The notes beneath the pieces were generated by a model. The model was not told the DNA's origin. It was given only the letters and a program-made list of their open reading frames with translations, and searched no databases. From positions 1-32,384 of the IMG/VR virus record IMGVR_UViG_3300031898_000280: a DNA stretch of 32,384 bases; one strand, written 5' to 3'. Every line of letters begins with the position of its first letter. Position 1 is the stretch's first letter. This DNA comes from a virus. The position numbers and the translations under genes are program-made. Shown piece after piece: positions 1 to 32,384 of the stretch.

Positions 1-1209
1 ATGAGCAATATTGAGGAATCGCAGAAAGTTGTTGACTGGCTTAAAAAGGTTGCAAGGCAAGGCACTGGCTCAGATAAGACCCGTTACGCCTACGTCAAAA
101 TGCTTGAGAATTTCTGCGAGTGGACCAAGCTTGGACCAGAAGAGCTTGTGGAGAAAGGATCTGAGCTAGTCATAGGCGAGGAGAAGAACAAAACCGTCGC
201 GGAGAAGATGGTGGACAACTACTTCGCTGAGCTTGAGCGGCGGGGTCTTTCACGCAACACGGTCGCAAGAATCTATGGTGCGCTTCGAGGGTTCTTCAGG
301 GCGAATGGAATCCTGTTTGTCGGCAAAACCCCGAAGAGATGGGCGCTGAAAATCAAGCGGTCGCCTGCCAAAGACGACCTGCAGCGCTGCGTTGACATCG
401 CAGATCTACCTGACAAAGTGGTAATACTGGCGCTTAGGGATCTCGGTGTAAGAGTCGGCGACTTTGTGAAATTGACTTATGGTGACGTTCGAGAGGATTA
501 CGAGAAGGGTGAGGAATATCTATTCATCCAGAAGGGCACGGGGAAGGAGAAGGATGTTCCGTTCAGCAATTTTATCGGTCGGGAAGCCACGAAATATCTG
601 CGTCTCTATCTCGCCGAGAGAGTCAAGTCTGGCGAAATCCTCAAGGATGATTCGCCGTTAATCGTTGCAGAAAGAGGATCACCTCGGGTCATCTCAGAGG
701 AGGCTTTGACGAAAAGGCTGCGTGAGTTAAGCAGCAAGGTCGGAGTCGAATTGAGGCCGCATCGCTTGCGTGCGTATTTCAAGACGCAGGCATTGAATGC
801 GGGTTTGCCGTCTGAACGGGTTTACAAGATGGGTGGCTGGCAGATCCCCGGCGTCGGAAAGCATTATGATCTTCCGTCTCGGGAGGAGCAGCTAGAATCA
901 TTCAAGAAAGCGGAGCCGTATCTAGTATTCACGAAAGCTGTTACGACTGTGGATGAGGTTGGGCTTGAAACCTTGCGTCGTATTGCGAAATCATACTTGC
1001 CTCCTGAAGTCTACGAGAATTTGGAGATTCGCTACAAGAATCCGCAGCTAAGCATAGCCGACAAGATCAAAGTCACCGAAGAGGAGATAGAACGCTGGAA
1101 AGAACAATCGAAGGCAGACGGCGGCATGGCGTGGAGTTATCTGGGAACTCCACAAGAGTTACAAGCAGTCGGCAAAGTCCTTAAACGCATCATGGGCATG
1201 AGCAGTTAG
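1..1209 (+). CDS. Tyrosine recombinase (archaeal XerA/SSV-type integrase)
   Basis: Site-specific recombinase that would integrate and excise the viral genome. The N-terminal ~110 residues look like a SAM-like core-binding domain, and the catalytic domain follows. Visible catalytic residues are Arg151 (in LGVRVGDFVKL), a Lys in the strand around 173-178, His254 and Arg257 (RPHRLRAYF), Trp280 (MGGW) and the nucleophile Tyr289 (KHYDLP). About 110 residues follow the catalytic Tyr, longer than in XerA. The ATG is the first base of the window, so an upstream start cannot be excluded. A strong ribosome site (GGAGGTGA) links it to the next small gene. Family assignment is secure; the subfamily is inferred. 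Confidence 0.93.
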   Translation: MSNIEESQKVVDWLKKVARQGTGSDKTRYAYVKMLENFCEWTKLGPEELVEKGSELVIGEEKNKTVAEKMVDNYFAELERRGLSRNTVARIYGALRGFFRANGILFVGKTPKRWALKIKRSPAKDDLQRCVDIADLPDKVVILALRDLGVRVGDFVKLTYGDVREDYEKGEEYLFIQKGTGKEKDVPFSNFIGREATKYLRLYLAERVKSGEILKDDSPLIVAERGSPRVISEEALTKRLRELSSKVGVELRPHRLRAYFKTQALNAGLPSERVYKMGGWQIPGVGKHYDLPSREEQLESFKKAEPYLVFTKAVTTVDEVGLETLRRIAKSYLPPEVYENLEIRYKNPQLSIADKIKVTEEEIERWKEQSKADGGMAWSYLGTPQELQAVGKVLKRIMGMSS

Positions 1210-1221
1210 GAGGTGAAGTAA

Positions 1222-1398
1222 ATGAGCGATAATGATGTGACAAAAATAATGATAACCCTGAGGCAAATTCAGTGGCAGCAGGCTAGGGCGGCCCTTATCG
1301 GCTTACTACACACTTTCTGGGAGAAACGCAATGAATACGACGAGTTCACCAAAATCATCGATCCCTTCATCAAGAAGATGGATGAGGCTATGGAGTAG
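1222..1398 (+). CDS. Small helical protein downstream of the integrase
   Basis: A 58-residue ORF starting 13 bases after the integrase stop, preceded by a strong Shine-Dalgarno sequence (GGAGGTGA, spacing about 6). The product is charged and amphipathic (MSDNDVTKIM...DEAME) with no Cys and no membrane segment, so it is probably a small helical protein. Co-transcription with the integrase suggests an accessory role such as an excisionase-like or regulatory factor, but nothing in the sequence proves that. No family recognised. Confidence 0.6.
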   Translation: MSDNDVTKIMITLRQIQWQQARAALIGLLHTFWEKRNEYDEFTKIIDPFIKKMDEAME

Positions 1399-1587
1399 TA
1401 TGTTTAAATAGGTTAGGCCGGGTTAACCGGACCTGACCTATACCTGAACATTTTCGAGTGGCTCCCCCGGTCGCAGTTGGGCCTTCAACGTTAAAAAGCG
1501 TCCTTGCGGCTTCATAGTCGGGGATTTGAATTTGTCGAGAAGGTTTTTCTTCCCTGTTTCCGTGATGACTAGAGGCAGATTCTGGCT
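1399..1587. promoter_or_regulatory. Palindromic non-coding region after the integrase
   Basis: About 190 bases without a convincing gene. An A/T-rich TATA-like box (GTTTAAATAG, 1402-1411) is followed at once by a 28-bp imperfect palindrome (1411-1438) centred on GGTTAACC. GGTTAACC resembles the GGTWACC words of the operators at 2176-2263 and 19119-19210. This could be a promoter with operator for the ORF at 1588, or part of the viral attachment site, given the neighbouring integrase. No tRNA fragment was found. Confidence 0.4.
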
Positions 1588-1752
1588 ATGAAGGATTATG
1601 CTGCCGGCGCCTTAGAGGCCCTATCGTGGGTTATTGAACTATTGGATTCAGCGCGGGACCTTGACCGTATACGACGGCTAGTGGATTCTGCTAGAGATGA
1701 TTTATTGCGTGGCGTCTCTGTTGATTTCAGGCAGCGATTGCGGGTTTACTAG
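1588..1752 (+). CDS. Possible small helical protein
   Basis: A 54-residue ORF (MKDYAAGALEALSWVIELL...) predicted largely helical, rich in Leu, Arg and Asp, with a loose repeat of the word DSARD (around residues 20-24 and 33-37). Its 3' end overlaps the tail of the convergent membrane-protein gene by 26 bases. There is no clear Shine-Dalgarno sequence; a TATA-like box lies upstream at 1402-1411. It may be real or a chance ORF. Confidence 0.35.
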   Translation: MKDYAAGALEALSWVIELLDSARDLDRIRRLVDSARDDLLRGVSVDFRQRLRVY

Positions 1753-1960
1753 GTTTCTCTTTCCGCATGATCAGGTAGAACGGCAAGGCGACTATTCCAA
1801 GCAAGATGGCTGCGACGGTCCAAGTTATTCTATCGGGCTCCTCTCTGTTCTTCGCATCCGTCGCTACGTAGATAACTGCCAGCGACCAAACGAGGAAACC
1901 GAGAAAAAGGATTGCGCTGACGGATAGGACTGCGCCGGCCACCAGTATGTAGATAACCAT
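1727..1960 (-). CDS. Two-helix membrane protein, PLDc_N-like
   Basis: A 77-residue protein with two hydrophobic segments (about residues 2-30 and 46-65) separated by a short polar loop, ending in a basic tail (MRKEKPSK). The spacing and the second-helix pattern recall the PLDc_N domain seen at the start of cardiolipin-synthase-like proteins and in stand-alone archaeal membrane proteins. The ATG at 1960 has a good ribosome site (GGGAG, spacing 5). A GTG at 1993 overlapping the stop of the RHH gene (GTGA) would add 11 polar residues. It is co-transcribed with the RHH regulator; the function is unknown. Confidence 0.6.
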   Translation of the reverse strand: MVIYILVAGAVLSVSAILFLGFLVWSLAVIYVATDAKNREEPDRITWTVAAILLGIVALPFYLIMRKEKPSKPAIAA

Positions 1961-1989
1961 CGCTTCTCCCTTCGTTACTTTCAAATCGG

Positions 1990-2163
1990 TCACCTGACAA
2001 AATCGTATTTTTTTAGGAAATCTATCACGGCCTCCCTGATTACGTCGGATTTGGAGTCGAGTCCCAGCGCCTTCGCCTTGGGGCTGTCCACGAATTTGCT
2101 GACCGTGTCCAGTAATCCTTCTGGGATCTTCACCGTGGTTTGCCTTCCTTTGGTTTTCGGCAT
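1990..2163 (-). CDS. Ribbon-helix-helix DNA-binding regulator (left)
   Basis: A 57-residue protein with the ribbon-helix-helix layout: a basic N-terminus, a short strand (TTVKIPEG), helix A, a turn, and helix B (SKSDVIREAVIDFLKKY). RHH proteins bind operators as dimers through the strand. Start ATG 2163 is chosen because the divergent paralogue also begins MPK; a GTG at 2172 would add three residues. Its promoter lies in the shared 2164-2275 region, where GTTACC words cover both transcription starts, so auto-repression and repression of its divergent neighbour are likely. It resembles the RHH protein at 2276-2482 in architecture but is shorter between the helices. Confidence 0.8.
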   Translation of the reverse strand: MPKTKGRQTTVKIPEGLLDTVSKFVDSPKAKALGLDSKSDVIREAVIDFLKKYDFVR

Positions 2164-2275
2164 CTTTGACACATAGTTACCCTCGGGTTACCCGACGTAA
2201 ATAAGAATTTGGTTGCTTCTAGGTAACAACCGTTATATACCCTAGAGGACCCTTAGAGGTAACCCGTGAAACACC
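2164..2275. promoter_or_regulatory. Divergent promoter/operator between two RHH genes
   Basis: The leftward TATA box is the complement of TAAATAAG (around 2198-2205). The rightward TATA is GTTATATAC (2232-2240). Operator words: GTTACCC at 2176-2182 and 2187-2193, and the inverted form GGTAAC at 2222-2227 and 2258-2263. The word at 2187 lies in a perfect odd-centred palindrome CGGGTTACCCG (2184-2194). CTTCTAGGTAAC (2216-2227) and TACCCTAGAGG (2238-2248) recur, direct or inverted, in the promoter at 19105-19230. The sites overlap the expected transcription starts, as expected for repression. Confidence 0.75.
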
Positions 2276-2482
2276 TTGCCGAAAGGTAAAACAGGGAAGA
2301 AACGGAGGACGGCTGCGGTCAAAATGGATCGGGAGCTGATTCCTCCCATGAAGAAACTAATTGCTCGTGTTAAGGATGGCTTTGGCCGGCAAAAATACGC
2401 AAGTGTCTCCGAGGCTGTCACCGAAGCCGTCGAAGATTTTCTAAAGAAGCATCGGGAAGGACGGGGGACGGCTGAATGGTGA
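2276..2482 (+). CDS. Ribbon-helix-helix DNA-binding regulator (right)
   Basis: A 68-residue basic protein with a Lys/Arg-rich N-terminus (MPKGKTGKKRR), a strand (TAAVKMDREL), helix A (PPMKKLIARV) and helix B (SVSEAVTEAVEDFLKKH), the usual RHH arrangement. TTG at 2276 is the only start that keeps the strand in frame; the preceding GTG reads into a stop. The TATA box at 2232-2240 implies a short leader. It is the first gene of the rightward early operon, and its promoter carries operator words also found before the structural operon. It is a plausible master repressor or activator; which RHH protein binds which site is unknown. Confidence 0.8.
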   Translation: MPKGKTGKKRRTAAVKMDRELIPPMKKLIARVKDGFGRQKYASVSEAVTEAVEDFLKKHREGRGTAEW

Positions 2483-2586
2483 TACCCAGAAACCTCCTCT
2501 TGCTATCACCGGCGCTACTTGCCGTTCTGTTTGGAATTCACCTGATCGTCTACCTGATTGCGTTAATCTTCATGCATGGGGTGTGA
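2476..2586 (+). CDS. Single-pass mini membrane protein
   Basis: A 36-residue ORF (MVIPRNLLLL...IFMHGV) that is almost wholly one hydrophobic helix (about residues 6-33) after a short basic start. The ATG overlaps the RHH stop codon (ATGGTGA), so translation is probably coupled. One-helix proteins with overlapping starts recur in this genome (7023-7112, 8521-8628), which supports it. Function unknown. Confidence 0.5.
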   Translation: MVIPRNLLLLSPALLAVLFGIHLIVYLIALIFMHGV

Positions 2587-2593
2587 CTGGACA

Positions 2594-2770
2594 ATGGTGA
2601 GCAAACAGAGGTCGAAGCCATACATCAGACTTAAGGGAAAAGAACGGGGAACGGTGTGGCATTTCGCATCGAAAAAGGAGCTGTCCAAGTGGCTTAAGGA
2701 AAACGAGGCAATTCAAAGACAGTTAGTGGCGATACCGGGAAACTTCTTCTCCGGGCGAGGGGAGAGATGA
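2594..2770 (+). CDS. Small basic protein, unknown function
   Basis: A 58-residue protein starting MVSKQRSKPYIRLKGKERG, rich in Lys and Arg, with a predicted strand-strand-helix pattern (VWHFASKKELSKWLKEN) like small nucleic-acid-binding or regulatory proteins. An ATG at 2576 would add six residues and overlap the upstream mini membrane gene; 2594 is preferred because it follows that gene's stop. The stop is one base before the next ATG, so it belongs to the early operon. No family recognised. Confidence 0.6.
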   Translation: MVSKQRSKPYIRLKGKERGTVWHFASKKELSKWLKENEAIQRQLVAIPGNFFSGRGER

Positions 2771-2771
2771 G

Positions 2772-3074
2772 ATGAATACCGCGTTCGGAGAACTCACAGC
2801 GGCAGAAGCAATCCTGCTCCAACTCTATGCGACTGAATCTAAGGGCCTCGAACGGACACATTATGAGCCGCTCGCTGACAGTTTGAACAAGATAGCATCT
2901 CGACGCATCAGGCCTGCAGCCATCAGGGCTCGCGCCAGCGAACTTCAAAGACAGAATCTCATCTCTATCGACGGCGGCCGATATCAGCTAAGTCCCCGAG
3001 GCATCGAATTCGTGGAATCAGATATTGCTCCCAAACTAACGGATGAGGAGCTCGGAAGGTTCGGTGGAGTATAA
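2772..3074 (+). CDS. Winged-helix DNA-binding protein
   Basis: A 100-residue protein with a helix-turn-helix core (ADSLNKIASRRIRPAAIRAR as turn and recognition helix) followed by a typical wing (NLISIDGGRYQLSPRGIEFV), where a strand pair precedes a 'SPRGIEF' helix as in PadR/MarR-like proteins. It probably acts as a transcription regulator or accessory DNA-binding protein. It starts one base after the previous stop, and its own stop abuts the TTG of the next gene, so it is part of the early operon. Confidence 0.7.
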   Translation: MNTAFGELTAAEAILLQLYATESKGLERTHYEPLADSLNKIASRRIRPAAIRARASELQRQNLISIDGGRYQLSPRGIEFVESDIAPKLTDEELGRFGGV

Positions 3075-3632
3075 TTGTCGTCGCTGCAAAGAGACAAGCA
3101 ACTCAATCAAGCCTTGAAAGCTTTCTGCGACAGAGAACTACCAGATGAGGAGGACAACAAGGCGAAGGCTGCCTACTTCCTTGTGATACACGCTCAGACG
3201 ATAACAGAGGTCGAGGGGAAGGTTAGAGACGTTTCGAGTTTTGTGCATGGCACGACCGGCAGCATGCTGTTACTTGACATAGCGAACTTCTTTCTGAAGA
3301 CAGGAGCGAGCCGGCAGGAGGTAGCTCATGCTTTTGCTAGAGCTGCCGAACTCTTACTCGTAGAAAACCTTGAGGAAGAAGCAGGAAGCTTAGACGAAGA
3401 GAAGTCTCGGCGTCTCCTTAGCGAATTCGTTGATATCTTCATGCAAGGTCTAGCGAACCTGTTAGGCATCAAAGGATTAGTCGTTCTCTTCACGAATGGG
3501 CAGGGTGTCGGTAGCAGCTGGCGAGGAACACTCTCACAATCAGATGCTGTCGAGCTGCTCCTGCATTTGTTTGCGCAATATGAGGCGCTTGGATACGGGC
3601 ACTTCTTGCAGGCCCGAGGTAGAACAAGATGA
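3075..3632 (+). CDS. Helical protein, unknown function
   Basis: A 185-residue, mostly helical acidic protein (starts MSSLQRDKQLNQALKAF) with TTG immediately after the upstream stop and a GGTGGAG ribosome site. Two leucine-rich helical stretches (residues ~105-145) and a final helix (SDAVELLLHLFAQYEALG) are visible. There are no catalytic motifs, Cys clusters or membrane segments. It ends in an ATGA overlap with the next small Cys-rich ORF. I do not recognise a family; the tight packing supports a real early protein. Confidence 0.65.
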   Translation: MSSLQRDKQLNQALKAFCDRELPDEEDNKAKAAYFLVIHAQTITEVEGKVRDVSSFVHGTTGSMLLLDIANFFLKTGASRQEVAHAFARAAELLLVENLEEEAGSLDEEKSRRLLSEFVDIFMQGLANLLGIKGLVVLFTNGQGVGSSWRGTLSQSDAVELLLHLFAQYEALGYGHFLQARGRTR

Positions 3633-3763
3633 TTCTCTGCGAGTTCAGAACCCGAAGCGGAAGATGTCTGCTGACCATCGTTAACAGCCGTGTCTTTAGA
3701 TGCGTCTGCTATGGCTCGTTTTGTCGATGCAACAAACCACATACGCATGGGAGGCGCAGGTGA
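3629..3763 (+). CDS. Small Cys-rich, probably zinc-binding protein
   Basis: A 44-residue ORF (MILCEFRTRSGRCLLT...) whose ATG overlaps the previous stop (ATGA). It has six Cys: Cys4, Cys14, then two CxC pairs (RCVCYG, FCRCN) at about 25/27 and 32/34. The opening C-E-F-R-x-R-x-G-R-C pattern resembles short archaeal metal-binding proteins. It overlaps the start region of the next ORF in another frame. It is probably real because of the coupled start and regular Cys spacing. Confidence 0.5.
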   Translation: MILCEFRTRSGRCLLTIVNSRVFRCVCYGSFCRCNKPHTHGRRR

Positions 3764-4100
3764 AACGAACGAAAAGAAGTATGTATTCACGCCGTCGATG
3801 GGAGAGATTAGTGGATTCGGTGGAAGATACGAAAGGGCCTGTCGCGTGATGCTAAGATCCGGGTTGCTCTGGTGGGACGGGCACCCAACCGCCAACCCCC
3901 GATTTCACACCTACAAAAATATCTATGGTGTTTGCTGCGAGGATAACGACGATGCAAAGGCACTCAGCAAGGCTGTTGTAGACGCTGCAAAAGATTGCAC
4001 GGGGGCGATGCATCAAGCTGTAATCGGCCACATCTTCTTTGTTCGGAAACATGGCTGGCAGAAATACGTCGAAATGATGACGAGAAGGAGGGCGACTTGA
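3747..4100 (+). CDS. Hypothetical protein
   Basis: About 117 residues from the ATG at 3747 (MGGAGETNEKKYVFTPS...). In-frame upstream starts at 3711 (ATG) and 3690 (GTG) would lengthen it but overlap more of the Cys-rich ORF. It is rich in aromatic residues (LLWWDGHP, HTYKNIYGV), with a mixed alpha/beta look and a C-terminal basic helix (VEMMTRRRAT). There is no recognised motif. The stop is one base before the GTG of the next gene. It may be an early accessory protein. Confidence 0.6.
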   Translation: MGGAGETNEKKYVFTPSMGEISGFGGRYERACRVMLRSGLLWWDGHPTANPRFHTYKNIYGVCCEDNDDAKALSKAVVDAAKDCTGAMHQAVIGHIFFVRKHGWQKYVEMMTRRRAT

Positions 4101-4101
4101 A

Positions 4102-4266
4102 GTGAGATACGACAGAGAAGAGCTGCTGCGATTCTTAGAGACTCTAAGAGATGAGATGCTAATTCCGATGAATCCATTTGAAAGAAGCCGGTGGATTGCG
4201 GAACGTGCCTACTCCATAACAGGAGTTCTCGTCTTAGCAAAGAAGGAGGCTGACTTGAAGAAATGA
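4102..4266 (+). CDS. Small helical protein
   Basis: A 54-residue ORF (MRYDREELLRFLETLRDEM...ADLKK) starting with GTG after GAAGGAGGGCGACTTGAA, which supplies a ribosome site. It is charged and helical. Its stop overlaps the next ATG (ATGA), so the two are likely translated together. Because the partner is a resolvase-like nuclease it could be an accessory subunit, but there is no direct evidence. Confidence 0.55.
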   Translation: MRYDREELLRFLETLRDEMLIPMNPFERSRWIAERAYSITGVLVLAKKEADLKK

Positions 4267-4619
4267 CTGGCAGATCTCGTTTTCAGCGTTACTATAAGGG
4301 CCGCAGACGGGAATATCGGACGATGCGTTTTCTTGAGAAGCTAGGGCATCTTCATGTGTTTCGGTCCGCTGGCAGCCATGGCGTCGTCGATGTGATCGCC
4401 ATACAGGAGCAGCATAACAACGGTCCGATACTAAGGCTGATTCAGGTTAAGAGCGGACGACGCAGGGAGGATTTCAAACATGCTCTATCAACCGAAGAAG
4501 CCTCGGAGCTTCAACGCTTAGCATGGTCCCTTATCCGCAAGCTTCAGCCAAGCGTCGAAATGTGGTTCTGGCACGACCGGGCAAGAGAGCCGCAGATCAG
4601 AAAGTTCTCCATTGAGTAG
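4263..4619 (+). CDS. Holliday-junction-resolvase-like PD-(D/E)XK nuclease
   Basis: A 118-residue protein of the size and layout of archaeal Hjc/Hjr. An N-terminal basic segment with Glu17 (GRRREYRTMRFLEKLG) is followed by the strand pair bearing Asp43 (HGVVDVIAI) and the IQVKSGRR strand carrying the catalytic Lys. The usual acidic residue of E-x-K is Gln here (QVK), as in some Hjc relatives. It would cleave branched DNA during recombination or before packaging. The ATG overlaps the previous stop. Confidence 0.75.
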   Translation: MTGRSRFQRYYKGRRREYRTMRFLEKLGHLHVFRSAGSHGVVDVIAIQEQHNNGPILRLIQVKSGRRREDFKHALSTEEASELQRLAWSLIRKLQPSVEMWFWHDRAREPQIRKFSIE

Positions 4620-4627
4620 GATGAATT

Positions 4628-4846
4628 ATGAAACTCATCTTTTCGCCAGATGAGACGCTACGACGGGCGTGGTCCCGGGAACGGGGACGCAAACCGCAAG
4701 ATAAGAATATCTCCATTGCTTACGGCACATGCTCTGCCCATCTCCCAGCTGGCTACATATCTCTCTGTCTCTTGACGTCCTCCAAACTATCTGACTTCCT
4801 GTCTATCGAAACGCCCGCTGTCTCTCTTATCTTAGAACGGAGGTGA
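4628..4846 (+). CDS. Doubtful small ORF
   Basis: A 72-residue ORF with a reasonable ribosome site (GGATGA, 4620-4625). The product is Ser/Leu-rich with no motif, and the DNA is unusually pyrimidine-rich after 4730, unlike its neighbours. It ends inside the ribosome site of the next gene. It could be a real small protein or a spacer/leader of the 4856 gene. Confidence 0.3.
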   Translation: MKLIFSPDETLRRAWSRERGRKPQDKNISIAYGTCSAHLPAGYISLCLLTSSKLSDFLSIETPAVSLILERR

Positions 4847-4855
4847 AAAACCAAA

Positions 4856-5611
4856 ATGAAAACCAAAAAAAGAAACGAACCGAAGGAAGTTAGGAGACTT
4901 CCTCCCATCGGCAACATGACGGCAAATGAATATCTGAAAATACTACGTGACGCCGATCAAATCTTCACAGTTGAAGCCATAATGACGCTTTACGCGGAGG
5001 CGAGAAAACCCGACTTACCGAAGGTGGTTATATCAAAAGAGAAGATTGGAGGCACGACGGCACGAACGACAACCTTGACGCAGGGCGTTCCCGGTGAACA
5101 GATGAAGGTCCCAGTGCCGCGAACTGTTGAAATTGAGGAGGAGAAGCCTACGGAAGGACAGTTAATCGAGTTTCCTCGAACCGAAGACGGCAGGAAATAT
5201 GTTCCTGAATTTGGCGGCCCACGAGGCATAATGGATCGGGCTGTTAGGCGCGCTGCGAAAGCCATCAGACATAGGCTTTTCAAGGAAAGTGTTCTCGGCA
5301 GCATATCCTATTCAGTTGGAGAGAACGGAAGTGATTTGCCAATCAATGATGATGCCATAGTGACGGCGCCGCCTTGGCAGCAGCAAATCAACGTGGGTCC
5401 ATTCGGTAAGAAACGGGTTTGGCAAATCAAGGAGGTTGCCAAAAACCTCAAGGCGACAATCAGGATTCGCATAAACTCAGCGGCACCGGTCAGTCGTGAA
5501 GAAGTCATAGAAATACTACACGCGCTTGAAGGAGGCGAAGGCACGAAAGAAGCGATAGGTTTCGGACCAACGGATCATGGATCGTTCACAATCACGGACA
5601 TACAACCGTGA
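4856..5611 (+). CDS. Unknown protein, possible RAMP-like fold
   Basis: A 251-residue protein with a strong ribosome site (GGAGGTGA, spacing ~9). After a disordered basic start, the C-terminal half reads like a ferredoxin-like RAMP/Cas5-Cas7 architecture: a segment PEFGGPRGIMDRAVRRAAKA (about residues 122-141), a beta-rich middle with PPWQQQ, then a strand (ATIRIRINS), a helix (SREEVIEILHALEG) and a Gly-rich turn with a final strand (IGFGPTDHGSFTITDI). Similar C-terminal patterns occur in uncharacterised phage proteins. It is last in the early operon. The function is not known; the fold is my inference. Confidence 0.6.
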   Translation: MKTKKRNEPKEVRRLPPIGNMTANEYLKILRDADQIFTVEAIMTLYAEARKPDLPKVVISKEKIGGTTARTTTLTQGVPGEQMKVPVPRTVEIEEEKPTEGQLIEFPRTEDGRKYVPEFGGPRGIMDRAVRRAAKAIRHRLFKESVLGSISYSVGENGSDLPINDDAIVTAPPWQQQINVGPFGKKRVWQIKEVAKNLKATIRIRINSAAPVSREEVIEILHALEGGEGTKEAIGFGPTDHGSFTITDIQP

Positions 5612-5754
5612 GTATAAACTGGCTCCCTTACAAACTTTCGGCTTGCACCCGACAATCAGAAAAGGCTTACATTACCGCGCTCACTAGCATCTTCCTTTCT
5701 ATCTGTCTTCCCCCTGACTCCTAGCCCGCCTCGCTTTCTCGCTTTCGGACAACC
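5612..5754. other. Convergent intergenic gap
   Basis: A non-coding gap between the ends of the rightward early operon and the leftward operon. It holds a pyrimidine-rich tract (about 5688-5745) but no clean poly-T terminator or hairpin that I can see. It may serve as a bidirectional termination zone. Confidence 0.4.
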
Positions 5755-5979
5755 TTAGCCTATTAGACTGCTGAGCTCTCTGATTTCTTTTTCCTCTATC
5801 TTTTCTTTTTTCGGTATGGTGGATGGTTTTCTGCCCCATGAGCGATACTCCGACTTGACTATTTCGCAGCGATGAATCTCAAAGTCGTGCTGCGTATAGA
5901 AGGTGCAGTTGCATTTCATGCATTTGAACGGTGGTGCTGACGGTGATGGTGGTGATGATGATGCTATGTTACTCGACAT
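5755..5979 (-). CDS. C2H2-type zinc-finger protein
   Basis: About 74 residues from the ATG at 5979 (a GTG at 5988 adds three). A Ser/Pro/Ala-rich start is followed by one classical C2H2 finger (FKCMKCNCTFYTQHDFEIHRC: C-x2-C, then H-x4-H) and a Lys/Glu-rich tail. Single archaeal C2H2 fingers usually bind DNA, so this may be a small regulator. It is the last gene of the leftward operon. Its start lies in three tandem 16-bp repeats, each of which carries an ATG-like CATATG core. Confidence 0.75.
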   Translation of the reverse strand: MSSNIASSSPPSPSAPPFKCMKCNCTFYTQHDFEIHRCEIVKSEYRSWGRKPSTIPKKEKIEEKEIRELSSLIG

Positions 5980-6018
5980 ATATGTCACTCAACATATGTG
6001 TTACTCAACATATGTGTC
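5971..6018. repeat. Three tandem 16-bp repeats
   Basis: Three head-to-tail copies of a 16-base unit at 5971-5986, 5987-6002 and 6003-6018. Units 2 and 3 differ only in the last base (ACTCAACATATGTGTT/C); unit 1 is a diverged copy. Each contains the palindrome ACATATGT or a close form. They straddle the start codon of the zinc-finger gene and the stop of the gene before it, so they could be an operator array or could tune translation starts. Confidence 0.8.
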
Positions 6019-6148
6019 ACCGGTTAGAGATTTTGAAGAATCCTCTTCCTTCGCAAATCCAGCAAGTTACGACAATCAAGGATGGACCGACGAAGACTTT
6101 CATTGTTTTCTGCGCAAGACACATGGGGCAGATTTCATAGAAAATCAA
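6017..6148 (-). CDS. Mini zinc-ribbon protein
   Basis: A 43-residue ORF starting with TTG inside the end of the methyltransferase gene (overlap 14 bases). Two CxxC knuckles are visible: CPMC near the start and CWIC after a strand-rich stretch (KVFVGPSLIVVTC). This is a minimal rubredoxin-like zinc ribbon. Its stop lies at the edge of the 16-bp repeats, and the C2H2 gene follows. Function unknown; probably protein or nucleic-acid binding. Confidence 0.55.
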   Translation of the reverse strand: MIFYEICPMCLAQKTMKVFVGPSLIVVTCWICEGRGFFKISNR

Positions 6149-7021
6149 GGAGCTTCATTTCCTGCAGCGGCACCTTGTAGGTTTTGCTCAAATCATAATT
6201 GGCGATGATCAGGTGGTTATACCGAGGGCGCTGCTTTCTCTTTGCTTCGGGCAAGGTTCGAGTGAAACCAAACGTGGCAAGCATCGTGTCCACCTTCTTG
6301 ATGTGGAAGGGCTGATACAAGGACAGGATCTTGGGATGGTCGCCGTAAGTCAAGAGGAATTTGCCCTGAATCTTGCCGAGGACGACTCGTAGATCCTCAT
6401 GGTCCCTATCTGTGAAGCCGACTCGGTAGCCTTGAACGTCGAGGTAGGGCGGGTCGCAGAAGAACAACGTGTCGGGGCTATCCCAGTTCTTGATGCAGGT
6501 GCGGAAGTCGAGATGGTCAATGTAGACGCTTCTAAGTCTAGCACCGACAATAGGAATGTTTTCGCAGGTGCGAAGCCAGCAGCTCGGCTCCTGTCTCGGC
6601 GCCCGACCGAACGCCCATCCTCCTTTCCATCTTGAGGAGAAGGCGTTTCTTACGACATAGTAAAACGCCACGGCCCTATCCACAGGATCCTGTATTTCGC
6701 CTGCCTCAAGCCGTCTTAGGAAGGTGTAGTATATCTCCCGGCTGTAAAGCAGGGACTCTGCACGCTCTTTGAAGCGCTCAGGGCTGTCTCGGACCTGCAT
6801 GAAGAGATTCACAAGCTCCCCATCAAGTCGTTGTAGACCTCAGTGTGGCTTGGCTCCTTTGCAAGTAGCAGTGCTGCGCCTCCACCGAAAACCTCGCAGT
6901 AAATCCTGTGAGGATGAAGCAGGGGCAGCAGATGCTTCAGCATGAAGTGCTTGCCGCCGAGATAACTCAGGAAGTGCCGAGGCTTCTTCTCGACAATCAA
7001 AGAAAGCAGATAACTTCTCAT
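6135..7021 (-). pseudogene. DNA adenine methyltransferase (D12 class), frameshifted
   Basis: Two consecutive ORFs (6809-7021 and 6135-6812) together make one Dam-like N6-adenine methyltransferase of about 295 residues. The first carries motif I (LSYLGGKH...EVFGGGAALLL) and ends YNDLMGSL; the second continues VNLFMQVRDSPERF and holds the catalytic DPPY (FFCDPPYLD). Adding one base near 6825-6832 turns YNDLMGSL-stop into YNDL(N/D)GELVNLF, exactly the family consensus, so one base has been lost. The second ORF has its own GTG overlapping the stop (GTGA), so reinitiation giving two chains is conceivable. Otherwise this is a recent inactivation or a sequencing error. Confidence 0.85.
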
Positions 7022-7022
7022 G

Positions 7023-7112
7023 TTACCAGCCCTTCGTTTTTAGCAAGACGTAGAATACTAAGAGGATCAATGCCGTGAGTCCATATGCCCAAGTCCAAGC
7101 ACGATCTTTCAT
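7023..7112 (-). CDS. 29-residue single-pass membrane protein
   Basis: MKDRAWTWAYGLTALIL...KTKGW is one hydrophobic helix with a charged N-terminus and a basic C-terminus. Its ATG overlaps the terminase stop (ATGA), and its TAA precedes the methyltransferase ATG by one base. The mini helix mirrors the one directly before the terminase. The coupling makes it likely real; the role is unknown. Confidence 0.5.
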   Translation of the reverse strand: MKDRAWTWAYGLTALILLVFYVLLKTKGW

Positions 7113-8521
7113 AGCGGTCTGAATACTCCTTTCGGTTTCTCCTCAATGATTTCTTCTTCTCTAGCTGCGTAGATGGCTAGGGCAAGCGCACAGAACACGT
7201 CGTCATGCCTGTTCGGCGGATGGAAGAAACGCATCTGAACCGTTTCCCGAGCTGTCTTGGGTTTCAGGTATTCCGCTTGCTGCTCGCTTAGCTGCGAGAT
7301 CAGAGGCTTGTAGTCAGATATCTTGATCCGTTTCTGTTCGAAACGAAGCTTCAGCAGACCCCAGACCTTAGCCTTCAAAGGACCAGAGGAAAGGTTGATT
7401 GCCTCGATGGGTTCGTCTGGAAGCAGAGCGTTTTCCAAATCCTCTGTTGGAGCCGCACCGACACCACTGCTGTCAACGCATAGTCTTGCGAACTTGAAGA
7501 TTTGATGCGCTCTGATTGTGTGTGCGACAACTGCTGAGTAGGGCGTCTTAAGCTGGAACTGTCTGAGATATAGCGGTCGCAATATATTGCCGTCTCTATA
7601 AAGCACATAGAGAACACTGAAGTCTTTCTCCCGTCCAAGATCCAGTCCTCCGAAGACATTCAGATGGGATCTCGGAGCAGACTCCAGATCAGAGTCGCTC
7701 TCGGCAACGTATAGGTCTGCGTCAGGATCTATTGCGGAGTTTATCAAGTCAAGTGGCAGCAGAGCTTTCTCGGTTTCGCACCATTTCGCTTCGACTTCTC
7801 TGATCCATTCATCTTTCGTCATTAGCCCTGATTCTAGCTCTTTCTTCCATTGCTCCACCTGTTCTTCCCCGACTAAGGGACTCTCATAGCTTGCCGCATG
7901 GTATTGTTTGAAGTCGGGGCTATGCGCCGCAATCCTGAAAGGATGATCAAATCCCAGAGGCGTGCCAAGCATGATCAGCCAAGTCTTTTTCTTCGTAAGC
8001 ATCATTCGCAACTCGCTTGTCAGAATCTCAGCAGGAATCACCGAAGCCTCATCGACTAGGAGCGCGTCTGGATGTTTGCCTCGCATCTTATTCTTACTGC
8101 AAGGTAAGGCTTCGATCTTGCCGCCGAATGGAGGCTTCAGTTTGATCAGGGTTCTCGTCTTGCGTTCAATTAGTCGTCTAAGGCTTGGATTGTTCAGGAA
8201 GCAGTTTTCAACGTATTCGAACATCTGCATGCTTTGTCTTTGTGAGCTTGAAGCGATTAGAACGGAAACCTTCTTGATTCGCAACAGAAAACAGAAAACG
8301 GCCTTCAACGCCGTGGTTAGGGATTTGCCCCAGCCTCGACCGCACACCACTATGATCTTCAGAGAATCGTCGCGTAGGAAGGCGCGGTGCTTCTCTGCTT
8401 TCGCATCAGCAAGCCAACCATGTCCACCCAAGACAATCGCTGCGTAGACAGGGTCCTTCAGCTTCTCAATGTCGAGCTTGCTCACTCTACTTTTTATATG
8501 CTCATTACTATTGAACGTCAT
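7109..8521 (-). CDS. terL: Terminase large subunit (packaging ATPase/nuclease)
   Basis: A 470-residue two-domain motor that translocates and cuts viral DNA at the portal. ATPase domain: Walker A CGRGWGKSLT (60-69) and Walker B LLVDEAS (Asp157, Glu158), followed by a coupling motif (MLGTPLG). RNase-H-like nuclease domain: Asp294 (GGLDLGREKDFS), Asp350 (LCVDSSGVG) and Asp440/441 (RHDDVFCALALA). The ATG at 8521 is chosen over an upstream GTG because GGGAGGA precedes it by 7 bases and because it overlaps the stop of the mini membrane gene (TGATG). It is encoded on the strand opposite the head genes, within the replication/nucleotide operon. Confidence 0.95.
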   Translation of the reverse strand: MTFNSNEHIKSRVSKLDIEKLKDPVYAAIVLGGHGWLADAKAEKHRAFLRDDSLKIIVVCGRGWGKSLTTALKAVFCFLLRIKKVSVLIASSSQRQSMQMFEYVENCFLNNPSLRRLIERKTRTLIKLKPPFGGKIEALPCSKNKMRGKHPDALLVDEASVIPAEILTSELRMMLTKKKTWLIMLGTPLGFDHPFRIAAHSPDFKQYHAASYESPLVGEEQVEQWKKELESGLMTKDEWIREVEAKWCETEKALLPLDLINSAIDPDADLYVAESDSDLESAPRSHLNVFGGLDLGREKDFSVLYVLYRDGNILRPLYLRQFQLKTPYSAVVAHTIRAHQIFKFARLCVDSSGVGAAPTEDLENALLPDEPIEAINLSSGPLKAKVWGLLKLRFEQKRIKISDYKPLISQLSEQQAEYLKPKTARETVQMRFFHPPNRHDDVFCALALAIYAAREEEIIEEKPKGVFRPL

Positions 8522-8628
8522 CAAAGCTTCCTCCCAACCAGAATATACCACAGGAGTCGCGGCACAGTCCAGACGATTAGTTCACCGAGCGCAACGCCAA
8601 GCGCTATCTGAATAATTTCCAGAATCAT
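8521..8628 (-). CDS. 35-residue single-pass membrane protein
   Basis: MILEIIQIALGVALGELIVW...GRKL has a single hydrophobic helix and a basic end. Its stop overlaps the terminase start (TGATG), and the terminase ribosome site lies within its last codons. The gene begins one base after the stop of the 57-residue protein. The start-stop packing supports it as real and coupled to terL translation. Function unknown. Confidence 0.5.
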   Translation of the reverse strand: MILEIIQIALGVALGELIVWTVPRLLWYILVGRKL

Positions 8629-8629
8629 T

Positions 8630-8803
8630 TCAGTCTTTCACCTTTCGAAACACATGCTTCGTCGTTCTGTCGTCTGGACATAGCTCGTTGATGAGGTAGG
8701 CAAGGGCAAGAGCCATTATGTTTCCTCTGTCGGCTTCCTGCCAAAGCCACAACAGAAGGTCCTGCTTGTTTTCTGGAAGATACCGAAGTTTTCTCCAATG
8801 CAT
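8630..8803 (-). CDS. Small helical protein
   Basis: A 57-residue protein (MHWRKLRYLPENKQDLLLWL...) with a basic start, a Leu/Trp-rich amphipathic helix and an Arg/Lys C-terminus. The ATG at 8803 has a GGAG site 9 bases upstream. The open frame continues upstream to 9154, but that part is an Arg/His-rich shadow of the membrane gene and is not likely translated. No family recognised. Confidence 0.55.
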   Translation of the reverse strand: MHWRKLRYLPENKQDLLLWLWQEADRGNIMALALAYLINELCPDDRTTKHVFRKVKD

Positions 8804-8808
8804 TGCGA

Positions 8809-9105
8809 TCACTGCTCCACCGTGTCGATTGCTAGGCCCCGTATGCCGAATAGAACCGAGATCACGCTCATGATTAGCACGGTTATCATGGTCCAGATTT
8901 CGCTGCGCCACTCCTGAAAGATTAGCATGTGAATGATCTGCGTAGCAAGCAGCCCGAACAGGGCGATGATTGCGAATATTATGCCGTAGACGAGGCTGAG
9001 CTTCGGCTTGATGGTGACTTTGATGGCGAAAGCGCTGCGCTTCCTGCCCTGCTTGATATTTAACTCGAATCTCTGAGCCAGCAGATCCCTTAATCGCTCG
9101 ATCAT
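8809..9105 (-). CDS. Two-helix membrane protein
   Basis: A 98-residue protein from the ATG at 9105, which overlaps the upstream stop (ATGA). A basic amphipathic N-terminus (MIERLRDLLAQRFELN...) precedes two hydrophobic segments (about residues 37-62 and 70-92). It could be a holin-like or membrane-anchoring protein, but its position between a terminase candidate and terL gives no direct role. Confidence 0.6.
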   Translation of the reverse strand: MIERLRDLLAQRFELNIKQGRKRSAFAIKVTIKPKLSLVYGIIFAIIALFGLLATQIIHMLIFQEWRSEIWTMITVLIMSVISVLFGIRGLAIDTVEQ

Positions 9106-10022
9106 TTGAAGAAACACTCCGAACAGATTTTCTCGCCAAGATATCCATGCTCAATCCAGATGGCTTCGATCTGATGCCCAGTTAGGTTTCCGAGTCCTCG
9201 CTTGAACGTTCGATCACCAATAATTGCATCGGCTTCTGGGTCCCAAGGGCCACCGCAATGAGCGCAAACATCTTCGTCTTCGTAGATCATTGTTTGCATC
9301 CGCTTGATCTCAGGAAATGTTGCTTTCACGCCTCCACCTGCAAGGGCTTCGACGTGGTCTGCATGTTTGATTTTCCAGCTTGGCACCAGCATCGGGATCA
9401 TGGAGATGCCTTTGAACGTCATCTTCTCAGCTTTCGTGATGACCGGTTTGATCTTTTTCACGATGCAGAGCGGAAACGATAGGATTGTGTAGCTGCCGTC
9501 CCGACTTGTGATACTACCATCTGCCTGTGGAACCACAAGGATCAAATGCTGAACTTTGTACCGGGCGTCGTCGTAGATTCCTTTGAAAACTCCGACGTTT
9601 GCCTTGTAGGTTGCGAACGCCTTGTTCGTTAGCTTCCTAACGCCGAAAGTCATGCAGGCATCGAGCCAGATCACCTTGACTTTCTGTCCTTCCTTCAACT
9701 CTAAGGGATTCAGACTATCATCGTCTTTGCTCTTGTCTCGCTTGATGAATTTCACTGCTTGAAGCCTAATCTTCTCAGCCTCATCGAGAAGCTGCGTTAG
9801 GTCGATTGCTTCCTCGTCTTCGGGTTGTTCGACGCCTTCAAGCTTGAAGATGATGTTCGCTGCTTCAACGATGATCTTCAGCCATTGCCGTTTCTCGCCC
9901 GGCGACTTTGCCTTAGCGACGTGGCTCTGCGCTTCCTCAATCGCGTACCAAAGCATGCCGATGATATCTTTGACGCCACGCTTCTCACGCTGCTTACACT
10001 CCTCACGCTTTTCACGCTTCAT
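9102..10022 (-). CDS. Candidate small terminase subunit with zinc ribbon
   Basis: A 306-residue protein. The charged N-terminal ~105 residues form helices (MLWYAIEEAQSHVAK, WLKIIVEAANIIFKLEG) like the DNA-binding part of small terminase subunits. A beta-rich middle domain follows (WLDACMTFGVRKL, HLILVVPQADGS). The end carries two Cys pairs (CAHC, CSEC) making a zinc ribbon. ATG 10022 is preferred over 10076 because GGAGGG precedes it by 7 bases and it overlaps the previous stop. It lies four genes upstream of terL in the same operon, the main reason for the terminase suggestion, which is unproven. Confidence 0.5.
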   Translation of the reverse strand: MKREKREECKQREKRGVKDIIGMLWYAIEEAQSHVAKAKSPGEKRQWLKIIVEAANIIFKLEGVEQPEDEEAIDLTQLLDEAEKIRLQAVKFIKRDKSKDDDSLNPLELKEGQKVKVIWLDACMTFGVRKLTNKAFATYKANVGVFKGIYDDARYKVQHLILVVPQADGSITSRDGSYTILSFPLCIVKKIKPVITKAEKMTFKGISMIPMLVPSWKIKHADHVEALAGGGVKATFPEIKRMQTMIYEDEDVCAHCGGPWDPEADAIIGDRTFKRGLGNLTGHQIEAIWIEHGYLGEKICSECFFK

Positions 10023-10165
10023 GGCAGACCCTCCAATTCGATGTAGACATCCGAAGGCGCTCCGCAGATCGCGCATCGTGAATCTCCTTCAAGTCTGATG
10101 ATTCGATGCGGCCGCAGCCTGAACTTCTCAGAGTAGCATAGCCAGCATAAGTCAAGGACTCTCAT
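10019..10165 (-). CDS. Mini zinc-ribbon protein
   Basis: A 48-residue ORF (MRVLDLCWLCYSEKFRLRPH...) with two CxxC pairs (Cys7/Cys10 and Cys31/Cys34, CAICGAPSDV) that would bind one zinc. It is linked at both ends by ATGA stop-start overlaps, to the DUF1599 gene upstream and the 306-residue gene downstream, which argues strongly that it is translated. The CAIC...YIELEG pattern is typical of archaeal Zn-ribbon mini-proteins. Confidence 0.65.
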   Translation of the reverse strand: MRVLDLCWLCYSEKFRLRPHRIIRLEGDSRCAICGAPSDVYIELEGLP

Positions 10166-10494
10166 TCTCCTTTCACCTGATCGATGAGATTCTCGCGCAT
10201 TAGGTCAAGGTAATTCAGAGCATCGTCGATAGTGTCAATGATAGACTCGTTTTCAGGACCGATCTTCAGAGCGATAAGGTTCTGCAGTCGAACAAGTTTG
10301 TGCAGTAGATGCCATAATGCCACTCCGTATCCCGTTGTGACATCTACTCGCAGGATCGCGGCAATCTTAGCCATCCGCTTGAAGTTGTCGAGGCAGTCGG
10401 CTTCGCTCGCGTAGTCGTGTCCCTTCTTGAGTCGCAGCTCGATTCGTCGCTTGAACGCTTGCTTCTGAAGGTCTACTGCGTCCTTGAGTCTCAT
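10162..10494 (-). CDS. DUF1599 / nucleotide-modification-associated domain protein
   Basis: A 110-residue protein matching the phage DUF1599 (Nmad1-like) pattern: R-x-L-K-K-G-H-D-Y-A near residue 25, C-L-D-N-F, G-V-A-L-W-H-L-L-H-K in the middle and the acidic D-x-x-D-D-A-L-N-Y-L end (around 85-95). The acidic helix pairs resemble all-alpha NTP pyrophosphatase folds. The family is linked to phage nucleotide metabolism or base modification. An HD-domain protein lies directly upstream in the operon, consistent with nucleotide handling. Confidence 0.75.
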   Translation of the reverse strand: MRLKDAVDLQKQAFKRRIELRLKKGHDYASEADCLDNFKRMAKIAAILRVDVTTGYGVALWHLLHKLVRLQNLIALKIGPENESIIDTIDDALNYLDLMRENLIDQVKGE

Positions 10495-10496
10495 AG

Positions 10497-11036
10497 CTAG
10501 GTCTCTCCGTCAGGATCAACGAGTACGTTGGTGCGACTAACAATGTAGTCAAGAAGCGAAAACAGAAGTTGTAGCTTCTTTGCGGGTCGTTCATGAAACG
10601 GATACCATCTTCCGCCATGCGTGCGTATGATGTTTTGAACACAGCGAATTTCTCTGGCAAGTAGATATGGGTCGATGATTTTCGAGATGTAACACGCGAA
10701 GATCCCGGCCGAAACGTCTGCATGAATTACTTTTTCGTCGTGTTTCTCAGCGTTGACCACGCCGATATCATGAAAGACTGCTGCCGTAATGAGGCAATCG
10801 CACTCGGTTTCTGATAGGTCAAATTGCTTCATTATTCCATGACATCCCCAGACCATGCGTCGTATGTGAAGAATCAGACCGCCGGGGCCGCGTTCATCTT
10901 TAGGATGATGGCGCAGCGAACTGGGCAGTTTCCTAAGTCGAGGCATGAAATCCTTTAGCGCCATCTCGGTGGCACGACGGAGGTATGGATTACGAATCGA
11001 GCGAACCTCCTTGTTTAGATTGATCGTTGATTTCAT
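10497..11036 (-). CDS. HD-domain phosphohydrolase
   Basis: A 179-residue protein with the HD metal-binding pattern: a His in GGLILHIRRM, the HD pair in AAVFHDIGVVNAEKHD, a His in VIHADVSAG and a His in IIRTHGGRWYP. HD proteins of this size hydrolyse nucleotides or cyclic nucleotides, so it may adjust dNTP pools or cleave a signalling nucleotide of host defence. The ATG overlaps the upstream stop (ATGA), and two bases separate its stop from the DUF1599 start. The exact substrate cannot be told from sequence. Confidence 0.8.
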   Translation of the reverse strand: MKSTINLNKEVRSIRNPYLRRATEMALKDFMPRLRKLPSSLRHHPKDERGPGGLILHIRRMVWGCHGIMKQFDLSETECDCLITAAVFHDIGVVNAEKHDEKVIHADVSAGIFACYISKIIDPYLLAREIRCVQNIIRTHGGRWYPFHERPAKKLQLLFSLLDYIVSRTNVLVDPDGET

Positions 11037-11500
11037 AGTTCCTCCTCCTTTGTTGCCTCCTCAAAATCCTCTTGCTCAGAAGAGTCGGGCTCGCTGTTGC
11101 GTTCTCTCGCAGCCATGTAAGCCTGCATAGCCGTTAGGAAGTCTTTGAAGGCTCGAAAGGCAGATATCTTGAAAGCCATCTCGACACGGTTCCATTTACC
11201 TCGGTAGCCCTTGCTTGGATGATACACTGAGAACATGTAATCCTCCTGTGTGGCAATCTGGACTTTGATCTCGTAGGGTGGAGCGGTCAAAGCCTCGGTG
11301 TCATGCTCGATCAGAGTGATGAATCCCTGAACGTTTCTGATTAGAAGCCTGTATCCTCTGCCTGCCTTCATGGCGTCGCTGATTTGTTTCTGGACTAGAG
11401 GCACGTCTCGCGCCCGAATCTGCAGAATCACCGCAGTAGCTTCTAACGGGACTTCGACGACGGGTTTGTAGAGCTTCCTGTAATGCGTTCGCTCAGGCAT
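11033..11500 (-). CDS. Hypothetical protein in replication operon
   Basis: A 155-residue protein with a beta-rich core (LEATAVILQIRARDVPLV, YEIKVQIATQEDYMFSV), a helix near 110-135 and a strongly acidic tail (DSSEQEDFEEATKEEE). An acidic C-terminus is common in single-strand-binding or recombination mediator proteins, and it sits next to a Cas4-like nuclease, but no motif decides this. The ATG has a GGAGGA site and overlaps the previous gene by 8 bases. Confidence 0.6.
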   Translation of the reverse strand: MPERTHYRKLYKPVVEVPLEATAVILQIRARDVPLVQKQISDAMKAGRGYRLLIRNVQGFITLIEHDTEALTAPPYEIKVQIATQEDYMFSVYHPSKGYRGKWNRVEMAFKISAFRAFKDFLTAMQAYMAARERNSEPDSSEQEDFEEATKEEEL

Positions 11501-12824
11501 GTTTCTTGCATTCCTCCTGAAACTCGCAGAGGTTGCAAAGCCAAGCCGTGCATTTTCGACTCGGCGGGATTCCTTTCTTCAGAGCTTCATCCAGTTCCTT
11601 TGCTCTCGCGGAGAGATTCGCAAGCTGGTCGTTAACGTTGCAGGGTTCAGCGTCGAAATTTACGACTCTATGCTCAGCGCTCTTCGTCTTAGACAGATAC
11701 GGGATCTTGATTGATCTGACGCGACTGAAAAGCCACGGCTTTATGCGCATACCGAGCGCATAGTAGCTTTGAGCTTGAAACAGATGGTCCTCCTCTGGAA
11801 CATTACGCATCAAGATGAAACGCGTTGTTGCGTAGGTCTTGATCTCAAGAAGGAAGCCCTGTCTGATGTCTACAACGTCTGCGCTGCCTACAATTCGTAG
11901 ACCCTGTTGAGTAGTGAAGGAAAGGAAAATCTCTATCTCAGTCTTGCCGTAGCGCGATTGAATATGCTTGTGCGCTGCGGTGCCCCACCAGAAATCAAGC
12001 GCTTCATCCCAAGCCTTAGCGTAGCTAATGGTTCGCTCGAAGAACGCATGCCTAATATTAGTCAACTCAGTAACATGATACTCGCCGGGTCTGACAGGTC
12101 GAGGCTCCATCGTGGTCCTTATCGCAAGCAACGGACAATTCGACGTAGCCTGAACGTCGTCGCAGGCGAAGCATTGATCAAAGCTTATCTCGCCTTTCGC
12201 TGGACATTTGATTCGGTCCCAGCCCATCTTACGTAAAGTTAGGATGTGCGCATCTTCACGGTCAAGTTTGAATAGCCATTTGATTACTCGCTCAGGAAAG
12301 CTTTCGCTGATAGCACCGAAGTAATGGAGCAGCTCATGAACGATGCCGATTCCAAAATTGTCGAGAAGGATCTTCACCGGGTCCACGGCTTTACGGACGT
12401 CGGGTTCCATCCGTCGCCAGTTTCTCCACGCGGCCGCAGTAAGATCCTCCATGTATAGTTCAGGCTTGACACCTTTGAGCGCGCTGCCTACAATGAGGCG
12501 TCTGCGTTTCATATGCGTCGTAAACTCGACAAGGCTTAGCAGCGGGGATTTTGTCATTTCGATTCCTTCCTTACAAGTTCCACGAGAATCAGTTGTCCCT
12601 CTATGAGCCGCTTGTTCAGTCAAAGTTTCAAGCAGAGCCAGCTTCTCGCGGAGATAGCGGAAAGAAACGAATTGATGCGTCGGATTTGTGATCTCTGATA
12701 GCAGCCCCGTCAAAGCATAGGTGACAGAATTGTCGTTTGATAGCGCAAAGTCTAGTGCTAGCTCATGGATCTTGTCAAGCAGGTAATGCTGCTCGTGGCT
12801 GCAGAAGCGTCTGATGCGGTTCAT
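11493..12824 (-). CDS. Cas4/RecB-like PD-(D/E)XK nuclease with Cys clusters
   Basis: A 443-residue protein. The C-terminal ~200 residues match Cas4/RecB-type nucleases: His286 (WWGTAAHKHIQ), Asp316 (IVGSADVVD), Glu327 and Lys329 (LLEIKTY), Gln350/352-SYY, and the end cluster Cys425, Cys430, Cys433, Cys439, likely an Fe-S cluster. A second group, Cys207, Cys218, Cys221, Cys230, sits before the nuclease and may bind zinc. The N-terminal ~240 residues are unrecognised. It likely resects or processes DNA ends for recombination and replication. An internal ATG with an AAGGAAGGA site (residue 90) could give a shorter form. Confidence 0.8.
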   Translation of the reverse strand: MNRIRRFCSHEQHYLLDKIHELALDFALSNDNSVTYALTGLLSEITNPTHQFVSFRYLREKLALLETLTEQAAHRGTTDSRGTCKEGIEMTKSPLLSLVEFTTHMKRRRLIVGSALKGVKPELYMEDLTAAAWRNWRRMEPDVRKAVDPVKILLDNFGIGIVHELLHYFGAISESFPERVIKWLFKLDREDAHILTLRKMGWDRIKCPAKGEISFDQCFACDDVQATSNCPLLAIRTTMEPRPVRPGEYHVTELTNIRHAFFERTISYAKAWDEALDFWWGTAAHKHIQSRYGKTEIEIFLSFTTQQGLRIVGSADVVDIRQGFLLEIKTYATTRFILMRNVPEEDHLFQAQSYYALGMRIKPWLFSRVRSIKIPYLSKTKSAEHRVVNFDAEPCNVNDQLANLSARAKELDEALKKGIPPSRKCTAWLCNLCEFQEECKKHA

Positions 12825-14311
12825 CAGGCTCCCTCCCCGAGGTCGAGTAGCCAGAGCAATGGGCGCTGTCCGAGCCGATTATCGTCAGATCGGGATGTTT
12901 CAGCCCTGTTCTCGCTAGAAACGGTCTTTCTGGTCAGCAATGGGTACTTCTCATGTGTGTTTTCTCCATTGAGAATTGACCAGACTTGTCCGGTTATGGG
13001 GTCAACAAACGCTTCGCTCGGGTCTAGAGGCAGGTCTGGTATATCTAAAACACACACCAACCCGTTGTCATTCAGCCATGAATCGAGCTTCTCCTTGCCG
13101 AACTCGCTTAAATCATCCAGAACATTCGATATTCGGCTTGTTTCATCCTTCTCCTCCCCTCTAACAAGGCTGTACTGGTAAGGTTTGGTTGATTCATCGC
13201 ATAGGACGAAGCCTCTACTCTCCAAGACTTTGAGCAGGCCACGCGCAAGATCCTGCCCCACATCCATTGCCGCTGCAATGTCCCGTGCGGTCATGGCTTT
13301 GCTAGGTTGGAAGCAACGCAGTGCCCTGATCGCGCGGTCCTGTAGGCCCAGAAGCGTCTGCCTCATTGTTTGATCAGCAATCGCCCAAGCCATGTAGAAA
13401 TCAACTGGCAAGGCAACGATGAACCTGCCTATTGCGGTCTTTTCTGCGGCCGGCATCTTCTCCTTCTGTGCGACAATCATTCGTTGATGTTGATGTATGA
13501 ACGCAACGGACCAGATGAGTCTGCATAGTTTGCGAAAGTCTCGACGCGCCTCAACTTTCTTATGAGCGAAAATCTTCTTCAGGTCTGCGGCGTAAGGGAT
13601 CAATACTCGGTCTGCTACTTGCTTGGAGCCAAAGGATTCCGCAAAGAACGCAACGATCTCCTCGTCTGGTTTCCTTTCAGTTAGGGGATTCGGAGTGCTA
13701 ACGTCCTCCACGATGAAGTCGAGGACCTTGTCGGTCTGCGCCTCGGACTCATCCATGCTCAAAATCATAAGTCTATTCAAGAGTTCTTGATCTGGCTGGA
13801 CACTGGTCGTTGTCGTGAAGAATACAGGGATGCCCGTCGTATGCATCTCAGCCGTCTTGATCTTGCCCGTTTTCTCCTCACGTTCCGTTGTAAGGAGATG
13901 CAGTCCTCCCTCGCTGATCCAAACACGGATCTTCGACTGAGCAGCCTCGATGCCACCGATCTCTTGGACTACAAGTATCTTGCCGCTGAAGTTGCCTTGA
14001 AGCCTATCCGGGCTGGCGCCGGTGATCCTCGTATAATCTTTCACAAGCCCGAGTTTCTTGAAGTAACCCAGCGTCTGATTTAGAAGGTGGCTCTTACCTG
14101 CGCTACTTGCGCCCGTAATGACGGCGCCTTGGGGATCTTTACTAAAGACGGTGTTGGCTTCAACCAAGACCGTAAGTTTGTTCTTGTCTTCGCCGGCAAT
14201 TCGCTTATCGAGATCCAGTTTGATCTTATACAAAACAGCCGGATCTCTAGCTAGCGCCGGCAACCCATCGGAATCTTTATTTTCGGGTATTTTCTCTCCT
14301 GTTTCTTGCAC
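12824..14311 (-). CDS. AAA+/helicase-type ATPase with winged helix
   Basis: A 495-residue ATPase, probably the replication helicase or initiator. Walker A is GASSAGKSHL (67-76); the Walker B position reads KILVVQEIGG (Gln116-Glu117, where Asp-Glu is usual); sensor-1 stretch FFTTTTS; Arg180 (LLNRLMILSMDES) may be a sensor or arginine finger. A winged-helix segment around residues 335-385 (MTARDIAAAMDVG...SRGFVL) could bind DNA. This layout is known from phage and plasmid ATPases that accompany primases; no primase was seen here. The GTG start has a GGAGG site 7 bases upstream. It is the first gene of the operon, beside an iteron-like tract. Confidence 0.8.
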   Translation of the reverse strand: MQETGEKIPENKDSDGLPALARDPAVLYKIKLDLDKRIAGEDKNKLTVLVEANTVFSKDPQGAVITGASSAGKSHLLNQTLGYFKKLGLVKDYTRITGASPDRLQGNFSGKILVVQEIGGIEAAQSKIRVWISEGGLHLLTTEREEKTGKIKTAEMHTTGIPVFFTTTTSVQPDQELLNRLMILSMDESEAQTDKVLDFIVEDVSTPNPLTERKPDEEIVAFFAESFGSKQVADRVLIPYAADLKKIFAHKKVEARRDFRKLCRLIWSVAFIHQHQRMIVAQKEKMPAAEKTAIGRFIVALPVDFYMAWAIADQTMRQTLLGLQDRAIRALRCFQPSKAMTARDIAAAMDVGQDLARGLLKVLESRGFVLCDESTKPYQYSLVRGEEKDETSRISNVLDDLSEFGKEKLDSWLNDNGLVCVLDIPDLPLDPSEAFVDPITGQVWSILNGENTHEKYPLLTRKTVSSENRAETSRSDDNRLGQRPLLWLLDLGEGA

Positions 14312-14327
14312 GGTTTAGCCTCCGTGC

Positions 14328-14379
14328 CCGTTCGGGGCAGGTAGGGCGATGAGTCACATCTTCTCCCTGCCCCGGACGG
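14328..14379. promoter_or_regulatory. Inverted repeat in the ATPase leader
   Basis: 14-base arms (14328-14341 and 14366-14379) match at 13 of 14 positions, with a 24-base loop. The core GGGGCAGG pairs with CCTGCCCC. The predicted transcription start from the TATA box at 14402-14411 falls at about 14381, so the hairpin would sit at the very 5' end of the leftward mRNA, just before the GGAGG ribosome site. It could be an RNA hairpin controlling translation or an operator at the start site. Confidence 0.65.
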
Positions 14380-14399
14380 TAGCCTACGCTAGCCCTAGT

Positions 14400-14415
14400 T
14401 GCCTTATTTAAGAAA
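14400..14415 (-). promoter_or_regulatory. TATA box of the leftward replication operon
   Basis: On the minus strand the sequence reads TTTCTTAAATAAGG, a good archaeal BRE/TATA match, about 90 bases before the GTG of the ATPase gene. No other A/T-rich box lies between it and the gene. Confidence 0.6.
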
Positions 14416-14418
14416 AAC

Positions 14419-14531
14419 GCGAGTACACTAGTCGATCAGTAGCGCAGTCTGATAGTGTACCAGTCTGCGAGTACACTAGACTGCTTAACTGTTAGACTAT
14501 TCGACTGCTTAACTGTTTGACCGATAGACTA
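14419..14531. repeat. Iteron-like direct repeats (origin or operator)
   Basis: GCGAGTACACTAG occurs at 14419-14431 and 14467-14479, with an inverted AGTGTAC at 14454-14460 between them. GACTGCTTAACTGTT occurs at 14479-14493 and 14503-14517 (24-base period). TAGACTA-type words recur at 14493-14499 and 14525-14531. The tract adjoins the promoter of the helicase-like gene, the usual place for a replication origin, but it also overlaps the 3' end of the zinc-ribbon gene at 14509. Confidence 0.75.
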
Positions 14532-14775
14532 GCAGGCTGGATCTCTTGACCATGACGACTCCTAAGTTAAGCTGCGCTACTTTCGGCATTACGCGATTTA
14601 GACGGGTCACCTTCGGAACAACGCGCAGCCGTCGACCGCAGAAAGGACAGCAGGGCAGAGAGCCCCGAACTGCTTCTTCTTTGCGTATCCAGCCACGCCC
14701 CTCTCCTACGCTTCTAGGAGAGCAGTGCCGGCACCAGTACCGGGTCTCGTACCAGCTCTGTCCTTTACGGGGCAT
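14509..14775 (-). CDS. Zinc-ribbon protein
   Basis: An 88-residue basic protein with two Cys pairs (CRHC at 15-18 and CPFC at about 43-46, CPFCGRRLRVV), a zinc ribbon. A short duplicated segment follows (PKVTRLNRV / PKVAQLNLG). The ATG overlaps the end of the upstream membrane gene by 11 bases and has a GGAAG site. It is the last gene of the second leftward operon, and its C-terminal codons lie within the iteron-like tract. Confidence 0.6.
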   Translation of the reverse strand: MPRKGQSWYETRYWCRHCSPRSVGEGRGWIRKEEAVRGSLPCCPFCGRRLRVVPKVTRLNRVMPKVAQLNLGVVMVKRSSLLVYRSNS

Positions 14776-15559
14776 GGAGAAACTTCCGCGTCATAAGGCT
14801 GATCTTCTCCGGTGTTGCCGTGGCAAACCAACAAGCATAGTAAAGACAGAAGGCTAAGGTGAACGAGGAGATGCAGGCGTAGACATCGAACTCCGAGTCG
14901 TCAGGCGTGTTGTAGTATTCAAGCGACTGACCATGCGCCGCTACGTCTCTGTTTTCCTTGATCTCCCAGACCAGAGCGCAGATGAGCATAATGAGAAGGA
15001 TGGCTAGCCACTTCTGTTTCTGAGGAATACCGAAATCAAATATCGCAGCAGGAAGCGCAATCAAAAGATTCGCGCATTCATGCGCAGTGAAACTGTAGGC
15101 AGGATTTGGAACCCGCTGGATCTTACCGTTGACGTTGATATCCATCGTGTACCAATTCAGGTCTGCGCCTACTCCGAGAATCGCTAGACAACCAAGCAGG
15201 ATCGGAATTATGATGATGACATAGAGCCACGGTGCGTCGACTGGTTTTCTTCCTCCAAGAAAGTTTCGCCATGAGCGTCCACGGAAAGGGCCGCCTTGAA
15301 GCAGCCAAAGCACCAAACCAAGGCTGACGATTGGTAGAAGCAGGAGAATGAGCTGCTGCAGTCGCGGCCCCCAATTCGCCGGCGCCATGCATTCGGGATG
15401 CGCCATGAGATAATTCCAGAACTCTGAGTAATGTTGAAGCGCAGGCCGCCCGTAGAAATCCGTTGGAGACATAGTGATCCGCCACTCGTAGAACAGGTAA
15501 GCAGTTGCGGCGAGAAGGACTAAGAGAATAAGGATGGGGAGACGCCTCATGAGGTTCAT
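14765..15559 (-). CDS. Multi-pass membrane protein, VanZ-like
   Basis: A 264-residue protein with an N-terminal signal-anchor helix (residues 4-26), an outside loop with two Cys-free polar blocks, and four to five more hydrophobic helices. The second half carries SFTAHECANLL...LVWEIKENRD...EFDVYACISSF, which fits the VanZ/DUF2238 pattern of a His/Asn helix, Trp-Glu-x-x-Glu and a buried Asp helix. The family is linked to cell-envelope and lipid functions. ATG overlaps the upstream stop (ATGA). It may modify the host envelope; this is inference. Confidence 0.6.
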   Translation of the reverse strand: MNLMRRLPILILLVLLAATAYLFYEWRITMSPTDFYGRPALQHYSEFWNYLMAHPECMAPANWGPRLQQLILLLLPIVSLGLVLWLLQGGPFRGRSWRNFLGGRKPVDAPWLYVIIIIPILLGCLAILGVGADLNWYTMDINVNGKIQRVPNPAYSFTAHECANLLIALPAAIFDFGIPQKQKWLAILLIMLICALVWEIKENRDVAAHGQSLEYYNTPDDSEFDVYACISSFTLAFCLYYACWFATATPEKISLMTRKFLHAP

Positions 15560-15741
15560 TTTACGACCTCCGAGGTCGTGGTCATCTTGATTTTGAAAAC
15601 GTGGCCTTTCTTGCAGGCAGCTTCAAAGACAACTATTCTCTCTTTGAACCAAGGAGGATCATCATCCTTCCTTACAGGCGCCTCAATGATCCCTGTCCAT
15701 TCAACCTGATCTGTTCCGCATTTCGGGCAGGTCAAACTCAT
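15556..15741 (-). CDS. Mini zinc-ribbon protein
   Basis: A 61-residue protein starting MSLTCPKCGTDQVEW, with CPKC at 5-8 and CKKGH at 43-47 giving a C2-CH type zinc ribbon. Stop-start overlaps on both sides (TAATG upstream, ATGA downstream). It is similar in layout to ribosomal or transcription zinc ribbons; the role is unknown. Confidence 0.65.
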   Translation of the reverse strand: MSLTCPKCGTDQVEWTGIIEAPVRKDDDPPWFKERIVVFEAACKKGHVFKIKMTTTSEVVK

Positions 15742-15887
15742 TATGTTCTCGACTCTCTCAGGAAGCAGGTTCTACAGAAGACTTGTCCGCGAAACGGGGT
15801 TGCATCTCTTGTGGAACATCCGCAGCTATCGCAACATTGTTTAGGTGGTTTTAATCTCAACGTTATTATCTCTCGATGGGTTTCCAT
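15741..15887 (-). CDS. Mini zinc-ribbon protein
   Basis: A 48-residue ORF (METHREIITLRLKPPKQCC...) with Cys18/19-x2-Cys22 and Cys38-x2-Cys41 (CDSCG and CRTCF), a zinc ribbon. The ATG at 15887 overlaps the end of the upstream gene by 22 bases; a TTG at 15860 just after that stop is an alternative. Its TAA overlaps the next ATG (TAATG). Confidence 0.55.
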   Translation of the reverse strand: METHREIITLRLKPPKQCCDSCGCSTRDATPFRGQVFCRTCFLRESRT

Positions 15888-16048
15888 CCTTTCATGGGAT
15901 CGCAACCGGTTGCGTCATATACTGCACGCCAAATCGCCAGTCTTACTTTGTCAAAAGCCTCGTAACAAAAGACACACATCGGTAGTCCGTGGAAGAGGGG
16001 AGAATGAGTAGTGATCTCCCGACGACAAATCGTACAGAGACTTCTCAA
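15866..16048 (-). CDS. Mini zinc-ribbon protein
   Basis: A 60-residue protein (MRSLCTICRREITTHS...) with CTIC at 5-8 and CVFC at 25-28. The helix after the second knuckle (YEAFDKVRLAIWRAV) is basic. The TTG start overlaps the previous stop (TTGA). It resembles small zinc-ribbon proteins of archaeal viruses; no defined function. Confidence 0.6.
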   Translation of the reverse strand: MRSLCTICRREITTHSPLFHGLPMCVFCYEAFDKVRLAIWRAVYDATGCDPMKGWKPIER

Positions 16049-16431
16049 GTTTCGGACCTTACCTTAGCAACGTATCGGTAGACTTCAAAGATCAGGGCGA
16101 GCGCCAAGAGGATTATTGCCGTGACGACTAGAGATCGCACGAAGAGGTATCGCTCTGTGATAACGGTGCCAGTCCACGTAACTTCCCAGAAATAACATCT
16201 AGTGTTTACTTTCATGGTTTCGAAGGTGATCGTTGTCCTTACCTTCATTCGATGGTATCCTTCTTTCGTGCCGCTCTCAAAGAGTAGAAAGAACCAAGTC
16301 TCAAAAACCGATTCGCCCGGCCACATGTAACCAGATCCTTGTCTGAAGTACCAGACGTTCCATAGACTTGCAAAGAGACTGAAGAGTGCAGCTAAGACGA
16401 GTGCCGCGACGATTATTGATTTGTTTTTCAA
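16045..16431 (-). CDS. Membrane protein with extracytoplasmic domain
   Basis: A 128-residue protein with an N-terminal hydrophobic helix (residues 6-28), a polar middle of about 65 residues rich in Thr and aromatics (MKVRTTITFETMKVNTR), a second helix (about 98-117) and a basic tail. Both ends would be inside. The TTG start overlaps the previous stop (TTGA). Function unknown. Confidence 0.6.
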   Translation of the reverse strand: MKNKSIIVAALVLAALFSLFASLWNVWYFRQGSGYMWPGESVFETWFFLLFESGTKEGYHRMKVRTTITFETMKVNTRCYFWEVTWTGTVITERYLFVRSLVVTAIILLALALIFEVYRYVAKVRSET

Positions 16432-17252
16432 GCGATAACTACCTCGACGTGGTCTCCTCGGTAGGTTTTGCCGTCAATAGTGACTTTGAGTTTTCCGGTA
16501 ACTAGGGCGGGTTTATAGTTGCCATGTAGATACTCGATCCACCGTGAGTCGCTACGTGGAATCCGCTGAAGATTCCCTCTCGCTGTCTCGATGTCAAGAC
16601 CCATTTGTTGGTCTGCTTCTGGAATTACGTCGAGTGCGTCTCTGACTCGCATCATATATGCAAGAACATAGTTCGTCCGGAGCTTGCTAGGATTCACTCC
16701 GATTCTATCCCAGCTTATGCCGTCAGTCCACATTCTTTCGAACATGTCGCTGAAAACCTTCCAGAGAGGAGTCAAAGAATCGAACCACTTGTAAAGAGGA
16801 TCTTGAAGAAACTCTTTGTTATGTTCTTCAGCCTCTTTGACATATCCAAGATTCCGCACCGTTCGAATCGCCGCCATGATGGGAAACGGAGACTTGTGAT
16901 TCGCCCACCAATCCACGGGCCAACCGCTGCTAAGGGAGCCCGTGAAAATATTCACAAGCTCCTGTACTGAAAGACAGAGACACCAACGGTTCTTCGTGAA
17001 GGGTGCTGCCTCAACGCCAAACTCGCCGCCTCCAGTCCAGCCACTGATGCCTCCCGGCTTTCCTTGTTTGATTGTGCATTTGATGGGCAGGTATCGCGAT
17101 GGTTCAAAACCGAACCAATCGCTAATTCTCTTGTAGGCTTCTTCAATGAAGCAATAGAACCACTCAATGCTGTAAGGTGTATCACTAAAAATCCTGAACT
17201 GCCGAGATTGATAGCGTAGCTCCAAACCTCCTTCCAAGGAATAGCAGTCCAT
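16428..17252 (-). CDS. Degenerate metallopeptidase-like protein
   Basis: A 274-residue soluble protein. Its first half follows gluzincin-type peptidases: a helix with EEAYKRISDWFGFEP, strands, then a motif SVQELVNIFTG, where the usual His-Glu-x-x-His reads Gln-Glu-Leu-Val-Asn, and a following WPVDWWANHKSPFP. The zinc ligands are therefore missing and activity is doubtful; it may bind substrate only. It sits among membrane and papain-like peptidase genes, which suggests a role at the cell surface or in egress. The C-terminus is beta-rich (TGKLKVTIDGKTYRG). Confidence 0.5.
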   Translation of the reverse strand: MDCYSLEGGLELRYQSRQFRIFSDTPYSIEWFYCFIEEAYKRISDWFGFEPSRYLPIKCTIKQGKPGGISGWTGGGEFGVEAAPFTKNRWCLCLSVQELVNIFTGSLSSGWPVDWWANHKSPFPIMAAIRTVRNLGYVKEAEEHNKEFLQDPLYKWFDSLTPLWKVFSDMFERMWTDGISWDRIGVNPSKLRTNYVLAYMMRVRDALDVIPEADQQMGLDIETARGNLQRIPRSDSRWIEYLHGNYKPALVTGKLKVTIDGKTYRGDHVEVVIA

Positions 17253-17259
17253 GCTTCCA

Positions 17260-17592
17260 CTACCCTAGCCACGCGCCGCATTGATCGCAGAATCTATCTG
17301 AAGCGGCAACAGGCCGACCGCATTGGCAAGCGAAACTCCAAGCACGCCTCCTCCTTCGCAGCGCTGCAGGTATTTTGATTAGTCCACGCCAACCAAGACC
17401 AATCAGGAAAGCCACAAGATAGAGATGCGGCGCTTGCACGCCTAACAACTCGCCTAAGCCGAAAGGAACGAGAAGTCCGAGAATGGCGCCGACCACCGTA
17501 TCCTCAAGGAGGTCCGAAGGAATTTTTCTTTGCGCGATCTGACGCACAACCACGCCGAGAAAGGCAAAGAGGACGCATGCGGTTTCTAGCAT
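17260..17592 (-). CDS. Membrane protein with C-terminal zinc ribbon
   Basis: A 110-residue protein with two to three hydrophobic segments (residues 2-16, 33-50, 57-70), a basic patch (ALRRRRRAW) and a C-terminal zinc ribbon CQCG...CDQCGAWL. Membrane-anchored zinc ribbons are common in archaea. With the papain-like peptidase directly upstream (7-base overlap), a holin-like role is possible, though the ribbon is unusual for holins. Confidence 0.6.
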   Translation of the reverse strand: MLETACVLFAFLGVVVRQIAQRKIPSDLLEDTVVGAILGLLVPFGLGELLGVQAPHLYLVAFLIGLGWRGLIKIPAALRRRRRAWSFACQCGRPVAASDRFCDQCGAWLG

Positions 17593-18518
17593 GGTCCTCC
17601 TCTCCTTATCCGTTTCGCCGTCGTGAAGGCGCAGTTGAAGTAATCCAGCACGCAGCTAAACACCTGCCAAAGATCATCCGCATCCTGTATGCAAGCCATG
17701 AGTTGTTCTTCGCATGATTTTGGTTGTGGCTGCGGGCGGCCGCTCCAATCGGCTTTTACGACATGCGCGTCGTATCCTCCATCCTTCTTTGCGCGGTCGA
17801 TTGCTTTGAAGGGCATGTAACATTTGCCCCTATCACCCCAATATATGCCCCAACTGTTTGCGACGAAAAGACGGGCGGTCTCGACATCGTAGCCGTAGAA
17901 ACAGACTTCATGTCCGCCAGCGATTTCCTCGTTTGCCTCTGGCACTGGAAGTAAGCCGTTTGACCCGACGTAGAGCCATGATTTATACCAAGGCATGCCT
18001 ATGCTCACAGGGTTGCCGGCTGCGAGTGCGCCGCAAATTCCGTCGAGCCCGTCGACGACGCGTGAATATGATATAATCGGATAGTCTTTTGCTTTCGGTG
18101 CGTTTGGATGAGCGCTTGCCGGCCGGTCACTATCAACAAGAGCAAAGTATCGCCAGAAAGATTCGAGAAGGCACCCATACTTCCGCAGAAACTCAAAAGC
18201 GTCACGAGGATACGCGCCCTCCTCGCCTAGTCGTCCCTCAAGCTCCCGTGCACCGTTGTAAATCCACCTCGGCCCAAACCACTCCGAGAAAACATTCTGC
18301 GCCTTAGCGTGCATCGTGAGATTGATGCCGACCCCAAAACCAACGCAAGATCCTTCTTGTCCCTGATCTCGAATGTTCGGCAATAAAGCAGACAGGTCGA
18401 CAAAGTCGGGGATCTTGATGATTGGAGGCACTCGGTAATAGTAGTCGCGTGGGTCGAACTCGTCTTTCAGCCAGCCGAAGCCCGGCCAGCCGAAGCCCAG
18501 CCGAGACTCATGAGTCAA
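17586..18518 (-). CDS. Papain-like (C1A) cysteine peptidase
   Basis: A 310-residue protein with the full papain catalytic set: oxyanion Gln52 and nucleophile Cys58 (DQGQEGSCVGFG), His203 (GGHEVCFYGYD) and Asn221 (VANSWGIYWGDRG). There is no signal peptide or long propeptide; a Cys-containing C-terminal extension of ~60 residues follows the core. It would cleave protein, perhaps the S-layer or envelope proteins at release, or viral proteins. The TTG start has a GAGGGG site 6 bases upstream. Its neighbours are small membrane proteins and a peptidase-like protein. Confidence 0.88.
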   Translation of the reverse strand: MTHESRLGFGWPGFGWLKDEFDPRDYYYRVPPIIKIPDFVDLSALLPNIRDQGQEGSCVGFGVGINLTMHAKAQNVFSEWFGPRWIYNGARELEGRLGEEGAYPRDAFEFLRKYGCLLESFWRYFALVDSDRPASAHPNAPKAKDYPIISYSRVVDGLDGICGALAAGNPVSIGMPWYKSWLYVGSNGLLPVPEANEEIAGGHEVCFYGYDVETARLFVANSWGIYWGDRGKCYMPFKAIDRAKKDGGYDAHVVKADWSGRPQPQPKSCEEQLMACIQDADDLWQVFSCVLDYFNCAFTTAKRIRRGGPC

Positions 18519-18528
18519 TGTTTCCCCC

Positions 18529-18777
18529 TCAGAATGTTTCTTGGCTCCAACACCAGAACCCGATTATGAAGAGGAAAAACACGCCAAATATGTAGACAGC
18601 GAACTGTCCACCGTACTCACCCACAAACCGGGCGATCTCAGAGACCGTTGTTACTGTTACCGTTGTTCTTCCCAGAACTACTTGCTTGGTAGCACCGATG
18701 TAAACAGCTTCTAGGAAAGCCACCATGGCCGCTACACAAAGCAGGACAGCTACAGCTTTCGATCCTTTGCTAGCCAT
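18529..18777 (-). CDS. Two-helix membrane protein
   Basis: An 82-residue protein with an N-terminal helix (residues 7-28), a Thr/Val-rich exposed loop (GRTTVTVTTVSEIARF) and a second helix (58-76). The length and topology fit a holin, and it is immediately upstream of the papain-like peptidase. The holin idea is inference only. It begins at the stop of the SSB-like gene. Confidence 0.6.
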   Translation of the reverse strand: MASKGSKAVAVLLCVAAMVAFLEAVYIGATKQVVLGRTTVTVTTVSEIARFVGEYGGQFAVYIFGVFFLFIIGFWCWSQETF

Positions 18778-19104
18778 CTACTTCGCCAGCATTGTGAAAA
18801 CTCGGTACATGCGCCCGGTTTTCTCGCTCTTTTTCTCCTCGATCTTCGAGGAGATTGGAAGCGGACCGGACATGGCTTTCTTCAAGTCATGCGCGAGGAT
18901 GCTCCGACCATCCACGCTGAATACGATCTTTTTGCCCTCAGCGGTTGCCTGCACCTTGTAGTAGACGGCGCCTTCGGCGCCATAGCTACTCGGCAGCTCC
19001 AGAATCTTCTCGATGAGAAGCTCCTTACCGATGAGGGAGTTCAATTTCACGGGTTCGCCTTCAAGCCGTTCGCCTGAGGCGCCAGAAACAAGCCTTTTGC
19101 TCAA
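18778..19104 (-). CDS. SSB-like OB-fold candidate
   Basis: A 108-residue protein with the pattern N-S-L-I-G-K-E-L-L-I near residue 22, a mixed strand stretch (GAVYYKVQATAEGKKIVFSVDG), then SGPLPISSKIEEKK and a final strand RMYRVFTML. This matches small phage proteins of OB-like type annotated as single-strand DNA binders. TTG start with no clear ribosome site; the TATA box 40 bases upstream (CTTAAATATG on the minus strand) suggests a short leader. It is the first gene of the second leftward operon. Confidence 0.6.
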   Translation of the reverse strand: MSKRLVSGASGERLEGEPVKLNSLIGKELLIEKILELPSSYGAEGAVYYKVQATAEGKKIVFSVDGRSILAHDLKKAMSGPLPISSKIEEKKSEKTGRMYRVFTMLAK

Positions 19105-19230
19105 GGCTGATCAGCGAAGTAACCTCTAGGGTACCTTGCATATTTAAGGGTACCGAGCTGAAAACCGAGCATACGGTACTTTTTTAAGGTATCTTCTAGG
19201 TTACCTAAGGCAGAACTGGCGATCAAAGGC
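19105..19230. promoter_or_regulatory. Divergent promoter/operator of SSB-like and structural operons
   Basis: The leftward TATA is the complement of CATATTTAAG (19139-19148); the rightward TATA is TTTTTTAAGG (19180-19189). Operator words: GTAACCTCTAGGGTACC (19119-19135), GGGTACC (19148-19154), CGGTACT (19174-19180) and CTTCTAGGTTACCTAAGG (19193-19210), the last containing the odd-centred palindrome TAGGTTACCTA. CTTCTAGGTNAC and TACCCTAGAGG are shared with the RHH promoter at 2164-2275. Confidence 0.75.
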
Positions 19231-20556
19231 TTGAGTTTACTACATAGAATCGGGGTACGGCTCGGCGTTGTGCAAGAATCGCTCGGAGTCGTTCGCCCTA
19301 TGTATTCCACGTTGCTTGGCCCCGAGAAGCCTTCAATCAAGTTTTCTGAGCTTATTGACCGATACCTGAAAGACGTAACGATTCGCTTAGGCATAGATCA
19401 TCTAGCCGAAGCCACGTCAGGCATGGGCTACTACACAACCTGCGAAACCGAAGTCGTTGAGAAGAAGCCGGGCGTCCAACCGAAAACAATCAGCCTCACC
19501 TCAAGAGACGGCAAGACTGCGAAAGACGTGGTCGATGACTTTGCTGAAACATGGAATCTCGACGAGATCAATATTACAGTTGCGAGAGAACTTTGGGGCT
19601 TCGGCAACTCCATATATGAGAAGCTTGGCGACAAGATCAGCGACGGTCTTGCGTGGCTTAACCTCGCATTAATCAAAGGAGTCAACCTCGAAAAAGACGC
19701 GCAGGGTTTTGTGCGGACGCCGGAGAAGATTGAATCAATCGCACAGGAAGCTGGTGGCCCTGTCCCTGCAGATAAAGTGATGTTCTTCAGGTGGAATCGA
19801 ATCGGCTGCTCATCGTTTGGCTACGGCTTGCTGCACACTCTTTCCGCAGAAGGCAAAGGCTTCCTCGTTAGACTTCAGGGCGGCGATCAGCGTGAGAAGC
19901 GCCGACCCTCAATTCTTGAAATTAAGGAGCGTGCGGAAGATGATAGCTGGCATATTCTTCATCGCTACCGGCCTCGCTTTGCATATGTTTTCGAAGATGC
20001 AAGCGACGCATACATCGAAGAAGTAACCACGGGCCTAAAGGATCTTGAGGACACAGATGACTTTGCGACGAATAAGAAGCTGGAACTGGTCAGAGCCGCA
20101 ATTGACGCCCGAGCGCCTTACGCTGACCTTCTGACTTATTTTGAGAACCGCGCCATCGAAGGCGTGCAAAGCCCCATCATCAAACTTTTCACGACGCCCG
20201 GATTCACAGAGGCTTCAGCGCGAGCCGCAGTCGAAGTCAGCGACCGCAAAGTCTTGGCTATGCAGCGCTATTTGAAAAGAAGAATCGAGCGGGAAATCTA
20301 TGCACCGCTCTGCAAGGACGCTGGCATAGATCCCTTACTCGCAAAACCTCGTTTGAATTGGGGGTCCCCCGACATGCCCGAAGTCAAAGCGGAGCACGTG
20401 ATTGAGTTAGCGAAGCTCAGCGCAGAGACAGGAGTCCCCATCATTCGCGTCGAGGAGATACGGAAGATGCTGACGAAGATGGGCTTCGAACTCTGGGAAC
20501 CTGAACCAACCGAGGAAGAAGAGCAGCCCGTTATGGAAAAGAGGAGGAGGAAATAA
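19231..20556 (+). CDS. Portal protein
   Basis: A 441-residue protein that forms the ring through which DNA enters the head. It begins MSLLHRIGVRLGVV and shows portal hallmarks: a long helix/strand wing, the segment VMFFRWNRIGCSSFGYGLLHTL in the first half, a stem region, and an acidic Glu-rich end. First gene of the structural operon and immediately followed by a ClpP-like prohead protease (TAATG overlap), the classical order. TTG start, with the promoter and operators directly upstream. Confidence 0.85.
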   Translation: MSLLHRIGVRLGVVQESLGVVRPMYSTLLGPEKPSIKFSELIDRYLKDVTIRLGIDHLAEATSGMGYYTTCETEVVEKKPGVQPKTISLTSRDGKTAKDVVDDFAETWNLDEINITVARELWGFGNSIYEKLGDKISDGLAWLNLALIKGVNLEKDAQGFVRTPEKIESIAQEAGGPVPADKVMFFRWNRIGCSSFGYGLLHTLSAEGKGFLVRLQGGDQREKRRPSILEIKERAEDDSWHILHRYRPRFAYVFEDASDAYIEEVTTGLKDLEDTDDFATNKKLELVRAAIDARAPYADLLTYFENRAIEGVQSPIIKLFTTPGFTEASARAAVEVSDRKVLAMQRYLKRRIEREIYAPLCKDAGIDPLLAKPRLNWGSPDMPEVKAEHVIELAKLSAETGVPIIRVEEIRKMLTKMGFELWEPEPTEEEEQPVMEKRRRK

Positions 20557-21134
20557 TGGAGAAAGATGAACCGGTTTCAGAAAAGAAGGATTCCGAACGA
20601 ACTCTAGACGATGAGATACGTAAGCAGATTCTTGAGAAGCGACTGATCCTACTTACAGGCGAAGTCGGCCTGTCGATGGCGAAGGACGTTGTGAAAGAGC
20701 TTCTCTATGTTGCCTTGAAGTCACGAGAGCCGCTCAAGGTTATTCTCAACAGTGTTGGAGGAGAAGTCTACGCTGGACTCTTGATCTATAACACAATCGA
20801 GGATCTCGTCAGGCAGGGCTTAGAAATCATCGTCGAAGCACGCGGCTTGGCTGCATCTATGGCATGTATCATTCTGCAAGCCGGAAGCAGAAGAATTGGC
20901 ACAAGAACAACTCGCTTCCTCATCCATGAGGTTTCCAGTTGGGATTGGGGCAAAGTAACGGAGATGGAGGAGAAAGTGCAGGAAGTCCGCAAAGTCAACG
21001 ATATGTTACGCGATATAATTGCGTCAAGGTCAAGTAAATCAAAGGAAGAGATCGACCGGCTCTGGACGAAGAAAGACGTTTGGTATTCAGCCGAGGAAGC
21101 CAAAGAGTTCGGTCTAATCGATGAGGTAATTTAG
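20556..21134 (+). CDS. ClpP-like prohead protease
   Basis: A 192-residue serine protease of the ClpP/S14 fold. The nucleophile Ser101 lies in RGLAASMACI, His124 in FLIHEVSSWD, and the substrate-strand Gly-Gly in ILNSVGGEVYAG (about 63-74). Phage relatives cleave the scaffold and capsid during head maturation. It overlaps the portal stop (TAATG) and ends where the next gene begins. Confidence 0.88.
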   Translation: MEKDEPVSEKKDSERTLDDEIRKQILEKRLILLTGEVGLSMAKDVVKELLYVALKSREPLKVILNSVGGEVYAGLLIYNTIEDLVRQGLEIIVEARGLAASMACIILQAGSRRIGTRTTRFLIHEVSSWDWGKVTEMEEKVQEVRKVNDMLRDIIASRSSKSKEEIDRLWTKKDVWYSAEEAKEFGLIDEVI

Positions 21135-22370
21135 ATGGTTTGGGAAGACACTGAAAACTTCATTCGTTCCGGCCACCGTGATCCTGACGATTTCGTTGAC
21201 ATCAAGATGCTTTGGCAGAGCGAGGAGAAAGGCATCAAAGCGTTCGGGGGCAAACTGAAATCCGACCCGGACGGCCCCGTTGTGGAGCAAACAATCCTTT
21301 TCGATAAAGACAAATGGACCATGGAAAGAGCGAAGAAATGGTTTGAAACTCATTACCTCAAGGAGCAGGTCCTTGAGTCTTTCCAGTGGATGGGGACCTT
21401 TAAGCCTCTTCGCGGCAAGAACCAGATCAAAGGCACAGCTCTGAACGTTGGAAAGACACGCAACCGGCGTCTATACTCTGAGGATGAGCTCCTGCGTTCA
21501 GCACGAACACTTGAAGGAAAACCGCTTCTGATTAATCATGACTGGAGACGTGAGGTTGGCGAAGTCATTGATTCAGAATACGAGGATGAAGCAGTGGAAT
21601 ACGTCGCTGAAGTCACCGATGCCACGATAATGGAGAAGATCCGAAAGAAGATAATCAAACATGTAAGCCCAAAAAGCGAATTTCGCACACGTGACATCAC
21701 GTCCGAAGGGGAAAAACCCCATGGCATTATTTTCGTTGAGTTAAGCCTTATCGAGCCCCCGGAACAGCCGGGCGACCCTGAAACATCCATCATGATCATG
21801 GAGAGCCTTCTCGAACAGAAGGTTCGGGAAGCACCCTTGATAACGGAGAAAGAGAAAATGGAAGTTGAGGAACCGGGACTGGAGGAAAGACTGACGGCGT
21901 TAGAGCAGAGAGTGACAAGACTGGAGGAACAAGTCGCCTCTGTACCGGTTGAAGAGAAAGAGGTGAAGGAGATGGCGGAGAAGAAGAAAGAGGAGCAGCC
22001 GCCACCGTCTCCACCTGCAGCACAGCCTCCCGCTCAGCCACCACCTGCGCCTCCGCCGGCTCAGCCGGATCTAAGCGCAGTAGCTGAGCAACTAAGGAGA
22101 CGAGCAGAGGATCTGGATAGGCGTGAGGCTGACCTGAAGGCAAAGGAGGAAGCCTTGAAGCCTCCAGAGCCACCGAAGGAACCTCCGAAAGGAATGGGCG
22201 TCATACAGGTTGAGAAGCCCCAGCTAACCGAGAAAGAGAAGGAGATCATCAAGCAGATCCTGATTCGGGAGACGCCTCTCAGCGAGATTGTGCAGCAGGT
22301 GAAGAAAGGCGGCAAGGTTTCATTGTTATCCCTGAAGGTCGGGGTAACTCCGCGCAAGCGGAAAAAATAG
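21135..22370 (+). CDS. Protease/scaffold protein with coiled coil and Pro-rich tail
   Basis: A 411-residue protein. The N-terminus (DTENFIRSGHRDPDDF...KAFGGKLK...FDKDKWTMERAKKWFETHY) resembles the XkdF-like domain. Residues ~90-210 (TALNVGKTRNRRLYSEDELL...LLINHDWRREVGEVI...VEYVAEV...HVSPKSEF) resemble prohead protease/DUF2213 proteins. The second half is scaffold-like: a Glu/Lys coiled coil, a Pro-rich stretch (about 285-315), another coiled coil and a basic end. It probably guides capsid assembly and is cut by a protease. It directly follows the ClpP-like gene and precedes decoration and capsid genes. Confidence 0.75.
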   Translation: MVWEDTENFIRSGHRDPDDFVDIKMLWQSEEKGIKAFGGKLKSDPDGPVVEQTILFDKDKWTMERAKKWFETHYLKEQVLESFQWMGTFKPLRGKNQIKGTALNVGKTRNRRLYSEDELLRSARTLEGKPLLINHDWRREVGEVIDSEYEDEAVEYVAEVTDATIMEKIRKKIIKHVSPKSEFRTRDITSEGEKPHGIIFVELSLIEPPEQPGDPETSIMIMESLLEQKVREAPLITEKEKMEVEEPGLEERLTALEQRVTRLEEQVASVPVEEKEVKEMAEKKKEEQPPPSPPAAQPPAQPPPAPPPAQPDLSAVAEQLRRRAEDLDRREADLKAKEEALKPPEPPKEPPKGMGVIQVEKPQLTEKEKEIIKQILIRETPLSEIVQQVKKGGKVSLLSLKVGVTPRKRKK

Positions 22371-22507
22371 AGCGCTCTGAAAGCCGTCGAAGTGTCTCCT
22401 CGCGGTACAGGTGGGAAACTTGGAACCTGCGAAACGACGGGGAGATGCCGGCCGGAATAGGTGTGCTCTATCAGACCGAAAACGAATAGAAAAAGGAGGA
22501 AAATGTA
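22371..22507. other. Non-coding gap before the decoration gene
   Basis: 137 bases without a convincing ORF. The end holds a strong ribosome site (AAAGGAGGAAAA) for the decoration gene. The middle has short GC-rich words (CTCGCGGTACAGG, GGGGAGATGCCGGCC) that could fold, but I see no definite structure. A read-through of the scaffold TAG would give 29 residues with no support. Confidence 0.35.
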
Positions 22508-22966
22508 TTGGCAGACAAATGGCCACAGTTCTGGTGTGATCGAAACGTAGCAGAAATAACAAGCGGCAAAGCATCGGGAGCAATCGCTCTCGGTGCGCCA
22601 GTAATACTCGCAGCAGCCATAAGTTCAGATGGGGAGCTGACTTTCAGCACAACAACGACGTTGGGCGATCCTGCAACGTATGGGGTCTATGTCGGCAAGG
22701 TCGGCCATATAGCTGCGGCAGCAGCGGATGGCGACAAAATCCTCGTATGTAGACGCGGACCAGCAAAAGTCAAGGTGAACGGAGCAACCGTGAACATTGC
22801 AGCTGGCGACTGGCTTGAGGCTTCCACTAGCGCAGGCATAGCAGTGAAGCTTACTGCGCCGGGTGCAGGAGTCATCAAAGCCGTTCTAGCTCGGGCGTTT
22901 CAAGCATCTACGGCCGACGGTGACTTCATTCTTGTATTTGTCCAGTCGCAGGTGAACTCAGGGTGA
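22508..22966 (+). CDS. Head decoration protein
   Basis: A 152-residue Ala/Gly/Val-rich beta protein (MADKWPQFWCDRNVAEITSG...) with the DUF2190-like pattern: repeated A/G-rich strands, a 'GVYVGKVGHIAAAAADGDKI' stretch, 'AAGDWLEAST' and a closing 'GDFILVFVQSQ'. Such proteins trim the capsid surface in the slot before the major capsid gene, as here. TTG is the start in frame, 8 bases after GGAGG; an out-of-frame ATG lies between. Confidence 0.75.
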   Translation: MADKWPQFWCDRNVAEITSGKASGAIALGAPVILAAAISSDGELTFSTTTTLGDPATYGVYVGKVGHIAAAAADGDKILVCRRGPAKVKVNGATVNIAAGDWLEASTSAGIAVKLTAPGAGVIKAVLARAFQASTADGDFILVFVQSQVNSG

Positions 22967-22972
22967 TAAGCT

Positions 22973-23896
22973 ATGAGTGAAAGAGAGAGAGACGTCGTTT
23001 CGAGAAAATGGTATTATGAGAAGCTTGGACAGATCGAGGAGAAGCTTGGAAAACCCGTTCGCGAAATGACCTTCGAGGAAATGATGACTGTTGATGCAAA
23101 CCTCGTCAAGGTTAAGGTTCTCGACACTTTGATGTGGGGCGCAGAGCAGAACGCCGTAGGACGACAAGTTGTCAATGTTGTACCAATGGACACGGAGAAG
23201 GAAGAGGTTCCCACAATAACGGCTGATGACTTTACAGTCTACGCTGGCGCCGTTCCCACCGAGGTTATAAGTGCCGGAGGCAAATTCGGCACCGTAAGCC
23301 TCGACGTTTCAGCGGGCAAAGGAACCTACAGAGCAGCGCTCGGCATACCGCAGGATTGGATTGACGACAAGAAGTTCGCGAGTATGGCGATCTGCGTTCA
23401 AGCATTAGGTCAAGCCTTCGCCTATGACGAGACAAAGAGATTCGTTGCACAAATGATAGCTGATGCGCCTGCAGCCAACACGCAGGCGTTGGGCGCAGAC
23501 AATCACTATGTGGGAATAGTGAAATGTATGGGTCTGATCAGGAAGTCGGGATTCAACCCTGACACAATAATCATCAACCCCGGCGAAGAAGCCGACTTGA
23601 TGGCTCTCGACAAGTTCATCGACGCAAGGATGCTTGATCGAGAAGGAGCCGTCGTTAGAACCGGACAGGTAGGCCGGCTTCTCTCATGTGATGTTTTCAG
23701 CACGAACGCCTGCACAGCAGGCACAATGGTCGTCGAGAAAAGAGAGAAAGGCATCGTGATGGGGTTAAGGCTGGATCTGGAAATCGTAGATTACAAAGAC
23801 CCGCTGCAAGGCTTGGTTGGAGCTGTGGCGAGAGAAAGATACGACTATAAGACCGCATTGGCTGGACTTGCTATCGGCAAAGTGACCGGCGCATAG
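22973..23896 (+). CDS. Major capsid protein (HK97 fold)
   Basis: A 307-residue protein with an N-terminal helical segment, strands of the P-domain spine helix region (VAEKF-like DETKRFVAQMIADAP), an A-domain end PDTIIINPGEEADLMALDKFID and a closing VGAVARERYDY. Size and position after the decoration gene fit an HK97-type capsid. It lacks a long delta domain, since separate scaffold protein is present. ATG at 22973 lies 7 bases after the previous stop. Confidence 0.85.
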   Translation: MSERERDVVSRKWYYEKLGQIEEKLGKPVREMTFEEMMTVDANLVKVKVLDTLMWGAEQNAVGRQVVNVVPMDTEKEEVPTITADDFTVYAGAVPTEVISAGGKFGTVSLDVSAGKGTYRAALGIPQDWIDDKKFASMAICVQALGQAFAYDETKRFVAQMIADAPAANTQALGADNHYVGIVKCMGLIRKSGFNPDTIIINPGEEADLMALDKFIDARMLDREGAVVRTGQVGRLLSCDVFSTNACTAGTMVVEKREKGIVMGLRLDLEIVDYKDPLQGLVGAVARERYDYKTALAGLAIGKVTGA

Positions 23897-23926
23897 TTTG
23901 ACGGTGCCGGGTCGGAGCTGATTGAC

Positions 23927-24127
23927 ATGGCGCGACAGACAGTAACGGCAAGTGTTTCTGGGGAGACGAACCAGAAGATTCGAACCATCATCGACATGCT
24001 CAAAGAGAGATCGAAGCAGAATCGAATACCGCCACCGAAGTACAGTGCCATCATCGAGATGCTGCTGACTCGCGGCATAGACGATTTCCTGCGGCAAGAA
24101 CGCGAGACTAAGACGGATGCCCGGTAA
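23927..24127 (+). CDS. Third ribbon-helix-helix-like protein
   Basis: A 66-residue basic protein (MARQTVTASVSGETNQKIR...) with strand (TVTASVSGE), helix A (TNQKIRTIIDMLKERSKQ) and helix B (PKYSAIIEMLLTRGIDDFL): RHH layout. It lies within the structural operon between the capsid and connector genes. It precedes two inverted repeats and a promoter, so it probably regulates transcription of the downstream tail genes or itself. Confidence 0.75.
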   Translation: MARQTVTASVSGETNQKIRTIIDMLKERSKQNRIPPPKYSAIIEMLLTRGIDDFLRQERETKTDAR

Positions 24128-24145
24128 CGGGTTTCCGTCACCCTG

Positions 24146-24152
24146 TTTTTTT
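24146..24152 (+). terminator. Poly-T tract after the RHH gene
   Basis: Seven consecutive T directly after the RHH stop region, matching the poly-T type of archaeal terminators. No hairpin is needed for these. It would end the capsid transcript ahead of the promoter for the tail genes. Confidence 0.4.
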
Positions 24153-24213
24153 GTAAGATTCAAACATCTTACAGAAATCTAAATTCTCTCAGAATTTTAA
24201 GAGCGGTTATAAC
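24152..24213. promoter_or_regulatory. Two inverted repeats and promoter before the connector gene
   Basis: Perfect 8-base arms TGTAAGAT (24152-24159) and ATCTTACA (24166-24173) with a 6-base spacer, then 7-base arms AAATTCT (24181-24187) and AGAATTT (24191-24197) with a 3-base spacer. The second overlaps the likely TATA box TTTTAAGA (24195-24202); GTTATAAC (24206-24213) is a further palindrome. Likely operators for the RHH protein next to it. Confidence 0.65.
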
Positions 24214-24245
24214 AGTCCTAAACCCCTTTTCCTTCTTGACGTGAA

Positions 24246-24590
24246 ATGGCATACGCAACCCTCGAAATGGTCAAGTACCGGCTAGGCATCACGGGGACTC
24301 AAAACGATACGGAGCTGACGGCTAAGATCGCCGCAGCCGACGCCGAGATCGATGCGAGTCTACAAGAGTTTACATCTGTCCCCTTGACGACTGTGCCTCA
24401 AATCGTCAAAGACATCAGCGCAGACATTGCCGCGTCGCTTTGGCATGAGGAGAAGGCGCCGGCAACACAGGAAGCAAGCAGGCTACGGGTTCGAGCAGAG
24501 AAAGCCCTAGAGAAATACATTCATGTGAAATACAAGGCCCCGACTTGGAAACAGACTCCACGTTACCGCGAGGAGGATCTCGTTGGCTGA
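24246..24590 (+). CDS. Head-tail connector protein (gp6-like)
   Basis: A 114-residue helical protein (MAYATLEMVKYRLGI...) with the connector pattern: an N-terminal 'LEMVKYRLGITGTQNDTELTAKI', alternating helices, 'VPQIVKDISADIAASLWHE' and a closing helix. HK97 gp6-type proteins form a ring below the portal. It is first after the second promoter of the structural region. The stop overlaps the next start by 8 bases. Confidence 0.75.
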   Translation: MAYATLEMVKYRLGITGTQNDTELTAKIAAADAEIDASLQEFTSVPLTTVPQIVKDISADIAASLWHEEKAPATQEASRLRVRAEKALEKYIHVKYKAPTWKQTPRYREEDLVG

Positions 24591-25026
24591 ACTATCCGTT
24601 GAGATAGATGAAGCTCAGCTTCACATGTTTATCACATGGCTTGAAGGCAGAAGCGAAAGCTTCAAGGAAGAACTTCTCGACCAAGGGCTGGAAGCAGGGC
24701 TGAAACTCGCAGAAGAGCTTACTCCCTACGGACAGACAGGTGCGCTTGTGCAAAGCATAATGGGCACCAGAGACCGGGATGGCTTCACGATTGATTGGGG
24801 CGCAGACCACGCAAAATATGTGGAGTATGGCACGAAGCCGCATCAGATCGTTCCTCGAACCGCTAGGGCCTTGAGATTCGATATCGATGGGGAAACAATC
24901 TTCGCCAGACGTGTTCAGCATCCGGGGTTTCCCGGCCGCCATTTTCGCAGACAGGTCCTAGAGGCTTTGGAGCCTGAGCTACAGGAGTTAGCTCGGGTCT
25001 TGATGGGGGCACGAAGATGGGATTAG
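24583..25026 (+). CDS. Tail completion protein (HK97 gp10-like)
   Basis: A 147-residue protein with the gp10 pattern: a helical start, 'AEELTPYGQTGALVQSIMG', 'DWGADHAKYVEYGTKPHQIVP' and 'RRVQHPGFPGRHFRRQVLEA' (the H-P-G-F-P-G motif). It joins the connector to the tail. TTG start inside the upstream gene; ends overlapping the following start. Confidence 0.85.
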   Translation: MAELSVEIDEAQLHMFITWLEGRSESFKEELLDQGLEAGLKLAEELTPYGQTGALVQSIMGTRDRDGFTIDWGADHAKYVEYGTKPHQIVPRTARALRFDIDGETIFARRVQHPGFPGRHFRRQVLEALEPELQELARVLMGARRWD

Positions 25027-25451
25027 CAGACCAGCTCCAATACAAGGAAACCGTCCAGAAGATCATCGATATCTTGAAGGCTGATGCACGTTTGACAGAG
25101 GGAGAAAAGATAGCGAAATACTTCTTCGGTCTACCGATTCGACTCGACCACTATCCCCTGATCTATGTGAGGCTTGTCGGTGGACCAGTTGAGGCAGCCA
25201 CACAGGCATCGGGACAATACCGATTAGACTATGCAGTTGCGGTCATTCATCGAAGCGGGGAACAAGATGTAGCCGAGAAATTCGTCTATGATACAATAGA
25301 GATCATAGATGAAGTTCTACGGGCTAAACCGACGCTTGACGGCATGGTGGATGATAGTTTTCCTGCCCGGGTTGACGGCGAAACCGCCGTCGAGCGTGAC
25401 TATGCCATTTCAGGTGCACGACTCGTTTTGAGGACGAGAAAACAACTGTAA
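25017..25451 (+). CDS. Tail terminator-like protein
   Basis: A 144-residue alpha/beta protein (MGLADQLQYKETVQKIIDIL...) with a helix, 'YPLIYVRLVGGPVEAATQ', 'YRLDYAVAVIHRSGEQDVAEKFVYDTIEIIDEVL', and a final strand 'ISGARLVLRTRK'. Layout and position between gp10-like and tail-tube genes fit a tail terminator/completion protein of the gpU-like group. Confidence 0.65.
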   Translation: MGLADQLQYKETVQKIIDILKADARLTEGEKIAKYFFGLPIRLDHYPLIYVRLVGGPVEAATQASGQYRLDYAVAVIHRSGEQDVAEKFVYDTIEIIDEVLRAKPTLDGMVDDSFPARVDGETAVERDYAISGARLVLRTRKQL

Positions 25452-25463
25452 GGAGGAGGAGAG

Positions 25464-25646
25464 ATGAAGAAGATCCGTTATGTTGGTTCTGGCTCGGGAA
25501 TAGAGATAGATGGAGTTGGCTTAATCACTCGCGATGGAGCTGAACTCCCAGACGAGATTGCTGATGAGATCCTAAGCAAATATCCAGCAATCCTCGCCGC
25601 TGAGTCGGAACAGGATGCGAGAGAAGAAAAGAGGAGAAGGAGGTAG
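25464..25646 (+). CDS. Small structural-operon protein
   Basis: A 60-residue protein (MKKIRYVGSGSGIEIDGVG...) with a strand-rich start, a helix 'PDEIADEILSKYPAIL' and a charged end. Similar mini-proteins with a 'R-Y-V-G' start and 'P-x-E-I-A' turn sit between head-completion and tail-tube genes of many phages; the function is uncertain. Strong ribosome site AAGGAGGAGAG. Confidence 0.6.
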   Translation: MKKIRYVGSGSGIEIDGVGLITRDGAELPDEIADEILSKYPAILAAESEQDAREEKRRRR

Positions 25647-25656
25647 AAGATAGAAA

Positions 25657-26601
25657 ATGGCTCAGCGATATTTAGGCATCGCAGAAGAAACAATACTTGG
25701 AACATGGGTTCAGCCAACCGACTATCTTGAGATAATCAGAGAATCGCTTGTACCAGACATGCGAAAGCAGCTCATGCCAACCTCACGGAAACGCGCACCG
25801 TCACTGATCGTTGATGGGCGTTTCCTTGTTTCAGGCGACGTATCGTTGCCTTTCGTGCCTGAGAAAGCAAGCAAGCTACTGAAATGGCTACTTGGTAGCG
25901 TGACCACGACAACTCTTGAGGCAGGCATCGCGTTTCAGCACGTAATCAAACCCGTTGATGCTGGCGAAGGAGTGAAAAGCTTCTCGCTTGAACTCGCCCT
26001 AGAAATTGCATCGAGGAAGATTTCAGGTTGCCTTCTACAATCTGCAAGGTTCGAAGCGACACTTGATAACCCCATACTCCTGACGGGCACAATCGCAGGA
26101 TGCAAAGAAATCAAAGGCACCGCTGGGACACCGACCTATACATCGACGCGACCCTTCAACTTCAAGGAAGCAGCAATGAGTATAGCCGGCGACGCTAAGG
26201 CATATGTCAGAGCCTTCGATGTCACCATCAACAACAACATTCCTGTTGACGAACTTTTCAGCCTTGGCAAAGATATCTTTCAGCGGGTCGAGCTTGGAAA
26301 CTTAGGCGTCGATGGAACTCTTGAAGCGGACTTCAAGCAGGCAGATGAATATGACAGGTTTCTAGTAGCCAACACTTTCGCGCTACAACTGAAAGGGGAG
26401 GGTCCCCTAATCACCGGGTCCTCGACAAACAAGTATACATTGCAGATCGATCTGCCGAAATGTCTTTACACACGAGACACCGTCGCCCACATTGATGCAA
26501 GAAACCCGTTTCGGGTAACAATACCGTTCTCGGCTGTTCATGACCCAACTACAGATGTCGCCGTTAGCCTGACCCTGAAGAACGGAGAGGCAACGCTGTA
26601 A
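25657..26601 (+). CDS. Tail tube protein
   Basis: A 314-residue beta-rich protein beginning MAQRYLGIAEETILGTWVQPTDYLEI, a start typical of tail-tube proteins of long-tailed viruses. It has beta-strand blocks with 'VSGDVSLPFVPEKASKLLKWLLGS', 'ATLDNPILLTGTIAGCKEI' and 'RVELGNLGVDGTLEADF'. No sheath protein was found before it, so the tail is probably non-contractile. The following ORFs are the chaperone pair and tape measure, the standard order. Confidence 0.82.
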   Translation: MAQRYLGIAEETILGTWVQPTDYLEIIRESLVPDMRKQLMPTSRKRAPSLIVDGRFLVSGDVSLPFVPEKASKLLKWLLGSVTTTTLEAGIAFQHVIKPVDAGEGVKSFSLELALEIASRKISGCLLQSARFEATLDNPILLTGTIAGCKEIKGTAGTPTYTSTRPFNFKEAAMSIAGDAKAYVRAFDVTINNNIPVDELFSLGKDIFQRVELGNLGVDGTLEADFKQADEYDRFLVANTFALQLKGEGPLITGSSTNKYTLQIDLPKCLYTRDTVAHIDARNPFRVTIPFSAVHDPTTDVAVSLTLKNGEATL

Positions 26602-26943
26602 ATGAAAGCCACAGTAAACGGCAGAGAATACGAAGTCGCCAGTTACGGCGTTCATCTCCAGCCAACTATAAACTACATAATGTCTGCCGCAGTGAAGGTT
26701 CCAGAGGTTTTCGACCGGGCGAAGGAGGCAGGGAAAGATCTTGAGATGGCCATCAACGCAGTCCTAAACGAAACCGTCAACCCAAAACCGCAGCTCGCGG
26801 ATATGGCTCAGCTATTCGCTATTGTTTGCAGGCTCAGTAGACAGGAAGCGGAGCAGGTCGAAGATTTTTTTCAGGAGCCTGAGTCCAGAGGAAAAGGACG
26901 CGATAAGAAAGGTCAGCGTGATGCTTCACCGTCTCCCGTCTGA
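26602..26943 (+). CDS. Tail assembly chaperone, G-type
   Basis: A 113-residue protein directly after the tail tube gene (MKATVNGREYEVASYG...). It carries a chaperone-like start and a helical middle. Its last ~20 residues (GRDKKGQRDASPSPV) are low-complexity and look like out-of-frame read-out. A second frame opens in the same region and continues to 27073 after a run of seven T at 26865-26871, the arrangement of the G/GT chaperones. Confidence 0.72.
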   Translation: MKATVNGREYEVASYGVHLQPTINYIMSAAVKVPEVFDRAKEAGKDLEMAINAVLNETVNPKPQLADMAQLFAIVCRLSRQEAEQVEDFFQEPESRGKGRDKKGQRDASPSPV

Positions 26944-27073
26944 GGTCATGCATCTCGAACTTAGCGCCAACGCAAAAGCTCTGTTCGATTCTCTGGTCAT
27001 GGCAGCTCAAGGTCAAAGCCTCGAAGAAAGAATCAGGGAGAAATACAAGCGGCTGAAGGTGAAGCTGGAGTAA
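26822..27073 (+). CDS. T-part of tail chaperone, reached by frameshift
   Basis: This frame is +1 (equal to -2) relative to the upstream chaperone frame. The meaningful part starts near 26870 and reads RSLSPEEKDAIRKVSVMLHR...LEERIREKYKRLKV, a helical sequence with conserved-looking composition, whereas its first ~16 residues are probably not translated from their own ATG. GAT TTT TTT C at 26863-26872 is a T-run where slippage by +1 or -2 would fuse the two frames into one chain of about 157 residues. It ends 23 bases before the tape measure gene. Confidence 0.68.
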   Translation: MFAGSVDRKRSRSKIFFRSLSPEEKDAIRKVSVMLHRLPSEVMHLELSANAKALFDSLVMAAQGQSLEERIREKYKRLKVKLE

Positions 27074-27096
27074 CCCCTTTTTTGAGGTAATCCGCT

Positions 27097-29271
27097 GTGA
27101 GTTTTAGCGATAACGAAATCAAGATTGTTGTTTCGGCTGCGAACAAGGCGTCTCCGATTTTCAAGGAGATCGCTAAGGATTCGCAGGCTGCTTTCAGGGA
27201 GATAGAGCAGAGCAGCCAAACCCATAACCGCACCTTAAACATCACTCGGGAGAACTATAAGGAAGTCCGCAAAGAGCTGATAGAGAACAATCGCTACCTC
27301 AAAACCTTGAAGATGTCCTATCAGGATCAAACGCAGACTTTAGGGCTAGCAGCTGACGCGTTCAACAAGCTTGGCAACGTTGTCGGTAAAGCACAAACAA
27401 TGTATACGCAGTACAACGTCGCCATGATCAAGACGAACCAGCTCCAGAAAGAAGTCAAAGACGCGCAGGAGAAGTATAACGAAGCAGTCGCAAAGTTCGG
27501 GCCAGACTCGCAGCAAGCTCGAAAAGCTCAGGAGGAGCTGGCAGAATCAACACGAAAGCTCGCGGATGCTCAGAAACAGAATACTCTGCAGCTCATAGGC
27601 TTCGCTGCGCAGATGCCCAGCTTCCTGAAAGGCATATTGGATATGCGAACAAGCTTCATGCTCCTCGCAAGCCAACTAAAAAATACGGATATTGTCGGCT
27701 GGGCAAGGGCCGGTGGAGCTGCAATATCATCCATGGTTTCCTCTGCTACGGCCTCACTTGGTAGTTTGATCGGTACGCTGGGTTTGGTCGGTATGGCGAT
27801 TGGCACCTTCATAATCGGTGTCCAGAAACACAACGAGTTCGTCGCTCAAATGTCCGAGTCTTATGGTTTGACATATGGAGAAATGGGTCGACTCACCATA
27901 AGGGCGAGGATTCTCGGCATATCTGTTTGGGAACTAATCGACGCAGTGAAAGCCGGGAAGATTGAGCTTTCCAAATTCGGAGACGAATATGTCGAAATAG
28001 AGAGGAAGATTCGGAAGACTCCTGTTGTGCCCGGCACGCCTGCGGTTCCTACGGTGACCGCTCCCAACATAGTGACGCCAACCGATGTTTCGCCTACGGT
28101 CTCGGCTGTGCCGACAACAATTATGCCTACAACGAAGCTGATCACTGCCGAGGAGGCAAAACTGTTCACGCCACAGCAACTTTACAACGTTCAATCAATG
28201 AAGTATTGGGTTGAGGAATATCGCGAACAGATTGACAAATTAAGAGACGAATATGATTTCGGAAATCTGAGCCTCAGTGAATATTTGCAGAAGGTTAAAG
28301 CGCTTGAAAACAAAATCTCCATCCTCAACAGGCTGATCAACAAAGAATCATCGTCTTTCGACGATCTCTCCGACACGATGAGGCAGACTGGCACGGTGAA
28401 GTCGGGGCTTGAATCTAACTTTGGAACTTTGAGCGGCATCATGGGTCAGAACATTGTTACCGCAGGAAACCTCGGCTCCGCCTTCGGGAACCTTGGCTCG
28501 CAGTTTCAATGGGCGAACACCATGCTATCCCAGTTCGGTTCGACCCAGCAGACCGTTATGGGCTACACGCAGCAGGCAGGAAACATTCAAGTTCCATCCG
28601 CACCCGGAATGCCTGCAGCGCTATCATCGGGAGCATGGTCGAATCTTGGAAAGTTTGCTACCGGCGCCATTCAGACCGCTGCGACCGCAGTTACCCCGAT
28701 GATTCAGCAACTGCCTAAACTTGCGAACATGGCAAGCAACATGATCAATGTAGCAGCGAACACTGCGCAGACGATGGTTCCAGCTATGCTTGGCATGAGC
28801 AACATTCCAATGGTGAATAAGATGCTCACCGGCACCATGAACATGGGCATCCTGCCTTCTCTTCCAAGCCTGACGAACATAGTGTCCTCATCTGTTTCGC
28901 CAACCTTCTCGAACATCGGCAGCTCCATTGTAAACTCAATCACGGGTATTGGGCAATCCATCACCAATACATTGAGTTCCATCTTCAAGCCATCCGTGAC
29001 AGCTCCTCCTCCATTGCTGCCACCAACATATGAGGCGCTGCAGGAAGGAGGAATCGTCACAGGACCAACATGGGCCCTGCTTGGAGAACACGGGCAAAGG
29101 GAAGCCGTGGTTCCTCTTCCCCGAGGAAAACTTGAAGCGATCAGCGAGATCAATGTGCCCATCTCAATCCGCAGCCTACAAGTCTCAAACAGACGGGAAA
29201 TGACGCATTTCATGCGCGAGGTCGAAAGAGCAATCGCAAGAGAAAGCAGATACAGGAGCGCAATCGCATGA
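27097..29271 (+). CDS. Tape measure protein
   Basis: A 724-residue protein. A helical N-terminus with coiled coil (residues ~10-170) leads to a hydrophobic stretch (about 214-245, SLIGTLGLVGMAIGTFIIG), a Pro/Thr-rich linker (308-348), Met/Ala/Gln-rich helices and the C-terminal GGIVTGPTWALLGEHGQREAVVP (651-673), a signature of tape measure proteins. At about 1.5 angstrom per residue it would set a tail near 110 nm. GTG start with GAGGTAA upstream. Its stop overlaps the hub start. Confidence 0.88.
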   Translation: MSFSDNEIKIVVSAANKASPIFKEIAKDSQAAFREIEQSSQTHNRTLNITRENYKEVRKELIENNRYLKTLKMSYQDQTQTLGLAADAFNKLGNVVGKAQTMYTQYNVAMIKTNQLQKEVKDAQEKYNEAVAKFGPDSQQARKAQEELAESTRKLADAQKQNTLQLIGFAAQMPSFLKGILDMRTSFMLLASQLKNTDIVGWARAGGAAISSMVSSATASLGSLIGTLGLVGMAIGTFIIGVQKHNEFVAQMSESYGLTYGEMGRLTIRARILGISVWELIDAVKAGKIELSKFGDEYVEIERKIRKTPVVPGTPAVPTVTAPNIVTPTDVSPTVSAVPTTIMPTTKLITAEEAKLFTPQQLYNVQSMKYWVEEYREQIDKLRDEYDFGNLSLSEYLQKVKALENKISILNRLINKESSSFDDLSDTMRQTGTVKSGLESNFGTLSGIMGQNIVTAGNLGSAFGNLGSQFQWANTMLSQFGSTQQTVMGYTQQAGNIQVPSAPGMPAALSSGAWSNLGKFATGAIQTAATAVTPMIQQLPKLANMASNMINVAANTAQTMVPAMLGMSNIPMVNKMLTGTMNMGILPSLPSLTNIVSSSVSPTFSNIGSSIVNSITGIGQSITNTLSSIFKPSVTAPPPLLPPTYEALQEGGIVTGPTWALLGEHGQREAVVPLPRGKLEAISEINVPISIRSLQVSNRREMTHFMREVERAIARESRYRSAIA

Positions 29272-31847
29272 GCTACGAATTATTAGTCAATGATGTGGCA
29301 ACCGCTTTCTCACGTCTCAGTTTTCGAGATGAGTTATTGCTACCGTTTCCCTTTGAAGTCGAGGTTGCACAAGGCACGCCTCTGACGGAAGGCGATGTCG
29401 TGAAGATAAAACGAGATGGCGTATTGGCTTTCAAAGGAATCACCACCTCGAAGACTCGGGCTCTCACCGAAGTAACGCGCATCGTCAATGGCTGCGACGC
29501 TGGCTCAATCAAGCTTTCTCGTTTCTTAACCGAATTAATTGTTTTTGATGATGTTGAACCTTCACAGCTAGTTCGGTTCTTGGACATGCCCTGTCGGGAG
29601 CTTGGGGCAGGGATCATTCGAGATGGTTTTGGCTCAGATTATGACTGGAATTATTTTTCAGGATTCGGCGGAGTCTGGGAACAATGGCCGGACCTTTGGG
29701 TTCTCAAAGATACCAAGCGCACGCTGGTCGACTTTCTGCGGAGCATTCTCTATCGAACGCCAGCCGGCGATAGTCAGCAAAACTACCGAGTGGTTTGCAA
29801 GCTCAAGGTTCGCAGCTGTTGGTATGATAACGATACTAGCGATAAGGAGGTTTGTGTGGGGCTTGCGGCTCGAATTACCGATGCAAACAATTTCTATGTT
29901 GCATATATCAGCTACGAGGCCGGGACCGGCGACGTGCTTCGCATTGAGAAAGTCGTGGCTGGCGTCCGAACTGAGCTTGCAGAGAAGAAGATATCATGGG
30001 CATTCGGGGAAACCTACACTTTCACGTTCATTACTACGGGAACCTCTTTAGTTGCATATATCAATGAGATTCCCGACGCACGAGTGACCGTAACAGATTC
30101 ATCGTTTACCCAAGGCAAATATGGTTTAGTGCATGGAAACAGTCAAACCGAGTTTTTCGGTCTCAAAGTCCTGAAGATTGGAACCGCGACGGCAAGCAGC
30201 TCCGAGGCAGGTTCTTCCCCGGGCGGAGCAATTGATGGTGACTTGGTGACTTATTGGCGTGCAGGAGGCACGGAAGCATGGTGGCTTCAGTATGATCTCA
30301 CCGAAATCAAAAGCAACATCTGCGCCATACTGGTACGGCTAACACTGCGAACCGATGACGGCGACGTTAAAACCATCCCCGAAGAGCATCCTGACATCAA
30401 AATCCAAATCAGCACCGACGGCTCAGCATGGACCACCATATCGGACGATGATTGTGTTAACACTCGTGATCTGCTGAAGGTTTTCGCTCCTGCATCCGTT
30501 CGTTACGTTAAGATTCTGACCGATATTCCCTCTTATGGCCCTCGACCGAACGTCAAGAACATTCAGATTTTCGAGGCTACGGAGGGGGGATATCTCCTTG
30601 CTCTGGGAACAATTCATGACTATGAGGACGGCATCGCTTTCGAGACTCAAGACGAGAAGCGAAGCGAAGCTATACGTCGCGTAGCAGAGATGCTAGGTTG
30701 GAATGCATGGTGCGATAAAGACGAGAAGCTGAACTTCGTATATGAGAAAGGCACGTTGAGACGCAGAAGGCTGTTCCACGCCACAGCCGACGTCCACGTC
30801 TGGAAGCTGGGCCCCAACACCAATTACGGCACTGATGAGCAATGCATAGTTCGAGTCACCACAACGGCCGACCATGTTTACCGTTCCTTCTACAAGTTTG
30901 ATGTTTCCTCAGTTCCTTCAACCGTGATATTGAAGCTAGCTCAGCTCTGGTCGAACTGCCGCTGGAAGCCCGACGCTGCTCCCTTCGACGTTCAGGTGCG
31001 ACGTCCAGACGCATCGTGGGCTGAAGGCACTATAACATGGAACAATCAGCCTGCGACAACGCTTCTTTCCACAATAACAAACAACGGTGAGTTTCCCAGC
31101 CGACTGGAGATTGATGTAACCTCTGTTGTGACCGCGTGGGTAGCGGGATCGCAACCAAATTATGGGTTGATGCTGAGGCTTGTGAACGAGGCAAACGACG
31201 CTACTAGAGGATTTGGATGGTGCTCGAAAGATGGCGGGGTACCAAGATCGTGGAGCCGCAGCCGCATGCTCACACTCCTCGTTGATTATGTTACGTCTGA
31301 TAAACATGAAACAATCAAATTCGAGGAAGGACACGCCTTCCAAATCCTCGACGTCGACGACGAGGCTTACGACCTGATCTGGAAGGCGAGGCTCCTCGGC
31401 TGGGGAGAAGGTATCTATCAGCTCGCTGCGGAATATAGCGACTCAAGCATAAAGACCGCTTATCCGAATCTTGCTGCAGAGTTCAGTCGCACCGAGAAGG
31501 ATATAGTTGACCGCTATCTGCTCGCAGCACTAGCCAAACGAATCGTTGAAACCCACAAGACTCCACGCAAGTCAATCCACGTGGAATTGTCGATTGATGA
31601 TTATGCTACTGGCGCATGGGAAGCCGGCGACCTTGTAACCATCACATCCCCGACAGTCGCCCTCTCCGGCGCCCTTCGCGTAATCAGCGTGGAGAGAGAG
31701 ATGGGTGAGGAAGCTGAGGCCGTGAGGTTTGATGCGACTCCACATGAGCAGACGCATCTAATTGATCCTTCAAGCGGCCTTGAAAGTTGGCTAATTGCCC
31801 TGCGTTCCCGATTGAAGAACGTTGAGAAAATCGATCAGACGGAATGA
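29268..31847 (+). CDS. Tail hub protein with inserted sugar-binding modules
   Basis: An 859-residue protein. The N-terminus (MSYELLVNDVATAFSRLSF... EGDVVKIKRDGVLAFKGIT) and the C-terminus (VELSIDDYATGAWEAGDLVTI... LRVISVEREMGEEAEAVRF) match baseplate-hub/gpD-like proteins. Between them lie a lectin/LamG-like beta sandwich (about 168-302), a discoidin-like (F5/8 C) domain (305-437; ASSSEAGSSPGGAIDG...IQISTDGSAWTTIS), a return to hub sequence, and a DNRLRE/CBM96-like domain (500-670; DVHVWKLGPNTNYG...WAEGTITWNNQPA). These modules probably bind sugars on the host surface. It starts as ATGA overlap with the tape measure. Confidence 0.8.
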   Translation: MSYELLVNDVATAFSRLSFRDELLLPFPFEVEVAQGTPLTEGDVVKIKRDGVLAFKGITTSKTRALTEVTRIVNGCDAGSIKLSRFLTELIVFDDVEPSQLVRFLDMPCRELGAGIIRDGFGSDYDWNYFSGFGGVWEQWPDLWVLKDTKRTLVDFLRSILYRTPAGDSQQNYRVVCKLKVRSCWYDNDTSDKEVCVGLAARITDANNFYVAYISYEAGTGDVLRIEKVVAGVRTELAEKKISWAFGETYTFTFITTGTSLVAYINEIPDARVTVTDSSFTQGKYGLVHGNSQTEFFGLKVLKIGTATASSSEAGSSPGGAIDGDLVTYWRAGGTEAWWLQYDLTEIKSNICAILVRLTLRTDDGDVKTIPEEHPDIKIQISTDGSAWTTISDDDCVNTRDLLKVFAPASVRYVKILTDIPSYGPRPNVKNIQIFEATEGGYLLALGTIHDYEDGIAFETQDEKRSEAIRRVAEMLGWNAWCDKDEKLNFVYEKGTLRRRRLFHATADVHVWKLGPNTNYGTDEQCIVRVTTTADHVYRSFYKFDVSSVPSTVILKLAQLWSNCRWKPDAAPFDVQVRRPDASWAEGTITWNNQPATTLLSTITNNGEFPSRLEIDVTSVVTAWVAGSQPNYGLMLRLVNEANDATRGFGWCSKDGGVPRSWSRSRMLTLLVDYVTSDKHETIKFEEGHAFQILDVDDEAYDLIWKARLLGWGEGIYQLAAEYSDSSIKTAYPNLAAEFSRTEKDIVDRYLLAALAKRIVETHKTPRKSIHVELSIDDYATGAWEAGDLVTITSPTVALSGALRVISVEREMGEEAEAVRFDATPHEQTHLIDPSSGLESWLIALRSRLKNVEKIDQTE

Positions 31848-31853
31848 TGAAAG

Positions 31854-32384
31854 TTGAGCGAAAAGAAGTTTGGCGCCTCAATCCTTCCAGATGTGCAAGC
31901 AATCCGACGCATCAAACGTCGATATTATGTTGAGAAACCAGTTCCCGGCCGGCAGTTCAGCCTCGTGAAAGACTTTGCCGGAGGAGCAACTGAAATCCTC
32001 ATTGATGGAATAATCAGTGGAACGGAGGCACAGCAAGAGGAGAAACGCACTGAGCTTGAAGGACTTGCGGATGGAGTGGCACGGTTACTGCAAGTTGAAC
32101 CAACATACGGCGAAGTTTACGCGATACTCCTCGACCCAGAATTTAAACGAGACGCATTGCGACCAAGCGCGATGACTTACATGCTCACGTTTCTGCAATC
32201 CGGCGGCCTCGCCTCAAGAGCCTTAATCGACACAGTCAGCCCTGCGGATGTTTTGAGTGGCTTATTGATAGGAGTAAGATCGCTCAGCGACTCACCATCC
32301 ATCAGCGAGCTATTGAAAGCATATCGCGGAGTATTCACTGATTATGGTCAAAGCGCGATTGGATCACAAAACTATCCGACTCTC
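31854..32384 (+). CDS. Unidentified structural-operon protein, truncated by the window
   Basis: At least 177 residues from TTG 31854 (MSEKKFGASILPDVQAIRRI...), open to the end of the window. Visible features are a basic start, 'FAGGATEILIDGI', an acidic helical stretch and a Leu/Ser-rich helical segment. It follows the hub gene and is probably another tail protein; I recognise no family. Confidence 0.6.
   Translation, partial: MSEKKFGASILPDVQAIRRIKRRYYVEKPVPGRQFSLVKDFAGGATEILIDGIISGTEAQQEEKRTELEGLADGVARLLQVEPTYGEVYAILLDPEFKRDALRPSAMTYMLTFLQSGGLASRALIDTVSPADVLSGLLIGVRSLSDSPSISELLKAYRGVFTDYGQSAIGSQNYPTL

What the first reader, a model, noticed from the sequence alone, without database searches (positions are those of the whole stretch)
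14328..14531. Candidate replication origin: hairpin, TATA and iterons before the AAA+ ATPase
Direct repeats GCGAGTACACTAG (2 copies, 48-base spacing) and GACTGCTTAACTGTT (2 copies, 24-base spacing) with inverted AGTGTAC and TAGACTA words lie between two leftward operons, next to a helicase-like ATPase with a winged helix. Iterons beside the initiator gene are a standard origin layout; here they are also possible operators.
Basis: partly seen in the sequence, partly recalled or inferred. Interest (0 to 1): 0.7.

Follow-up and report, generated by a model that had tools for sequence, protein, structure and literature searches.

The report
Octamer repeat array beside viral helicase gene
Just upstream of a DNA-helicase-like gene in an archaeal tailed virus lies a run of about fifteen degenerate 8-base repeats, probably a landing strip for a protein that starts copying of the viral genome or controls that gene, and several other archaeal viruses carry similar short repeat runs upstream of their own helicase genes.

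Summary
The reported words are real (GCGAGTACACTAG at 14419 and 14467, GACTGCTTAACTGTT at 14479 and 14503, an inverted GTACACTA, a strong hairpin, a weak TATA-like box), except that TAGACTA is direct, not inverted. It lies upstream of an AAA+ ATPase with a C-terminal winged helix, related to the helicase half of plasmid CHC2-TOPRIM primase-helicases (33% identity, E 3e-21) and followed by a Cas4-like nuclease gene. Five of eight haloviral MCM genes have short, non-codon-period tandem arrays within 220 bp upstream, against 0.6% of background windows (criterion set afterwards). An origin or initiation control region is the best single reading (0.45); a pure operator (0.35) is not excluded. GC skew gives no support, no close relative exists to test conservation, and binding cannot be tested here.

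The parts
14422..14541 (.). Array of about 15 tandem, degenerate, strictly 8-bp-phased octamers, consensus AG[T/A]CTGNT
   Evidence: lag identities 0.55/0.52/0.53/0.51 at 8/16/24/32; octamer list, PWM and joint periodicity score 0.56 vs 0.43 best of 100 shuffles
14419..14431 (+).
14467..14479 (+). GCGAGTACACTAG copy 2 (48 bp = 6 octamers later)
14453..14460 (-). inverted GTACACTA word
14479..14493 (+). GACTGCTTAACTGTT copy 1
14503..14517 (+). GACTGCTTAACTGTT copy 2 (24 bp = 3 octamers later)
14405..14412 (-). TATA-like CTTAAATA of the ATPase operon, directly downstream of the array; weak, no purine-rich BRE
   Evidence: sequence
14328..14379 (-). hairpin in the presumed leader of the ATPase mRNA; most stable 60-nt fold in the window
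14308..14327 (-). small hairpin GCACGG-AGGCUAAA-CCGUGC that would hide the GGAGG ribosome site and the GUG start
12824..14311 (-). 495-aa AAA+ ATPase with C-terminal winged helix; related to the helicase half of CHC2-TOPRIM primase-helicases and to HSTV-2 gp64 / ASV1_C674
11493..12824 (-). Cas4/RecB-like PD-(D/E)XK nuclease, next gene of the operon
14509..14775 (-). small ORF with CxxC...CPFCGRRL zinc-ribbon motif (read by eye); its 3' end overlaps the array
   Evidence: no family match above cut-off

Best explanation
A cis-acting initiation/control region for viral DNA replication. About fifteen 8-bp units (14422-14541) form a multi-site platform on which a DNA-binding protein assembles cooperatively. 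Most likely the neighbouring AAA+ ATPase binds through its winged helix and loads itself as a helicase, melting the short AT-rich stretch 14400-14418 or DNA nearby. Because the same platform abuts the promoter of the ATPase operon, occupancy would also damp synthesis of the initiator, and the leader hairpins would add control of translation. Shown: the array, its phase, its uniqueness, the gene order, the ATPase's kinship to replication helicases. Inferred: who binds, melting, origin function, autoregulation.
For: Array is real, 8-bp-phased and unique to this locus. The ATPase aligns over its AAA+ part with plasmid primase-helicases (E 3e-21; Walker A, sensor and RRD motifs shared), and its C-terminal winged helix is the one confidently modelled part. 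A PD-(D/E)XK nuclease gene lies close by here and in marine virus L037. The window and HSTV-2 lack a recognisable MCM, while haloviruses with MCM lack this ATPase, so it sits in the helicase slot. Haloviral MCM genes are preceded by short tandem arrays: HFTV1 ACACTAC x9, HRTV-29 ATACTATC x3, HSTV-1 GTACATT x3, BJ1 and Humcor1 11-mers; 5 of 8 against 0.6% of background windows. SaPI Rep and SCCmec Cch2 helicases bind short iterons next to their own genes (PMC7581432).
Against: No skew signal at 14.4 kb. No strong AT-rich unwinding element. No array beside this ATPase in HSTV-2, fuselloviruses, marine viruses or plasmids. The array abuts a promoter, as operators do. The halovirus comparison was thought of after seeing the data, and those arrays could be operators too.
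Confidence: 0.45

Rival explanations
1. Pure transcriptional operator: a ribbon-helix-helix (RHH) or other small viral regulator, or the ATPase itself, coats the 8-bp array and switches the ATPase-nuclease operon, as F55-type repressors do on tandem short boxes. No role as an origin.
For: An 8-bp phase suits RHH proteins: ParG coats arrays of degenerate tetramer boxes (PMC7308502), the pSM19035 protein needs contiguous heptads (PMC9499535), SSV1 F55 binds tandem ATAGATAGAGT in viral promoters (PMC5569661); MetJ met boxes are 8 bp (own knowledge). The array lies directly upstream of the TATA-like word. The virus encodes an RHH protein (1990-2172, PF01402 above cut-off).
Against: The RHH gene's own upstream region carries a different word set (GGTAACC, CCTAGAGG) that recurs only in the 19.1-kb divergent promoter, so the likely regulon operator is not the octamer. 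Octamer-array words are absent from other promoters. Fifteen units is long for a simple operator.
Confidence: 0.35
2. The functional element is RNA: the leader hairpins (14328-14379 and 14308-14327) control translation of the ATPase, and the repeats matter little.
For: Most stable fold in the window; the second stem contains the GGAGG and the GUG start.
Against: Does not explain the array; transcription start unknown; no Rfam match.
Confidence: 0.1
3. Centromere-like partition site for a plasmid-like or lysogenic stage.
For: Phased short arrays bound by RHH proteins are typical plasmid centromeres (PMC7308502, PMC9499535); archaeal SegB recognises TCTAGASTCTAGA, whose TCTAG/AGTCT-type words resemble the array (PMC12284271).
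Against: No ParA/SegA-like ATPase among the window proteins examined; the array is next to a helicase-type ATPase; an integrase suggests integration instead. SegB sites are 13-bp palindromes, not 8-bp phased.
Confidence: 0.05

Closest known systems
SaPI Rep / SCCmec Cch2 self-loading helicase with adjacent iterons (PMC7581432)
   Same: helicase with C-terminal DNA-binding domain, short iterons beside its gene, on an integrating element
   Different: those iterons lie downstream of the gene and are shorter or fewer; homology of the ATPases was not shown here; binding untested
CHC2-TOPRIM-AAA+ primase-helicases of bacterial plasmids (e.g. Leptospira WP_002108269, Lonsdalea WP_085690229)
   Same: homologous AAA+ helicase part and C-terminal winged-helix-like tail
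   Different: the viral protein lacks the primase half; no iteron array was seen upstream of the plasmid genes
Short tandem arrays upstream of haloviral MCM genes (HFTV1, HRTV-29, HSTV-1, BJ1, Humcor1)
   Same: 7-11-bp tandem units within about 220 bp upstream of the viral helicase gene
   Different: different sequences, other copy numbers, true MCM helicases; no function for those arrays was found in the papers read
RHH operators and centromeres: ParG/parH, pSM19035 heptads, SSV1 F55 sites
   Same: contiguous short phased boxes near a promoter
   Different: box sequence differs; binder unknown
HSTV-2 gp64 and fuselloviral ASV1_C674/SSV7_B471
   Same: homologous ATPase (23-31% identity), in HSTV-2 within the same leftward gene block as the DNA polymerase
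   Different: no such array next to those genes

Membership tests
Iteron-type replication origin | cluster of phased direct repeats beside the initiator or helicase gene | tested here: met
Iteron-type replication origin | adjacent AT-rich unwinding stretch | tested here: inconclusive
   14400-14420 is 67% AT; many richer stretches elsewhere
Iteron-type replication origin | GC-skew inflection at the site (common, not obligatory) | tested here: inconclusive
   none at 14.4 kb, but skew in this record follows gene orientation, so the test has little power
Iteron-type replication origin | sequence-specific binding of initiator and cis-dependent replication | not testable with these tools
   needs bench work
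Iteron-type replication origin | conservation in close relatives | tested here: inconclusive
   no close relative found; exact-word matches in viral contigs were in viruses without any shared protein
MCM helicase (PF00493) | match to the MCM AAA+ profile | tested here: not met
   no match in the window; weak sub-threshold hits only in fuselloviral homologues; profile comparison 81% probability over the Walker A region only
AAA+ helicase part of CHC2-TOPRIM primase-helicases | homology across the AAA+ domain | tested here: met
   E 3e-21, more than 60 invariant columns
AAA+ helicase part of CHC2-TOPRIM primase-helicases | fused primase domains | tested here: not met
   the window protein has only about 20-40 residues before its AAA+ domain
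RHH-bound tandem operator/centromere | contiguous short boxes at constant phase | tested here: met
RHH-bound tandem operator/centromere | cognate RHH protein whose own promoter carries the same box | tested here: not met
   the RHH gene's promoter has other words

The most novel reading that the evidence does not exclude
Archaeal tailed viruses share an origin design: a short-period iteron array immediately upstream of the viral helicase gene, read by that helicase itself. In this virus the helicase is not MCM but a stand-alone relative of the helicase half of bacterial primase-helicases that both recognises the origin and unwinds it, so the virus would need neither an Orc1/Cdc6 nor an MCM of its own.
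Probability: 0.25. Interest if true: 0.65.

Novelty: new variant of a known kind. Interest (0 to 1): 0.48.

Why it matters
I came across no experimentally mapped replication origin of an archaeal tailed virus in the papers searched. A recognisable signature (short tandem arrays just upstream of the helicase gene) would make origin finding in these viruses testable, with a cultivable model at hand (HFTV1). It would also tie a widespread but unnamed ATPase family (phrog_12057/phrog_24043) to initiation.

Tried and rejected
Close relatives: scans of viral contigs with the ATPase, TerL, capsid, portal and a tail protein, and of genome contigs with the ATPase, found no close relative; the only hits were a remote TerL match and distant ATPase homologues. 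DNA pattern AGTACACTAG-N-AGTACACTAG in viral contigs: 7 hits, two with 8/16-bp periodicity, but in viruses without any shared protein, and the pattern itself selects for repeats, so no weight given. The AF2 model of the ATPase was poor (pLDDT 41), so fold matches (Apaf-1-like, ORC/Cdc6, dynein, RFC) only say AAA+ plus winged helix; MCM is not among the 50 rows shown, which says nothing for or against. An RHH fold for ORF 2276-2482 was not confirmed. Single-strand DNA fold of the array: z only -1.6. Third-position GC skew did not help. Rfam and tRNA: nothing.

Full report
What the window is. It is a 32,384-base IMG/VR record classed as linear. Head-and-tail genes (TerL, ClpP-like head protease, HK97 capsid distantly like HFTV1/HRTV-29/HRTV-4, a tail protein) and a tyrosine integrase mark a tailed virus; the matches of capsid and ATPase point to an archaeal host. 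No close relative was found in viral or genome contigs.

The observation. The block is the most repeat-dense place in the window (score 15; next place 12; best of 61 shuffles 8). Beside it lies the most stable 60-nt hairpin of the window.

What was missed. Self-comparison of 14414-14541 gives identities of 0.55, 0.52, 0.53, 0.51, 0.43, 0.46 at lags 8, 16, 24, 32, 40, 48, and about 0.2 at nearly all other lags below 36. Written in eights from 14422 the DNA reads AGTACACT AGTCGATC AGTAGCGC AGTCTGAT AGTGTACC AGTCTGCG AGTACACT AGACTGCT TAACTGTT AGACTATT CGACTGCT TAACTGTT TGACCGAT AGACTAGC AGGCTGGA. So the 13-mer pair (48 apart) and 15-mer pair (24 apart) are best-matching members of one octamer array. 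The joint periodicity score (0.56) is higher than anything in 100 shuffled windows (0.43) and higher than any 8-bp score in 217 kb of seven archaeal virus stretches (at most 0.48). A profile of the octamer finds no other such array (35 bits here, next place 11); note that the profile was built from the array itself.

Surroundings. The array ends at a TATA-like word (CTTAAATA, minus strand) about 95 bases before the GTG of the ATPase gene. The leader holds the big hairpin and a small one that pairs up the GGAGG and the start codon. On the other side the array runs into the last bases of a small zinc-ribbon ORF.

The ATPase. HMM libraries give only unnamed phage families and a winged helix. Against plasmids, however, it matches the C-terminal part of CHC2-TOPRIM 'DNA primases' at E 3e-21 and 33% identity, with conserved Walker A, sensor, NR and RRD motifs and a winged-helix-like tail. 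In three sampled plasmids the gene sits between a regulator and a tyrosine recombinase. Viral homologues occur in Hafunaviridae (HSTV-2 gp64), fuselloviruses and marine viruses; in marine L037 a PD-(D/E)XK nuclease lies downstream, and here a Cas4-like nuclease follows directly. No MCM is recognisable in the window or in HSTV-2, while haloviruses that carry MCM do not carry this ATPase. These facts fit a replicative helicase role; MCM kinship itself is weak.

A comparative test. A periodicity scan of reference viruses happened to put notable 7- or 8-bp arrays of HFTV1 and HRTV-29 exactly upstream of MCM. I then fetched seven more viral MCM genes. Among the eight haloviruses, five have a tandem array with period not a multiple of three and TRF score of at least 44 in the 220 bp upstream (HFTV1, HRTV-29, HSTV-1, BJ1, Humcor1); BJ1 and Humcor1 are related, so four of seven independent cases. 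In 1,438 windows of four halovirus records the rate is 0.6%, and that count includes the HFTV1 and HRTV-29 sites themselves. The binomial figure, about 5e-8, is optimistic because the criterion was set after seeing the cases and HFTV1's start codon was taken as the ATG after the array rather than the annotated start. HJTV-4, HATV-3 and BLv36 fail the test; of two non-haloviruses, MFTV1 has only an A/T-rich 14-mer pair about 200 bp upstream and Altivir_8 nothing of that score. Still, the pattern supports the idea that short arrays upstream of the helicase gene are a recurring design.

Origin or operator? For origin: locus-specific words, helicase next door, the halovirus pattern, and iteron-binding helicases in SaPI and SCCmec (PMC7581432); origins of archaeal pT26-2 plasmids, some of which carry MCM-like proteins next to a tyrosine recombinase, were likewise predicted from repeat-rich regions (PMC6972569). 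For operator: the array abuts a promoter, and short constant phasing is what ribbon-helix-helix proteins use. Against control by the recognised RHH protein: its gene (1990-2172) faces a promoter with different words (GGTAACC, CCTAGAGG), which recur only in the 19.1-kb divergent promoter. That looks like the RHH regulon, and the octamer array is not part of it. Skew neither helps nor truly refutes, as it follows gene orientation. I therefore put origin/initiation region at 0.45 and pure operator at 0.35; the two are not exclusive.

Limits. One genome, no reads, no binding data, no close relatives; the structure model of the ATPase was poor.

Noticed in passing
1990-2172 (-), 2173-2275, 2276-2482 (+), 19119-19204: An RHH gene (PF01402) and a second small RHH-like ORF diverge from 2173-2275; the words GGTAACC and CCTAGAGG there recur only in the 19.1-kb region between the two divergent operons, suggesting a regulon with shared operators.
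   Followed up: partly
5965-6020: 16-bp x 3.5 tandem repeat (TATGTCACTCAACATA unit) just upstream of a minus-strand ORF with a C2H2 zinc finger (5988-5755); a second iteron-like array in the window.
   Followed up: partly
7021-6135 (-): A D12-class adenine methyltransferase split into two overlapping ORFs (ends GSL*, restarts VNLF): frameshifted gene, assembly error or programmed frameshift.
   Followed up: no
L042 4209-4232; L043 about 30560-30620; L052 about 1068-1089; L050 and L051 upstream of mcm: Short tandem arrays (7-11 bp) upstream of MCM genes in haloarchaeal tailed viruses.
   Followed up: yes
L041 48174-48508: In HSTV-2 a 16-bp-period array lies between gp72 and gp73, near xerCD, not beside the ATPase gp64.
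   Followed up: no
17586-18518 (-): Papain-family cysteine protease (PF00112) encoded in a tailed virus.
   Followed up: no
29268-31847 (+): 859-aa tail protein with F5/8 type C and CBM96 carbohydrate-binding domains, a likely receptor-binding protein.
   Followed up: no
L044 17129-17220: Altivir_8 carries a near-perfect 10-bp T/C-rich tandem array (TTTTTCMTCT) between the PAPS reductase gene and the next ORF.
   Followed up: no
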